From Clostridia bacterium (GTDB lineage: Bacteria > Bacillota > Clostridia > TANB77 > CAG-508): DNA of 64,000 nucleotides. Numbering within the stretch: the stretch's first letter is position 1; each line of letters starts with the position of its first letter. Below the pieces are notes generated by a model, which ran no database searches, was not told the origin of the DNA, and worked only from the letters and a program-made list of their open reading frames with translations. Shown here one piece after another: positions 1-64,000 of the stretch. The DNA lies in contig JAFWMA010000005.1 of the NCBI GenBank assembly GCA_017510825.1, positions 1 through 64,000 of the forward strand. The letters run 5' to 3'. The position numbers and the translations under genes are program-made.

Positions 1-677
1 AAAAATGCAGTATTTTCAAAGAAAAAACTACATTTTTTTATCCTATATCGGTCAAATACGGATACATATATTTTAACTTATTTTTTAAAAAAAGAAAAGA
101 CTATTGACAAAATATTTTTATATGCTTTGTCAACAATCTGAGAAAAAGACGAGCAAAGCTCGTCTTTTTCTTTTTTATATATACTTATTATTTTTAGGTG
201 AAGTTCTATGATGATAGTCATTTAATAATCATGATTAGAAAAAATACATTTTAAGTGACTTAAATTTAGATGCAGAAAAAATATAACAAAATTTAGCTTA
301 ATTGAATTATTGGAATTTGATAATTTAAACGAATAAAATAATTGCAATAATATGTATAATCTTAAAATAATGTGTAATAGTTAGTAAAAATAATAAGTCA
401 AAAAAATAGTAATTATTAAAAGAAAGATGAAAATATTTTATCTTCATTTTACAAGTGAAAAGCTTACGAGGATATAGTTTTTCGGTTTTTTTATTATTTT
501 TTTTTTGCGCTAATATTACAAAAATGTAATCTAAATATAAAAATTACTTTAAGCATTTAATTTCCCTAAAAGTAGATTAAGATTGTATTTTATTTTTAAA
601 AAAATTTCATATTGAAAAGAATGATAAAATGTTGTAAAACTGAATAGTATATTATTTAAAAGAAGGAGATTGGCGAA
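1..677. other. AT-rich intergenic region upstream of the surface-protein cluster
   Basis: No convincing gene is visible. Positions 1-40 can form an imperfect hairpin (AAAATGCAGT against ACTACATTTT) followed by T residues and may be the terminator of a gene ending before the window. A strong terminator lies at 142-176. The remainder is almost pure A/T up to the ribosome binding site at 663-668. A weak promoter candidate (TTGAAA, 17 bases, TAAAAC) ends near 640. Confidence 0.5.
142..176 (+). terminator. Rho-independent terminator
   Basis: A perfect stem GAAAAAGACGAGC / GCTCGTCTTTTTC with loop AAA is followed by a T run. The core AAGACGAGC...GCTCGTCTT is the same as in the terminator closing the surface-protein cluster at 19080, so the same terminator core flanks the cluster on both sides. 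Confidence 0.85.
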
Positions 678-3600
678 ATGAAAAAGCTGCTGAACAAAAT
701 ATTTGCAATTTTAATAGTTTTTTCACTAATTGGGATGAGTTTTATTAGTGACTTAGTATATGCATCTGAGGTTATAGGCAATGAAGCTAGTAAGGATTAT
801 GCAAATGCTAGTGCTGATATAAATGCAAGTGCTGATGTAAATGCAAGTGCAAGTGCGAGTGCGAGTGCTGATGTAAATGCAAATGCAAGTGCAAGTGCTA
901 CTAGTGATGCTGTAGAAAATCAAATGAGTGAAAGATTATTAGTTGATGATAAAATAACTGTAACTAATATAGCAGGTAATAATGGTAGTACAAAACGAGA
1001 AGAAAGTGAAAATGGTGATGCAGTTGAGTTTTCAGCAACAATTAGTAGTGCTAGTAAAATAACAGCTGATATTAATCAAGAATTAATAATGCATGTTAGA
1101 ATATATGTAAAAAAAGCAGGTTATTTAAAAGATGTAAATATTAGTTTAAATGAAGAAAATTATATAATTTCTAAAAGTGCAGATGAAATTAATAAGGAAA
1201 TTAAAGCTAAAAGTGAAAATATTAGTAGAATTAAGCTAATAAGAGAAATCAGTGGTAATGAGATAAAATTAAATGAAATAGACGGTGGAGATGCATTAGA
1301 ATATGATATACCAATTAAATATAAAAAGCCAGTTGAAATTTCACCAGAATATCTAGATAGAGAATCAAAAATTAATTTGAAAGGAATATTTGTTAATTCA
1401 AGAAATGAACAACAAGAAATATCAAGGGAATCATTAATAAGAGTTCAATGGAAAATACAGGCAGAAGCTAGTATAAAACAAGAGTTAATTAGATATATAA
1501 AATATAATAACAGAACAATGATAAGCCTTAAGGTAACAGATGGGATAAAGGAAAATGTGATTCCGATTGAGAGAAAAGAAATAAGCATAGAAGTACCAAA
1601 ACTAAATAATGAATTACCAATGTTTGTGTCGGCAATAGGAGAGGGAATAGAACAAAAATATAGTAATGGAAATCTATCAATAATAAAAACTAATAAACCA
1701 AATGAAGAAGGAAAATATAGCTATAAAACAGAAGATACGTATGTAGTAACATATGTATATAACAATCAGGCAGAGTCAGCAGTAATAGATACAGTTGCAA
1801 CAGAAAAGATAAAAACAATAGCAAATACTGAAATTAGTGTTCAAACGGAAGTTAATAGATATGAAGTAAATGCAGAAGTAGGGAGTATAGTAGATTTACA
1901 AGTAGGAATACCACAAGAGATAAACAAAGGTTATATGTACACAAATTTAAATAGAAGTGAAAACAAATTAGATACAAACTATAATGAAATATATAGAATG
2001 AATATAGGATATGCTGAATTAACAGATAAAATAATTATAACAGAAGATTCAACAACATTAAATGATGAGAATAAAAATGTATTAGCTGATATAAATAGTG
2101 AAATTAAAACAACAAAAGTAAGAGTATCAAAAGATGAGATAAAAAAAGTTCTAGGAGAGAATGGAACGATAATAGTTAGAAACGAAAAAGGGGAGAATTT
2201 AGGAAAGTTAAATAAAGATGTCGAAGAATTAAATATCAATGCTAATAAAGTGTCTTTTGAGGCAAGTAAGCCAGAAAAAGAAGGTAATATAGATATTAAT
2301 TTAGATAAGCAGATCTTGGGAAGTGTAAACTATACAAAAGATGGGTTAGGCCTAATAAAAGAACTATCATCGCAAGTAACAGTATGTGGATATAATGGGG
2401 AAAATGAGATAACAAAAACAACAATAAATGGAACGATAGGTTTAACAAATCCAACATCAAAGGGATCAGTAGAAACAAATATAGATACATTATCAACTGT
2501 AACGAATAATGAAAATGTAGTATTTAATATAACATTAAACAAAACAGACATATCTGATGCATTATATACAAATCCAGCAATTCGAATAACATTACCAAGC
2601 CAAGTAAAAAATATAGATGTAATATCAGCAAGAGTAGTATATGATGAGGAATTGAATGCAGGAGATATACAAGTAAATGGAAATGAGATAATAATTTATT
2701 TAAGAGGAGTACAAACTCAATATAATACATTGAGTACAACACAAGGAACATTAGTAAAGGTAGTGACAAACTTAGGATTAGATTATTTATTACCTTCAAG
2801 TATTGAAAATGTTAAAGTGGAGCTATTTAATGAAGCAACAGGAGAAATGAATTCAGTAGAAAAACAAATAAATATTGTTGCTCCAAGTGATTTTATAAGA
2901 ACACATGAGATAAAGATAGGTAATGAAAGTAGACAAGCAATAGATCAAGATGTAGATACAATAAAAATAAAGACAGGTGAAGAAGCAAAAACAATGGAAG
3001 TATCAGGACAAGTAATAAACAACTTAGGAAAAACAGCAAATGGATTTGCAATAATAGGAAGAATACCATTTGAGGGAAATAAAACAATAAGTGGACAAGA
3101 ATTAGGAACAAATATAAATACAAGTATAGTTAGGCAAATAGAAGTAGAAGGAATAGAAAATCCAATAATAATGTATAGCAATAATGGAGAAGAAACTATA
3201 GAGGGACAAAATTGGACAACAGAACCAATACAAGATGCAAAATCATTTAAAATAGAAAGTACAACAGGATTAAATGATAAACAACTAGTAAAATTTAATT
3301 ATGCAGTAGCAATACCAGAAAATTTAGATTATGAAAGAACAGGAAAGTTTAATTATGCCATTGTGTATAATAATAATGCACAGTATGGATTAAGTAGAAA
3401 TGCGGTTGAAGCAAAAACTTTAGGTTTTGAAACTGGAGTAGCACCAACTTTAAAAATGGGAGTAACAGTTGTTGATACAAATGAGGGTTATCAAATTAAA
3501 GAAGGTGGAGATGTAAGAGAAGGACAATATTTAACCTATAGAATTAAAGTTGCTAATACTGGTACGCGAGATGCTAATAATGTTATTCTTGGATGTGCTT

Positions 3601-5732
3601 TACCTGGTGGTATAACACTAGTTACACCAAGTTATAATCATGGTAACAACTGTATCGAGTTTGTTGAAAGTACAGAAAAGTTTTTATATCATGAAATTGG
3701 AACTATTCTTGGTGGTGGAAGTGAAGAGTATGAGCTTACAGTAAAAATTAGTGATAGATTAGATGATGAGGAAAAATTAGACGGTGTTGATTTACCTGTA
3801 GCCTTTTCTCTTATTGGTGATGTATTAGGAGAGGATACTATTTCAACTGTATACACTGTTAAAAATAAACCAGGATATTTTAGTGTTAAATTAAATACAG
3901 ATACTGTGGGAATTGTAGAAACAAATGATGAAATTAATTATGTTTTAGATGTTATTAATGCTAACTATGATGACAAGACTAATTTGATTGCGAAGATTAA
4001 ATTGCCTAGTGGTGTTAAATATACCGGAATTGATGAAGAATATCAAAATAGTGTAGAGTATGATGAAAAAAATGATGTTTTAAATTTAAAGCTTGGAACT
4101 CTTTCAAATGACCGCAAAAAAATAAAAATTAAAACAAAAAATGAATGTCATTCTAACACATCAATAAAAGCAGAAGCTACATTGTCATGTGACGGATTAA
4201 ATGGAGAGATAAAGTCAAATACGGTTGATGCTTATACACAAGACCCAAAATCAACACTTAAAGTTGTTCAGACGACAAATGATACTAGAAATTTATCAGA
4301 TAGTGATGATGTGATATTCTATACCGATATAACGAACGAAGGACTAATTGACCAAATAGTAACTTTTAAGGATGAATTAACAACTGATTTGGGAGTAGAT
4401 GCAACTACTGTAACATTGGATGGCAATGTTGAAAATATTGGAAAATCTAATTATATAAATACACCTGTTACAATACCTGTTGGAAAAACTGTTAGAATTA
4501 CTACTAAGGCTAAATCATATCCTATTGAAGAAGGAAAATTTTTACAGGTTGAAAATACACCAAGTGTATTTGTAAGTAGTGGAGATGTAATTAGTGGAAA
4601 TACAGTTTCCATTGGTGTAAGAGGCACTGCTCCAAAACAAAGCGATGCAATAATAAAAGAGGGAATAAGAGAAAACAGTATTATAAGGAATGAAAATCAG
4701 AAATATAAGATTTCAGGAAAAGTTTGGTTTGATGAAAATAAAAATGGTAAAAAAGATGTACAAGAAAGTGGTATTAAAGATATCAAACTTCAACTATATA
4801 ATGTAGTAAAAAATGAAATTGCAAAAGAGGCTTTAAATAATGATTTGTACACAATATCAGGGGACGATGGAGCGTACTTATTTGAAAACTTAAAGCCAGG
4901 TAATTATGTTGTAGTAGCTAATTATGATAATGAACAATATGAAATTGCAAACTATAAAGTAGATAAAATGGCAGATTCAGAAAACTCAGATTTTGTTAGT
5001 GCTAAATTAGAAAATAGAGATGTGGCTGCAACGGAAAGTATGGAAATAAAATATGCAAATATCTATAGTATTGATTTGGGATTGACAAAAAAAGAACAAT
5101 TTAAGTTGGATCTTGATCAGACTGTTTCAAAAATTACAATTTCAAGTGAGAAAAATGGTGTTAGGGTTATAAGTTATGATAATAAGGAAGCTGAATTTAA
5201 TGTATCTGATGAAGAATTAAAAAAATCATCAATGTTGGTAGAATATAATATTAAAGTAACAAATAATGGTAATATATCAGGATATGCAAAGCAAATTATG
5301 AATTCTATTCCAAAAGGAATGATATTCAATTCTGAGATAAATCCGGATTGGTATTTAGGCAAAGATGGAAATATATACACTCATAAGCTAGAAGATCAAA
5401 GTATTAAGCCAGGAGAAAACAAAGATATTAAATTAATACTTACAAAACATATAAAAGATGAGCAAGTTAGTATATATAGGGGAAGAGCAGAGATAGAAGA
5501 AGAATATAATGAAAAAGGTTTACAATCAATTAATGCATTGTCAGGATATAATACAAACTTCTCAGCAACTGATGTTGTGATAAAAAAGCAATCTAATGTT
5601 AGAATAATAGCTATTATTGGTTTATCAATTGCAATAGTATCTTTAATTGGATTAGGGGTATTTGAAATTAAAAAGCATTTTATTGATAAATTATATAATT
5701 ATGATGAACTAGATTTTATAGATAAAAAATAG
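678..5732 (+). CDS. Giant secreted surface protein with DUF11-like and SdrD-B-like domains
   Basis: The 1684-residue protein is preceded by AAGGAG nine bases before ATG. Residues 1-29 form a signal peptide (Lys-rich start, hydrophobic core, VYA/SEV cleavage site). Residues about 37-75 are an Ala/Ser/Asn/Asp low-complexity stretch built from ASADVNA-like units. Repeated beta-rich segments follow; around residues 930-1030 the text YRIKVANTGTRDANNV is typical of DUF11-type extracellular repeats. About residues 1343-1435 match an SdrD-B/Cna-B-like module (KVWFDENKNGKKD, then GAYLFENLKPGNYVV). A single membrane helix near 1641-1662 precedes a Lys-containing cytoplasmic tail. There is no LPXTG-like motif, so it is probably membrane-anchored. 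It is the first of three large surface genes in the same orientation, 29 bases from the next, suggesting co-transcription. The specific role (adhesion, S-layer or wall scaffold) is not shown by the sequence. Confidence 0.8.
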   Translation: MKKLLNKIFAILIVFSLIGMSFISDLVYASEVIGNEASKDYANASADINASADVNASASASASADVNANASASATSDAVENQMSERLLVDDKITVTNIAGNNGSTKREESENGDAVEFSATISSASKITADINQELIMHVRIYVKKAGYLKDVNISLNEENYIISKSADEINKEIKAKSENISRIKLIREISGNEIKLNEIDGGDALEYDIPIKYKKPVEISPEYLDRESKINLKGIFVNSRNEQQEISRESLIRVQWKIQAEASIKQELIRYIKYNNRTMISLKVTDGIKENVIPIERKEISIEVPKLNNELPMFVSAIGEGIEQKYSNGNLSIIKTNKPNEEGKYSYKTEDTYVVTYVYNNQAESAVIDTVATEKIKTIANTEISVQTEVNRYEVNAEVGSIVDLQVGIPQEINKGYMYTNLNRSENKLDTNYNEIYRMNIGYAELTDKIIITEDSTTLNDENKNVLADINSEIKTTKVRVSKDEIKKVLGENGTIIVRNEKGENLGKLNKDVEELNINANKVSFEASKPEKEGNIDINLDKQILGSVNYTKDGLGLIKELSSQVTVCGYNGENEITKTTINGTIGLTNPTSKGSVETNIDTLSTVTNNENVVFNITLNKTDISDALYTNPAIRITLPSQVKNIDVISARVVYDEELNAGDIQVNGNEIIIYLRGVQTQYNTLSTTQGTLVKVVTNLGLDYLLPSSIENVKVELFNEATGEMNSVEKQINIVAPSDFIRTHEIKIGNESRQAIDQDVDTIKIKTGEEAKTMEVSGQVINNLGKTANGFAIIGRIPFEGNKTISGQELGTNINTSIVRQIEVEGIENPIIMYSNNGEETIEGQNWTTEPIQDAKSFKIESTTGLNDKQLVKFNYAVAIPENLDYERTGKFNYAIVYNNNAQYGLSRNAVEAKTLGFETGVAPTLKMGVTVVDTNEGYQIKEGGDVREGQYLTYRIKVANTGTRDANNVILGCALPGGITLVTPSYNHGNNCIEFVESTEKFLYHEIGTILGGGSEEYELTVKISDRLDDEEKLDGVDLPVAFSLIGDVLGEDTISTVYTVKNKPGYFSVKLNTDTVGIVETNDEINYVLDVINANYDDKTNLIAKIKLPSGVKYTGIDEEYQNSVEYDEKNDVLNLKLGTLSNDRKKIKIKTKNECHSNTSIKAEATLSCDGLNGEIKSNTVDAYTQDPKSTLKVVQTTNDTRNLSDSDDVIFYTDITNEGLIDQIVTFKDELTTDLGVDATTVTLDGNVENIGKSNYINTPVTIPVGKTVRITTKAKSYPIEEGKFLQVENTPSVFVSSGDVISGNTVSIGVRGTAPKQSDAIIKEGIRENSIIRNENQKYKISGKVWFDENKNGKKDVQESGIKDIKLQLYNVVKNEIAKEALNNDLYTISGDDGAYLFENLKPGNYVVVANYDNEQYEIANYKVDKMADSENSDFVSAKLENRDVAATESMEIKYANIYSIDLGLTKKEQFKLDLDQTVSKITISSEKNGVRVISYDNKEAEFNVSDEELKKSSMLVEYNIKVTNNGNISGYAKQIMNSIPKGMIFNSEINPDWYLGKDGNIYTHKLEDQSIKPGENKDIKLILTKHIKDEQVSIYRGRAEIEEEYNEKGLQSINALSGYNTNFSATDVVIKKQSNVRIIAIIGLSIAIVSLIGLGVFEIKKHFIDKLYNYDELDFIDKK
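796..905 (+). repeat. Hexamer-type low-complexity repeat encoding Ala-Ser/Asn-Ala units
   Basis: Imperfect repeats of GCAAGTGC, GCGAGTGC and GATGTAAATGC encode a run of ASADVNASASASA type just after the signal peptide. Such repeats can change length by slippage in multiples of three without breaking the reading frame. Confidence 0.75.
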
Positions 5733-5761
5733 AATTATTCTAAATTGAAAGGAATAATAAT

Positions 5762-8700
5762 ATGAAATTGAAACGAATAATATTATTAATAATTCCAATA
5801 ATTATCATATTTACCCTTATATCACAAAATGTTTTTGCTGCAGGGATTAAGACATATGATTCAAGTGTTGATCATACATATACTTGGGCTAGTGGAATTT
5901 ATAAAAAAGAAATAGAAAAAGATACATACGTTACTTTATCCAATATGAGAAGTAATATAGTTGTTTATAAGGAAATTGATAAAGATAATGTGGAAATAGA
6001 ACCATCAGTTGGATATGCGTATTACATGGCAAAGTCTTATGGTTTAGATGATCCAGATATGCAAAGTGTTATTGCTATGTCGGATCAATGGGGAAATGAT
6101 TCAAATATGAAAACCAAGGGCAGTAAACAAGACATGGATGGTAATGGTTTTTTATACATGAGAGCAAAACAATATGGTGATGTTTATTATGGGATTTTAC
6201 AAGATGCAATTAAAAATAATAAGAAGGTTTTAAGAATTAAAGATGAAGTAGCTGTAAATAAAAATTTAAAAGTGTTTGCAGATCAGAATGCGGAAACATA
6301 TACAGTTGGTCCATATAAGTTAGAATTAAATGTTAAAAAGAATAAATACACAGATGAAGCAGCAAAAATTTTGTATAATGAATTAAATGAATCAGGAAAT
6401 ACATTTTATAAAACAGAGAATGCATTTGCTAGAACAAATGCAATTACTGGAATAAATGGTACTAATGTAATTTTTGTAGATAAAAATGGAAAACAAATAA
6501 CATTTCCAAACTTTGTACCAGGACAAGAGCAGGAATTTTATATTAGATTTAAACCTAATAATGATGGTGCGATTATTGAAACTGGTAATCCTATCATTAA
6601 CACAAGCTATTTAACTAAATTTACTGCTAGAAAATTGGTAACAGGTAAACCAATAGAAGTTAAATTTGGAGATGCATCAGATGTATCTAATTCTACCAAG
6701 ATTGGATCTGCAAAAGAGAGGTTAAATACAGTAGAGGATAATGGTGAAACTATAGTTAGACAAAAAGAAACAACATTGGAAAAAAGAAAATATGCTTCTA
6801 GTCAAACTGTTGGTGCTTCTAGCTTATTAAACTCACTTAATGAAAGGATGAAATTGATTGCATCAGGTGATTCAAATTCAAATACAAATGGAATGAGAAA
6901 GGTTGGAGATAACAATGTTTCTAGTGCTTCTAAAAATGTCGATATTCATGCTCTATATGATCAAATGTATAAGATAGATAAAGAAAAATATTCTAGAAGT
7001 TTTGAGGAAACAAGTAATGGATATAAGTATATTACTGTCAATGACAATGTTCAAGAGGAACATTATGTTTATAACGGAGGGGATGCTGTAGAAGAAAGAA
7101 TTGAACGATTGGAGACTGGTACTACTAGGTATTTGTTGTATAAACCTAATTCTGTTAGTATAACGGAAAGAATACCATATTTTGGACAAAATCATAGAGA
7201 ACAAACATATAGCCAGTATGCTGCTGCTCATCCTAATAGTTCTGTATCAAAATATTATTATAATGTAACTGGAGCTAGTGACTCTCAAGGTTCATCAAGT
7301 CAATCATCGAATAATAATAATGGTAGTAATAACACTAATAGTAACGGTAATGATAGACTTAGACAAATTGTATCTAGTTATATAGCTGCTAGTGGTGAAG
7401 ATGCTACTGTAGAAACACGAGGTAATGGAAATGTATATGTTATTAAATATACAGGTAGTAAGGATAAAGAATCTGAGATATTGTCATACGTTGAAGGTGA
7501 AGTACGTGACGAAATAATCTATAAAGATGGTAGAAAGGATATAATTAAATATACAAGTGATGGTAGAATTCAAGTATCTCATTATGATTCGAATAACAAA
7601 ATAATTGGTACGCCAAATGTTTATGACAGCATAAGTGATTATGCTCAATCAAATAACAATTCAAATTCTGTTTTAACAGAATATGCTAGTCAAGGAAATA
7701 CTCATAGTGTTCCAGAAACTGGTTGTGCATTTTCTTATAAAGGTGCGGATGGACAAATGCATACTGTGGTAATTCCAGGAAAAGATGGATTGACCGATGA
7801 AGAGTACCAGCGCTATGTATCAATGATTACACGAGATCCACCAACAAGAGCTGATATGTTGGCACAAGGTAAAGTTGAGGGTTCAGACTTTATTGTATTA
7901 AATTTTGATGGAAATGGAGGAGATACTGCAGGGGTTAGTGCTACTTATGATATTCAAGCAGAACAACAAGGAGATCCTGCTTCTGGAGCTGCTTTTTCTG
8001 CTACTGCTGTTACTAAAATAGATGAAAAAAAGGATGATAAGGGTAATGTAATTAGTACAGAAGATAATAGTTATTATCCTAGTATGTCATTTACAGCAAG
8101 GGCAGTTTATGTTGTTCATTCAACATGTACTATTACTTCAGTAACTTTGAATGGAAAAGCCTATCCGGTGAGCAAAACAATAGAAAGAGAATTTTTTGTT
8201 GAAATTGAATATTCTGGTACTGTAGAGGGTGGAGAAGAATATAAAGTAAGAGATGGTGGATTTGATAAGCTTAAGAAAAAGGCTCAAGAAAAAATTACAG
8301 AATATTTTAATGGATTATCTCCACAAGATGTAGCTGGTCATGCACCAACAGGACCTGGGTACGAAGAGGCATTTACTCCTTCAGATTTAGGTATCTCTAT
8401 TGGAGGCTCTGGTGGAGGAGGAAGCTCTTCAGGAGGAAGCTCTTCAGGAGGAAGCTCTTCAGGAGGAAGTTCTTCAGGTGGAAGTAGCTCATCAGGAGGA
8501 AGTTCTTCAGGTGGAAGTTCTTCAGGAGACAGTTCATCAGGTGATAGTGATTCTTCTTCAGATGGAAATAATGGAAACGATAATGATGAAGGAGTATTGA
8601 ATGATATAGCTAAATATGTTCGTGTAGAAGGAAATCAAGATGGTGTTGATGTTACATGGTCTGATGGAACAGTTGATGGTAGAGGAGTTGGAACAGGTAA

Positions 8701-11700
8701 AAATACTTTAGGTGAATTCCAATTACCGGGAGCATCTATAAATATGCAAGTTGGTGGTACTGTATGGAATGAAACAAAAAATACAGATGGTAAAATGAAT
8801 AATGGCGAAAATATTCTAGCTGGTGTACAAGTTCAACTATTTGAATCAAAAACAAATCAATTAGTTGCAACAACAACTACAGATGCTAAAGGAAAATTTA
8901 GGTTTTATGGACAAGTAGGCAATGGAGTTGCATTGGTAAATGGTTTGAAGAAGTATTATGTAGTTTATACATATAATGGGCAAACATATGAAGCAACATA
9001 TTATAAAGAAGACTTGACTGGTATATATTCAAATGCTATGGAAATTGAAAGAGATAAATATAACAGAAAATTTGAGAATATATATTCAGATACATCAAAT
9101 TATTATATAGATAGTAATCCAAGAAAATCATATGCAAAAAATCAAAAGATAGAAAATGATAGTGGGCAATATGTTGAATTTGAGGGAAGAGCTTTAACTT
9201 ATGATGATGTGTATACAGAATTTTTAAAAGAAACATTGCTAAGTGATGCTGGAGAGCCATCTGATGCTGACTACAATAAAATATGGAATAGAAATAAAAC
9301 TTATGAGGAAGTAATTAATAATTCTTTAAAGAGATGGTTAAGTGGAAAAGGTATAACTAAAGAATATGAGTTTATAAAAAATCACATTAATGACACATTT
9401 ATTCAAGCTACAACAAAACAGCATAATAAAACATATAATTATGATGTACTATATACGGGATATAATAGGTTTGTTATTAAGGATATTGATTCAAATTCAT
9501 CGTCGTATAAAAAGGAGAAAACACCTTCAATACAGTTAGACTCTGGTGATGTGTATACATATTTATATTCTATTAACTCAGACCAGGCAAGAAATGTTAA
9601 CTTTGGATTGCATAATAGAGGTGAAAATGATTTGGCTTTACAAAAAGATATTTATAAAACAACATTAGTAATAAATGGAAAGAAGGAAGTATATACATAT
9701 GACAACAAAGCTGGAAAAATAAATAATTTCTGGGATACTAGTGCTAGATCAGGGTCAAATTTATATAATTCACAAAATGGTGAAGAGGGAAAGTATGTAA
9801 GAGAGATTAGAAAATCTGATTACTTATATAATGGAAATGATGCATATGGTGAAAAAGTTAATAATGTTGACAGTAATGTTAAAAATCTACAGGCATTTAT
9901 AACTTATAAAATTGCGGTTAAAAATCAGGGAGATTATGATACTAAAATAAACGAAATTGTTGATTATTATGACTCAGATACATTTGAATTTGATGGACAA
10001 TTGAATGGGAATCAGTATAGTATTAAATCACGTAATTATGCTAAAGAAGAAGTGAAAATGCCTGGACAGGATAATAGTTATGTGTATTCATATGTTGGTT
10101 CAGATGCAAATGGAACAAAACAGGATAATTTAACGGTAAAAACACAAGGAATAAATAAAAATGAAACTGAAACTATTACTAAAGAAGGCTATAATTATAA
10201 AACACTTTACTTAACTGGAATAAAAGGAGAAACGGGTAATGAAAAAATTGTGCCAGGAGAAACAGCGTATATTTATGTAACTTATAAAGTTAAAAATGAT
10301 AGTGAAACAAATAGAATTATCTTAGATCAACATTTAAAAGGAGAGAAGGTTGGAGAAGACAAAATAGGAAAGAAAGGTATTGCTGAAATAAATTCATATG
10401 CTACATATTATCATGAAGATACAAAGATACCAGATATATTTATGGAAGAAAATCCTGTAAATGTTGATGAGGTTACAAATAGAATGGTTGCTGGTACAAT
10501 AGACAGAGATTCTAATCCAGGAAGTTTGAAAGCTATTGATTTAGATTCAAATGGAAATATAATAACAGATGATAAATCAAATTCAGTAAAAGATAGACAG
10601 CAGGATGGTAGAGATAAATCTTCTAATATTAGACTAGTAATAGATCAAAAAGAGGATGAAAATAGAGTAAGAAGATTTAGTGGAGCCGTATTCGAAGATG
10701 AAAGGAATAAAGAATCAGAGAAAGCAGTAATTGGTGATGGAAAATTAGATAAGGAAACTAGAGTAAATGGAGTAACTTTACAATTAGTTGAATTAGTTAA
10801 AAATGTAAACAATGATGGTGTGTTCCAAGGAACATATTCTGGAGAAAAAGTTTGGGGAAATTATGTATATAATGACAATGTTAATGGAAGTAAAACATTA
10901 CCAAGATATGCTAGTGGTGCTGATAAATCAAGTGTTGTAATATCAGGAACAGGATTATTAGAAGTTAAACCAGATAATCTGGCAGCTAACAATGGTGATT
11001 ATTCATTTAAATCCATTCCAGCTGGAGATTTCTATATTAGATTTATATATGGAGATACTGCAGAAACTACAATGATTGATGATACTAAATGGGATGAAAG
11101 AATAAAAGAATTAGAAGGAAAATCTAATCTGAGTTATGCAGAAAGTACAGAACTTGAGAGACTAAATAATATTAAAAATGTAAATAAGATTGTTCCAAAA
11201 ATTGAAGATTATGAAGGTATAGAATTATCAGGAAGAAATGCAAAATCATATAATGGACAAGATTACAAATCAACAGTATATCAAGCAGGAGTTACACAAA
11301 ATGGAGAATATGGAAGTTATTATGATATTAATGGATTTGTAGATAATAGTAAACAAAACTTTTATATAATTGATAATCTTAACCTAAATGTTAATGGAAT
11401 AGGAGCTAGACCAGATACTATTTATAGTAGTCCAAGTGTAGATAAGAGTAAATTGTATTATTATAATATTAATGTTGGAGATAGTAATTCTGCTGTATCA
11501 GATGCAAAAGATGTATTTGATTATAGGAAAAATGTTGATAAATGGTCTAGAGGTGCAAATGGTACTACATTAATGAACAATAGAGCAGAAGTTATGGCAT
11601 CATTTGAAAAAGAATTAACATATAAACCAGAAGATAATCAAAAGAATGCTATTAAAGAATTAATGGATAATACTTATATGGTTTCTCAAACAGGATTAAT

Positions 11701-12916
11701 TAATACTGAAATAGAGAGAACTACCCAGGTTATTGATGTTAAGGAAGAGTACTATTCTGCTAGACAAAAATATGATATTAATCATATCAATTTGGGATTA
11801 GTAGAAAGACCAAAGGCACAATTAAAATTAAATAAAGAGATTGATAATTTTATGTATATAAATTCAGATAAAGGAATTGCGTTTAATGTAAGTAATAATC
11901 AGTCAGTAAATAATTTATCATTCTCTAAACATGAGCAACATGAAATAAATTATGCAAATTCTTTAACAAATAATTTAAGGAAAATAACATCTGCATCAAG
12001 CAATAAATTTGCATATAGAGCTCAAAAAGCACCAGAAAGATTACAATTATATGTTGATTATGAATTAATGAGTCCAGCAAAAGTTCAAGTAAGATATAAA
12101 TACTTTGTTGAAAATGTTGGAGAAGTTGATTATGCTGGTAAAGATAAAAATGAAAGTCCAAGTTTCTATTATACTGGAGTACCAGCAAAAGATGATATAA
12201 TTTCGACTACAAATGCTGTACAAGTTGTTGATTATATATCTAATTCGCTTATTTATGCAAGTAATGAACAAGATAAAAATACACAGTGGAAACAAGAGAG
12301 GTTAGAAGCAGATAAAACAACAGGTGCAACTAAATTTAGTTTAATAGAATCTTCAAGTGTAGATAAGGGTGGTGAGATAACAACGACATTGGGAGATAAA
12401 GCTAAAGAAACAATAGAAAAGAAAGATTATGTAAATAGAAACTATCTTCCACAGTTAAGCACTTATAATACAATTTTAACAACAAAGAAATTAGGAAATA
12501 ACGATGGACTTACACCAACAAAAGCTGAGAGTGGAACATCTAAACTTGAGACGTCTTTATTATTAACTCAAGATATAACAAGTTCTAACTTAGAAGATAA
12601 TTTAACATATAATAATTTAACAGAAATTATAGAAACATCAAATACATTAGGAAGAAGAAGTGCATATTCAATACCAGGTAACCAAAGAATGGCAGATCAA
12701 AGCTTAGGAAAAGATGCAAAACAAGGTGAATTAACAAGAGTTGAATGGGTTGAACCAGGTGAAATTGATTCAGATAGTGCACAGACAATTGTAATAATGC
12801 CACCAACTGGTGAGGTTAACTATACATTAATAGCTATTATTGGATTGATTGCTGTAGGTATAGTTGGAGTAGGTGCGTTTATTGTAAAGAAAACACTTAT
12901 TAATAACAATATGTAG
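5762..12916 (+). CDS. Giant cell-wall-type surface protein with Gly/Ser linker and MPPTGE anchor signal
   Basis: 2384 residues; GAAAGGAAT precedes the ATG. Residues 1-26 are a signal peptide ending NVFA/AG. The first about 870 residues match no family I can name. A Gly-Ser block (GGSSS units) spans about residues 880-937. SdrD-B-like modules follow at about 997-1085 (GGTVWNETKNTDGKMNNGE, later YNGQTYEATYYKEDLTG) and 1637-1767 (GAVFEDERN, then SIPAGDFYIRFIYGD). The C-terminus has MPPTGE at residue 2346, a membrane helix and KKTLINNNM, which is the LPXTG-like arrangement recognised by sortases; no sortase gene is in the window. Its second half is paralogous to the next gene (shared YEATYYKDL, AKSYNGQDYKST, VGEVDY and MPPTGE segments). 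Surface display is well supported; ligand and function are unknown. Confidence 0.8.
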   Translation: MKLKRIILLIIPIIIIFTLISQNVFAAGIKTYDSSVDHTYTWASGIYKKEIEKDTYVTLSNMRSNIVVYKEIDKDNVEIEPSVGYAYYMAKSYGLDDPDMQSVIAMSDQWGNDSNMKTKGSKQDMDGNGFLYMRAKQYGDVYYGILQDAIKNNKKVLRIKDEVAVNKNLKVFADQNAETYTVGPYKLELNVKKNKYTDEAAKILYNELNESGNTFYKTENAFARTNAITGINGTNVIFVDKNGKQITFPNFVPGQEQEFYIRFKPNNDGAIIETGNPIINTSYLTKFTARKLVTGKPIEVKFGDASDVSNSTKIGSAKERLNTVEDNGETIVRQKETTLEKRKYASSQTVGASSLLNSLNERMKLIASGDSNSNTNGMRKVGDNNVSSASKNVDIHALYDQMYKIDKEKYSRSFEETSNGYKYITVNDNVQEEHYVYNGGDAVEERIERLETGTTRYLLYKPNSVSITERIPYFGQNHREQTYSQYAAAHPNSSVSKYYYNVTGASDSQGSSSQSSNNNNGSNNTNSNGNDRLRQIVSSYIAASGEDATVETRGNGNVYVIKYTGSKDKESEILSYVEGEVRDEIIYKDGRKDIIKYTSDGRIQVSHYDSNNKIIGTPNVYDSISDYAQSNNNSNSVLTEYASQGNTHSVPETGCAFSYKGADGQMHTVVIPGKDGLTDEEYQRYVSMITRDPPTRADMLAQGKVEGSDFIVLNFDGNGGDTAGVSATYDIQAEQQGDPASGAAFSATAVTKIDEKKDDKGNVISTEDNSYYPSMSFTARAVYVVHSTCTITSVTLNGKAYPVSKTIEREFFVEIEYSGTVEGGEEYKVRDGGFDKLKKKAQEKITEYFNGLSPQDVAGHAPTGPGYEEAFTPSDLGISIGGSGGGGSSSGGSSSGGSSSGGSSSGGSSSSGGSSSGGSSSGDSSSGDSDSSSDGNNGNDNDEGVLNDIAKYVRVEGNQDGVDVTWSDGTVDGRGVGTGKNTLGEFQLPGASINMQVGGTVWNETKNTDGKMNNGENILAGVQVQLFESKTNQLVATTTTDAKGKFRFYGQVGNGVALVNGLKKYYVVYTYNGQTYEATYYKEDLTGIYSNAMEIERDKYNRKFENIYSDTSNYYIDSNPRKSYAKNQKIENDSGQYVEFEGRALTYDDVYTEFLKETLLSDAGEPSDADYNKIWNRNKTYEEVINNSLKRWLSGKGITKEYEFIKNHINDTFIQATTKQHNKTYNYDVLYTGYNRFVIKDIDSNSSSYKKEKTPSIQLDSGDVYTYLYSINSDQARNVNFGLHNRGENDLALQKDIYKTTLVINGKKEVYTYDNKAGKINNFWDTSARSGSNLYNSQNGEEGKYVREIRKSDYLYNGNDAYGEKVNNVDSNVKNLQAFITYKIAVKNQGDYDTKINEIVDYYDSDTFEFDGQLNGNQYSIKSRNYAKEEVKMPGQDNSYVYSYVGSDANGTKQDNLTVKTQGINKNETETITKEGYNYKTLYLTGIKGETGNEKIVPGETAYIYVTYKVKNDSETNRIILDQHLKGEKVGEDKIGKKGIAEINSYATYYHEDTKIPDIFMEENPVNVDEVTNRMVAGTIDRDSNPGSLKAIDLDSNGNIITDDKSNSVKDRQQDGRDKSSNIRLVIDQKEDENRVRRFSGAVFEDERNKESEKAVIGDGKLDKETRVNGVTLQLVELVKNVNNDGVFQGTYSGEKVWGNYVYNDNVNGSKTLPRYASGADKSSVVISGTGLLEVKPDNLAANNGDYSFKSIPAGDFYIRFIYGDTAETTMIDDTKWDERIKELEGKSNLSYAESTELERLNNIKNVNKIVPKIEDYEGIELSGRNAKSYNGQDYKSTVYQAGVTQNGEYGSYYDINGFVDNSKQNFYIIDNLNLNVNGIGARPDTIYSSPSVDKSKLYYYNINVGDSNSAVSDAKDVFDYRKNVDKWSRGANGTTLMNNRAEVMASFEKELTYKPEDNQKNAIKELMDNTYMVSQTGLINTEIERTTQVIDVKEEYYSARQKYDINHINLGLVERPKAQLKLNKEIDNFMYINSDKGIAFNVSNNQSVNNLSFSKHEQHEINYANSLTNNLRKITSASSNKFAYRAQKAPERLQLYVDYELMSPAKVQVRYKYFVENVGEVDYAGKDKNESPSFYYTGVPAKDDIISTTNAVQVVDYISNSLIYASNEQDKNTQWKQERLEADKTTGATKFSLIESSSVDKGGEITTTLGDKAKETIEKKDYVNRNYLPQLSTYNTILTTKKLGNNDGLTPTKAESGTSKLETSLLLTQDITSSNLEDNLTYNNLTEIIETSNTLGRRSAYSIPGNQRMADQSLGKDAKQGELTRVEWVEPGEIDSDSAQTIVIMPPTGEVNYTLIAIIGLIAVGIVGVGAFIVKKTLINNNM
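8400..8575 (+). repeat. Tandem 15-bp Gly/Ser-coding repeat
   Basis: Units of GGAGGAAGCTCTTCA and close variants are repeated about ten times in frame and encode a GGSSS-type flexible linker between the N-terminal region and the SdrD-B-like part of the surface protein. The near-identical units are a likely site of length variation. Confidence 0.85.
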
Positions 12917-12979
12917 TGTACATATATAGGTGATATGTAGTCACCTATATATGTTAAATATAATTATATTCTATGTAAT

Positions 12980-13120
12980 GATATTAAAAGATGGCTTTAT
13001 ATATACTATGAAATGTGAAGATGCCAGATTAAGAAGCTATTAGTAATGCGAAACTTTGAATGTTAGTATTAAATATAAAAGTGCAGAAATAAAGTGATGT
13101 TAATATTGTAATAAGGATAT
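12980..13120 (+). pseudogene. Decayed 3'-end fragment of a surface-protein paralogue
   Basis: The gap before the third surface gene aligns base by base with that gene's own 3' end at about 18825-18965. Both contain GATGCCAGAT, AAGAAG, TATTAG, AATGCGAAAC, GAATGT and AGTATTA in the same order and spacing, but here the reading frame is destroyed by stops and small indels. It is most simply the scar of a fourth tandem paralogue that was largely deleted. The alignment was made by eye. Confidence 0.7.
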
Positions 13121-13144
13121 AAGAGTTAATGGAGAGTATAGATT

Positions 13145-16100
13145 ATGCTTAATAATACTATAAAGAAAATAAAAATTAATAAGATAATATTCATAATAAT
13201 TTGTGTAATTACTATATTATTATCTAGCAATACAATATCCCAGTCTGCAAGTGGAGCTGAACTAAAATCAATAAATGATATAGGTGAAGATGGTTATATT
13301 GATTTTTCAAATCAGCAAGGAATGACTTTATATTTAAAAAGTTCTAGTGGGGTTTTGGTATCTAGTTCTGCAGGAACGGTTCACGACTATGATAAAAGAC
13401 GGTAATGATGGAGAAGGAATTTGGTTGTTTTCTGACAGCTATGGAAACTATAAAAATACTTATTATGTAAAAGGAAAAGATACTCAGGATGGTTTTGGAT
13501 ATTTTAAGTTTGAACCAAGTAATAATTCTAGTAATTTTACTGTGGACTATAAAACTATAGGATATTATTACCTAAGCGAAGAAGAACAAAATCAGCTAGT
13601 TAGTGATAATATAATATCTGAAGATACTGATAAAATTGATATTGGGTGTAGAGTTAAATTTTCGTGTAAAGACTTGAATAGAGATTGTGACTATAATCCA
13701 CTATTTATGACTGTAAGTAAAAATTTTTATAATGGGTTATGGTACTCTCATATGACTGTGGATGCTAATTATGAATTTTTTATTTCAGAAACATATAATA
13801 GTAAAAATAAAAAATATACGAGTATAAAACTAGATAATACATGTTTTACAGCAAATTCACTTAATACTCAAGAGGCAGTAGCATATTTAACTGATAAAAA
13901 TGCTCCAGGGTATTGTTTGGATGCAGAGATAAATAAGTTTTTTCAAAAAGAAGTAGAAGGTGATATAACATATTTCCGTGGAAGTATGGGTAGTAGTGCA
14001 AAAACAATACCAGGTACTGATAAATTGTATTCGAGGGGTGTTCTTATTTGGGAACCAAGATTAAGTTGGCACCAGTATTCATTTGATGATTGGAGAGGTT
14101 CTTCAAACTTGAATAGAAGTTCTATTTCTTATAAACTAAAGAAAAATTCTAAGAATCATGTATTTAGATTTAAGGCGTATCAGGAAGAAAAGAATTCTTT
14201 AGCTTGGATGTGTCCATCATGTGCACCGTTAGGAATGAAAACAATAAAACCTGTTAAAAAATTTAAGAAAAAGAACGAAAGTAATTATATAAAAAATGTT
14301 AAAGGAAAAGTAACTTCTGATTTTTATGTTAATAATGGAGATGAAATTGAATTTAAAATTACTCAAAAACTTCATAATGTTGGTGAGGATATCATAAGTG
14401 ATGTACATTATAACCAGTTGAAACTTATTGATAAATTATCAGATCAGTTACAATATACTGAAAGTACACTTAGTATTGGTGGTTCAACGATATCTAGAAA
14501 TAATTATTCAATAAATAGAAAGAATAATACAGTAACTATTACTTTTAAAAAGGATTATTTAGATAATTTAGATTTAGCTGGACAAACTATTACTTGGATA
14601 ATAAGTGCTAAGGTAAATGCTAAAAATAGTAATATAATAACAAATAAAAGTACTACGGTTTTTAATGATTCAACATGCGATTCTAATGAAATTATTTTGA
14701 ATATTTTGCCACAATTTAATACTGGTATGGTGAAATCTTCTAATCCAACTCAAATAACAGATACAGAACAGAAAGTTAATTATAGTATGAGATTTACTGA
14801 TAATGTTTTATATTATAAAGGAAATGCAATAGTTACAATTGTTGATACTTTACCATATAAGTTAGATACTACTAAGAAAAATGATTTAAATGGTGGAACT
14901 TATAATGATGCTAATAGAACAATAACTTGGACCCAGAAAGTGTCTAATATAGATTCGTTTAATAATAGTAATAATAGAATTGATATAAGAAAAAATATTT
15001 CTGTGTTTTTTAAAGGAATTGATACAAAAGCGACGAGTATGACAAATTATGTAACTGGTACAATTAAGACAGATACTCCTCCAAGAACGAGCTCTGCTAA
15101 TGCAAATGCTATAACAACATTTAATTTTAAAATAGATGTGAAGGCAAAGAAAAATTGGGATGACCAAGGAAGGGATAGAAGTAAGCGCCCGGAACCGTTA
15201 ACTTTTGTGTTATATCAAAATGGAACTCCAACTAATAAAACTTATAAACTGAGTCCAAAAACAAAAGATAATGAAGAATATACTTTTAAGAATTTACCAA
15301 AATATGATGGAAATGGTAAAAAAATTAATTATGAAGTTAGAGAAATATCTAAGCAGTCAGGTAATAATTATTATAGATTGCAAGATATGAGAGGAAATGT
15401 TGTTGAGAATAGGAGTGATTTAAGATATTATATAGATTCTACAACTACTGAAGCTGACCCAAATGATACTGGGGGAAAGACAAAGACATATATTATTAAA
15501 AATACATATACTTCAGTAAATATTATGGGTAATGTGTGGTTAGATTCAGGAATAGATGGAAGGAAAGCAAATGGAGAGATAGGATTTAAAGGAGTAAGTG
15601 CACAACTGTTATTTAAGCATGGAGGAACAGGTGAATATGAGTATTATGGTTATAATGTAAGGACAGATGCAAATGGAAACTATTCTTTTAATGACTTGCC
15701 ATGGAATGGAACATATAAAGTAAGATTTATATATAATGGACAAGTATATGAAGCAACATATTATAAAGATGTCTTATCAGGTGGTTATTCAAATGCAAAA
15801 GAATATAATGAAGAAAGGGATACATTTAATAAAAAATTTGAAAATATAAATGCATATCCAAACAATTATGGAAATGGAAAGAGGGCATTTGGAATAAATG
15901 AAAAAATAAAGAATGTATCGACAAATGATTTTATATATAACACAAATGGAAATCCATATGTATTTGCGAATGATATATTAAGTGAATTCAACAATATGGA
16001 AACAAATTATAGTGTATATAATGATAGTTTTTACAATGGTTTAAAAACAAAATTACAAAACAAAGGAATAGATGCGACAACAGCAAATAGTTTAGTAGAT

Positions 16101-19079
16101 TACATAAGAGATTGTATGACATATGCAGATAGTAGAAACTATTCAACAAATGATTTAGGAGCTTTAAAACCGGGATCAAATAATACAATATCATCAGTAG
16201 ACTTTGGATTGTCAGAAAGGGCAAGAGGTAATTTATCAATAAGAAATGATATATATAAGATAACATATACAATAAACGGAAAACAATTTGATGAGTATGA
16301 AGGATATAATGGCAAACCAAGTAATATATTTAGTGTAGAAGATAGAGCGAAGAATGAATACTATAATGGAGTAAAAGTATATAATAAGCCAATATATAAA
16401 TCAGATTATATATATGATGGAAAAGATGTAGCAGAAGGTGGAGAGAATAGAAATCTTGAAATATATGTTACATATAGAATAGTGATAACAAATAGTGGGC
16501 AAGTAAGTGCAACGGTAAGATCATTAGATAATTATTATGACAATAAAAACTATGAAAGATTTAATCTAACTAAAGGATTAAAAATATGTAGAGATAACAT
16601 AAAATTAGGAAGTTTTACAGATGAAGATACAAATGAAATGCTAAAAGATTATAGAAAGTTGAAATTAACAACAAATAATCCTGTTTTATTACATCCTGGA
16701 GAATCAACAAATGTAGATTTAACATTTAAAGTTAAAACTGAAAATAGAAGAGTAAAGATATCAGAAAGTAAGAAAAACATAGTAGAAATAAATAGTTATA
16801 GTACATATTATATGCCAGAAGATAGTGGACTAATACCTGATTATTTACAAAACAATAATGGAAGAGTAAATAAGAGAATAACAGGAAAAACAGTTGCAGG
16901 TTTGGTTGATATAGATTCAGATCCAGGAAGTTTAAGAGAAACTGATTTAACTGCAGAGGGAGATTTGATATATAGTGAGCAAAAAGGAGGAAGTATTTAT
17001 CAAAGAATAGAAAATGATACTGATAAATCATCAAATTTAAATATTACATTATCAGATGAATCAAGAGCAATAGGTGGATTTGTATTTGAAGATACAAGAA
17101 ATGTAAAGAATGATAAATTAAAAACATCATTAGGAAATGGAAAATACGATAATAATGAAACTAAAATTAATGGTGTAACTGTACAACTTGTTGAATTAGT
17201 AAGAGAGATTGACCCAGTAACAAAATTACAAAAAGATAATTACATTGGAGAATATGTATGGTGCGAATGGAAATATAAGAATTTAGTTGAAGACCCAACT
17301 AAATTGGAAGATGAAAAAAAATACTATACAGGAAAAGGAAATTCATGTGTAATATTATCAGGAGAAGGAGAGCTTGCTGTACCAGAAATACAATTAGGAA
17401 ACAATGAAGAAGAGTGTAGAGGAAAATATCAATTTAATTCATTTATACCAGGAGATTATTATGTAAGGTTTACATATGGAGATACAAATAAAACTGTTCT
17501 TACAACGGATGAATCTGCTATTGCAAAAGCTCAATCTATAGGACAGCTAGATAGTAATAATAACCCACTTACTGTAAATAGTGTAGTAAATGATAAGGGA
17601 TTAAATGCAAAATCATATAATGGACAAGATTATAAATCAACTATATACCAACCAAGCGTAAATCAAGCAGAGATAGGAAGTTATAATGGAATAACGGGAT
17701 ATTTAGATAGCCAAAATCAAAACTTTTTGAATAGTATAGATGATTATATGGCTTATAATGCAGATAAGAATGGTTATATAAAAAATAATACAAGAAAAAT
17801 GTATTTATATAAAAATTCAGTTAATGATTCAAATGCAAAAGATTTATTTGGTGACAGAGAAAGAATTCAAGATTTATATGGCGAGAAAAAACATAGTGAT
17901 TTATATGAAAACAAAATGACTGGTATAAACAATGCTATTGGAGAGATGCTAAGGTCATATGAAATGTTAGCTACTGATGAAAAAGGAAATCTGGCTAATA
18001 CACAGAAAGCTATGTTAGATGAATTAAAAAGAAATACTCAAATGAGAGCTCATAGTGGAGTTATGGATATTGGGGTAGTACATAATAATGCTAATACAAA
18101 CCAAGCTATATTAGGACTTACTGAAAGAGCAGAATCACAGATAACCTTAATGAAGGAGGTTAGTTCAGTAAGTGTAGTTTTATCAAATGGAGAAATATTA
18201 TTTGATACAAATAAATCAGTAAATAATTTGTACTTTGGAAAACATACTGGACACACATTAAAGTATGATGCGTATAGGATAAATCCAAATAGTGTTGAAA
18301 TTAATTCTGAAGATGCTAATAAACAACCTGAATTAATACAAGCATATATGGATGATGAATTAATGCAAGGTTCTACATTGTCAACAAGATATAAAATTAT
18401 GGCTAAAAATGTGGGTGAGGTTGACTTTAATGACATGGAATACTATTATACTGGAATAGAAAAAGACCCAGAAAAAAATATAGCTAAAACTTGTGTAAAC
18501 AGAGTAGTAGATTATATATCAAATTCAGTAGTATTTGATATAGATAAACAAAAAGAAAGTGATTCATGGTCAATTGCAAAAGCTAATGATTTAGTTAACG
18601 GTGGTTATGTAACAGGGCGTTATAAACCTATAATGGATAAGTATAATACTATATTAGTTTCCGAAGGATTAAATAAAGAATTGATTCCAGAGCAATATAG
18701 ATCACAAGATAGCTTTGCATCAGTAGAATTAGTATTAGATACTACATTATCAAATGTTTTATCGAAAGATTCGCTTGTATATAATAATATGGCTGAGATT
18801 ATTCAGGCTACTAACCAACAGGGTAGAAGATGTGCTTTATCTATACCAGGAAATGAGGAGATGCCAGATCAAGAAGTTATTAGCAATGCGAAACCTGGAA
18901 TGTCAGTATTAGATAGAAAAGTACCGAAAGAAATAGATGTTGATAGTGCACAAAAGATTGTATTTATGCCACCAACTGGTGAAGAAAACTATACATGGCT
19001 AATAATAATGTCTGTTATTGCTGCTGGAATAATTGCTGGAGGAGTTTTAGTTATTAAAAAAATAATATTAAAACATTAA
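13145..19079 (+). CDS. Giant cell-wall-type surface protein with Cna-B/SdrD-B modules, one frameshift
   Basis: An 86-codon 5' frame (13145-13405) holds a signal peptide (hydrophobic core then SQSASGAE). The rest of the protein continues in another frame to 19079. Dropping one A from the AAAA run at 13394-13397 joins them smoothly as YDK-DGNDGEGIW and gives about 1977 residues. A long beta-rich N-terminal part is followed by a Cna-B-like domain at about 15121-15400 (KKNWDD, RPEPLTFVLYQNG, YEVRE), SdrD-B-like modules at about 15520-15810 and 17065-17490, and MPPTGE at 18966 with a membrane helix and basic tail. It is paralogous to the previous gene over much of its length. Either the gene is a recent pseudogene or phase-off allele, or the extra A is a sequencing error. 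The internal ATG at 13347 is not a credible independent start because it would lack the signal peptide. Confidence 0.75.
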
Positions 19080-19107
19080 AAAAGACGAGCATTGCTCGTC
19101 TTTTTTA
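19080..19107 (+). terminator. Rho-independent terminator of the surface-protein cluster
   Basis: Stem AAAAGACGAGC / GCTCGTCTTTT with loop ATT and a T run begins immediately after the stop codon. Confidence 0.9.
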
Positions 19108-19280
19108 ATGTTTTTTTTTAAATATCTTGTAAAATTGATGTATTTAAGGTAAAATAATATAGTATAACATCAGAAAATGTATAAAACTTTTTTAATTTTT
19201 GATACTATTTTTGACAAAAAACACAAAGGACAAGTAGTAAAATAAGAACAAATTAATTAAAAAAGTTAGAGGTGATTATA

Positions 19281-21758
19281 ATGTTACAAAACATTTCAGG
19301 GAATTATGGAAATAGTGATAGTATTGGGAAAGATACTACAATAAATACAAAAAATTTGAGTATTAATTATAAAGATATTATTTCAAAATTGTTTTCTATT
19401 AATAATATAGTAATATATGTTTTAACATTTATGATTTCAATGGTAGGATTGGGAACAGAGAATACAATGATGATTGCTCCATTTGGAATAGCGCTAGTAG
19501 CAGCTGGTATAAGTAGTGGGGTCCCAATAGCTATTATATATGTATCTAGTGTATTAGGTACAAGTTTAAAATTTGGTGGTAATACTACATTAATGTATGC
19601 AATATCATCAATAGTGATGTTGTTACTAGTGTTAATAAAAAAGCCTGTAAAATATGAGGATGAAACAGAGCAATATAAACTGGGAGGATATATTTTTTTC
19701 TCGATATTATTAACATCAGTAATGAAAATGATATTTACTAAATTCTATTTGTATGACATTTTAGAATCATTAACATTGTGTGTTACTTCATATATTTTTT
19801 ATAAAATATTTGTAAGTTCAATAAGTGTTATTAGTCAATATGGAAAGAAAAGAGTTTTTTCTATTGAAGAAGTTGTTGGTGCAAGTTTATTAATTGCTAT
19901 TGCAATATCTTCTTTTGGGCATCTGCAATTAATGTCTTTTTCTATTAGAAATATTTTATGTATATTTATGGTTTTAGTATTGGGATGGAGAAATGGAATA
20001 CTAGTTGGTGGAATTAGTGGTATTACAGTTGGAGTGGTTCTTGGAATTATAGGTGATGGAAATCCTATTTTAATTGCGTCATATGCAATGTCAGGAATGA
20101 TAGCTGGATTTTTAAACAGATTTGGAAAAATTGGTGTTATTTTAGGATTTATTATAGGGAATATTATAATTGCATATAGCGCTAATGGTGGTATGAAAAA
20201 TATTATACAATTTCAAGAAATATTAATTGCATCTATTGGATTATTAGCTTTACCAAAAAAGACAAAGATTAGGATAGAGGATTTGATACCAAATACAAAA
20301 CTATTACCTGAAGCAGTTGGTAAAATAGAAGAAGGTTCAGAAACAATATTAAAATTGAGTAGTATATCTAAAACTATTTCAGATATGTCTGATAATTATA
20401 AAAGGGATAATTCTTATGATGAAAATGTAGCACAATTTGAACATGAAGTTCAAAAGGCAATTGAAGATATTGATAGAAATTTACTATATGATTATATTGC
20501 AAATAATGATGAAGATATTATTCAAGATTTATTTGATAATATTGTTGAAAATGGAGTTTTAACTGAAAATGGAATGATTTCTGTATTAGCAAAACACAAT
20601 ATTTATATAATGAATTCTGATGATTTGGAAACTAAAGCTAGTGAACTAAAAGAAGTTAGGGAGATGATTAAGGCTGTTAATTCTGCTTTTAGTAAATGCA
20701 AATCAAATGCTATTTGGAGAAAAAGAATACAGGAAAACAATATAAACATGTCGGAACAGCTTAGTAATGTAAAGGCTGCAATTGATGATATTACAGATGA
20801 CATTAAAAAAAGAAAAACTAGTGATGATGATGTAAAAATAAAAACAAAATTAAAAAAATATTTGCTTGATGATGATATTCTTGTTAAAAATATATTAATA
20901 AAAAAAGAGAATTGTGGTAGATATATTATAAAAGTTTTTACTGATGTATGTAGTGATTATGATGGTAATAATTGTCCAATTAAAAAAATACAAAGACAAA
21001 TTAATAAAATTTTAAAAGAAAAGGTTAGATTACAAAATCAAAAATGTGGTATTCGCATTAATCGAGACAATTGCGAATTTACGTATATAACTGATGATAG
21101 ATATATTATCCAAACAGGGACTGCAAGTGCTAAAAAAGATGGTACAATTGTTTCTGGGGATATGATGTCACAGGTTAGATTGGAAGATGGAAAGCTTTTA
21201 TTGGCTATTAGTGATGGTATGGGTTCGGGTCCAGAAGCAAGAAGAAATAGTAAAATTGCAATTAGTATGTTAGAAAGGCTTTTATGCTCTGGATTTAATA
21301 AAGATACATCAATTAATTTAATTAATTCAACAATTTTAACAGCAAATAAAGAAGAAATGTATGCAACTTTGGACATTGAAATATTAGATTTATATGAAGG
21401 AAAGATGCAATTATTAAAAAATGGTGCATGTCCTACATATATTAAGAAGAATAGGAATGTTGCTATGATAAAATCATCATCTTTGCCAACAGGTGTTATG
21501 AAAAATGTTAGAGTTGATACTTATGACAAAGATGTAGAAGATGGAGATATTGTAGTAATTTGTAGTGATGGAATAATCGAATCTAATAATGAATATGCTA
21601 ATAGAGAACTATGGGTTAAGCATTTACTTGAAGAAGTTGAAACTGATAGACCAGAAAGAATTGCTGATATTATATTGAAAGAAGCTATTGATAATAATTT
21701 TGGAAAAGTAAAAGATGATATGAGCGTTATTGTTGCAAAGATTTTAAAAAAATCTTAA
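19281..21758 (+). CDS. spoIIE: Stage II sporulation protein E-like serine phosphatase
   Basis: 825 residues from the ATG at 19281, preceded by TTAGAGGTG; a GTG nine bases earlier overlaps that ribosome binding site and is less likely. About residues 40-330 are a set of hydrophobic helices (many membrane passes), followed by a helical linker with charged segments and a C-terminal PP2C-type phosphatase from about residue 590. The motif AISDGMGSGPEARRNSK and the later VVICSDGIIESN and DDMSVIVAKI are diagnostic of SpoIIE phosphatases. In known sporulators SpoIIE sits at the polar septum, dephosphorylates SpoIIAA and so activates sigma-F in the forespore. Its presence supports a spore-forming host. 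It stands alone here, with the surface genes upstream and VanW downstream. Confidence 0.92.
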   Translation: MLQNISGNYGNSDSIGKDTTINTKNLSINYKDIISKLFSINNIVIYVLTFMISMVGLGTENTMMIAPFGIALVAAGISSGVPIAIIYVSSVLGTSLKFGGNTTLMYAISSIVMLLLVLIKKPVKYEDETEQYKLGGYIFFSILLTSVMKMIFTKFYLYDILESLTLCVTSYIFYKIFVSSISVISQYGKKRVFSIEEVVGASLLIAIAISSFGHLQLMSFSIRNILCIFMVLVLGWRNGILVGGISGITVGVVLGIIGDGNPILIASYAMSGMIAGFLNRFGKIGVILGFIIGNIIIAYSANGGMKNIIQFQEILIASIGLLALPKKTKIRIEDLIPNTKLLPEAVGKIEEGSETILKLSSISKTISDMSDNYKRDNSYDENVAQFEHEVQKAIEDIDRNLLYDYIANNDEDIIQDLFDNIVENGVLTENGMISVLAKHNIYIMNSDDLETKASELKEVREMIKAVNSAFSKCKSNAIWRKRIQENNINMSEQLSNVKAAIDDITDDIKKRKTSDDDVKIKTKLKKYLLDDDILVKNILIKKENCGRYIIKVFTDVCSDYDGNNCPIKKIQRQINKILKEKVRLQNQKCGIRINRDNCEFTYITDDRYIIQTGTASAKKDGTIVSGDMMSQVRLEDGKLLLAISDGMGSGPEARRNSKIAISMLERLLCSGFNKDTSINLINSTILTANKEEMYATLDIEILDLYEGKMQLLKNGACPTYIKKNRNVAMIKSSSLPTGVMKNVRVDTYDKDVEDGDIVVICSDGIIESNNEYANRELWVKHLLEEVETDRPERIADIILKEAIDNNFGKVKDDMSVIVAKILKKS

Positions 21759-21900
21759 TTTAGATAAAGAATATATTGCTATGTGATGTTCTGTATAATT
21801 ATGGTTCAGACATAAGTTTAAATAGACACTTCAATAATATAAGATTAAAGTAATTATAGAATTGGACTAAATGCTATAGATGTGATATGAGGAGGTTGAA

Positions 21901-23403
21901 ATGAATAAAAAATGGATTAAAATAGGCATATTAGTATTTATTTTATTTATTTTTTCAATTGCTTTTAGCCTTATAAATATTGGAAATGAAAGAATCTATA
22001 GCAATATTTCGATTCAGCAGGTAGATGTAGCTGGAAAAACACAAAATGAAGTGGAGGAAAGTTTAAATAAATTATTAAGAGAAAAGAATTTAAATCAAAT
22101 AAATTTAAAACATAATGATTTTCAAACTACTATATCGTTTGAGCAGTTAAATATTGATTATGACGTAAATAAAGCTATTGAGAGTGCATATGGAAAAGGA
22201 AGAACTGGTAATATTTTAACCAATAATTACTTTATTTTATTTAGTTATTTTATTAAAAGCGATATACCACTTAATTATAATATTGATGAAGGTGCATTAA
22301 ACAATGTAATTAGTGACATTGAATCAAAATTACCTGATGTAAAAGCTGAAAGTTCTTACTATGTCGATGGTGATAACTTGATTATTAAAAGTGGAAAAAA
22401 GGGTGTGGTAATTAAAAAAGAAGATTTAAAAAATCGTATCAAATCAGTAATTAGTAATATTCAGAGTTTTGATAATGAAATAGATATTCCAGTAGAGGAA
22501 ATTGAACCAGAAGATATTGATATTGAATCTATTGTAGCTGATGTTAAGGAAGAACCTAAAGATGCTTTTATTAGTGAAAATCCTTTAGAGATTCATATTG
22601 AAAAAAAAGGAATAGATATTACTAATTCAATTGATGAGATTAAAGAGATGTTAAAGGAACATAAAGATGAATATTTAATTCCATTAAAAATTACTGAACC
22701 ATCTGTTACAGTTGCAAGTTTTGGTGACAAAGCATTTACTGATAAATTGTCAACATTTTCAACTAATTACGATGCGAGTAACATAAATAGAAATAATAAT
22801 TTGGTTTTAGCAGCTGAAAAATTAAATGGAGTAATAGTTAATCCTGGTGAAGAATTCTCTTATAATAAGACTATTGGAGAAAGAACAATTTCAGCTGGAT
22901 TTAAGGAGGCTAAAGCTTATGCAAATGGAGATATTGTTTTAGATGTTGGAGGAGGAATATGTCAATTATCATCAACTTTATATAATGCTGTTTTATTGTC
23001 AAATTTAGATGTTGTTGAAAGACATAGCCATTATTTTAAAACTGCGTATGTAGCTGCAGGAAGAGATGCTACAGTATCTTGGGGAGTAGTAGATTTTAGA
23101 TTTAATAATACAAGAAAATATCCAATAAAAATTGAAGCGAAAGCTGAAGATGGTGTTGTAACTGTTAATTTACTTGGGATAAAGCAAGACGATGATTTAA
23201 CTGTGATTATTGATTCAAAAGAGACTAGTGTTATTGAAAGAGAGGCTGAAAAAGTAAAATCGGGTGAGAAAACTAGAGAAGGTGAAAATGGATGTACTAG
23301 TGAGACATATAAAACTCTTTTAAAAAACGGTGTTATTGTATCTAAGACACTTGTTTCTAAAGATACATATAATGCTCTTTCAAAAAGAACTATAGAGGAG
23401 TAA
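21901..23403 (+). CDS. VanW family protein with peptidoglycan-binding-like repeats
   Basis: 500 residues; GAGGAGG lies just before the ATG. One N-terminal membrane helix (about 7-25) leaves the rest outside the cell. Residues about 40-280 hold two putative peptidoglycan-binding-4-type segments (e.g. GKGRTGN, IDITNSIDEIKEML). Residues about 293-425 form the VanW domain with DVGGGICQLSSTLYNAVL and RDATVSWGVVDFRF, followed by a G5-like tail. VanW proteins are envelope-associated and found in vancomycin-resistance clusters and widely in Clostridia, but their biochemical activity is not established. No van resistance genes are nearby. It lies 38 bases before the NagZ-like gene. A paralogue is at 59215-60861. 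Confidence 0.88.
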   Translation: MNKKWIKIGILVFILFIFSIAFSLINIGNERIYSNISIQQVDVAGKTQNEVEESLNKLLREKNLNQINLKHNDFQTTISFEQLNIDYDVNKAIESAYGKGRTGNILTNNYFILFSYFIKSDIPLNYNIDEGALNNVISDIESKLPDVKAESSYYVDGDNLIIKSGKKGVVIKKEDLKNRIKSVISNIQSFDNEIDIPVEEIEPEDIDIESIVADVKEEPKDAFISENPLEIHIEKKGIDITNSIDEIKEMLKEHKDEYLIPLKITEPSVTVASFGDKAFTDKLSTFSTNYDASNINRNNNLVLAAEKLNGVIVNPGEEFSYNKTIGERTISAGFKEAKAYANGDIVLDVGGGICQLSSTLYNAVLLSNLDVVERHSHYFKTAYVAAGRDATVSWGVVDFRFNNTRKYPIKIEAKAEDGVVTVNLLGIKQDDDLTVIIDSKETSVIEREAEKVKSGEKTREGENGCTSETYKTLLKNGVIVSKTLVSKDTYNALSKRTIEE

Positions 23404-23441
23404 TAAATATTATGAGAAAATGATTTTAATAAGGAGTATGG

Positions 23442-24729
23442 ATGTTTAATAAGAAAATTGTAATTTTATTATTAGTTGTTATGGCTTTTATTGCTGTTGG
23501 GTGTTGTTCGTTAGCATTTTTAATGAATAAAGAAAGTGGTAATATTGAAGAAAGTAAAAATACGCAGATTGAGGAAAATTTGTTTGAACAAAAAAATGAA
23601 GTTAATCAAGCTAACATAAAAAATATAATACAAGAGGAGATAGCAAATGAAGTTGCTTTTAATGAAGCTATTGATAGTGAAAAGTTGAGTGAAATTGTAA
23701 GTATGAATGATATGTTTGGAAAATATTATGAAAAATCTAAGGATGTTCTTAATATGATGTCAATTGAGGAAAAAATTGGGCAGATGTTGTTAGCTAGATA
23801 TCCAGAGAAAAATGCTGATGAAGAAATAATTGAACTTAATCCAGGTGGATATGTATTATTTGGCAGGGATTTTAAAAATGAAACTAAAGATTCTATTACT
23901 GAAAAAATAAATGAAAATCAATCTAAAAGTAAAGTAAAAATGTTTATTGGAGTAGATGAAGAAGGTGGAGAGGTTGTAAGAGTAAGTAGCTATTCACAAT
24001 ATAGAGATAAAAAGTTTAAAGCTCAGAAAGAAATCTTTGATGAAAAAGCGATTGAAGGAGTAGTAGAAGATTCTCATGAAAAGACCAATTTGTTAAAAAA
24101 CTTAGGAATTAATATGAATTTAGCTCCTGTTGTGGATGTTTCAACAGATGAAAACTCTTTTATTTATAATAGAACTATTGGAAAAGGAGCAGAGGAAACT
24201 GCAGAATATGCTAAAGCTATAGTCAAAGCTATGAATGAAGATAAAATTCTTTCAACTTTAAAACATTTTCCACGGATATGGAAATAATGTGGATACACAT
24301 ACTGATGTTTCAATAGATGAAAGGGAATATTCTGATTTTTTAAGTAGTGATTTTTTGCCTTTTATTGCAGGGATAAAAGAAGAGGTTCCAACAATACTGG
24401 TAAATCATAATATAGTTAAATGTATGGATCCTGATTTACCAGCTTCACTTTCTGATAATATTCATAGAATTTTAAGAGAAGATTTAAAATTTTCTGGTTT
24501 GATTATAACTGATGATTTATCAATGGATGCTGTTAAATCTTATGTAGAAAATGGACAAGCTGTTGTACAAGCTGTTTTAGCAGGTAATGATATGATAATT
24601 ACATCTGATTTGAAAAAACACAAAGATGAAATACTACAAGCTGTTAGGGAAGGTAAGATATCTGAGGATATTATTAATAGAGCTGTTCTTAGAGTAATTG
24701 CTTGTAAATTTGCTTATGGATTATTATAG
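23442..24729 (+). CDS. Glycoside hydrolase family 3 / NagZ-like enzyme, broken by a one-base frameshift
   Basis: The first frame (23442-24287) begins with a membrane or lipoprotein signal (MAFIAVGCC, a plausible lipobox), then the GH3 fold: SIEEKIGQMLLARYP, NPGGYVLFGRDF and IGVDEEGGEVVRVS. The frame breaks inside the conserved NagZ motif: codons for KHFP are followed by CGG, while ignoring one base (C at 24273) restores KHFPGYGNNVDTHTD and continues to 24729 with GLIITDDLSMDAV, the catalytic Asp region. The repaired product would be about 428 residues, normal for this family. NagZ-type enzymes remove N-acetylglucosamine from peptidoglycan fragments. The break is either a true inactivating indel or a sequence error; the two halves cannot be separate functional genes. 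Confidence 0.8.
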
Positions 24730-24826
24730 AAAAAAATATAATAAGTGGAAATATTGATGTTGTCTAACATTGCTGGTTATGATGATAAATAATTTTTCTT
24801 ACTAATTATTAAAGGGGTTGATTATT

Positions 24827-26041
24827 ATGGCAAATATTAATGACTATTTGAGATGGAGAGGTGATATTCCAGTTAGTTACAAATATAAGTTTAATGAAAT
24901 TGATAGTATGATTTTAGCTAGATTTTCGTATTTGAGATTTGATAAAATAAAGATGAAAAAAGAAGAGACTATTGAATCTATTTCAAAAAAAATGAAAAAA
25001 TTAGATAATGAAGAGTTTCGATATAATGGAGATAAAGAGCTTATTACATATCTTGGTGAGAGTAATAGATTTAAAAATATGATAGTTACTGATTATATTC
25101 AGAATAATGAAAGTGAACTTGAACAGCAATTTGGTGCAATTACAGTGCATATTTCAAACAAAGAAATGTATATTTCATATATTGGAACAGATAGTACTAT
25201 TTATGGTTGGAAAGAAGACTTTAATATGGCTTTTATGGATACTGTTCCATGTCAAATTTTAGGTGCAAAGTATGTTAATAGAATAGCTCATAAATATCCT
25301 AGTAAAAGAATAAGAATTGGGGGTCATTCAAAAGGCGGTAATGTTGCTATATATTCAGCTTTAGAAGCTAGTGTAGATGTACAGAATAGGATAATAAAAA
25401 TTTATAATTATGATGGTCCTGGATTTAATAAAAAAGTTGTAGAAAAATATAGAGCAAATAAACTAACAAAAAAGATTGAAACATATATTCCTCAAGATTC
25501 TATTATTGGAAGAATAATGACACATAAAGAAAAATGTACTGTAGTGTTAAGTACGGAAAAAGGGATTTATCAGCATGATATTTATTCATGGCAAATTGTA
25601 AAAGATGATTTGATTAAAGCAGAAGCATTGACCGATTCAAGTGAAATTATTAAAGCAACGTTAAATGATTGGTTGAGTAATACAACGATTGCTCAAAGAA
25701 AAATTTTCTTTGATGGAATATTTGAGTTGTTTTATGCTACAAATGCAGATTCATTTTCTGAAATATCACAAGAATTATCTAAAAATATGTTAAAAATATT
25801 AAATGCATATAAGGAAATATCTGAAGAAGATAAAAAAGAGATGTTTGCTATGTTGAAAATCTTTGGAAAAGCGTATGTTAAGATTGTTAAAAAGAAGAAA
25901 ACTGAAAAATTTAATGATATGAAAGAATATTACCGAGTAGAGGCCGAAAAAAAGAAAGAAGAGGGAAAGAAAAAGATAATTCTTAAAAAAAAAAAGAAAG
26001 AGTCGGGAAATAAAAAACTAATACTAAAAAATAATAAATAA
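24827..26041 (+). CDS. DUF2974 (Mbeg1-like) alpha/beta-hydrolase-fold protein
   Basis: About 404 residues from ATG 24827, chosen because AAAGGGG precedes it by about ten bases. The N-terminus NDYLRWRGD and the nucleophile-elbow-like motif GGHSKGGNVAIYSALEA (Ser near residue 168) are typical of the DUF2974 family found in many Firmicutes. The motif resembles that of lipases/esterases, but no substrate is known. There is no signal peptide, so it is probably cytoplasmic. The C-terminal 60 residues are an extremely Lys-rich tail containing repeated KKKK blocks. Confidence 0.82.
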   Translation: MANINDYLRWRGDIPVSYKYKFNEIDSMILARFSYLRFDKIKMKKEETIESISKKMKKLDNEEFRYNGDKELITYLGESNRFKNMIVTDYIQNNESELEQQFGAITVHISNKEMYISYIGTDSTIYGWKEDFNMAFMDTVPCQILGAKYVNRIAHKYPSKRIRIGGHSKGGNVAIYSALEASVDVQNRIIKIYNYDGPGFNKKVVEKYRANKLTKKIETYIPQDSIIGRIMTHKEKCTVVLSTEKGIYQHDIYSWQIVKDDLIKAEALTDSSEIIKATLNDWLSNTTIAQRKIFFDGIFELFYATNADSFSEISQELSKNMLKILNAYKEISEEDKKEMFAMLKIFGKAYVKIVKKKKTEKFNDMKEYYRVEAEKKKEEGKKKIILKKKKKESGNKKLILKNNK

Positions 26042-26095
26042 AAATAAGAAATAGCTTTTTTGATTTGGAGTTGAAAAGAGAAAAGAGGAAATAGT

Positions 26096-26950
26096 ATGTA
26101 TGATGTAATAATAATTGGAGCAGGTCCAGCGGGAATATCGGCAAGTTTATATGCTAAAAGGTCTAACTTAAGTGTATTAGTTTTATATAATGGAGAATCA
26201 AATTTAGAAAAGGCTTTAAAAATTGAAAATTATTATGGTTTTATAAATGGAATTACTGGAAGAGAACTATTTGATAGTGGAATTAAGCAAGCTGAGAAGC
26301 TTGGTGTTGAAGTAATCAGAAAAGAGGTTGTTAAGATTTCGAATATTAATGGAATGTATGGTGTTGAAACAGTTGATGAAATTTATGAAGGAAAAGCAAT
26401 TATTTTAGCTACAGGAAATAAAAAGATTTTGCCGAATATAAAAGGAATTAAAGAATTTGAAGGTAAAGGAGTTAGTTTTTGTGCAATTTGTGATGCTTTT
26501 TTCTATAGAGGGAAGAGCGTTGTAGTAATTGGAAATGGAAAGTTTGCTGTAAGTGAAGCTAATGAATTATCTCATGTTGCTAATAAAGTTGTAGTATTGA
26601 CTGATGGTTTGGAAAAACCTGAGTGTGAATTTAATGTTAATTCTAAAAAGATAAAAGAATTATTAGGAAATAATAAGATTGAAAAGGTAAAATTTGAAGA
26701 TAATAGTGAAATTGATGTTGATGGAGTGTTTATTGCTTTAGGAGAAGCGGGAGCAAGTAATTTTGCAAAAACATTAGGGTTACTTCAAAATGATGATAAT
26801 ATTAAGGTTAATGATAGGATGGAGACTAATGTTGAAGGTATTTATGCGTGTGGAGATGCTACTGGAGGACTTAAACAAATTTGTAAATCAGTATATGAAG
26901 GTGCACAAGCAGGTATTTCTGCATCAGAATATGCTAGAAAATTGATATAA
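26096..26950 (+). CDS. Thioredoxin-reductase-like FAD/NAD(P)H disulfide oxidoreductase
   Basis: 284 residues; an AGAGGAAAT site precedes the ATG. An N-terminal FAD-binding GxGxxG-type motif (IIGAGPAGISASLYA), a redox-active CAIC pair at residues 129 and 132, a second dinucleotide motif (VVIGNGKFAVSEA) and the C-terminal ETNVEGIYACGDATGG are the hallmarks of TrxB-type enzymes. The length is slightly short for TrxB (usually about 310). The usual partner thioredoxin is not adjacent, so the substrate could be thioredoxin or another small redox protein. Confidence 0.85.
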   Translation: MYDVIIIGAGPAGISASLYAKRSNLSVLVLYNGESNLEKALKIENYYGFINGITGRELFDSGIKQAEKLGVEVIRKEVVKISNINGMYGVETVDEIYEGKAIILATGNKKILPNIKGIKEFEGKGVSFCAICDAFFYRGKSVVVIGNGKFAVSEANELSHVANKVVVLTDGLEKPECEFNVNSKKIKELLGNNKIEKVKFEDNSEIDVDGVFIALGEAGASNFAKTLGLLQNDDNIKVNDRMETNVEGIYACGDATGGLKQICKSVYEGAQAGISASEYARKLI

Positions 26951-27052
26951 TATTGATGAAAGTGACATTGATGCTTAAGTTTTTGTGTGGTAGAATAAAT
27001 TTGTTAATGTTATTTAAAAATATTAATAGTAAATAGTATGAGGAGGTATATT

Positions 27053-28033
27053 ATGGATAAAATTAGGGTGTCAATATGTGGATATGGTAATTTAGGTAAA
27101 GGAATTGAAAGTGAGATTTCTAAATCCAAAGATATGGAGCTAGTAGCTGTTTTTACTAGAAGAGATCCTAAGGATTTAGATATAAATGCAGATGTTCCTG
27201 TTGTTAAAGTAAGTGATGCTAAAGAATGGGCAGATAAGATTGATGTGATGATTATGTGTGGAGGTTCTGCAACTGATTTACCTGAGCAAGTTCCAGAAAT
27301 GGCGAAAATGTTTAATACAGTGGATAGTTTTGATACTCATGCAAAAATACCAGAGTATTATGATAAAGTTAATGATAGTGCAAAAAAAGGTTCAAAAACT
27401 TCAATTATTTCTGGTGGATGGGATCCTGGAATGTTTTCTATTATGAGAACATATGCAAATGCAATAATGCCACAAGGAAAAACATATACTTTTTGGGGGA
27501 AAGGTGTTAGTCAGGGTCATTCAGATGCTATTAGAAGAATTGATGGAGTAAAGAATGCCATTCAATATACTATTCCTATTAAAGAAGCAATGAATCGTGT
27601 TAGAGCGGGAGAAAATCCAGATTTGTCAACTGGAGAAAAGCATTTGAGAGAGTGTTATGTTGTTGCAGAAGAAAATGCTGATAAAGAAAAAATTGAGAAT
27701 CAAATTAAAACTATGCCTAATTATTTTAGTGATTATCATACTGAAGTTCATTTTATTACAGAGAATGAACTAGAGGAAAAACATAGTAAAATGTCTCATG
27801 GAGGTTTTGTAATTCATACAGCTGAAACTGGTAATGGTAACAAACATGTTATTGAATATTCATTAAAATTAGATTCTAATCCAGAATTTACATCTTCAGT
27901 ATTAATAGCACTAACAAGAGCAGTATATAGAATGAATAAAGAGGGTCAATATGGTGCGAAAACTGTACTTGATATTTCACCAGCAATGCTTTCTGAAAAA
28001 ACATCGGAAGAACTAAGAAAAGAGTTATTATAA
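27053..28033 (+). CDS. ddh: meso-diaminopimelate D-dehydrogenase
   Basis: 326 residues from ATG 27053, placed just after a perfect AGGAGG; the earlier in-frame ATG at 27038 overlaps that site. The N-terminal Rossmann motif SICGYGNLGKG and the internal signatures FDTHAKIPEYYD, SGGWDPGMFSIMR and WGKGVSQGHSDAIRRIDGV are those of Ddh. The enzyme makes meso-diaminopimelate from tetrahydrodipicolinate in one step using ammonia and NADPH, bypassing the acylated route, and so supplies lysine and peptidoglycan cross-links. It is monocistronic, with a terminator directly downstream. Confidence 0.93.
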   Translation: MDKIRVSICGYGNLGKGIESEISKSKDMELVAVFTRRDPKDLDINADVPVVKVSDAKEWADKIDVMIMCGGSATDLPEQVPEMAKMFNTVDSFDTHAKIPEYYDKVNDSAKKGSKTSIISGGWDPGMFSIMRTYANAIMPQGKTYTFWGKGVSQGHSDAIRRIDGVKNAIQYTIPIKEAMNRVRAGENPDLSTGEKHLRECYVVAEENADKEKIENQIKTMPNYFSDYHTEVHFITENELEEKHSKMSHGGFVIHTAETGNGNKHVIEYSLKLDSNPEFTSSVLIALTRAVYRMNKEGQYGAKTVLDISPAMLSEKTSEELRKELL

Positions 28034-28040
28034 TTATATA

Positions 28041-28073
28041 AAAAAACACTCTAAGTTAGTTAGAGTGTTTTTT
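28041..28073 (+). terminator. Rho-independent terminator after ddh
   Basis: Stem ACACTCTAA / TTAGAGTGT, loop GTTAG, followed by six T residues. The 149-nt repeat begins on this T tail. Confidence 0.92.
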
Positions 28074-28220
28074 ATATAATAGAAAAGTTTTACCTTCCTA
28101 TTATATAAAATTATAATGCGACTAAATTTTATGAAATAAAATTTAGCGCGACGAACAATTAAACGCGGACTTTGAAGAAAGTATTTGTTTTTTCAATTTT
28201 ATTATTGTCTGCTATTGTTC
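28072..28220 (+). repeat. 149-nt structured repeat, copy 1
   Basis: Copy 1 of an element also found at 43463-43611 and 61702-61850, all on the plus strand and all 149 nt. Three stems are predicted: TTATATAATAG / CTATTATATAA; GCG(A)CTAAATTTTAT / ATAAAATTTAGCGC; and a long-range pair GAACAAT...GCGGAC / GTCTGC.ATTGTTC. The most conserved core is GAACAATTAAACGCGGAC. It lies between the ddh terminator and the hemolysin-III-like gene. Confidence 0.85.
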
Positions 28221-28345
28221 CTATATCAAGTTGTGAATTGTAACTAGTTTTTTTTTGAAATTTTAATAACTGACCAATAGGGATAATGACTTTAGAAGAA
28301 TTATGATGTATAATAATATATAATATACAGAAAGGATGAGTTTTT

Positions 28346-29020
28346 GTGAAAAGAGTTAAATTGTGTGATAGAGTTTTACCAACATATACTAGAGGAGAGG
28401 AGATTTTTAATTTTACTTCTCACATCGTAGGAGGAACATTAGGAATTGTAGCTACAGTATTATGTATTATTTTTGCATCTATACATGGTGATGCATATGC
28501 AATTGTATCTGCTGTTGTATATGGAGTGTCTATGACTTTACTATATACAATGTCTAGTATTTATCATGGACTAAAAACTGATACTACATCAAAGAAAGTG
28601 TTTCAAATTATAGATCATTGTACTATTTTTATTTTAATAGCTGGTTCTTATACACCATTTACTTTGTGTACCTTTAGGGAATATAATCCTGCTTTGGGAT
28701 GGACTTTATTTGGGGTGATTTGGTTTTTGGCAATACTTGGTGTTGTTTTGAATTCCATAGATTTAAAAAGATATAGGATTTTTTCAATGATTTGTTATAT
28801 AGCTATGGGGTGGTGTGTAATAATAAAAGGTAATGTGCTTCCAGATTTGTTAACTTGGCCAGGCTTTATTTTGTTAGTTTCAGGAGGAATTGCATACACT
28901 GTTGGAACAATTTTTTATGGCTTAGGTAAAAAATATAAATATATGCATTCAGTATTTCATATATTTATTGTACTGGGAAGTTTGTTACAGTTTTTCTGTA
29001 TTTTATTATATGTAATGTAA
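28346..29020 (+). CDS. Hemolysin III / YqfA-family seven-helix membrane protein
   Basis: 224 residues from GTG 28346, which follows AAAGG by ten bases. Seven hydrophobic helices span most of the protein. The conserved family residues are visible: TSHIVGG near the N-terminus, SSIYHGLK, DHCTIFILIAGSYTPF and the C-terminal MHSVFHIFIVLGS, which together supply the Ser/His/Asp set of the PAQR/hemolysin-III superfamily. Despite the name, most bacterial members are not proven toxins; a putative metal-dependent membrane hydrolase role is an inference from the superfamily. Confidence 0.88.
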   Translation: MKRVKLCDRVLPTYTRGEEIFNFTSHIVGGTLGIVATVLCIIFASIHGDAYAIVSAVVYGVSMTLLYTMSSIYHGLKTDTTSKKVFQIIDHCTIFILIAGSYTPFTLCTFREYNPALGWTLFGVIWFLAILGVVLNSIDLKRYRIFSMICYIAMGWCVIIKGNVLPDLLTWPGFILLVSGGIAYTVGTIFYGLGKKYKYMHSVFHIFIVLGSLLQFFCILLYVM

Positions 29021-29041
29021 GAAAAAAACATCAAGTTTTTT

Positions 29042-29100
29042 GAAGTGTAGCTCAAAGATTTGGATAAAAAAATTTAAATTAGTAGCTGCACTTCTTTTTT
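29042..29100 (+). terminator. Possible terminator with a long loop
   Basis: GAAGTGTAGCT pairs with AGCTGCACTTC (one G-T pair) across a 31-base loop and is followed by TTTTTT. The large loop makes it less certain than the other terminators. Confidence 0.45.
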
Positions 29101-29200
29101 GTAAAAATAGAAAATAAGGCATTGATAATTACTATTTGGGACTTTGAGCCGTGAGCTGTAACTATTAATAATGTTTATAATTAGGGTTTAAATCAATTTG

Positions 29201-29229
29201 TTGAATTTAAATAAATGAAATGATATAAT
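29201..29229 (+). promoter_or_regulatory. Promoter for the PAP2 phosphatase gene
   Basis: TTGAAT, a 17-base spacer, then TATAAT, about 56 bases upstream of the GTG start. It is a good match to the housekeeping sigma consensus. Confidence 0.65.
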
Positions 29230-29285
29230 AATGATGGTTGCTAGTAATTTTTGAAAAAATATAGAATTATTATAGGAGAAGTACG

Positions 29286-29939
29286 GTGAATAAAAAAATA
29301 AAAAATATAATAAAATGTAGTATTGTTGTGGTTTGTTTAATGCTATTTTGGATGATATTTAATAGTGTATTAAAGACTGGAACATGGTTATTTGATGAAC
29401 CTATAAATACATTTATTAATAAGTTTTTTAATCCAATTCTTACAACTTTTTGTTTGATTTTGGCCAGAATTGGTGGTAGAGCAGGAACTGCGATTTTAAC
29501 AATAGTTTTATGTATTATTAGTACTATAAAGTTTAAGAATAAAAAAATGGCAATTATTATAGTGATTAATATTTTCTTAATTGGGTTATTTAATCATTTT
29601 ATTAAAGAGTACGTACAAAGGTTAAGACCAGAGTATAGAATGATGGATGTTGCTGGATATAGTTTTCCATCAGGACATTCAATGATATCAATGGCAGAGT
29701 GGGGATTATTAATTTATTTTGCTTATAAATATATAAAAAATATTAAAATTAAATGGTGTTGTATTATTCTAATGTCACTTATGATACTACTTATGGGTGC
29801 TAGTAGAATATATTTAGGAGTTCATTATCCAAGTGATGTTATTTCAGGATTACTTTTAGGATTAGCATATATAATTATATATACAACAATAATTGATAGT
29901 TTGATAATAAAAGATAATGAAACAAGTGAGTTGAAGTAG
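29286..29939 (+). CDS. PAP2-family membrane phosphatase
   Basis: 217 residues from GTG 29286, preceded by AGGAGAAG. Several membrane helices carry the three phosphatase motifs: KEYVQRLRPE (motif 1), PSGHSM (motif 2, catalytic His) and SRIYLGVHYPSDV (motif 3, catalytic His-Asp). Members dephosphorylate lipid phosphates such as undecaprenyl pyrophosphate or phosphatidate on the outer face of the membrane; which one applies here is not determined. The following gene starts 11 bases after its stop, so the two are probably co-transcribed. Confidence 0.9.
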   Translation: MNKKIKNIIKCSIVVVCLMLFWMIFNSVLKTGTWLFDEPINTFINKFFNPILTTFCLILARIGGRAGTAILTIVLCIISTIKFKNKKMAIIIVINIFLIGLFNHFIKEYVQRLRPEYRMMDVAGYSFPSGHSMISMAEWGLLIYFAYKYIKNIKIKWCCIILMSLMILLMGASRIYLGVHYPSDVISGLLLGLAYIIIYTTIIDSLIIKDNETSELK

Positions 29940-29950
29940 GAGGTGAGATA

Positions 29951-30808
29951 ATGGGATTTGAAGAAGAGTCTTTAGAAAGGTTAAAAGGCAGGGCTGAACT
30001 ATATAAAGAAGCTTATTTAAGAGAAAATGGAAAAAAAGAAGATATGAAACCAGGCGATAGGGCTTATTATGAGTTTAATGTTGAAAATACAACTAAAAAT
30101 GCTGTAATGAGATTTCATGATAGGCTTAATTGTGGTGGATATGCATTTGAGATAGATAATTGTTTTTTTCCTAATGGTGAGAAATTAAGTAATTATGTTT
30201 CAAGTGTTTTAGATAAATTTGATTTTATCAGATTGCTTGGAGATGAACCTTTACATGATGATGAGTATTTAGTCTTTTATAGAATTATTGATTTTGAAAA
30301 AAATAATGGTAGAAACAAAGGACATCATTTTGTAAAAGTAGAACAAGATGGATTAGTTGTTGAAAAAAATGGAGCTGGTAGACCACTTATATTTGATAAA
30401 TGGCATGAGAGATATAAAGAGAGTCCAGAAGTTGTATTTGCGGTTAAAAAGGATCATAATCACTATTTTGATTCACGACATTCATTAACAAGTTTTTCTG
30501 GAGGATTGGATTTTGAACAAACAGTTTCTAAAGCTATAGATGAAAAGAATAATTCATTTTCATATCATAGCCATAAATATCAACTAAAAAAGGCACAAGA
30601 TGGTGATGCTGTAGTAGTTGATATAAATGGAGAGATAATAGCTGATGTTTTGACCGATGGAGTAGATACTGCAGTACAAATAACTGAGGGGAAAGAAGAC
30701 TATGTAGAAAATTTTTCTGGACCAGTAAAACCAATTATAAAAAATGGAAAGTTAATTAATTTGAGTGAATTTAAGGATAAGAGAGATAAGAGTGAAATTG
30801 ATAGATAG
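29951..30808 (+). CDS. Unrecognised cytoplasmic protein with Cys-Gly-Gly and His-His motifs
   Basis: 285 residues; GTAGGAGGTGAGATA gives a strong ribosome binding site. I do not recognise a named family. Conspicuous motifs are RLNCGGYAFEIDNCFFP (about residues 58-75), DDEYLVFYRI (near 100) and GHHFVKVEQDGLVVEKNGAG (about 121-140). A Cys in a CGGY context followed by a buried His-rich strand and EKNG resembles the Cys/His/polar-residue arrangement of papain-like peptidases or amidases, but this is inference only. There is no signal peptide or membrane segment. The C-terminal third is acidic and low in motif content. It is likely co-transcribed with the PAP2 gene. Confidence 0.7.
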   Translation: MGFEEESLERLKGRAELYKEAYLRENGKKEDMKPGDRAYYEFNVENTTKNAVMRFHDRLNCGGYAFEIDNCFFPNGEKLSNYVSSVLDKFDFIRLLGDEPLHDDEYLVFYRIIDFEKNNGRNKGHHFVKVEQDGLVVEKNGAGRPLIFDKWHERYKESPEVVFAVKKDHNHYFDSRHSLTSFSGGLDFEQTVSKAIDEKNNSFSYHSHKYQLKKAQDGDAVVVDINGEIIADVLTDGVDTAVQITEGKEDYVENFSGPVKPIIKNGKLINLSEFKDKRDKSEIDR

Positions 30809-30828
30809 ATATTTAAATATTCGACCTC

Positions 30829-30957
30829 CTATATTTTTTCAGTGCATTTTTTGAAATACTTCTCTGCGTTGAGTTGAACAGATATTTTAATTGTTTTGGT
30901 GTTATCATCACTAAATAAAGGTTTATAGGTTTCAAGAAACAGTTTAAAAGAATCCAT
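30829..30957 (-). CDS. 42-residue small protein with strong ribosome binding site
   Basis: On the minus strand, AAGGAGACACTT leads directly into an ATG at 30957 and a 42-codon frame ending in TAG at 30829. The product begins MDSFKLFLETYKPLF and continues through TIKISVQLNAEKYFKKC. The ideal Shine-Dalgarno spacing and the lack of any overlapping gene support real translation. It lies alone between two plus-strand genes. No homologue is recognised. An AGGAGG also follows its stop codon, without an obvious start after it. Confidence 0.55.
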   Translation of the reverse strand: MDSFKLFLETYKPLFSDDNTKTIKISVQLNAEKYFKKCTEKI

Positions 30958-31165
30958 AAGTGTCTCCTTAAATTATTAAAAAAAACACAAGCCTATAGTT
31001 ACAAATAGTAATTACAACATATCATTTATTTATGTAAACGTCAATTAGAGTATATGGATGTTTTTTAGTATTAAGCGGTTTTATTTTTTTATAATTTGTG
31101 ATATTATATGATATGGAGATTAATCAAATTTTATTGCTTAATTTGAGAAGATTGGAGGTTTCTTT

Positions 31166-32011
31166 ATGAAATTTATATATGCATGTGATATTCACGGAGA
31201 TAAAAATAAATATGATAAATTGTTGGAGATAGCAATTAATGAAAAAATAAACTATATGGTATGGGGTGGTGACCTATTACCTAAAAAACTTGGACCTAGA
31301 AAGGTAATACAAAAAGAATTTGTTGAGGGTGAGTATATAGATAATTATTTTAAAAGGCTGAAAGAAAACTGTATTACATGTGTTCTAATTCCAGGAAATG
31401 ATGATTTAGATAGATTTGATGCTAAAATAAATGATTTGTGTAGCAAATATAATAATATTATAAATGTTGATAAGACAAAAGTTACTATTGGAGATGTGGA
31501 TTTTATAGGTTTATCTAATGTGTTGGATAATCCATTTAAAAGTAAGAATAGAGTTCTTATGGAAGATGGGTTGGAAATGGAAGAACAACTATCTCAGGAA
31601 ATTTGGATTGAGCATGATACAAGGGTTATTACACCAGAAGAGTGGAGAAAATATAGAGAAACAGATGTAGAAAAAATGAAAGATGTTTTAGATAGATTAC
31701 CTAAAATGGAGAATAATAAAAAAACAGTTTTTGTCTTTCATGATCCACCTTATGGAATAGGATTGGATAATTGCTCTGTTGGGATAAAAGCAGGATCTAA
31801 GGATATGGCAAAATATATTACAGAAAGTGGTGCTTATATGTCACTTCATGGGCATATTCATGAATCTCCTGATGTTAGTGGAGTATGGAGGGCAAAATTG
31901 GGAAATACTGTTTGTATTCAGCCTGGACAAAGTGAACTTGGAGAAAAGTCTTTTACATATGTTATCATTGATACTGATAAGGATACACAGGAAAGATTTA
32001 TAAAAATGTGA
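31166..32011 (+). CDS. Calcineurin-like metallophosphoesterase
   Basis: 281 residues; GGAGG lies nine bases before the ATG. The metal-binding motifs of the superfamily are in order: DIHGD (residues 8-12), GGD (near 35), GNDD (near 82), FHDPP (near 193) and LHGHIHESP near residue 230. No signal peptide is present, so it acts in the cytoplasm. It is larger than a typical YfcE-type phosphodiesterase and carries an insert of about 60 charged residues in the middle. Substrate unknown. Confidence 0.85.
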   Translation: MKFIYACDIHGDKNKYDKLLEIAINEKINYMVWGGDLLPKKLGPRKVIQKEFVEGEYIDNYFKRLKENCITCVLIPGNDDLDRFDAKINDLCSKYNNIINVDKTKVTIGDVDFIGLSNVLDNPFKSKNRVLMEDGLEMEEQLSQEIWIEHDTRVITPEEWRKYRETDVEKMKDVLDRLPKMENNKKTVFVFHDPPYGIGLDNCSVGIKAGSKDMAKYITESGAYMSLHGHIHESPDVSGVWRAKLGNTVCIQPGQSELGEKSFTYVIIDTDKDTQERFIKM

Positions 32012-32134
32012 CACGAGAGGGGACACTTACCTTGTTTTCAAAAGAATTTTTGGTTGTTCAGGAAATGAAGAAATCTAGCATATAACAAATATACCAAAAG
32101 ACAATAAAAAATACAAAGTTACAGTATTTTGTTA

Positions 32135-32961
32135 GTGTAAAATTTATGTAGGCAAAAAATAAAATTTTTGTCTGCATATTTTTTTAATTTAATATTGAAA
32201 AAACATGGTTAATCCGATACAATGTGAATCGCAAAACAACAATAGTAAAGGATAATAACCATGTTTGAAGAAATTATAACAAGTAATGAAATAAAATTCA
32301 ATGATTTAGAGAAAAAAGTTTATAAATTTGTATGTTTTTTTGGATGTTTAATAATAAAATTAATGTTAGAATCATACGACAAGAAAATAATGAAAGCTCG
32401 AGACAGTAACAGATTCATATAGAAAAAGTGAAACAGTAATAGAAGAAACAACAAATACAACCATAAGCTATGAAAAAATAAGAAATATAATAGTAGATGT
32501 TGGAGAAAAAATAACAAAAAAAGAAAAAGAGGAAAGCAAATTATTAGACAAAGGACAATAGATAGCAGGGCTAAAAGAAGTGACCGCATTATTTGAAGAA
32601 GCAGATGGAATATGGATAAATTTACAAGGAAAAGACAGAAAAGAAAAACTAAAAAAAATAAAAAAAAGCAGAAAAAGAAAACAAAGAATTCAATCCAAAA
32701 ATGAAAATAAAAACAGAGCTGAAATTGCATATTATGTATGAAGGATGGAAAAAGGAAGATCCAAGACATAGCTTAGTGGATAAGCAATATATAGCAGGAA
32801 TAATGAAACCAAAAGAAATAGCAAAAATAAAAAGCTTTAGTGAAATATAGTCAAAAGGCTATGTTTATTAAGAGAACCAAAATAAAATAAATAGTTGATA
32901 ACAATGGCATTTGAGGATTAAGAATAAAAAGATAAAAAAATTGCCTACATTTACTTGACAC
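32135..32961 (+). mobile_element. Internally deleted ISLre2-family insertion sequence
   Basis: The ends form imperfect inverted repeats: GTGTAAAATTTATGTAGGCAA at the left and the complement of GTGTCAAGTAAATGTAGGCAA at the right, matching at 17 of 21 positions. The element is about 830 bp, roughly half the usual length for the family, and contains a decayed transposase (next entry). Confidence 0.75.
32261..32850 (+). pseudogene. ISLre2-family transposase remnant
   Basis: From ATG 32261, scattered frames read MFEEIITSNEIKFNDLEKK, then SYEKIRNIIVDVGEKITKK, EVTALFEEADGIWINLQGKD, MYEGWKKEDPRHSLVDKQ and YIAGIMKP. The order and wording match the N-terminal and middle parts of ISLre2 (UPF0236) transposases. 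Stops and frame changes interrupt it (for example the stop after KLLDKGQ), and the C-terminal part is gone, so it cannot encode an active transposase. Confidence 0.78.
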
Positions 32962-32992
32962 ATACTATTAACATAGACTGATGAAAAAACTA

Positions 32993-33021
32993 TTGACAGA
33001 CAAAAAAATAAAATATAAAAT
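32993..33021 (+). promoter_or_regulatory. Promoter for the first prepilin-like surface gene
   Basis: TTGACA, a 17-base spacer, then TAAAAT. It starts about 30 bases beyond the right end of the ISLre2 remnant. Confidence 0.6.
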
Positions 33022-33090
33022 ATAAAATATAGATATCGAAATTACTGAATGAAAAAGATAGAAAGAACAAAAGGAAGGAAAAGTAAAATA

Positions 33091-34392
33091 ATGGAAGAAA
33101 ACAAGGTTCAAAAAACAGCGGAAACCCGCATAACACTACACACACACACCTACACCTACATTTTAAACAATAAAAAAACAAGAGAGAAGTTTAATTTTAG
33201 AAAACAACAATTTAGGCAGGCAGGAATTACATTGGTAGCATTAGTAGTTACGGTAATTGTTCTATTAATTCTAGCCGGAGTAACAATAAGCCTTGCACTA
33301 GGAGGTAATGGAATATTAGATAGAACTCAATATGCATCAAACATGTATGCAAATGCTACAAAAAACGAGATAGCACTATTTGAAAACATAGAACAAATAT
33401 CAGATAAACTAACAGGAACGCTAACTGAATCACAAATAATGGCAATCAACCAAAATACAAATTTGCAAGAAATAAACTATAAACCTGCAGAGATAAATGA
33501 AATAATAACAATACCAGGAGAAAATAATGGAGGGATAGCAGACCAAGAATTTAGCCAAGCAAATTTAGGAACACAAAGTTTGAAATGGTATGTATTAAGT
33601 GCAGATGAGAATGGAGTAAATTTAGTAAGTGAGCCAACCAGTAAAGCTATACAATTTTGTGATGCAGGAGGATATGACAACTGCTTATACTATTTAAAAC
33701 AAATAGTGAAAAAATTATTTATTAATGAAAATAAATTTGGAATTACACCAGATAGAGTACATGCATTAAATTTAAGCGACATAAAAAAAGCAACAGAGGG
33801 AAAAAATGGACAAAACTATAATTGGGATGAAACTTTTATAAAAAATGCATCTTACTATGGAAGTGGAACAAATACATACAACGAAGGAAAAATAGGGAAA
33901 AAGACCTATACAACTGTAAATTTAAAGTATCCTAAAATATATGGAACAAGTGAAGAAGATATACTGATAGATAATTCAATGTATGATGAAGATGTACCTG
34001 AAGATTATAAACCGATAAAAGATGATTTGGCTGGTAGTACTTCACCAACAGCAAGTAAACAAACCGTAAACTATACATATTTGAGCTATCATAATGCAAG
34101 AGATGCTATGATAAATAATTTAGGCATATTTGGAAGCAGTGATATTGGAAAAGAATTATTTAAAGAAAATGGCAAAAATTATTATCTAGCTTCGCGCTCT
34201 ATTTATTCAGACTCATCAAACAGAACAAACTTTTTTCTTAACAATGTGAGTTCTGGATGTTTAAGTAATTATCATGCACTTTGCCTTGGCCAAGGTGGAA
34301 ACAATAGAATTACTTGTTATCTTCGATGTGTTGTTTCTATATCAGGTGCAAGAATTAACATTTCAAATGATGGAACAGTAACTTTAAAATAA
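33091..34392 (+). CDS. Prepilin-like surface protein with variable-type C-terminal domain
   Basis: 433 residues from ATG 33091 (MEENKVQ), chosen because AAGGAAGG precedes it and paralogues begin the same way. After about 45 residues comes QAGITLVALVVTVIVLLILAG, a type IV prepilin-like cleavage and membrane segment, although the usual Glu at +5 is absent. It is followed by NGILDRTQYASNMYANATK. The C-terminal 60 residues contain YYLASRSIYSDSS, CLGQGGNNRITCYLRCVV, a pattern of conserved framework with variable aromatic/Ser/Cys positions seen in DUF6273-type or C-type-lectin-like domains. No pilus assembly genes are nearby. Probably exported and surface-exposed; function unknown. Confidence 0.78.
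   Translation: MEENKVQKTAETRITLHTHTYTYILNNKKTREKFNFRKQQFRQAGITLVALVVTVIVLLILAGVTISLALGGNGILDRTQYASNMYANATKNEIALFENIEQISDKLTGTLTESQIMAINQNTNLQEINYKPAEINEIITIPGENNGGIADQEFSQANLGTQSLKWYVLSADENGVNLVSEPTSKAIQFCDAGGYDNCLYYLKQIVKKLFINENKFGITPDRVHALNLSDIKKATEGKNGQNYNWDETFIKNASYYGSGTNTYNEGKIGKKTYTTVNLKYPKIYGTSEEDILIDNSMYDEDVPEDYKPIKDDLAGSTSPTASKQTVNYTYLSYHNARDAMINNLGIFGSSDIGKELFKENGKNYYLASRSIYSDSSNRTNFFLNNVSSGCLSNYHALCLGQGGNNRITCYLRCVVSISGARINISNDGTVTLK
34231..34350 (+). other. Candidate variable region of the first prepilin-like protein
   Basis: By hand count, A makes up 27 of 110 bases at 34231-34340, clearly below the surrounding gene, and the segment encodes the framework-plus-variable C-terminus. 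It may be a DGR-type variable region, but the signal is weaker than at 38981-39121. Confidence 0.35.
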
Positions 34393-34394
34393 AA

Positions 34395-34625
34395 ATGGAG
34401 AAAAAGAAGGAAATACATCAAAAGCAACACAAAATAATAACAGAATTAATCCGTAAATATGGCATAAGTCAATCAGTAATACATAAGTGGTGCAACTTAT
34501 ATGGAGAGATAAAAGCCGATACTGGTGAAATTGCAACTAATGCAGAAATATTTATAGCTACTGAAAAAGCGAATTATATTACAACAAATAATTTTAAATG
34601 GCTCTTAGCATATCCTAATAATTAG
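34395..34625 (+). pseudogene. IS3-type transposase OrfA remnant
   Basis: The frame encodes HKIITELIRKYGISQSVIHKWCNLYGEIK, a helix-turn-helix segment typical of the IS3-family OrfA. It aligns in DNA and protein with the remnant at 50951-51215. The stretch after about residue 45 no longer resembles a transposase and there is no OrfB. It begins 3 bases after the stop of the preceding prepilin-like gene. Confidence 0.7.
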
Positions 34626-34714
34626 AATACAAATTTAAAAACAATTGCATATTTGATTGATATAAGTTTAACTAAATAACTGATACGGCTTAACAAGTTA
34701 GGAGAATGGAACAA

Positions 34715-35986
34715 ATGAAAGAAATAAAAAACATTAAGTTAGGTTTATTAGAAAATATAAAGAAGAATAAAGGCTATTGCAAAGATACAGGAATCACCTT
34801 AGTGGCGCTCGTTATAACAATCATAGTTTTGCTAATACTAGCAGGAGTAACATTGAATTTATTACTAGGCGAAAATGGACTATTAAACAAAGCTGGAAAA
34901 GCCAGTGACATGCAAGTAGCAGCAAATGAAAAAGAAGCATTACAAATGGTACTAGCAGAATTAGAAATAGCAAAAAGCAAAAAAGAAATAGAGGAAATAA
35001 CAGCATATATACTAGAAAGGAAGCTAAAACAAAATGGCTATAATGTAAGTGTAAATTCAGATGGAGAAGTATATCTAGTAACATTTTTAGATAGCAAAAA
35101 CATATATGTAGTAGATAGAATAGGAAATGTAGGACAAGCAGAAAGATACAATATAAATTATAATTTAAATGGAGGAAGCAATCCACCAGAACAACCACAA
35201 ACATATCAAAGAGGAGAGACAGTAGGACTACTATACCCAACAAAAGAAGGAGAAGCTTTTGAAGGATGGTATGAGACAAGTGACTTTAGCGGAGAAAAAA
35301 TAACAGAAATAAGAAACAGACGAGAAGATATAACAGTATATGCAAACTGGATAGAAGAAACAGAACAAGACTACTTTAAATGGAGTACAGATGGAACAAC
35401 AATAACGGGACTAAATGGAAACACAAAAACAGAAATAGTAATACCAAAAAAACATACACTAGCAGACGGAACAACAGTAGATGTCACCACCATAGGCGCA
35501 AACGCCTTCAACGGACATTCAGAAATAGCAAATCTAAAAATGCAAAAAATAACAATAATACAAGGATATGCATTTAGGAATTGCACAGGCTTAGAAAACA
35601 TACAAATACCAAAAAGCATAACATCAGCATGGACTACCTCAGGTTATGGACCATTTAGTGGATGTACAAATTTAAAAAATGTAACATTCGAAGAAGGAAC
35701 AGAAAAAGTACCAGACAACATATTTAAGACCTGCCCAGGGTCACTAGAAGTAACTTTACCAAGTAGTGTAACAATAATAGGATCATATGCATTTCAAAGT
35801 AGTGGCATTACAAAAATAACAATCCCGACCAGCCTAAAAACAATAAACGCTAATGCGTTTGGAAATTGTTCATCTTTGGCAACAGTAAACTACAGAGGGG
35901 ATGCAACGGCATGGTCAAAAATATCAATAGCAGGAGGCAATGACCCAATAAAAAACATTCCTCCAATATATAATTATATTGACTAA
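34715..35986 (+). CDS. Prepilin-like surface protein with InlB-B repeat and BspA-type leucine-rich repeats
   Basis: About 423 residues from ATG 34715, ten bases after AGGAG; the ATG at 34706 is too close to that site. Residues about 24-47 are the prepilin-like segment TGITLVALVITIIVLLILAG. A charged helical stretch follows, then an InlB-B/Listeria-Bacteroides repeat (YNINYNLNGGSNPPEQPQTY, EGWYETSDFSGEKIT) and a BspA-type LRR_5 array (IGANAF, YAFRNCTGLENIQIPKSIT, SYAFQSSGITKITIPTSL, NAFGNCSSLATVNYRG). Such repeats mediate protein binding on the surface of gut bacteria. It is the second of three prepilin-like genes in the same orientation. Confidence 0.85.
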   Translation: MKEIKNIKLGLLENIKKNKGYCKDTGITLVALVITIIVLLILAGVTLNLLLGENGLLNKAGKASDMQVAANEKEALQMVLAELEIAKSKKEIEEITAYILERKLKQNGYNVSVNSDGEVYLVTFLDSKNIYVVDRIGNVGQAERYNINYNLNGGSNPPEQPQTYQRGETVGLLYPTKEGEAFEGWYETSDFSGEKITEIRNRREDITVYANWIEETEQDYFKWSTDGTTITGLNGNTKTEIVIPKKHTLADGTTVDVTTIGANAFNGHSEIANLKMQKITIIQGYAFRNCTGLENIQIPKSITSAWTTSGYGPFSGCTNLKNVTFEEGTEKVPDNIFKTCPGSLEVTLPSSVTIIGSYAFQSSGITKITIPTSLKTINANAFGNCSSLATVNYRGDATAWSKISIAGGNDPIKNIPPIYNYID

Positions 35987-36067
35987 AAATAGTATTAACA
36001 TATTAGGACTAAATTAATAAAATAGATATAGAAATTTCACATCAGGAAAAAAGAAAAGAGGAAAATG

Positions 36068-38065
36068 ATGGAAAAAGAAACAATTGTGGAGATGAGCAGT
36101 ACTTACCAGAAAAAACAAGAACGAACTGGAACCAATGCAAGGGGGAGCAACGTTCACCATCAAAACATAAAACAGGCTGGAATAACCCTAGTGGCACTAG
36201 TAGTTACAATAATTGCAATGCTAATTTTAGCTGGTGTAACAATAAGTTTGGCACTAGGAAACAATGGAATATTATCCAGAACAATTGATGCAAGTTTAAG
36301 AACTAAAGAATCTCAAGAAAAAGAAATAATACATATGGCAGCGCTTGCAGCAATAAGTAAAAATAAAGAAATAAAATTAACAGCAACAGAATTACAAGAA
36401 GAACTAAATGAAGAAGAAGCAGTAGTGTATGATTTAGACACAGAATTAAAAGTAAAAATGAAATCTAATAGAATATATACAGTAGATTTAGACGGAAACA
36501 TAAAAGACATGTCACAAAAAAATGAAAACATGAAAAAAACATTGACAACACAATTAGCTGATTCAACTTATGGAACAGAAGAAAATCAATATCAAATTAC
36601 ATGCATAGAAGACTTAGTGGATTTTTCATACAAAGTAAATGGAATAGTAGCAAAAGAAGACGGAAGCTTAGAATATACAAGCGATAGAAACAGTTTTGCA
36701 AGCAAGTACGTAGTATTGATTAATAATCTTGATTTTAAATCAGCAGAATCATATGAGAATTTTGAAAGAACAGACTATGGAGATATCAATGGAAATGGTG
36801 AAGTGGAAATACTATTAAAAGAATTAACTACCGGAAAAGGATGGATTCCAATAGGAGGATATGGACAAAATGGAGCCGGAGCTTTTTCAGGTACTTTTAA
36901 TGGAAATAATAAAATTATATCAGAATTATATATAAAAAATAGTGATTACACAAGCAATATTGGACTTTTTGGAACTGCTTCAAATACAGCTACAACCATA
37001 GAAAAACTCGGAGTAAGAGGAAACATATATTGCAATTCACAATTAGCCGCTGGCATTATATGTGGAAGTTCATATGGAACTAAAAGAATTAATGATTGCT
37101 TTTTTGAAGGAATTATTGAGAATCAATCAGGCACTACAGGTGGAATTATTGCTCATCCTAGCAGACCTTGTATAATTAATAATTGCTATACCAAAGGGAA
37201 AATAGAAGGAAAAACCGTTGGAGGCATAATCGGAAGTGGAGATAATTCAGGAGCACTTTTACTTACAATAGATAATTGTTATAATGAGGCTGAAATTATA
37301 GGAACTTCCGCAGTAGGTGGAATTATAGGAAATGGACTTAGTAATGCAGAAATAAATAATTGCTATAATAAAGGAACAATAACAGGTGTTAGCCAAATAG
37401 GTGGAATAGCTGGACAAAATGGGAAAAAAATAGAAAATTGTTACAATACTGGTAATATTTTTGCAAACAATGATATAGGCGGAATAATAGGGAAATGCAT
37501 AGGAGGACAAAAAATAGCAAAATGTTATAATTTAGGAAATATAACGGCAAGCGGAAGCAAAATAGGAGGAATTGTAGGTTATAATCATACCAATGCTAAT
37601 AATGTTATAGAAAAATGTTTTAATAAAGGTGATATAACAGGAGTGAGCTATATTGGTGGAGTAGCAGGTTGGATAGGACAAACAGGAGCAGCTAATTCAA
37701 TATTTAATTGTTATAACACAGGAAAAGTAACAGGAAATGCTATTGCTGGGGTAGTGTATGGAAATAATGACAAAGTAATGGTAGTTTCGTGCTACAACAT
37801 TGGTGAACTAGAGGGAAAAACAAAATATGGAGTTACTTATAAAGGAAATGTAGAAAACTGCTACTATTTAACAAATAGAGGCAATTCAAATGAAAAAGCA
37901 ATGGAAGTGACAAGTGAAGAATTAATGAGCTATGCTCCAATACTTGATAAAGCTTTTGAAATTGATAATGAAAACAATACAATAACAATTGATGAAGAAA
38001 CAAAACAAGGAGTGTGGACAAGTGGAGAAGAAGAAAAATATCCACAAATTATAATGAATAACTAA
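36068..38065 (+). CDS. Prepilin-like surface protein with GLUG repeats
   Basis: 665 residues from ATG 36068 (AAAGAGG upstream; the ATG three bases earlier is also possible). Residues about 36-60 are the prepilin-like QAGITLVALVVTIIAMLILAG. From about residue 240 to 600 there are about ten tandem units of the GLUG type (IGGIIG...NCYNKGTITG, SQIGGIAGQNGKKIENCYN, SYIGGVAGWIG), which fold as a right-handed beta-helix-like stack in bacterial adhesins and IgA-protease-like surface proteins. The C-terminus ends GVWTSGEEEKYPQIIMNN, typical of GLUG proteins. A surface adhesin role is an inference. Confidence 0.85.
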   Translation: MEKETIVEMSSTYQKKQERTGTNARGSNVHHQNIKQAGITLVALVVTIIAMLILAGVTISLALGNNGILSRTIDASLRTKESQEKEIIHMAALAAISKNKEIKLTATELQEELNEEEAVVYDLDTELKVKMKSNRIYTVDLDGNIKDMSQKNENMKKTLTTQLADSTYGTEENQYQITCIEDLVDFSYKVNGIVAKEDGSLEYTSDRNSFASKYVVLINNLDFKSAESYENFERTDYGDINGNGEVEILLKELTTGKGWIPIGGYGQNGAGAFSGTFNGNNKIISELYIKNSDYTSNIGLFGTASNTATTIEKLGVRGNIYCNSQLAAGIICGSSYGTKRINDCFFEGIIENQSGTTGGIIAHPSRPCIINNCYTKGKIEGKTVGGIIGSGDNSGALLLTIDNCYNEAEIIGTSAVGGIIGNGLSNAEINNCYNKGTITGVSQIGGIAGQNGKKIENCYNTGNIFANNDIGGIIGKCIGGQKIAKCYNLGNITASGSKIGGIVGYNHTNANNVIEKCFNKGDITGVSYIGGVAGWIGQTGAANSIFNCYNTGKVTGNAIAGVVYGNNDKVMVVSCYNIGELEGKTKYGVTYKGNVENCYYLTNRGNSNEKAMEVTSEELMSYAPILDKAFEIDNENNTITIDEETKQGVWTSGEEEKYPQIIMNN

Positions 38066-38152
38066 AACACAACAGATATAATTAATTATCAGCAGTCAAT
38101 GTAATAGTAACTTTATATATAACGAGAAGACAAGCAAAAAGGGAAAAAATTG

Positions 38153-38650
38153 GTGCGCCAGTTAAGTGATTAATGTACAGCAGGTGTAAATCCTGTCTAG
38201 TAAGGTCTATCCAACCGCTATTATCGAGATTTTGGAGCCAAAGTCGTGAGATTAGGTTTAAGCGTAAATCAGAGAGTGTTCGAGTCTTAATGCGAAAGCG
38301 TGAAACTATTGAGCCTCGTTAATCTATTAAATAGAAGCTGATACCTTCCATTTGGCAGCAAGCAATAACACACGGACTAGCATAATAACCGATTGAGAAA
38401 ACAAATATTTACACGAAGAAAACTTAAAGAAAAACACGGCAGAGTTAATAGACAGAATGAAATGTTTGAGCTATATATTAAGATAAAATGTAAAGGAGCA
38501 GCATACCTGATAAGGTATGCTGACGACTTTGTGTGTTGTTTTGAAAAAGAAGAAGATGCAATAATTTTTTATGAAGAACTAAAAGATAGATTAAAGAAAT
38601 TTGACCTAGAGCTAGCAGAAGGCAAAAGCAGAATAATACCATTTGGAAAT
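38153..38650 (+). mobile_element. Truncated group II intron (5' ribozyme part plus reverse-transcriptase fragment)
   Basis: GTGCGCC at 38153 is the conserved 5' end of bacterial group II introns. The following 240 bases are structured and richer in G/C than their surroundings (GTAAATCCTGTCTAGTAAGG, AATGCGAAAGCGTGAAACTA), as expected for domain I. The intron-encoded protein is then reduced to a piece around the YADD catalytic motif. The 3' half of the ribozyme (domains V/VI) is not seen, so the intron is dead. Confidence 0.7.
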
Positions 38651-39121
38651 AATAATAGCAATCAAACATGGAATAATGGCGGAGAAAATGCTTCAACCAC
38701 ATCAAACATATATGGAGTATATGATATGAGCGGAGGACTATGGGAAAGAACACTAGCATTCATTGCAAATGGAACAACTAATTTAAATAGATATGGAGCA
38801 AGTATAGCATATAGTAATGTAACAATGAAAACAGTAGGAACAAAATATACAACACCATATTCAAAAGGCACTTCAGATTTACAGCAAAACAACTGGGAAG
38901 CAAATGCAAAAATATATGGAGATGGAGCTTGCGAAACATCAACAGCAGGCACAGGTTCAAATTCATTTAATAAAGACTATTCGCTCTTCCCGGCCACTAG
39001 CGATCCCCTCTTCGAACGTGGAGGTCGTTCTGTGAATGGAGACTCAGCTGGTGTGTTTGCTTTCAGCTACAATAGTGGGAGGAGCCATTATGGCGTTGGT
39101 TTCCGCACGGTGTTGACTTAA
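38393..39121 (+). pseudogene. Chimeric ORF: group II intron RT fragment fused to a surface-protein C-terminus
   Basis: 242 codons from a TTG. The first about 85 read AYLIRYADDFVCCFEKEEDA, RLKKFDLELAEGKSRIIPFG, matching the YxDD region of group II intron reverse transcriptases; motifs before YADD are missing. Directly after PFG the frame changes character: TWNNGGENASTTSNIYGVYD, MSGGLWERTLAF, and a C-terminus with FERGGRSVNGDSAGVFAF and GVGFRTVL. That second part resembles the FGE-sulfatase/C-type-lectin fold used by DGR target proteins, and it lacks its own N-terminus and signal. The junction is probably a deletion that fused an intron to a former prepilin-like gene. No ribosome binding site is evident. 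Confidence 0.6.
38981..39121 (+). other. A-depleted, GC-rich segment: candidate DGR variable region
   Basis: By hand count, 38981-39120 has 75 G+C and 23 A in 140 bases, while the preceding 140 bases (38841-38980) have 49 G+C and 62 A. The segment encodes the last 46 residues, with framework residues RGG, AGVFAF, G and GFR separated by mixed residues. Adenine-directed mutagenesis in DGRs would produce exactly such A loss at the 3' end of a target gene. Confidence 0.5.
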
Positions 39122-39276
39122 GTCTGCCCACTTTAGTTTTTGGTACCTACCGAGTAGCTTAACATAACTTTTTTAGGTGATACTTACTTTTTGAATTAAC
39201 ATAATTAAAAATGCCAATATATACAAAAAAGTTTATTTCTTTATTTCACATGAAGGCGTTTTTAAAGGAATTTACA

Positions 39277-39305
39277 TTGACAAAAATGTGAAAAAATGGT
39301 ATGAT
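39277..39305 (+). promoter_or_regulatory. Strong sigma-A-type promoter for the ABC transporter gene
   Basis: TTGACA, a 17-base spacer and TATGAT; the start codon follows about 105 bases later, leaving a moderate 5' leader in which I see no riboswitch. Confidence 0.75.
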
Positions 39306-39410
39306 AAAATAGTGTTATTATATGATTAAATGGGTTTATTATAAGTTATAATTCTTGTTTAATTAAATTAACTTGTGACTGGGAACTAAGCGAGAAAGGA
39401 ATTAGTCTTT

Positions 39411-42400
39411 ATGTTAGAATTAAAGGACATTAAAAAAGATTATGTTACAGGTGATGAAAAAGTCGAGGCTCTTAAAGGAGTAGACTTAAAATTTAGAGAA
39501 TCAGAATTTGTATCTATATTAGGCCAGAGTGGATGTGGTAAAACGACTCTTTTAAATATTATTGGTGGCCTTGATAGATATACTTCTGGAGATTTGATTA
39601 TTAATGGCAAGTCAACTAAAAAGTTTAAAGATAGAGATTGGGATGCTTATAGAAATTATAAGGTTGGTTTTGTTTTTCAAAATTATAATTTGATTGGACA
39701 TCAAACGATTTTATCTAATGTTGAGTTAGCTTTAACAATTGGAGGAGTGTCAAAAAAAGAGAGAAAGAGGAGAGCTATAAAAGCATTAGAAGAGGTTGGT
39801 TTGAAGGAACAAATACACAAAAAACCAAATCAACTGTCTGGTGGACAAATGCAAAGAGTTGCTATTGCAAGAGCTTTAGTTAACAATCCAGATATTATTT
39901 TAGCTGATGAGCCTACAGGTGCACTTGATACAAAAACTAGTGTGCAAGTAATGGAAATATTAAAGAGGATTTCTAAGGATAAACTTATTGTAATGGTAAC
40001 TCATAATCCTGAACTTGCAGAAAAGTATTCAAGTAGAATTATAAGGATTTTAGATGGAGTTATTACTGAGGATTCTAATCCAATAAAGAAAAATGAAAAA
40101 ATAAAAAATAAAGAGACAAACAAGATTGGCAGAGCATCAATGAGTTTATTTACTGCATTTAGGTTGAGTTTAAATAATCTTCTTACGAAAAAGGGAAGGA
40201 CGGTTTTAGTCTCTTTCGCTGGATCAATTGGTATTATTGGAATAGCTCTTGTTTTGTCAGTTTCTAATGGGTTTCAAGGATATGTTGATCATATACAGGA
40301 AGATACTTTAACTTCTTATCCATTAACAATTGCTCAGGAATCTAGCAATATATCTGCAATGCTTTTGTCAATGGCATCTGAGGATAAGAAAAGTGATGGC
40401 TCAAATGAAGTAAAAGAAGAGCAATATATTTCTAATGTTTTAGCAAATGTTAGTACAAATGATTTGCAGAGTTTTAAAAATTATGTGAATGATAATAAAG
40501 AAAAAATAAAAGGTGATGTTTCGTCAATTGAGTATTCATATAGTGTTGAACCTAATATTTATGCAAAAGATGCAACTGGAAAAGTTGCTAAACTTAATCC
40601 AAGTAATTTGTTTAATTCTCCAATGAGTTCTAGTTTTATGATGGGAGGAACATCTTTTTCATCAATTTATTCACAGATGATGGAAGATACAAATTTTTTA
40701 AATCAGTCTTATGATATGCTTGCTGGGCATTGGCCGGAAAAGTATAATGAAATGTTAATTGTTTTATCTGAGCCAAATAAAATATCCGATTTATTGGTTT
40801 ATTCACTTGGATTAAGAGATACTGAAGAGTTATCTAATATTGTTACAAAGGTAATGAGTGGAGAAAAAGTTGATGTAAATAATGAACCAATGACTTTTTC
40901 ATATGATGATTTAATGAATATTGAATTAAAGTTACTTATGCCTTCAGATATTTATAAGCATAATGATGAATATGATGTTTATGAAGATATGTCTAGTGAT
41001 GAAATATATATGGAGGATTTATATAGTAATGCTACTCCATTAAAAATAGTTGGTGTTGTAACTGCTAAGGAAGGGGTTACAACAATGGCATTAAGTCCAG
41101 GGGTTGCATATAGAAGTGATTTAGTTGATCATATAATTGATTATTCTTCTGATAAAGAGATTGTAAAGAAACAACTTGAGAATGATGAAGTTGATGTCTT
41201 TTCTGGTAATAGATTTGATAGCAAAAAAAATGGTGCAGATTTTGACATGTCGAGTTTGATAAGTATTGACATTAGTAAAATAAAAGATGCATTTAATATT
41301 GACATAGATCAAAAACAAATAGAAAGGGAAACTGCTGATTATATGAATCAAATATCAGATTCAATTACTGCTGATATTTCTCCTGCTAAAGGTGCATTTA
41401 CTGATAATTTAAATAGATTTTCGAATGAAATATTAGATTCATTACCTGATAATGTAAGTAATGTTAATGTTGAAGAGACGGTAAGTAGATATTTAAATAA
41501 AAGTGAACAATTAAGAACGTTTGCTTCATTGGAAGCAGAGTATGTAATTCCAAAAGAAACATTTAAATCAACTTATTCTGCACTTTTGAATGGACTAGTT
41601 CAAGCTTATGTTGGGGCATATAATTCTGCTGTTGAGGCAATTCAAGAAAGTGCTAAGTTGGCTAATAGTCTTGCCTTAGCTAATCAAAATGTGAATAATA
41701 CTACTGTGCCTAATACTACTGCAACTAATGCAATTGCGTCTAATACTACTGTAGCAAATAATACTATTCCACAAATTCCAACTATAGATATTCAAGCACA
41801 AATTGATGCAATGAAAAATGAAATAAAAAATAAAGTAGTTTCTGGATTTTTAGAAAGTGTAACAATTTTAGAAACTGAAGAAAAAATGGCGCAAGTAATG
41901 ACTGAAGCTAATATGAAAAAAACAATTTTAACAATGGTTGGGGAACTAACAGGAAATTTATCAATGCATTTTGCTTCTGCATATAATATGGATCCTAGTG
42001 TATTTGAAAAAATGTTTAATTTTAATTTTGGAGAAGAGCAAATTACAAGAATTGTATCAGCTATGATGAATAAAAATGATACAACTTTTAAATCTAATTT
42101 GATGAAATTAGGATATCAGGACAAGGAAGAACCAACATATATTTTGTTTTATTTTACAAGTTTTGATGGTAAGGAAAGATTTTTAGATTTTATTGATGAA
42201 TACAATGAAATGGTTAAAGAAGCGGGAGAAGATGATAAAGAAATACAATATACAGATACAACGGGAATATTGATGGGCTCAGTAAAAACAATAGTTAATG
42301 CTGTAACTTATGTTTTGATTGCATTTATTTCAATTTCATTAATTGTATCTTCAATAATGATAGGAATTATTACATATATTTCTGTTTATGAAAGAACCAA

Positions 42401-42707
42401 GGAGATTGGAATTTTAAGAGCCATGGGGGCTTCAAAGAGAAATATATCTTCAATTTTCAATGCTGAGACTTTTATTATAGGTCTACTTTCAGGATTATTT
42501 GGAATAGGTATTACTTATGCTTTAGTTCCTGCAATAAATATAGTATTACATCAATTTACAGGTAATATTCCTTTAGATGTAGTTTTATATGCTGGAAATG
42601 CTGTGATATTAATAGTTTTAAGTATTATTTTAACATTAATAGGTGGATTAATTCCTGCTAGGGCAGCGTCAAAGCGTGATCCAGTTATAGCATTAAGGAC
42701 AGAATAA
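39411..42707 (+). CDS. ABC transporter, ATPase-permease fusion of the MacB/FtsX type
   Basis: 1098 residues; GAAAGGAAT precedes the ATG. Residues 1-230 are an ATPase of the LolD/MacB family: Walker A GQSGCGKTTLL (38-48), signature LSGGQMQR and Walker B IILADEPTGALD. A membrane helix near 265-285 starts the FtsX-like permease. A very large extracellular region of about 650 residues follows, including an Asn/Thr linker (NNTTVPNTTATNAIASNTT), and three membrane helices lie at the C-terminus (YVLIAFISISLIVSSIMIGI onward) with ERTKEIGILRAMGASKRNI. This family moves substrates or drives envelope processes mechanically rather than importing nutrients; antimicrobial-peptide export or sensing is possible. 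Monocistronic. Confidence 0.88.
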   Translation: MLELKDIKKDYVTGDEKVEALKGVDLKFRESEFVSILGQSGCGKTTLLNIIGGLDRYTSGDLIINGKSTKKFKDRDWDAYRNYKVGFVFQNYNLIGHQTILSNVELALTIGGVSKKERKRRAIKALEEVGLKEQIHKKPNQLSGGQMQRVAIARALVNNPDIILADEPTGALDTKTSVQVMEILKRISKDKLIVMVTHNPELAEKYSSRIIRILDGVITEDSNPIKKNEKIKNKETNKIGRASMSLFTAFRLSLNNLLTKKGRTVLVSFAGSIGIIGIALVLSVSNGFQGYVDHIQEDTLTSYPLTIAQESSNISAMLLSMASEDKKSDGSNEVKEEQYISNVLANVSTNDLQSFKNYVNDNKEKIKGDVSSIEYSYSVEPNIYAKDATGKVAKLNPSNLFNSPMSSSFMMGGTSFSSIYSQMMEDTNFLNQSYDMLAGHWPEKYNEMLIVLSEPNKISDLLVYSLGLRDTEELSNIVTKVMSGEKVDVNNEPMTFSYDDLMNIELKLLMPSDIYKHNDEYDVYEDMSSDEIYMEDLYSNATPLKIVGVVTAKEGVTTMALSPGVAYRSDLVDHIIDYSSDKEIVKKQLENDEVDVFSGNRFDSKKNGADFDMSSLISIDISKIKDAFNIDIDQKQIERETADYMNQISDSITADISPAKGAFTDNLNRFSNEILDSLPDNVSNVNVEETVSRYLNKSEQLRTFASLEAEYVIPKETFKSTYSALLNGLVQAYVGAYNSAVEAIQESAKLANSLALANQNVNNTTVPNTTATNAIASNTTVANNTIPQIPTIDIQAQIDAMKNEIKNKVVSGFLESVTILETEEKMAQVMTEANMKKTILTMVGELTGNLSMHFASAYNMDPSVFEKMFNFNFGEEQITRIVSAMMNKNDTTFKSNLMKLGYQDKEEPTYILFYFTSFDGKERFLDFIDEYNEMVKEAGEDDKEIQYTDTTGILMGSVKTIVNAVTYVLIAFISISLIVSSIMIGIITYISVYERTKEIGILRAMGASKRNISSIFNAETFIIGLLSGLFGIGITYALVPAINIVLHQFTGNIPLDVVLYAGNAVILIVLSIILTLIGGLIPARAASKRDPVIALRTE

Positions 42708-42775
42708 GTTGATTTTGTTTTGAAATAGTGATATAATTGATATATCTATTTGTATTTAGCGTGAAGGGAACGGAA

Positions 42776-43273
42776 ATGTCATATGTTAGTGACCTTAGGA
42801 AAATGGTGGGAAATTTTCCACTTCAACTTCCTGGTACAGGAGTTGTACTTTGGAGGAAGAATAATTTTGGAGAAGTTGAAATTCTTCTTCAGCTTAGACA
42901 GGATAATAATAAATTTGGCTTACTTGGAGGTGGAATAGAGTTAAACGAAACATATGAACAGTGTGCAATAAGAGAGATACAAGAGGAATCTGGAATTGAA
43001 TTTTCAGTTCAAGACCTTGAGTTGAAAGGGGTCTATGCAGGTCCGAATCATGTAACAGTTTTACCAAATGGTGACGTAATACATCATACTGTTGTAGTAT
43101 ATACGATTTATTACTATGGTACAATGGTGTTTGGACATAGTTTTTCAGAAACAACGGATTTGAGTTGGTTCACTATTGGAAAACTTAGAGAGATGCTACA
43201 GGAAACACCGGAAGTTTTCTTTAAGAACAATGTTCCTATAATTTGGGATGTTGCTTATAAGTATTTTGAGTAA
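42776..43273 (+). CDS. Nudix hydrolase
   Basis: 165 residues from ATG 42776, preceded by GTGAAGGGAACGG; upstream in-frame starts lack a ribosome binding site. The complete Nudix box is present: GGGIELNETYEQCAIREIQE then ESGI, with the REUXEE core that binds metal. The protein hydrolyses a nucleoside-diphosphate-linked compound; the substrate cannot be told. It follows the ABC transporter by 68 bases. Confidence 0.9.
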   Translation: MSYVSDLRKMVGNFPLQLPGTGVVLWRKNNFGEVEILLQLRQDNNKFGLLGGGIELNETYEQCAIREIQEESGIEFSVQDLELKGVYAGPNHVTVLPNGDVIHHTVVVYTIYYYGTMVFGHSFSETTDLSWFTIGKLREMLQETPEVFFKNNVPIIWDVAYKYFE

Positions 43274-43274
43274 A

Positions 43275-43316
43275 ATAGAAAAAGGAGGGGTGTCAAACTC
43301 TTCCTTTTTCTATTAA
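43275..43316 (+). terminator. Terminator after the Nudix gene
   Basis: A 12-bp stem ATAGAAAAAGGA / TCCTTTTTCTAT encloses a 15-base loop. The T run is inside the stem's 3' arm rather than after it, so efficiency is uncertain. Confidence 0.55.
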
Positions 43317-43462
43317 TTGGAAATTCTGGTATAATAAATTTTTATTTCATATTTACATATTGTGTATATTTTTTTGCTATGGTATAATAATACAAATAGA
43401 AGAGTAAGTTTATGATTAATTTATTTTATAGAAAAGGAAAGGAATTAAGTTAAAAAGATTTG

Positions 43463-43611
43463 TTATATAATAGTAAAATTTTACTTTCTAATTTATATAA
43501 AATCTTGATGTGACTATTTTTTATTATATAAAATTTATCACAGATGAACAATTAAACGCGGACTTCAAAAAATAAAAGTTTTTTGTAGAACTGGTAATGT
43601 TGCTATTGTTC
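43463..43611 (+). repeat. 149-nt structured repeat, copy 2
   Basis: The most diverged copy. It keeps the exact length, the GAACAATTAAACGCGGAC core and the terminal ATTGTTC. The second stem has changed from GCG/CGC to GTG/CAC, a compensatory change. It ends 20 bases before the SGNH-hydrolase start codon. Confidence 0.75.
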
Positions 43612-43631
43612 TTTAACTTTATTTATGAATT

Positions 43632-45896
43632 ATGACAAAAGCTAAAAAGTTTTTATGTTTTATGATGTTTTTGATCTTAATGATGTATATGCTATTACCA
43701 ATGACAGTCTTTTCAAAAGTAAGTAATTATTTGGCAACTGGAGATAGCATTGCTTATGGATATGGTTTACCCAATATTGCAATTCAGAGTTATCCACAGA
43801 TAGTTAGAAATAAACTCGGGGTAGATTTATCAAATTTTAAGAATTTATCTGTTTCTGGTATGACTTGTCAAGAATATTATAGTACTATTCAAACTAGTGA
43901 ATATAAAACAGCGATACAAAATGCAGATTTAATGACTGTTTCAATTGGATCAAATGAGATGCTTGAGCTTATTACAGGTGCATTGTCTGAGGTAACTGGA
44001 ATTCCAGCAAATGATCCGGCTTTTTTGCAAAAGGTTAAACAAGTATTTAATGAAGCATCATTAGTAAAAAAATACGAAATGGCAACAGCTATATATAATT
44101 TTTTTACTAGTCAAGAAACTAAGGTTAAATTAAATCAAAGTTTAAATACTTATACTGAGTATTGGGATAAATCTGTTAAATATATTAAGAGTATTAATAA
44201 CAATATAAATATTATTGCAACTGAGTTTTATAATCCATATTATGAAATACAAATTGCAACATTTGATTTAAGTGGTTTTATTGATGAATGGATAGTTAAA
44301 ATGAATAGTGTATTAAATTCGAGAAGTAATGGCGAGACGGATTATAAAGTTGCTAAAATATACAATGCATTTAATACAACCAATCCTAGACTTACTAATG
44401 TTGACATTAATTTATCACTAACTAATATGAATATTGAGCTAGATCCACATCCAAATGTAGCAGGACATGAAATGATTGCTTCAAAAGTGATGGATGCATA
44501 TTATACAATAAAAGAAACTAAGAAAAATATTTCGGAGTTGTTTATTTCAGAAATTAAAGATCAGGTTTATTCAGGTAATGAAATTCGACCTTCTATAACA
44601 GTAAAAGATGGAAATAAAATTCTTGTTGAAAATACTGATTATACTGTAATTTATATTAATAATGTTAATGTTGGAGAAGCTAAGGTTAATATTGTTGGAA
44701 TTGGTAATTATTCGGGTAATGTAGTAAAAACATTTAACATTAAAGAACAGCAAATTCAGAAGAAGTCTATTGTAAATTTATCATTTTCTAACATAGAAAA
44801 TCAAATATATATAGGAACTGAAATTAAACCAGATATTGAAATAAAAGACGGCAATAAAGTATTAGCTAAAAATAGAGATTATGAAGTAGTTTACAAAAAT
44901 AATATAAATGTTGGAAATGCTAGTATGATAGTAAGAGGTGTTGGAAGTTATGAAGGGACTGTTAGCAAAGAATTTTCTATAATTCCGAAAAATATAATTG
45001 GGGCTACTATAGCTGAAATTCAAGATCAACAATTTACAGGTAGTGAAATTAAACCTGTGGTTGTTGTTTATGATGGATCAGCTAAATTAATTGAGAATAA
45101 GGATTATAAATTATCTTTTAATAATAATGTACAAGTTGGCACAGCGACGGTTTTGATTTCAGGAATGAATAACTATAATGGAGAGATTAGTAAAAATTTT
45201 AATATTATTCAAAATCTAGAACCAAATAAAAAAGATATATCTCAAGTTCAATGTTCAGAAATTGAAAGCAAAATTTATACTGGAAAGCTAATAACACCTG
45301 AAGTTATTTTAGTAGATAGTGAAAAGATACTGATAAAAGATGTTGATTATAAAATAAATTATGAAAACAATATTGATGTTGGAACAGGGAGAGCAATAAT
45401 AACTGGTATTGGAGTTTATGCTGGTTCAGTTGTAAAGAACTTTAGTATTGTAAAAAAAGATGTTAATCATACATATATTGAGGATATACCAGATCAAGTA
45501 TTTGAGGGAAAAGATATTAGACCGGTTGTAACAATTACGAATGATAAAATAAAATTAACAGAAGGAATTGATTATACTGTTGAATATGTGGATAATAATA
45601 AAGTTGGAACTGCACGAATAGTGATAAATGGAATTAACAATTTTACTGGAGTAATGGTAAAGTCATTTAATATCGTTCAGCCTGAGATTCCACCTAAAGA
45701 TGATATTCCTCAAAAGAGAGATACTGTAGATCCACAAAATAGGGATGAAAAAAATATTGCTGAAGTTGATGCTACAGTTAGTAACAAACCAATTCCTCAA
45801 ACGGGGCAAAGTATGATTATAGGTAGTTTAATAGCTGGTAGTATTATTGTTTTAATTGGGTTAAGAATTTGGTTAAAAAAGTATAAAAATATATAA
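43632..45896 (+). CDS. Secreted SGNH/GDSL hydrolase with five Ig-like repeats and PQTG anchor
   Basis: 754 residues. Residues 1-28 are a signal peptide. The SGNH hydrolase domain (about 30-300) shows block I LATGDSIAYGYG (Ser39), block II LSVSGMTCQEYY, block III SIGSNEML and block V DPHPNVAGHEM. From about 305 to 690 five repeats of about 75-80 residues follow, each with a pattern of DQVYSGNEIRPSITV, DYTVIYINNVNVG and GIGNYSG...KTFNI. The C-terminus has IPQTGQ, a membrane helix and KKYKNI, a sortase-like anchor. It is probably a wall-anchored esterase or acetylesterase acting on glycans. No clear ribosome binding site precedes the ATG; the structured repeat sits immediately upstream. Confidence 0.87.
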   Translation: MTKAKKFLCFMMFLILMMYMLLPMTVFSKVSNYLATGDSIAYGYGLPNIAIQSYPQIVRNKLGVDLSNFKNLSVSGMTCQEYYSTIQTSEYKTAIQNADLMTVSIGSNEMLELITGALSEVTGIPANDPAFLQKVKQVFNEASLVKKYEMATAIYNFFTSQETKVKLNQSLNTYTEYWDKSVKYIKSINNNINIIATEFYNPYYEIQIATFDLSGFIDEWIVKMNSVLNSRSNGETDYKVAKIYNAFNTTNPRLTNVDINLSLTNMNIELDPHPNVAGHEMIASKVMDAYYTIKETKKNISELFISEIKDQVYSGNEIRPSITVKDGNKILVENTDYTVIYINNVNVGEAKVNIVGIGNYSGNVVKTFNIKEQQIQKKSIVNLSFSNIENQIYIGTEIKPDIEIKDGNKVLAKNRDYEVVYKNNINVGNASMIVRGVGSYEGTVSKEFSIIPKNIIGATIAEIQDQQFTGSEIKPVVVVYDGSAKLIENKDYKLSFNNNVQVGTATVLISGMNNYNGEISKNFNIIQNLEPNKKDISQVQCSEIESKIYTGKLITPEVILVDSEKILIKDVDYKINYENNIDVGTGRAIITGIGVYAGSVVKNFSIVKKDVNHTYIEDIPDQVFEGKDIRPVVTITNDKIKLTEGIDYTVEYVDNNKVGTARIVINGINNFTGVMVKSFNIVQPEIPPKDDIPQKRDTVDPQNRDEKNIAEVDATVSNKPIPQTGQSMIIGSLIAGSIIVLIGLRIWLKKYKNI

Positions 45897-45911
45897 GTGT
45901 ATAGAGTTACA

Positions 45912-45944
45912 AAGGAGAATTTACTTATTAGTGAATTCTTTTTT
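45912..45944 (+). terminator. Rho-independent terminator after the SGNH hydrolase gene
   Basis: AGAATTTAC pairs with GTGAATTCT (one G-T pair), loop TTATTA, followed by TTTTT. Confidence 0.65.
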
Positions 45945-46053
45945 GTAGTAATAGAAATATTATTTACTTATTAAATGGAGTTAATCTAGGATTAGTTATG
46001 TAAACAAAATACAACCTACAATAGTAAAAGTACGATATTTTTGTGTTATTTGC

Positions 46054-46082
46054 TTGATTTTATGTAGAGTATGTAGTAAAAT
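46054..46082 (+). promoter_or_regulatory. Promoter of the tandem zeta-like toxin-antitoxin operon
   Basis: TTGATT, 17-base spacer, TAAAAT, 30 bases before the first small ORF. Confidence 0.6.
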
Positions 46083-46112
46083 AGTATTTGATTAGGGATT
46101 ATAGGAGATAAT

Positions 46113-46298
46113 ATGAAAGAAAACATAGAGTTAGAAGTTTCGTTAGAAGTTATTATGTCTAAGATAGCAGATGCTATATTTAAATTGACAAGTGCTCCAA
46201 ATGAAAATAATGAAAAAGAATTAAGAAAGCTAATAGATATTCAGGAAAAAGCATATCAAGGTGATGGTGATATGGTTAGTAAGATTCTACATAGTTAA
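46113..46298 (+). CDS. Small epsilon-like antitoxin candidate, first copy
   Basis: 61 residues; AGGAG lies eight bases before the ATG. It is entirely helical and charged (SLEVIMSKIADAIFKL, ENNEKELRKLIDIQEKAYQG). It resembles the small ORF at 47358 in layout: a short helical start, a charged helix with LR/LKEKID, then YQGDG or YKGNE and a C-terminal KIL. Each sits directly upstream of a zeta-like kinase, the order of epsilon-zeta modules, so an antitoxin role is inferred from position. It is shorter than classical epsilon (about 90 residues). Confidence 0.65.
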   Translation: MKENIELEVSLEVIMSKIADAIFKLTSAPNENNEKELRKLIDIQEKAYQGDGDMVSKILHS

Positions 46299-46339
46299 AA
46301 CGATGTGTATTGAAATTAATAAGTAGGAAAGGACGAAAA

Positions 46340-47329
46340 ATGGAGAAAAGAGTTATATCACATGAAGTCTTAAAGAGTGTTTTGCCCCAAATGCCTAAAA
46401 TGATAATAAATATGTTGCCAGATACTCCTGAAAATTTGTTAAAATATGCAGAGAGAGTAAAGCAAATTAGTTTTTCTTCTAGTATAAAAGACGAAGAAAT
46501 TAAGAAGTTAATGAAAAAGTATTTATTGAGTGATGAAGAATATTTGAAAACTTTTTTTTATGTTATGGCTTTAACTTTTTATAATAAAAAACCTGTTGAT
46601 AAGCCGGAAATTGCAGTAATAGTTGCGCAAACAGGTAGTGGCAAAAGTCATTTAACTGCGAAGTTATTAAGGAGGAATAGTAATTTTGTATTCATAGATT
46701 CGGATAAGTATAAACATTTTAGATTTGATGCGAAAATGATAGCAAATGAGTATCAAGTATTGTATCCTTTTTTGACTGGGCCAGATGCATATGATCATGC
46801 TGATAATTTGTATAAATACGCAATAGAAAATAGATATAATGTAATTAAAGAAACTGCTCCATCTCCAAATAAAGATTTACTTGGATTTAAAATTGACAGA
46901 AAATATAAAATTTCAGTACATATTTTAGCTGTAGGCAATTTGAATAGTCTTTTGTCTATTCATGAGAGATATGAATTGCAGATTTTAAGTGGATTGAAAA
47001 CTGCTAAACTTACACCAATAATTAGACACAATGAATCATACAATGTGTTGTTAGAATGTGTTAAGCAATTAATAGATAATAATAATTATGATGAATTATT
47101 TGTATATACTAGAGGAAAAATTGAAGATGATTTTAACCCGATAAAGATTTATCCATCATCTAAATATAGTAATCCTATTGATGCAATAGAATCTGCAAGG
47201 ATTGATGATAATAATATTACAAAACAGGAATTCAATCATAGAAATAAATTGATTATTGAAAAAATGGATAATAGGAAAGCTTTAAAAGAAAATTATGAGC
47301 AAGTAGAAGAATTAAAAAAATATATTTAA
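46340..47329 (+). CDS. Zeta-toxin-like P-loop kinase, first copy
   Basis: 329 residues from ATG 46340, preceded by AGGAAAGGA; the ORF can be read from 46310 but without a site. P-loop AQTGSGKS at residues 96-103, then FVFIDSDKYKHFRFDA, which corresponds to the DxD/HP region of zeta toxins, and NVIKETAPSP. These are the features of zeta/PezT-type kinases that phosphorylate UDP-N-acetylglucosamine and block wall synthesis. An N-terminal helical region of about 85 residues precedes the kinase core. The paralogue at 47568 shares the same architecture. Classical zeta has PGSGKT rather than TGSGKS, so substrate may differ. Confidence 0.75.
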   Translation: MEKRVISHEVLKSVLPQMPKMIINMLPDTPENLLKYAERVKQISFSSSIKDEEIKKLMKKYLLSDEEYLKTFFYVMALTFYNKKPVDKPEIAVIVAQTGSGKSHLTAKLLRRNSNFVFIDSDKYKHFRFDAKMIANEYQVLYPFLTGPDAYDHADNLYKYAIENRYNVIKETAPSPNKDLLGFKIDRKYKISVHILAVGNLNSLLSIHERYELQILSGLKTAKLTPIIRHNESYNVLLECVKQLIDNNNYDELFVYTRGKIEDDFNPIKIYPSSKYSNPIDAIESARIDDNNITKQEFNHRNKLIIEKMDNRKALKENYEQVEELKKYI

Positions 47330-47357
47330 AATTAGTATAGTGAAAAGGAGAATTTTT

Positions 47358-47564
47358 ATGTTAGAAAGTTCAGTTAAAGAAAAAGCAATGAATATGCTTT
47401 TGGATGAGTTATCTGGATTAATGGATGAGCTAATGTATACTAATGATGAAAATGAATCTGTTGTATTAAAGGAAAAAATTGATTTGCTAGAGAAAATGAA
47501 GGAGGAAGTGTACAAAGGAAATGAGAGAATAATTAATAAAATATTGAAAGCAGGTGACGATTAA
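47358..47564 (+). CDS. Small epsilon-like antitoxin candidate, second copy
   Basis: 68 residues from ATG 47358, eight bases after AAAAGGAGA. Helical and acidic (MNMLLDELSGLMDELMYTND, LKEKIDLLEKMKEEVYKG). It is distantly similar to the small ORF at 46113. Its stop is 3 bases from the start of the second zeta-like gene, implying tight translational coupling of the pair. Confidence 0.65.
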   Translation: MLESSVKEKAMNMLLDELSGLMDELMYTNDENESVVLKEKIDLLEKMKEEVYKGNERIINKILKAGDD

Positions 47565-47567
47565 AAT

Positions 47568-48659
47568 ATGGGAAATAATAAACAGAGACGTAGTATTGAT
47601 GAGGAAACTATAGATAAAGTGGTTTCAAATTTTAGCAGAGATTTTATTGAAAAAATTCCAGGAGATCCTAGGAAAACTGCTAGAAGTTATGCCAAAAGAA
47701 TTGTTGAACCTTATTTTTCACCATCAATTAGTGAAGATTTAAGAAAGATGATGTTGGAATATAGACTTTCTGATGAAGACTATTTAAAAACTTTTTTTAA
47801 GATTTTTTCTCATACGTATTATGGGAAAGATGTTAGTGATAATCCAAGAGCTTTTATTTTATTGTCACAAACAGGTGGAGGAAAATCAAATCTTAGAGAA
47901 AGAATTTTGAGAGAAAATCCTAATGTTGTACTATTAGATTCAGATAGTTATAAACGATTTAGACCTGATAGTATGAAAATTCAACAACAATATCCACAGT
48001 TTTATGGAGCTTTAACAGGTATAGATTCTTATGATCATCTGGAGAATATTTCTAGATATACAATGCAAAATGGATATGATTTTTTGATTGAAAGTGCTCC
48101 TTCAGTCAGTCAAGGAGTAATAGGAGTTAATTTAGTTGAATTAGAACAATTGGATTATGGTATAGATTATGATGCACTAGCTATAGGGGATGTGGTAAGT
48201 CAAATGGCAGTTCATAAAAGATACGAAGAAATGTTAAGAGATGATTTACTTAGAGATTCTGCGAAATTAACTGATATTGATAGGCATAATGATTCTTATT
48301 CTGCTGTTGTGCTTGTATTACAAAATTCTTCTTCGAATTCTAAAATTGTAGTATATAGAAGGGGTACAGATATGGAAGACAGAGTTCCGCAAGTAATTGA
48401 ATCGGATGATGCTAAGGAAAGTAAAATTGAAACTCTTGAAGAGTATAGGAGAAGGAGTAATGAAGAGTATTTAACATCACATCAATTTGCTCGTGACTAT
48501 AATGAAGTTAAGAGAATGATGGATGAAAGACAAGCACCTGAAATACAAAGGGTACAATTAGAAAGTGTATTACAGAATGCTAAATTAAGAGCTACTCAAA
48601 TTAATAGTAATCAAATTTGTAATATTGAAACAGAAATTGAAGAAGATATTGATTTTTAA
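47568..48659 (+). CDS. Zeta-toxin-like P-loop kinase, second copy
   Basis: 363 residues. P-loop SQTGGGKS at residues 100-107, then VVLLDSDSYKRFRPD and FLIESAPSVSQG; the flanking regions LSDEDYLKTFF, ALTGIDSYDHLENI, AVHKRYEEML and KLTDIDRHNDSY align with LSDEEYLKTFF, FLTGPDAYDHADNL, SIHERYELQI and KLTPIIRHNESY of the first copy. The C-terminus is longer and strongly charged. The duplication is old, as the two proteins are well diverged. No ribosome binding site of its own is clear, consistent with coupling to the upstream small ORF. Confidence 0.75.
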   Translation: MGNNKQRRSIDEETIDKVVSNFSRDFIEKIPGDPRKTARSYAKRIVEPYFSPSISEDLRKMMLEYRLSDEDYLKTFFKIFSHTYYGKDVSDNPRAFILLSQTGGGKSNLRERILRENPNVVLLDSDSYKRFRPDSMKIQQQYPQFYGALTGIDSYDHLENISRYTMQNGYDFLIESAPSVSQGVIGVNLVELEQLDYGIDYDALAIGDVVSQMAVHKRYEEMLRDDLLRDSAKLTDIDRHNDSYSAVVLVLQNSSSNSKIVVYRRGTDMEDRVPQVIESDDAKESKIETLEEYRRRSNEEYLTSHQFARDYNEVKRMMDERQAPEIQRVQLESVLQNAKLRATQINSNQICNIETEIEEDIDF

Positions 48660-48676
48660 AGAGGAGAGAATAGGAA

Positions 48677-49495
48677 ATGATTATTTATCCAAAGACAAGT
48701 GATAGCCTTCAAGGATTTGATGTATTGAAACCTTATGTGGAATATAGCCATGGAACAGAGATTCAAATGTTAAAATGGGAAAAACTAGAATATTTAGATG
48801 AGATTATTGATAAAATGATAAGTGAGGTTCCTACGATTGAAGAAATAACTGTACATCCACCTTTGACAGAAGAGTATAATTTTGAAGTTCTTTCATATAA
48901 AAACTTTGATGAAGAAATTAATAGGATAAAATTATTAATTGAATTATCGGAAAAATATAGTATAAGAGTAAATTTACTATATCATACTAGGTGGGATTAT
49001 AATTGTTGGATGAGTAGTGGTGGAGTAAATCGAATGACTCAATTGGTTGAACTTATTGAAAATACAAATATTAAAATTTTAGTTGAAAATATTTATTCAA
49101 TGGTTGATAAGGAAGATTCAACAGTTTTAAAACTCGCTAGGAAAATTGATAGCGAAAATTTCAAAGTTTGTTTAGATATATGTCATTTACACTGTCAGGC
49201 AAATGTTTTTAAATTAGGCTTTGATGAGTTTTTGAGTAATTATTTAAATAAGGATGATTGTGAAAAATATGTTTATCAAATTCATTTTGCTAGTACATTA
49301 AAAAATGATGGATATGTTGAAAAAGCAACACATGGAAGGAAACATGATACTATGGAAAGTTTTGAAGAAGATTATAAGATTCTAAGAGATTATGGCATGG
49401 AAAATAGGATAATAGTTCCTGAAATTTCAGAAGATGATTATTCAATTAGAGTTGATCAGATTGCTGAAATAAAAATGCTTAAAAGGATGTGTTAA
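48677..49495 (+). CDS. Xylose-isomerase-like TIM-barrel protein (sugar phosphate isomerase/epimerase type)
   Basis: 272 residues; AGAGGAGAG precedes the ATG, 17 bases after the zeta-like gene, so probably the last gene of that operon. The superfamily's metal ligands are visible in order: LVENIYS (Glu), VCLDICHLH (Asp/His), QIHFAS (His) and VPEIS (Glu). Members include sugar epimerases and endonuclease IV-like enzymes. Its place after two kinases suggested to act on nucleotide sugars is suggestive but not proof of a functional link. Confidence 0.75.
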   Translation: MIIYPKTSDSLQGFDVLKPYVEYSHGTEIQMLKWEKLEYLDEIIDKMISEVPTIEEITVHPPLTEEYNFEVLSYKNFDEEINRIKLLIELSEKYSIRVNLLYHTRWDYNCWMSSGGVNRMTQLVELIENTNIKILVENIYSMVDKEDSTVLKLARKIDSENFKVCLDICHLHCQANVFKLGFDEFLSNYLNKDDCEKYVYQIHFASTLKNDGYVEKATHGRKHDTMESFEEDYKILRDYGMENRIIVPEISEDDYSIRVDQIAEIKMLKRMC

Positions 49496-49584
49496 ATTTT
49501 GTGATAAAAGGAACGGGTTGTTTGATTGTATTTTGTTCAATAGGTATGAGAGAATTCAAAGGAAAAAAGGAGAATGGAAAAGAG

Positions 49585-50769
49585 ATGGAAGAAAATAAAA
49601 ACATTAAAATGGCTGAAAGCTTTGTGGGAGTACAAACACACACTAGTATTTTAAACAACCAAAATCTAAAAATAAAAAAAACAGGAACAATAATTGCAGA
49701 GGAGCACAGTGTGATTTATTCAAAGCAATATTTACAACAAGCAGGAATTACATTGGTTGCACTTGTGGTCACAATAATTGTGCTTTTAATATTGGCAGGA
49801 GTAACAATAAGTTTAGCAATGAATGATAATGGAGTAATGGACAAGGCTCAGTTTGCATCAAATATGTATGCAAATGCAACAAAAGATGAAAGAGTAATGC
49901 TTGAGGAAATGGAAGATTCGATAATAGATTTATCAGATTCAAGTGGAATAGTAATAAAAGATTCAGATGAAAATAAGATAAATTTATCTCAAATTGCAAA
50001 CTATTATGGAAAATATGTAAACTATAATGGAACAACAGACAAGTACCAGCTATTTTATGTGGATGTGGCAGGAAAATATAGTAATGGAGAACCACGAGTG
50101 TGGTTGCAGTACAAAACATATACAGCTTTACCTGGAGCGTTAGGAAATCAATATAATTCAAGTAGAGATGATGAAATAATAAGTAATGAAGAATCAATAA
50201 TGTGGCAAATAAATCCAGATTTAGATAATAAATATGGAGTAATAATAAGAGGATTAAGTAGTTGGCAAAGCAATGTAAAGGAAGTAGCATATTTAAGTAA
50301 TCCAGAAAATTGGAATGATACATATTTAGCAGAAGGAGATTCAGAAAAAGGAGGATATGCAATAGGAGGAGTAAGTGCAGAGCTATTCTGTGATTCCTAT
50401 AATCAAGCAAGAGGTATAACTGATAGTATAGCGAAAGATTATTTTGAAGCAAAAGCATTCAAAAAAAATAGTAATTATGGATATTTATACAAGCCTGGAT
50501 ATGAGAATGCAGGCACTAAAGATGGAGATTATGGGTCATATACAGATAGTGCAAGTTATCCAATTCAAACAAGTATCTGTAGTGGTATATATAGGTTTAG
50601 TAATAGTAATTCACAATGCCCGTGGCTTTCTTCGATGTCGCCTGAAGCTGCTAACCGTGTGTGCTTTGTGTATGGTAGTGCTTTGAATAATGGAAATGGA
50701 GCTTATGCATATGGAGTGCGTCCAGCAGTTTCTTTACCAACTGATATTGAAATTCAGCTCATAAATTAG
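49585..50769 (+). CDS. Prepilin-like surface protein with variable-type C-terminal domain
   Basis: 394 residues from ATG 49585, after AAAAAAGGAGA; the longer frame from 49489 overlaps the TIM-barrel gene and has no site. N-terminus MEENKNIKMAESFVGV, then QAGITLVALVVTIIVLLILAG at about 50-70 and NGVMDKAQFASNMYANATK. The C-terminus contains GYLYKPGYENAG, CPWLSSMSPEAANRVCFVYG and GAYAYGVRPAVSLPTDI, the (S/G)xRPxVSL ending of DUF6273-type domains. Its upstream 70 bases are nearly identical to those of the gene at 53137. Confidence 0.8.
   Translation: MEENKNIKMAESFVGVQTHTSILNNQNLKIKKTGTIIAEEHSVIYSKQYLQQAGITLVALVVTIIVLLILAGVTISLAMNDNGVMDKAQFASNMYANATKDERVMLEEMEDSIIDLSDSSGIVIKDSDENKINLSQIANYYGKYVNYNGTTDKYQLFYVDVAGKYSNGEPRVWLQYKTYTALPGALGNQYNSSRDDEIISNEESIMWQINPDLDNKYGVIIRGLSSWQSNVKEVAYLSNPENWNDTYLAEGDSEKGGYAIGGVSAELFCDSYNQARGITDSIAKDYFEAKAFKKNSNYGYLYKPGYENAGTKDGDYGSYTDSASYPIQTSICSGIYRFSNSNSQCPWLSSMSPEAANRVCFVYGSALNNGNGAYAYGVRPAVSLPTDIEIQLIN
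50611..50730 (+). other. A-poor segment: second candidate variable region
   Basis: At 50611-50690, by hand count, 14 of 80 bases are A and 38 are G+C, against an A-rich gene body. The segment codes for the C-terminal CPWLSSMSPEAANRVCFVYG stretch just before the YGVRPAVSL framework. Confidence 0.4.
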
Positions 50770-50785
50770 ATGAATAAAACAACGA

Positions 50786-50819
50786 AAAAATGCAAGATTA
50801 ATCTTGCATTTTTATTTTT
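50786..50819 (+). terminator. Rho-independent terminator
   Basis: Stem AAAAATGCAAGA / TCTTGCATTTTT with loop TTAA, followed by further T residues. Confidence 0.88.
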
Positions 50820-50950
50820 GTCAATGACTTTTATGTTTTAATATTGCAATGTATAAAAATATTGGTGTTAAGATAGATATATGGACACAAAAGCGTGGAT
50901 GGTGTATAATATAATTAGTTATGTAATTCAAAATGAAAGAAGTGTCAAAG

Positions 50951-51215
50951 TGGGAAAAAATAAAGTTATAATATTGATTTTAAAAAGATGATTGTTGAGC
51001 AACATAAAACAATAACAGAATTACCCCGTGAATATGACATGAGCCAATCAGCAATACATAAGTGGTGTAACTTATATGGAGAAATAAAAAATGATACTGG
51101 AGAAATAACAACAAAAACAGAATTAGTTGTTAGAGTAATTGCAAATGCAAGAATTAAAGGAAAATTCCAAAAAAATGCAATATTTCATAGTGACTTTAGG
51201 AAGTTAAAAAGATAA
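50951..51215 (+). pseudogene. IS3-type transposase remnant
   Basis: A GTG-started frame reads GKNK, then with one frame change SYNIDFKKMIVEQHKTITEL, REYDMSQSAIHKWCNLYGEIK, the IS3 OrfA helix-turn-helix. The end AIFHSDF recalls the IFHSD(R)G motif of OrfB, so most of the element has been deleted. A TGGACAC motif at 50882 may be the old left end. It is homologous to the remnant at 34395. Confidence 0.7.
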
Positions 51216-51311
51216 ATAAAGTCTTTATACTATAATATAAAGCAACAAAAATCATATATATTTGAAACTTTATGAAAAATATTGAAAAATTTCGAATATA
51301 CTAGAAACTTC

Positions 51312-51340
51312 TTGACAAAATTATATTATAATGTTATTAT
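51312..51340 (+). promoter_or_regulatory. Promoter for the DUF4143 ATPase gene
   Basis: TTGACA, 17-base spacer, TATTAT, 30 bases before the start codon. Confidence 0.7.
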
Positions 51341-51370
51341 AGAAATTAGTAAGGGAAGGAGCTTATTTGT

Positions 51371-52576
51371 ATGATAAAACGTGAGAGATATTTAAAAAAG
51401 ATAAGAGAATCATATGATAGTGAACTCATAAAAATAATAATTGGAGTAAGACGTTCAGGAAAATCTGTGTTAATGACGCAGATAATAGAAGAACTAAAAG
51501 CAAGAGAAATAAATGATGACCATATTATATACATAAATTTTGAAGACTATGATTATTCTGACTATACAAAGCCTAAAGAATTTCACAAATATGTGAAGGG
51601 AAAAATTAAAGACGAAAAGAAGTATTATTTGTTTTTTGATGAGATTCAAAATGTAGATGAATTTGAGAAAGTTATAAACTCTTTTAGAGCAACATTGAAT
51701 GTAAGTATATTTATTACTGGATCGAATAGCAAAGTTTTGTCAGGAGAGTTAGCAACATATTTAACTGGTAGATACATTAGCTATAAGATGATGCCATTTA
51801 CTTTTTCGGAATATCTAGAACTTCAAAAGAGTCAAAGGATAGAAAAAAGAAAAGAAGAATCATTTGAAGAGTATTTAGAATGGGGAGGAATGCCACAAAT
51901 ATACAACACCCCTAGTATACAAGAACGAAAAATGTACCTAAGAGATTTATATAATACAGTAATACTAAAAGATATTGTTGAAAGAAATAGCATAAAAGAT
52001 ATAAATACTTTAAATAGAGTCCTTCAGTTTATGATGGAAAATATAGGAGGTGTAATATCAGCTAATTCAATAACTAATTTTTTAAAAAATGATAAGATTA
52101 GAATAAGCGTTGATACAATATTAAACTACATAGAATATATTACTAATTCAATGATTGTAAGCAAAGCACATAGATATAACATAAGAGGAAAAGCAGTTAT
52201 GACATTGTTAGAAAAGTATTATTTAGTTGATATAGGGCTACTACAATTAAAAAATACGCAGGTTGAGAAAAAAGTAGGAGGAAGATTGGAGAATATTGTA
52301 TATAATGAATTATTAGCACGTGGATATGATGTATATATAGGAAAAACGGATAATGGAGAAATAGATTTTGTAGTTGATAATTTTGGTGAGAAGTTTTATA
52401 TACAGGTTGCAGATTACCTTTCAAGTGATGATGTTATAAAAAGAGAATTTGGAGCATATGATGGAGTTAAAGATAATTACCCTAAGTATGTACTAACAAT
52501 GGATAAAATTGACTATAGTAAAGATGGAATTATTCATAAAAATATTATTGAATGGTTGTTGGATTTTGAGAATTAA
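51371..52576 (+). CDS. AAA-type ATPase with DUF4143 domain
   Basis: 401 residues; AAGGAG lies nine bases before the ATG. Walker A GVRRSGKSVLM (residues 25-35), Walker B YYLFFDEIQN near 91, sensor FITGSNSKVL and the family-specific LTGRYISYKMMPFTFSEYL. The C-terminal DUF4143 part ends in ENIVYNELLARGYDVYIGKT and GEIDFVV, resembling a PD-(D/E)xK nuclease core. These proteins are common accessory genes in anaerobes, often near mobile DNA; function is unknown. It follows an IS3 remnant. Confidence 0.87.
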   Translation: MIKRERYLKKIRESYDSELIKIIIGVRRSGKSVLMTQIIEELKAREINDDHIIYINFEDYDYSDYTKPKEFHKYVKGKIKDEKKYYLFFDEIQNVDEFEKVINSFRATLNVSIFITGSNSKVLSGELATYLTGRYISYKMMPFTFSEYLELQKSQRIEKRKEESFEEYLEWGGMPQIYNTPSIQERKMYLRDLYNTVILKDIVERNSIKDINTLNRVLQFMMENIGGVISANSITNFLKNDKIRISVDTILNYIEYITNSMIVSKAHRYNIRGKAVMTLLEKYYLVDIGLLQLKNTQVEKKVGGRLENIVYNELLARGYDVYIGKTDNGEIDFVVDNFGEKFYIQVADYLSSDDVIKREFGAYDGVKDNYPKYVLTMDKIDYSKDGIIHKNIIEWLLDFEN

Positions 52577-52646
52577 GAGGATGGAAGTATGAAGGTAAAA
52601 TTCATAGTTACTGTAGGCAGATGGACTGCAAACAAAAAATAAAAAA

Positions 52647-52745
52647 GGAAGAATAAGTAATTTATATAAATATCAAAAAGAATTGCATGGATGTAGTGCA
52701 GAAGGACACATAAGTCATTTATTAGAATATAGACTGGCTGTATAA
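52647..52745 (+). pseudogene. C-terminal fragment of an ISLre2-family transposase
   Basis: The short frame reads GRISNLYKYQKELHGCSAEG then HISHLLEYRLAV and stops. GCSAEGHxSH is the signature near the C-terminus of ISLre2 transposases. TTGACACTATC at about 52819 may be the remaining right end. The rest of the 52577-53136 gap is AT-rich DNA without a gene; its last 70 bases match the upstream region of the gene at 49585. Confidence 0.65.
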
Positions 52746-53136
52746 ACAGCTTATTTATAGAGCAATTTTGAGGGCATAAAGAGGGTATAAAAATTTTTTA
52801 TAAAAAACCCGAAAAAAATTGACACTATCCTATATCTTTTGTGATGTTGATTTTTCAATTTTATTAATATATAATGTTATTATCAAATTTGGTAAGGCTA
52901 AAAATAAATGAGGTGCTTAGAATAGGAATATTTTAGAAATAGGACATAGGTGTTTTTTGTTTTTTTGAGGATGTCGAGTAATATAATGTGACTGAATTAT
53001 GTTAATTTACCACACTGCTAATTTGCTTTCTATAATGTAATATTTGATGAAATTTTTTTGTGTTTATCGATTGTTTGATAGTATTTTGTTAAAGAGGTAT
53101 GAGAGAATTCAAAGGAAAAAAGGAGAATAGAAAGAG

Positions 53137-54405
53137 ATGGAAAGAGATAGAAGTATTAAAGTAGTTGAAATCCTTGTGGGAGTACATACAAGTATTTTAA
53201 ATAACAAAAAGGAAAAATTAAAACAGGCTGAAATAACAATTGTAGATAAATACAATATGCTTCATTCAAAGAAATACCTACAACAAGCCGGTATAACATT
53301 AGTGGCACTTGTAGTTACAGTGATAGTGCTTTTAATATTGGCAGGTGTAACAATAAGTCTAGCACTAAATGATAATGGAGTAATGGACAAGGCGCAACTT
53401 GCATCAAATATATATGCAAATGCAACAAAGGATGAAGCAAAAATGGTGGATCAAATTGAGGGAGATGTGGATAATTTAACTGCTGGATTTATAGCTTTAA
53501 AATCATTAAAAATTGGTGATATAAATTTAAAAACCCTATCAAAAGAGGAATTCGAAAGTTTATATGGACTTGAAACTGATTATAAATCAAAATTGCATCC
53601 AAACATAAAATGGCAGTTGTTTTATGCAGATGAAGAAAATATATACATAATTGCAAGTGATTACGTTCCAAATTCTGAACTGCCATGTGATGGAGTTACA
53701 ATAGGAAATCAAACTTTTAGCTCTACTGATTTAATGAAGTCAACAAGTACGGAGTATCAATGGTCAACATACTGTGCGATGTTTGCTAGTGACAATAGTT
53801 ATAATGATTATGTAATGACAGAGGAAAGTGAATATAGAAAAGGTTCTCAATCATGCTTTTTAAAGGAAGGAGATGCAAATAGAAATCTGCTAGTTAGTAA
53901 ATACTTAAAATGGGTAGATAATTATCCAGATAGTACAAATATAAATATTAGTGTTGTAGCATATATGATGGATAAAGAAAAATGGAAGAGTTTTGCTGAT
54001 GGGATAGGTGGAGCATATGCTATTGGTGGTCCTACATTAGAGATGTTTGTAAAATCATATAATGAAGCAAATGTGAGTACACATACAAATAAACTAATTG
54101 GGTATGATGATGTGGAAGATACAGGAAAATGGAATGTTAATGGGTATGCGGAAAAAACAGAAAAGAATACTGGATGGTTATTTTATGGAACTTATGGTGA
54201 TTTACCTACAAGTAGTAATAATGATATGTGGGTAAGAAAATCTTCTATAAAAGCATGTGGATATTGGCTAGCATCCCCATCATCATGGACTTCTGATAGG
54301 GGAATAATAATATATTTTGGAGGATGTGTTTATTCTAATTATGTACATTCTTATGGCTATGGATTCAGACCGTTAGTTGTTATACCAAAGTCTATGATAA
54401 AATAG
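53137..54405 (+). CDS. Prepilin-like surface protein with variable-type C-terminal domain
   Basis: 422 residues; AAAAAAGGAG precedes the ATG by about 15 bases, in the same context as the gene at 49585. MERDRSIKVVEILVGVHTSI, then QAGITLVALVVTVIVLLILAG at about 50-70 and NGVMDKAQLASNIYANATK. The C-terminus GGAYAIGGPTLEMFVKSYNE, YWLASPSSWTSDRGI and SYGYGFRPLVVIPK matches the DUF6273-type framework. The two neighbours at 49585 and 53137 are close paralogues through the N-terminal 120 residues and then diverge, so the C-terminal part is the variable module. Confidence 0.8.
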   Translation: MERDRSIKVVEILVGVHTSILNNKKEKLKQAEITIVDKYNMLHSKKYLQQAGITLVALVVTVIVLLILAGVTISLALNDNGVMDKAQLASNIYANATKDEAKMVDQIEGDVDNLTAGFIALKSLKIGDINLKTLSKEEFESLYGLETDYKSKLHPNIKWQLFYADEENIYIIASDYVPNSELPCDGVTIGNQTFSSTDLMKSTSTEYQWSTYCAMFASDNSYNDYVMTEESEYRKGSQSCFLKEGDANRNLLVSKYLKWVDNYPDSTNINISVVAYMMDKEKWKSFADGIGGAYAIGGPTLEMFVKSYNEANVSTHTNKLIGYDDVEDTGKWNVNGYAEKTEKNTGWLFYGTYGDLPTSSNNDMWVRKSSIKACGYWLASPSSWTSDRGIIIYFGGCVYSNYVHSYGYGFRPLVVIPKSMIK

Positions 54406-54442
54406 AATTAAAAAAATATGAGTTATAATAAAATGTAATACA

Positions 54443-54478
54443 AAAACCTCTTAATTTTCTTGAAAATTAAGAGGTTTT
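54443..54478 (+). terminator. Rho-independent terminator overlapping the adhE promoter
   Basis: Perfect 16-bp stem AAAACCTCTTAATTTT / AAAATTAAGAGGTTTT with loop CTTG. Confidence 0.88.
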
Positions 54479-54488
54479 GTGATATTAT
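54460..54488 (+). promoter_or_regulatory. Promoter for adhE
   Basis: TTGAAA, 17-base spacer, TATTAT, located inside and just after the terminator stem; the start codon follows about 43 bases later. Confidence 0.55.
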
Positions 54489-54530
54489 TATGGTGAAAAA
54501 ATATACTGTATAGAGAAGGGAGATGATAGG

Positions 54531-57125
54531 GTGAATGAAAATTACTGCACTGTTGATAGTGTGGAAGCATTAGAGGAAACCTTGAAGAAGGTTAGAAAAG
54601 CTCAAGAAGAATTTTCTAAATTTTCACAAGAGAAAGTAGATTCTATATTTAAAGCTGCTGCAATTGCAAGTAACAATGCGAGAATTTATTTGGCTAAAAT
54701 GGCAGTTGAAGAAACTGGCATGGGTATTTTAGAAGACAAAGTAATAAAAAATCATTATGCTTCTGAGTATATTTATAATAAATATAGAAATAAAAAAACA
54801 TGTGGAATTATTGAAGAAGATAAAGCTTATGGGATTAAGAAAATAGCGGAGCCTATTGGAATTATAGCAGCTGTTATACCAACAACTAATCCAACTTCTA
54901 CAGCAATATTTAAAACACTATTATCTTTAAAAACAAGAAATGGAATAATTATTAGCCCTCATCCAAGAGCTAAAAAGTCAACAATAGAAGCAAGTAAAAT
55001 TGTATTAGAAGCTGCTGTGAAAGCAGGGGCTCCTGAAAATATTATATCTTGGATTGATGTTCCATCATTAGAATTAACAAATCATTTAATGCAGAGTGTA
55101 GATTTAATTTTAGCTACTGGTGGTCCAGGAATGGTTAAATCAGCATATTCTAGTGGCAAACCAGCAATTGGAGTTGGAGCTGGGAATGTTCCTGCATTAG
55201 TTGATGATTCAGCTGATATTACATTGGCAGTTAACTCAATTATTCATTCAAAAACATTTGATAATGGAATGATCTGTGCTTCTGAGCAGTCTGTTATTAT
55301 AATAGATAAAGTTTATGATGAGGTGAAATCAGAGTTCGAAAAGAGAGGATGTTATTTTTTAAATGATGAAGAAATTGACAAGGTTAGAAAAACTATCATA
55401 ATTAATGGAGGATTAAATGCAAAGATAGTGGGACAAAAAGCTTATACAATTGCAAAACTAGCTGAGGTGGAAGTTCCAGAAAATACGAAAATATTGATTG
55501 GAGAGGTCGAGCATGTTGATTTTTCTGAAGAATTTGCACATGAAAAATTGTCTCCTATTTTAGCTATGTATAAGGCTAATAGTTTTGATGATGCGATGAG
55601 TAAAGCTCACCAGTTAGTAATGAATGGAGGAATAGGTCATACATCTTCATTGTATATAAATACTTTAACTGGGAGTGAAAAGATTGAGAAGTTTTATAAT
55701 AAAATGAAAACATGCAGGGTTTTGATTAATACTCCATCGTCACAAGGGGGAATAGGTGATTTGTATAACTTTAGATTAACTCCATCATTAACTTTAGGTT
55801 GTGGATCTTGGGGTGGTAATTCTGTATCGGAAAATGTTGGAGTAGATCACCTACTAAATATAAAAACAGTTGCTGAAAGGAGAGAGAATATGCTTTGGCT
55901 TAGAGTACCTGAAAAGGTATATATAAAAAGACATTGTTTACCAGTTGCTCTCGAAGATTTAAAAGATAAGAAAAGGGCGTTTATTGTTACAGATAAATTT
56001 TTATTTGAGAATGGTTATACTAAAGTAATTATAGAAAAATTAGAAGAATTGCAAATAGAACATACAATATTTTCAAATATAGCACCTGATCCTAATTTAG
56101 CTTGTGCAAAAGAAGGAGCTGAGTTAATGAAAGCTTTTGAACCAGATTGTATAATAGCGGTTGGTGGCGGTTCAGCAATGGATGCTGGAAAAATAATGTG
56201 GGTGCTATATGAACATCCTGAAGTTGATTTTTTGGATATGGCAATGAGATTTATGGATATTAGAAAGAGGGTGTATGATTTTCCTAAGATGGGAGAAAAA
56301 GCATACTTTGTTGCTGTTCCGACATCAGCGGGAACTGGTTCAGAAGTTACACCATTTGCTGTAATAACAGACGAACAAACTGGTGTGAAATATCCACTAG
56401 CTGATTATGAATTATTACCTAAAATGGCAATTGTAGATAGTGATATGATGATGAATGCACCAAAAGGATTGACATCTGCATCTGGAATAGATGCGTTGGT
56501 TCATAGCATAGAAGCTTATGTATCAATGATGTCAACAGAATTTACAGATAGTATGGCCTTGGAGGCAATAAAAATAATATTTGAATATTTACCTAGGGCT
56601 TATGACAAAGGAGCAGAAGATCCTGAAGCTAGAGAAAAAATGGCACATGCAGCGACACTTGCTGGAATGGCTTTTGCAAATGCGTTTTTAGGAATTTGCC
56701 ATTCGATGGGACATAAATTAGGAGCATATCATCATTTACCTCATGGAATAACAGTTTCATTAGTCTTAAATGAAGTTATGAAATATAATTCAGAAGATGC
56801 GCCAACTAAAATGGGAACATTTCCTCAATATGAATATCCAAATACTTTGAGAAGATATGCCGAAATAGCAGAATGTTTAGGAATTGAAGGAAAAGATGAT
56901 AATGAAAAATTAGAAAAATTACTTGTGAGAATTGATGAACTTAAAGATTCAATAGGAATAAAGCACACAATAAAGGATTATGGAATTTCTGAAAAAGATT
57001 TTTTAAATACATTAGATGTGATGTCAGAACAAGCATTTGATGATCAATGCACAGGTGCAAATCCAAGATATCCATTAATAGAAGAGATAAAAGAAATTTA
57101 TAAAAAAGCATATTATGGTAAATAA
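54531..57125 (+). CDS. adhE: Bifunctional acetaldehyde-CoA/alcohol dehydrogenase
   Basis: 864 residues from GTG 54531 (AAGGGAG upstream), the normal length. The N-terminal aldehyde dehydrogenase (about 1-440) shows [27 protein letters not shown] and the catalytic Cys249 in [10 protein letters not shown]. The C-terminal iron-dependent alcohol dehydrogenase (about 450-864) has [29 protein letters not shown] and the iron-binding His set in [19 protein letters not shown]. It converts acetyl-CoA to ethanol through acetaldehyde and re-oxidises two NADH, a main fermentative route in anaerobes. Full-length spirosome-type AdhE; no missing key residues seen. Confidence 0.97.
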
Positions 57126-57194
57126 ATTCACATAAAAATATATTATGAAATGATGTTATTAAAGCAAATTATTAGTTAATGAAAGGAGCAAGAT

Positions 57195-57956
57195 ATGGAA
57201 TATAAATTAGCAAATCAAATAGCAAAAAGAAAAACAAAGCAGGTATTTAGAGATCGAGATTCAACTATAAAATTATTTGTAAAGAAGTATTCAAAAGCAG
57301 CTATTTTAAATGAGGCACTGAACTTAGCTAGAGTAGAAGAAGGAACAGATTTAAATATTCCTAAATTAAAAGAAGTTACGATGATTGATGATAGATGGGG
57401 ATTAGTTATTGAGTATATTGAGGGTTATTCATTAGCGGAATTAATGGATGATAATCCGGATAAGATTGATGAATATTTAGAATTGTTTGTAAAAATTCAA
57501 TTAGAAATCTTTTCTAAGAAGGTGCCTTTATTAAATAAAATAAAAGATAAATATAACAGAAAGATTACAGAAACGGATTTAATTGATGAAGATGTAAAGT
57601 ATAATTTATTACACAAATTGGATGGATTAAAAAACCGTTCAAAATTATGTCATGGTGATTTTATGCCAAGTAATGTTATAATTACAGATAGTGGAAAGTA
57701 TTACATAATTGATTGGGCTCATGTAACTAGGGGAAATGAAAGTGCAGATGCAGCTAAGACATATTTAACACTAAAACTAAATAAAAAAGATGATTTGGCT
57801 GAAAAATATATGAACTTATTCTGTAAAAAAACAGATATTTCGAAGAAAGATATTCAAGATTGGATACCGATAGTAGCTGCAGCAGAAATAACAAAAGGTG
57901 ACAAATCTGAATATAAATTTTTAAGCCAATGGATTAATGTTGCTGATTATGAATAA
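57195..57956 (+). CDS. Aminoglycoside phosphotransferase/choline kinase-like small-molecule kinase
   Basis: 253 residues; AAAGGAG before the ATG. The protein-kinase-like APH fold is shown by the catalytic loop CHGDFMPSNVI (about 152-162) and the metal-binding YIIDWAHVTRGN (about 171-182). An upstream hinge segment reads GLVIEYIEGYSLAELM. The substrate (aminoglycoside, choline, homoserine or other hydroxyl compound) cannot be inferred. It stands alone with its own terminator. Confidence 0.85.
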   Translation: MEYKLANQIAKRKTKQVFRDRDSTIKLFVKKYSKAAILNEALNLARVEEGTDLNIPKLKEVTMIDDRWGLVIEYIEGYSLAELMDDNPDKIDEYLELFVKIQLEIFSKKVPLLNKIKDKYNRKITETDLIDEDVKYNLLHKLDGLKNRSKLCHGDFMPSNVIITDSGKYYIIDWAHVTRGNESADAAKTYLTLKLNKKDDLAEKYMNLFCKKTDISKKDIQDWIPIVAAAEITKGDKSEYKFLSQWINVADYE

Positions 57957-57964
57957 ATTGTAAG

Positions 57965-57999
57965 AAAAACACATAATTACTTGATAATTATGTGTTTTT
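57965..57999 (+). terminator. Rho-independent terminator
   Basis: Perfect 15-bp stem AAAAACACATAATTA / TAATTATGTGTTTTT with loop CTTGA and a T tail. Confidence 0.92.
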
Positions 58000-58053
58000 T
58001 ATTATATAATAAAAAGTGGTGTAATTATACTAAGTTAAAGGAGGAATGATAAT

Positions 58054-58746
58054 ATGTTAAAATTAGTTTTAGTAAGGCATGGCCAAAGTGAATGGAATTT
58101 AGAAAATAAATTTACAGGATGGACTGATGTTGAACTATCAGAACAAGGGGTAAAAGAAGCAAAAGAAGCTGGAAATATACTTAAACAAAAAGGATATTCA
58201 TTTGATAAAGCTTATACATCAGAACTAAAAAGAGCTCAACACACATTAGACTATATACTTGAAGAAATGGGAGAAAAAGGAATTCCTATAGAAAAGAGTT
58301 GGAGATTAAATGAGAGACATTATGGTGCCTTGCAGGGATTAAATAAAGATGAAACTAGAGAAAAATATGGTGCAGATCAAGTACTTTTATGGAGGAGAAG
58401 TATAGATGTTAAACCACCAGAATTATCAGAAGATGATCCAAGGTTCCCAGGTAATGATTCAAAATATAGGAATTTGAAACCTGAAGAGTTACCAAAAACA
58501 GAAAATTTAATTGATACTATTAATAGAGTAATGGTGCTTTGGAACTCAGAGATAAAAAACGATTTATTAGAAGGAAAAAGAATAATAATTGCAGCACATG
58601 GTAATTCGTTAAGAGGATTAATAAAATATTTAGATAAAATTAGTGATAAAGAGATAATTAATGTTGAACTTGAAACAGGAAATCCAATTTGCTATGAACT
58701 AGATGATAATTTACAACCAATAAGGCATTATTATGTGAAAGACTAA
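58054..58746 (+). CDS. gpmA: 2,3-bisphosphoglycerate-dependent phosphoglycerate mutase
   Basis: 230 residues; AAAGGAGG precedes the [14 protein letters not shown] carries the phosphorylated His9, followed by [38 protein letters not shown] and [13 protein letters not shown] with the second catalytic His. This is the cofactor-dependent GpmA, interconverting 3- and 2-phosphoglycerate in glycolysis. Length is normal (E. coli 250). Confidence 0.96.
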
Positions 58747-58781
58747 AAAGGTGATTTATGTTAGAAGAATATTCTAATATA

Positions 58782-58813
58782 AAAAAAAACACGAGTAGAA
58801 TTCGTGGTTTTTT
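58782..58813 (+). terminator. Terminator after gpmA
   Basis: CACGA/TCGTG core stem extended by A/T pairs with one bulge and followed by a T run. Confidence 0.65.
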
Positions 58814-58820
58814 AAATATA

Positions 58821-58857
58821 AGAAAACACCTAAATAGTTTTATTTAGATGCTTTTTT
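58821..58857 (-). terminator. Terminator of tRNA-Lys (possibly bidirectional)
   Basis: CACCTAAATA / TATTTAGATG stem with a short loop; on the minus strand it follows the tRNA 3' end and is followed by TTTTCT. T residues lie on both sides. Confidence 0.7.
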
Positions 58858-58861
58858 GCTT

Positions 58862-58937
58862 TGGTGCGCGACCAGGGGGTCGAACCCTGGACCTTCTGAT
58901 TAAGAGTCAGCTGCTCTACCAACTGAGCTAGTCACGC
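58862..58937 (-). tRNA. tRNA-Lys (CTT)
   Basis: The minus strand reads GCGTGACTAGCTCAGTTGG at the 5' end, anticodon loop CTCTTAA (anticodon CTT), T-arm GGGTTCGACCC and encoded CCA; 76 nt. The acceptor, D and T stems pair; the top anticodon-stem pair is a G-A mismatch (27-43). Confidence 0.95.
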
Positions 58938-58953
58938 ATAAAACACACTATTA

Positions 58954-58982
58954 ATTATACAACGCATTTTAGTATAAGTCAA
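58954..58982 (-). promoter_or_regulatory. Promoter of tRNA-Lys
   Basis: Reading the minus strand: TTGACT, 17-base spacer, TATAAT, about 17 bases before the tRNA. Confidence 0.75.
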
Positions 58983-59162
58983 GCAATTTTATATTTTATT
59001 TTTAATTAAAAAAGAGTGAAAAAGATTTTTCCATTCGCCTTTCGCTATCACTTTAGTTAGTCGCTACGCAGAGTTGCTACACTTTATATTAGTACCTTTT
59101 GCTAATCTATAATTTTAAGTAAGCTGTGAATTGTAACAGAGTAAAATTTGTAAAATAGGAAT

Positions 59163-59200
59163 AAAATAATGAGGAAAGAGTTTTAATTCCTCATTATTTT
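59163..59200 (-). terminator. Terminator of the minus-strand VanW gene
   Basis: Perfect 14-bp stem AAAATAATGAGGAA / TTCCTCATTATTTT just after the stop codon. The T run is within the stem arm. The rest of 58983-59162 holds no gene. Confidence 0.7.
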
Positions 59201-59214
59201 ATATTTAAATATTA

Positions 59215-60861
59215 TTATGCTCCTCTTGCAACAATCTTGTTGTGTGGCGAATAGGTGTCTTGTGAAATTACGTCTTTTGATATAACTTCGCCATCTTTTT
59301 TTAGAATTTTGTAAGTTATAGATGTTGAACCATTTGAGCCTCCTTGAATTACTTTTGTTGCTCCTGATGCTAAACTTGAGTCAGTAGTGTATGTTGTTTT
59401 AAAACCTACAGTACCAGTTCTGTATGATTCGATTTCGACTTCGTAGTCATTTTCTTGTCTTAATCCATAAATACTGATGTTTACATTTTTTCCTGCTGTT
59501 TCTGCAACAATTTTTATAGCATAATTTCTATTGTTTTTAAATTTAAAATCTGGAGCCCCCCAAGATACAGTTGCATCAGTTCCAATTGGACAGTAGTTTA
59601 CTTGGAACATATGGTTGTGTCTATCGGTAACTTCTAAATTTGATCTTAGAACTGCATTATATAAAGTACTAGAAACTTGGCAAATCCCACCACCAACTTC
59701 ATTAACTACTTGACCATTAGAATAAGCTCCAGCTTCTTGGAATCCAGCTTCTTTTGTACGCCTACCAACTATTCCATTGTATGAAAATGTTTCACCTGGC
59801 ATTAGAACAGTTCCATTTATTTTACTTGTTGCTAATGCTATATTGTTTGAACGGCTTGCTCCACTAGATGAATAATTTGTTGAGTATGATGCTAATTCAT
59901 CTGGGAATGCATCGATTCCAAGATCATCATTTGAGACAGTAGGGCGTAATACCTTTAGGGGTATTTCATATTCTTTTTTATCTCCGGTTATAATTGACTT
60001 TGCTTCATCAAGAGAGATTGCAAAATCGATTCCGTTTGCTGCTGCAGTGATACTATATGGATCTTTAGTAAATGAAGCGTTTACAGGTTCTTTGTATATT
60101 GTGTTATGTGCAGCTTCAACATTAACTGGTTCGCATTTTCCTGATATTACAGGAACATCAATTGGATCTGTATTGTAGTTTTCTAATAGCATCTTATTAA
60201 AGATTCTGTTTTTTAGTGTTTCTGAATCTACAGTTACTCCATCTTGACCGGCAGTAATAATTAGTTTATTATCATTCATATTATATTGAGGTTGTTTAAT
60301 GCCGTCTTGAAAGTTTTCATTTAGTTTTGGTTCGTATTCTTTTAATAACTCTTGATTAATTGATACTTTAGGTAAAAGTTTAGTTTCTTTAAAGTATTGA
60401 TTTAATATTTCAAAATTGTTTTCAAATATATTTCCATTTCTTCCTATAGTGTAAGCGTCTTCGATTACTGAGTTGATGTCGTAATTAAATTGCATTTCAC
60501 TTGGAACGAAAGTATATAGCTCTTCATTGTGTTTTAATATGATATCAGTAGTTATTCTATCTGATAAATATTCTGATAATTCTTTTTTGGCTTCTTCCTG
60601 TGTTAAATCTGATACATCTAATCCCATGATAAAAATGTTTTTTTGAATTTTATTACTTCCTATGTTTATTAGTGCAAAAATAGTGCAAAATAATAATGCT
60701 AATAGTAAAAATACTATTAGTGTGATTATTCCGACTTTTTTTTTCTTACTTTTTTTAGGGCTAAAGTTATCTGATTTTACGATTCTTTTTGCATCTTCAA
60801 AGTAGCTCTCTTCTTCTTTAGTTAATTCATCTCCTTTATTAACTACCAGTATTGAATTCAT
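59215..60861 (-). CDS. VanW family protein with G5-like tail
   Basis: 548 residues; AGGAGAAAATT precedes the ATG at 60861. Residues 1-42 are a cytoplasmic Lys-rich segment, 43-68 one membrane helix (IITLIVFLLLALLFCTIFAL), then peptidoglycan-binding-4-type segments, and the VanW domain with EVGGGICQVSSTLYNAVL and TDATVSWGAPDFKF, ending in a G5-like domain. It is paralogous to the gene at 21901 (shared IGRNGN/GKGRTGN region, YSTNYSSSGASRSNNIALA, GETFSYN). Probably an envelope protein; activity unknown. Monocistronic. Confidence 0.9.
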   Translation of the reverse strand: MNSILVVNKGDELTKEEESYFEDAKRIVKSDNFSPKKSKKKKVGIITLIVFLLLALLFCTIFALINIGSNKIQKNIFIMGLDVSDLTQEEAKKELSEYLSDRITTDIILKHNEELYTFVPSEMQFNYDINSVIEDAYTIGRNGNIFENNFEILNQYFKETKLLPKVSINQELLKEYEPKLNENFQDGIKQPQYNMNDNKLIITAGQDGVTVDSETLKNRIFNKMLLENYNTDPIDVPVISGKCEPVNVEAAHNTIYKEPVNASFTKDPYSITAAANGIDFAISLDEAKSIITGDKKEYEIPLKVLRPTVSNDDLGIDAFPDELASYSTNYSSSGASRSNNIALATSKINGTVLMPGETFSYNGIVGRRTKEAGFQEAGAYSNGQVVNEVGGGICQVSSTLYNAVLRSNLEVTDRHNHMFQVNYCPIGTDATVSWGAPDFKFKNNRNYAIKIVAETAGKNVNISIYGLRQENDYEVEIESYRTGTVGFKTTYTTDSSLASGATKVIQGGSNGSTSITYKILKKDGEVISKDVISQDTYSPHNKIVARGA

Positions 60862-60973
60862 TCTTACAATTTTCTCCTATATATGGATATTATATATTAT
60901 TTTATTTAATGGATAATAAAAAGGTTAAATTCATTTTACTAAAAAACTCCTTATTTTAGACCTTTTCTTATTT

Positions 60974-61002
60974 ATTATACCATAAAATAATAAATATATC
61001 AA
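60974..61002 (-). promoter_or_regulatory. Promoter of the minus-strand VanW gene
   Basis: Minus strand: TTGATA, 17-base spacer, TATAAT, about 113 bases before the start codon. Confidence 0.75.
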
Positions 61003-61098
61003 AAAAAATTCATTTTTTTATAAATTTTTAGTTTTTTTTAGTTGATGTAAAGAAATTAAAGCTACATATATGATATAAGTTTTTTTTAAGTAAAAAAC

Positions 61099-61127
61099 TT
61101 GATTTTTTTTTGTAATGAATGTATAAT
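61099..61127 (+). promoter_or_regulatory. Promoter of tRNA-Arg
   Basis: TTGATT, 17-base spacer, TATAAT; the tRNA begins 10 bases after the -10 box. Confidence 0.8.
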
Positions 61128-61137
61128 ATGTACATAT

Positions 61138-61213
61138 GCACCTGTAGTCTAATTGGATAGAATGGCAGGCTACGAACTTGCAGAAGGGGGTTCGAATCCC
61201 TCCAGGTGCACCA
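61138..61213 (+). tRNA. tRNA-Arg (ACG)
   Basis: GCACCTG at the 5' end pairs with CAGGTGC; anticodon loop CTACGAA (anticodon ACG, decoded as ICG), T-arm GGGTTCGAATCCC, encoded CCA; 76 nt. No integrase or attachment-site duplicate is seen at its 3' end. Confidence 0.96.
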
Positions 61214-61254
61214 ACAACGTATCTGTTCGATCTTTTTATAGAGCAGATGATATG

Positions 61255-61286
61255 AAAATCAATCAGAAATGGTTGATTTTTTTTTT
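61255..61286 (+). terminator. Terminator of tRNA-Arg
   Basis: AAAATCAATCA / TGGTTGATTTT stem (one G-T pair), loop GAAA, then a long T run. Confidence 0.85.
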
Positions 61287-61513
61287 GCCAAAAAAACATC
61301 ATCCAATATCCTAAAAAGAAAGGATGGTGCATAAAATGAAACAAAAATTGAAATTATTGTAGTGTTACAATTGATGTGAAACAAAAATAATAATTGAATA
61401 AGTGATTTAAATCAAATACTTTTTTGCTTCACGCCATTGACACACATACATCTAGTTATTTATAAATAGGGGGGAAATTATTGAAAAGATAAAGAAAATG
61501 TAATGGAATATTT

Positions 61514-61690
61514 ATGTTAATTTCTTTTTCAAATAATGTGAATTGGATATGTAACACTAGGATTATTGGGAAAACAAACAGCTTTATTATGGCGAGTTGT
61601 TTGATGTATAGCCATATATATAATCCTGTTACCACGATAAATGAATCAGACGATAATGAATACTTAAAAGCTATGATATTAAATAAATAG
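61514..61690 (+). CDS. Possible 58-residue ORF, doubtful
   Basis: An open frame from ATG 61514 to TAG encodes MLISFSNNVNWICNTRIIGK, later SCLMYSHIYNPVTTI. There is no ribosome binding site at the right spacing and no recognised homologue; the codon choice is mixed. It may be a gene fragment. The rest of 61287-61701 shows nothing further. Confidence 0.2.
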   Translation: MLISFSNNVNWICNTRIIGKTNSFIMASCLMYSHIYNPVTTINESDDNEYLKAMILNK

Positions 61691-61701
61691 ATGTTTATTT
61701 T

Positions 61702-61850
61702 TTATATAATAGGAAAGTTCTACTTTCCTATTATATAAAATTATAATGCGACTAAATTTTATTTCATAAAAATTAGCGCGACGAACAATTAAACGCGGAC
61801 TTTGCAGAGAGTATTTGCTTTTTCAATTTTATTAATGTCCGCTATTGTTC
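61702..61850 (+). repeat. 149-nt structured repeat, copy 3
   Basis: Nearly identical to copy 1 (about a dozen differences). The first stem is a perfect 16 bp (TTATATAATAGGAAAG / CTTTCCTATTATATAA), and the long-range stem is fully Watson-Crick here (GCGGAC / GTCCGC). It ends 7 bases before the 3' end of the converging minus-strand gene. Confidence 0.88.
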
Positions 61851-61857
61851 AAATTAA

Positions 61858-62298
61858 CTAATCATCATATTTTTCATTGTATTCATCTTGTGCATCTATG
61901 GCTTCAAGTCTAGCTAGTTTAGCTTCTTCTTCAGCTAATTCAGATAGTAATATGCAAGCTTCTGAATATTCTATCATATCTTCAATATATTTTTCTAAGT
62001 TTTCTTTATCTTGAATTTCTTTTCTTTTTTCATATTCTTCTTTTGCAACTTCAAAATTCATTTGTGCTTTTAATAATTCTGTTGATGCTTTACTTTTGGC
62101 TCTTTCTGAAAATAATCTATAGTTTTCTTGTAATGCGTTTATATCTCCTTTAACATCTTGAATTTTTTCATCAACTTTGTCTTTGGCTTCTAATCCTGCA
62201 ATTATAGCAATATCAACAGAATCTTTTGCTTTATTACTTAGATTTTTCATTTTTTCATTTAATTCTGTCATTTTAGCTCTCATTTCTTCTTTGTTCAT
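61858..62298 (-). CDS. Coiled-coil protein of unknown function
   Basis: 146 residues; TAGGAGGTCATT precedes the ATG on the minus strand. The whole protein is Glu/Lys/Ala-rich and predicted to be one or two long helices (LNEKMKNLSNKAKDSVDIAI, VAKEEYEKRKEIQDKENLEK), with no membrane segment or Cys motif except one Cys. It resembles small helical stress or phage-shock-like proteins only in composition. Function unknown. Confidence 0.75.
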   Translation of the reverse strand: MNKEEMRAKMTELNEKMKNLSNKAKDSVDIAIIAGLEAKDKVDEKIQDVKGDINALQENYRLFSERAKSKASTELLKAQMNFEVAKEEYEKRKEIQDKENLEKYIEDMIEYSEACILLSELAEEEAKLARLEAIDAQDEYNEKYDD

Positions 62299-62387
62299 AA
62301 TGACCTCCTAGATTTTTTTATAAAAACAGTATAGCATAGTGTTTTTTTTTTTTCAATATTTTTGAAATATTTTGTTTAATATTTTAG

Positions 62388-62416
62388 TTGTTTATAATAA
62401 ACAATAATGATATAAT
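62388..62416 (+). promoter_or_regulatory. Promoter for the SbcD-like gene
   Basis: TTGTTT, 17-base spacer, TATAAT, 65 bases before the start codon. Confidence 0.55.
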
Positions 62417-62481
62417 GATAATAATTTGATAAAAAAAAAGAATTATAAAAAATATATATTAAAAAGAAGAAAGGGTTTTAT

Positions 62482-63570
62482 ATGAAATTTGTACATGTTG
62501 CTGATATGCATTTAGATTGTGCGTTTAATTTTTTAAGTAATAAATTAGATTTAGGAGATATTCGTAGATTAGATCAGAGAAATGCCTTTAATAAAATGAT
62601 TAATTATGTGAAAGAAAATGATATAAAATATTTATTTATAAGTGGTGATTTGTATGAACAAAAATCAATAAGGGAAAGTACAATTGAATATATTAATAAT
62701 TTGTTTAAACAAATTCCAGCAACAAAAATATTTGTTACTCCTGGCAATCATGACCCAATGATAAAAGAATCTTTTTATAAAATATATGATTGGGCGGAAA
62801 ATGTAAAAATATTTGGAAGTAATGTTGAAAAAGTTGAGGAAGATGAATTTATTATATATGGATATGGATTTGATGACTATATTATGAACAATCCTAAAAT
62901 AGATGAAATTATTTTAGATAACACTTCTAAAATAAATATTTTAATTACTCATTCAAGTTTAGATGGTAATAAAGAACAAAATGTGTACAATCCGATAACT
63001 ACTAAAGAATTAAAACAAATCGGATTTGATTATGTTGCTTTAGGTCATATACATAAATTGAATTTAGAATCAAGTGATCAGGTTATTGTTTATCCGGGGT
63101 CAATGTGTTCTATGGGATTTGATGAGTTAGAAAAACATGGTATGATTGTTGGTGAAATAACCAAAGATGCTGATGGTAAAGTTGATAGAAAATTAGAATT
63201 TATTCCACTTGATACAAAGGAATTTGTAAGATTAGATTGTAGTGTTGATGAAATGAATACACTGGAGGATTTAGCCCAGAATATTAATCAAATGGATTAT
63301 GATAGAAATAAGTATTATGAAATAATATTAGTGGGTGGAAGACATTTTGAGATTAATAAATATAAACTATACAAGTTAATTGAAAATGATAGTATAGTTA
63401 AAATTAAGGATTCAACTAAGATTGGAATTGATATAGAGGAACTTGAAAAGGAAATGTCTTTGAGAGGATTATTTGTAAAAAGAATTAAGAAAAAAATGGA
63501 AAATGGGGAGATTGAAGAAGAATTATTTGAAAAAGCTTTAGAATATGGACTTGATAGTTTATTGAGTTAG
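62482..63570 (+). CDS. SbcD/YhaO-like DNA repair metallophosphoesterase
   Basis: 362 residues; AGAAAGG precedes the ATG. Mre11/SbcD-type motifs are in order: ADMHLD (residues 7-12), ISGDLYE (near 53), TPGNHDP (near 90), ITHSSLDG (near 155) and ALGHIHKLN (near 190). The C-terminal part is shorter than in SbcD and fits the YhaO subfamily, which pairs with the large coiled-coil ATPase YhaN. The next gene encodes exactly such an ATPase start, supporting this assignment. The pair is expected to process DNA ends. Confidence 0.85.
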   Translation: MKFVHVADMHLDCAFNFLSNKLDLGDIRRLDQRNAFNKMINYVKENDIKYLFISGDLYEQKSIRESTIEYINNLFKQIPATKIFVTPGNHDPMIKESFYKIYDWAENVKIFGSNVEKVEEDEFIIYGYGFDDYIMNNPKIDEIILDNTSKINILITHSSLDGNKEQNVYNPITTKELKQIGFDYVALGHIHKLNLESSDQVIVYPGSMCSMGFDELEKHGMIVGEITKDADGKVDRKLEFIPLDTKEFVRLDCSVDEMNTLEDLAQNINQMDYDRNKYYEIILVGGRHFEINKYKLYKLIENDSIVKIKDSTKIGIDIEELEKEMSLRGLFVKRIKKKMENGEIEEELFEKALEYGLDSLLS

Positions 63571-63590
63571 AGTGAAGGGAAGTGAATTTT

Positions 63591-64000
63591 TTGTTTTTTA
63601 ATAAATTACAACTAAATAATTTTGGAAAGTTTTCAAACAAAGAGATAGAATTAGATAAGAATATTAATATAATAAAAGGTAATAATGAAAGTGGAAAATC
63701 AACGATGCAAAAATTCATAATTAGTATGATCTATGGAATATCTAAAGATAAAAGGAAAAGTAGTTTTACTGATTATGATAAATATTATCCATGGGGAAAA
63801 GAAAATTTTTCAGGCAAGATTAGTTATTCTTTAGATGATGGAAAAACTTATGAGGTGTATAGAGATTTTACTAAAAAAAATCCTATTATTTATAATGAAC
63901 AAGCTGAAGATATTACAGATTTATATAAAAAGACAACAAAAGGGAGCACTTTTTTTGAAGAGCAAACTGGAGTTGATGAAAAGACAATGACATCTAGTAT
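63591..64000 (+). CDS. YhaN/SbcC-like AAA ATPase, 5' part only
   Basis: The frame runs off the window. A TTG at 63591, ten bases after AAGGGA, gives MFFNKLQLNNFGKFSNKEIE, the usual start of YhaN-type ATPases; a GTG at 63582 in the same frame lies too close to the site. The Walker A GNNESGKSTMQKFI follows at about residues 33-46, then YGISKDKRKSSFTDYDKYYP typical of the family. It lies 20 bases after the SbcD-like gene. Confidence 0.85.
   Translation, partial: MFFNKLQLNNFGKFSNKEIELDKNINIIKGNNESGKSTMQKFIISMIYGISKDKRKSSFTDYDKYYPWGKENFSGKISYSLDDGKTYEVYRDFTKKNPIIYNEQAEDITDLYKKTTKGSTFFEEQTGVDEKTMTSS

Follow-up and report, generated by a model that had tools for sequence, protein, structure and literature searches.

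The window, by which we mean the whole 64-kb stretch of DNA analysed, carries on its plus strand a chimeric ORF of 219 aa, open from an ATG at 38462 to 39121, whose front half comes from a broken group II intron and whose end comes from a prepilin/FGE-like DGR target. The 5' part of the intron RNA lies at 38153..38401 on the same strand (Rfam RF02005 at 38187-38401, 58.2 bits); no other intron family reached its gathering score in the 64-kb window. The intron probably begins with GTGCGCC at 38153, a start read off the sequence in the light of the group II intron 5'-end consensus. Two plus-strand pieces of the intron RT follow in two frames. The first, residues about 54-69 at 38415..38462, was recognised by eye in a three-frame translation compared with P0005. 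The second, residues about 230-289 with the YADD motif, occupies 38465..38644 in frame with the variable region (VR) discussed below, and was identified by TIGR04416 (E = 1.4e-9) and by alignment with P0005, P0018 and P0023. The remnant resembles bacterial group II introns (TIGR04416/RF02005) in its 5' RNA and in residues 230-289, which align with P0005 at 82% identity, but differs from them in lacking RT residues 1-53, 70-229 and those beyond about 290, in having its RT pieces in two frames, and in lacking the 3' part of the intron, for which we found no candidate. The window intron thus has no intact RT or maturase, most of the protein being missing. Searching 31 genus genomes for the intron RT gave four matches, whose identity of 32-43% was too low for them to reveal how the DNA runs at the fusion.

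Downstream of the intron remnant, the target-derived part of the ORF comprises the last ~158 codons of the target, VR included. Its non-variable portion, part of the C-terminal domain, lies at 38645..38980 on the plus strand and was recognised by protein alignment and by its 74% DNA identity to a target on contig C20 of the same genome. The C20 target gene is intact, encodes 577 aa beginning with a prepilin-like N-terminus, and ends in a second VR of the same class. About 418 target codons are missing from the window gene, including the prepilin-like N-terminus, and no export signal was found in the product of the chimeric ORF. The fusion point, at 38645..38656 on the plus strand, reads GGAAATAATAAT in the window and GGATATAATAAT in C20, where an intact intron RT reads G-N-N-N/S. 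Because the intact RT (PFGNN(N/D/G)S) and the intact target (GYNN.N) resemble each other at the junction, the fusion is likely to have been formed by a deletion at short imperfect homology. The preliminary description had called this a chimeric surface ORF. It is chimeric, and more strongly so than was meant, since its front half is a broken group II intron; the surface part does not stand, as the prepilin-like N-terminus is missing, and a displayed surface protein from this ORF is unlikely.

The 3' end of the chimeric ORF is strikingly poor in A. The 141 bases at 38981-39121 hold 24 A and 75 G+C, whereas the corresponding figures for the 140 bases upstream of 38981 are 62 and 49; these counts reproduce those made earlier by hand, apart from one base (23 A in 140). 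Among 63,860 windows of 141 bases across the 64-kb stretch, 25 have 24 A or fewer, and 15 of these are also at least as G+C-rich, with all starts in the single 500-base bin that contains the site (38500-38999). When 47 codons were drawn randomly from plus-strand ORFs of the window, a count as low as 24 A was never reached in 200,000 draws, the lowest being 34. When the 46 residues encoded here were recoded 20,000 times with the codon usage of the window, the versions contained 37.9 A on average and at least 25, compared with 22 observed. Since recoding was never as A-poor as the observed sequence, amino-acid content does not explain the A-depletion. The A fraction at the ORF end (0.17) is the lowest of the 31 window ORFs compared, the next being 0.25 for the ORF at 49489-50769. 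As first described, the reading frame stays open through the A-poor region, up to a TAA at 39119-39121.

Depletion of A is also evident at silent sites. In the window domain, 42/51 four-fold degenerate codons end in A upstream of the VR versus 3/27 inside it (p = 8e-10), and in the C20 target the corresponding counts are 166/215 and 3/26. The VRs of five relatives with a located template show the same avoidance (p = 5e-8 to 2e-14), while two prepilin-like control genes do not (p = 0.14 and 1). A fairer control than these two genes is provided by genus homologues of 494-510 aa whose ends carry the same RGG...(F/Y)R pattern. A-avoidance is absent from all 16 of them (p >= 0.1) and also from a 541-aa homologue of the same domain, whereas nine other relatives in the same comparison avoid A in the VR segment (p <= 4e-4). 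This comparison was given 28 loci, of which 26 yielded a row (L163 and L173 gave none). As A-neutral homologues and A-avoiding relatives share the same domain, the silent-site bias supports reading the segment as a VR. From how DGRs work, we infer that framework codons of the VR have been purged of A because an A in the template is mutable. The 494-510-aa proteins are the non-variable counterpart of the DGR targets. They occur in 16 genus genomes (L112, L154, L156-L162, L164-L167 and L169-L171); none was found in the window's own genome by a TR/VR profile search of the 83.6%-complete draft.

Based upon A content, silent-site A-avoidance and a profile match to TR/VR peptides, we place the VR at 38981..39134 on the plus strand, where it encodes the last 46 residues and continues through the stop codon and 13 bases beyond; its 5' limit is approximate. 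The segment of 38981..39121 proposed earlier was therefore A-poor as claimed but too short, as the signature continues beyond the stop codon as far as about 39134. The 3' end was placed by comparison with the VRs of relatives, for which eight loci were put in and all but L094 yielded a row. The window VR (on contig C11), the C20 VR and five relatives' VRs all end in CACTTT, found in the window at 39129..39134 on the plus strand, while the corresponding end in seven relatives' templates is CACTT(C/A)GATAC. A sixth VR, the distant VR of L044 (L044b), is an exception and ends in TTACTTTGATACGC. The CACTTT at 39129-39134 thus indicates that the VR reaches about 39134. A 40-position TR/VR profile matches the ORF end, which in the window gene reads RGGRSVNGDSAGVFAFSYNSGRSHYGVGFRTVL, comparable to RGGSWDNGASAGVFAWCGYDGGAYYYRGFRPVL and RGGYCDDGSGAGVFLSGYGSGGGGSIYSFRVVL in the same-genus cassettes L044 and L042, respectively. 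The VR occupies the 3' end of its gene, which there encodes a CLec/FGE-like domain, an assignment drawn from this profile and from homologue matches: neither the window ORF nor the C20 target itself matches Pfam FGE, but among 40 homologues there are 12 with a match to FGE-sulfatase and 35 with one to the N_methyl motif (E <= 1). A search of solved structures returned nothing below E = 0.18, and the predicted fold (mean pLDDT 51.2) was not relied on.

The C20 paralogue allows the variability of the segment to be compared with its surroundings. Over 38 codons, with the template of a sister species (G173) standing in for the missing one, C11 and C20 differ in 11 of the 14 codons that have A as first or second base in the G173 template, and in 4 of 24 elsewhere (p = 3e-4). 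Counted by base, differences affect 17/32 template-A positions and 16/82 others (p = 1e-3). Of the differences between the two copies, 39/83 upstream and 10/41 in the VR fall at third positions (p = 0.019), while the ratio of changed to silent codons did not differ significantly between the VR and upstream sequence (p = 0.32). Across 40 target homologues, mean column entropy is 1.82 bits in the VR versus 1.01 over residues 120-544, and the last 42 residues contain 13 of the 25 positions that vary most. One further sequence, P0121, is 95% identical to the C20 target but is a mosaic of a C20-like front and a P0123-like C-terminal end on a contig of 1,883 bases; either targets have exchanged their VR-bearing ends or this short contig is misassembled, and P0121 was not counted as strain evidence for that reason. 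On C20 itself (L006 252-641 and 2866-4731), a truncated start copy of a LepA-like GTPase gene, named by eye, precedes the full gene, and the two are separated by a prepilin-like ORF.

TR/VR/RT cassettes with VRs of this class occur in related genomes. We scanned 14 loci around DGR-like RTs in relatives, together with the C4 locus of the window's own genome, for template-VR pairs obeying the A rule, and found a credible pair in 11 of the 15, with 15-28 A-differences and 0-2 others; the low count of other differences is partly by construction, as the scan reports only pairs with at most two other mismatches in 60 bases. The L041 pair was found in two pieces. Low-complexity or palindromic hits in L043, L050 and L053 were discarded, and L007, L048, L049 and L051 gave no credible pair. 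Nine of the 11 targets with pairs have a prepilin-like N-terminus; that of L043 does not, and that of L047 is cut by a contig end. All five relatives' RTs that we looked at (L040, L042, L044, L050 and L011) have YMDD and the SQ motif, which marks DGR RTs according to PMC3521204. Four cassettes of the same genus or family, L042 (G090), L044 (G173), L050 (G194) and L053 (G020), are like the window in their VR class, RGG...AG.F...FR.VL, and in a VR that extends past the stop codon, and their targets are prepilin-like, with the RT motifs checked for L042, L044 and L050. Unlike the window, each has a template about 280-315 bases from the VR. No match to the VR expression was found in loci L054-L057. 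Counting the own genome and A-neutral homologues, the TR/VR profile has matches in 66 of 195 family genomes and 26 of 31 genus genomes. At the orthologous ABC gene, G135 has a prepilin-like ORF, G213 has none, and the G195 contig starts about 1 kb upstream; the profile has no match in G213, and in G195 and G135 it hits other contigs only.

Taken together, the A-avoidance, the VR-type end, the A-codon-specific differences from C20 and the TR/VR/RT cassettes in the genus bear out the initial proposal of a DGR-type VR at the 3' end of an FGE/C-type-lectin-like domain, and 38981-39134 is very probably a DGR variable region.

The second half of that proposal, diversification by an RT and template located elsewhere, found no support in the assembled sequence. 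The own genome (G000) is a 1.43-Mb draft in 24 contigs, 83.6% complete. No template for the window VR was found in it by DNA search (E <= 10), by a nine-row TR/VR profile (E <= 10), or by the template-type 3' end pattern CACTTNGATACRCA with up to one mismatch. An A-tolerant comparison with 183 sequences likewise gave no template for the C11 or the C20 VR, the best non-trivial template of a relative having 30 non-A mismatches to the window VR in 100 bases. As a positive control for this comparison, the VR of C4 recovered templates in three other genera (G087, G152 and G097), from which it differs, over 100 bases, at 22-23 A positions and at 2-3 others. The expected second copy differing only at template A was thus found neither in the own genome, at 83.6% completeness, nor among the 183 sequences. 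When the VR DNA was searched in 195 family genomes, the own genome was the sole match. A pattern scan of viral contigs returned 13 stretches, none of them a template, and P0122 has no relative in viral contigs.

The own genome contains two RVT_1 matches (E <= 0.01), one being the window intron fragment and the other the RT on C4. The latter has the SQ motif (LGNYTSQ) but stops just before YxDD, which is retained in a 97%-identical relative in G087. C4 also encodes a probable Avd protein (bAvd E = 2.6e-20, the single match in the own genome; NCBIfam Avd score 77.9 against a cut-off of 80), and its target has an FGE domain (Pfam E = 1.9e-8). A DGR-type RT and a probable accessory protein, of the kinds named in the preliminary description, therefore exist in this genome, but the RT is cut before YxDD and no template was found within the 19.9-kb C4 stretch. 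The C4 cassette (L007) is like the window in having an A-poor end (0.16) on an FGE-like target, with silent-site A at 28/97 upstream versus 0/20 in the VR (p = 0.003). It is unlike the window in VR class, in its truncated RT, and in having templates only in the genomes of other genera. Thus, C4 is a broken DGR cassette of another VR class. The cassette (L007 8238-10305) lies near MobV-like and recombinase-like ORFs, named by eye. RTs near-identical to that of C4 occur with templates in three other genera, and matches to it are found in 112 of 195 family genomes (E <= 1e-5), a count that includes the own genome and possibly other kinds of RT.

We put the probability at about three in four that the window holds a DGR variable region left in a gene whose front is a broken group II intron, and that is likely no longer displayed or rewritten. 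Because template-VR pairs in relatives indicate such copying, we infer that an ancestral DGR would have copied a template RNA with errors at A and written the cDNA over the VR segment. A group II intron may then have inserted in or upstream of the target gene, and deletions would have removed most of the intron RT, the intron 3' part and about 418 target codons, the last deletion presumably at short imperfect homology. The template and RT of this VR class would either have disappeared or be located in the portion of the genome that is not assembled. This reading has two limits: adherence to the A-only rule is judged from the stand-in template of a relative, and the loss from an 83.6%-complete draft. 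Also weighing against it are the 16/82 positions outside template A at which C11 and C20 differ, and the similar ratio of changed to silent codons in the VR and upstream.

The best-surviving alternative, though an unlikely one, is that a template and RT in unassembled parts of the genome continue to rewrite the VR in trans, given that homing acts on DNA and would not need the whole gene. The genome is only 83.6% complete, the frame, framework residues and 3' end of the VR are intact, and trans-acting DGRs on remote targets are reported in PMC10907252 and PMC4891356. Yet the assembled part yielded no template by DNA, profile or 3'-end pattern, the one Avd match lies at C4, and the sole DGR-type RT is truncated and belongs to a cassette of another VR class. 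The intact VR frame and framework residues fit recent truncation as well as continuing use. Should there be such a template, DGR mutagenesis could be read in this truncated gene free of selection on the product. That a DGR is rewriting in trans the tail of an undisplayed gene, so that this decapitated gene serves as a neutral recorder of raw DGR mutagenesis, is more doubtful still.

It is far less probable that the segment is not a DGR product at all, and instead became A-poor and G+C-richer through transfer or selection on the domain. No template was found and some C20 differences fall outside template-A positions, but 17 genus homologues of the same domain lack the silent-site bias while nine others have it, and the same bias marks the five relatives with a located template. 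Equally improbable is a working fusion protein of RT fragment and variable domain: the frame is open from ATG 38462 to 39121 and other contigs are predicted to encode this 219-aa product as well (cluster P0001), but only RT residues about 230-289 are left, an export signal is absent and about 418 target codons are gone. Assembly artefact, conceivable in a draft of 24 contigs, is hardly credible, since the chimera also occurs outside its own contig, in cluster P0001 (3 member sequences; 12 contigs, a count that belongs either to the representative or to the cluster), which is 100% identical across the fusion and whose longest contig (107,910 bases) exceeds our own (77,811 bases).

Retention of a VR in the relic gene favoured here has a precedent. 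In Treponema denticola, orphan DGR targets, some of them truncated, persist in isolates that lack TR and RT, as described in PMC4891356, and thus this kind of element is already known. The TvpA-type targets described there are, as here, FGE-type with a 3'-end VR, and outlast their TR and RT. The window differs in the prepilin-like N-terminus of the intact homologue and in the group II intron remnant to which the truncated copy is joined; in addition, unlike in T. denticola, no isolate with a template is known for the window VR. What is particular here is that the target is prepilin-like, that it is fused to a second dead retroelement, and that the VR was detected without a template. In the library searched we found no paper combining DGRs with N-terminal methylation, which does not establish prepilin-type DGR targets as unreported.

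A DGR VR can thus be recognised without its template, by silent-site A-avoidance with same-domain homologues as a negative control. The importance of this lies in the remote targets that are overlooked when a survey requires TR, VR and RT to occur together, a point that Roux et al. make of their own survey (PMC8144416). The own genome also presents a small case of apparent DGR loss, with two same-class VRs that lack a template and one cassette that has neither a template nor the catalytic end of its RT.

Other prepilin-like ORFs in the window also have VR-like ends. The ORF at 49489-50769 has an A-poor part at about 50609-50748, with silent-site A at 8/28 versus 87/121 (p = 4e-5), and its end is possibly an older, decaying VR of another class. 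The ORFs at 33049-34392 and 53137-54405 have DGR-target-like ends (LRCVVSI and GFRPLVVIP) in which A-avoidance is not significant (p = 0.075 and 0.65). Templates for these three ends were searched for and none was found. The prepilin-like N-terminus has 37 matches in the own genome (E <= 0.1), five of them in the window, a large family for a 1.4-Mb draft.
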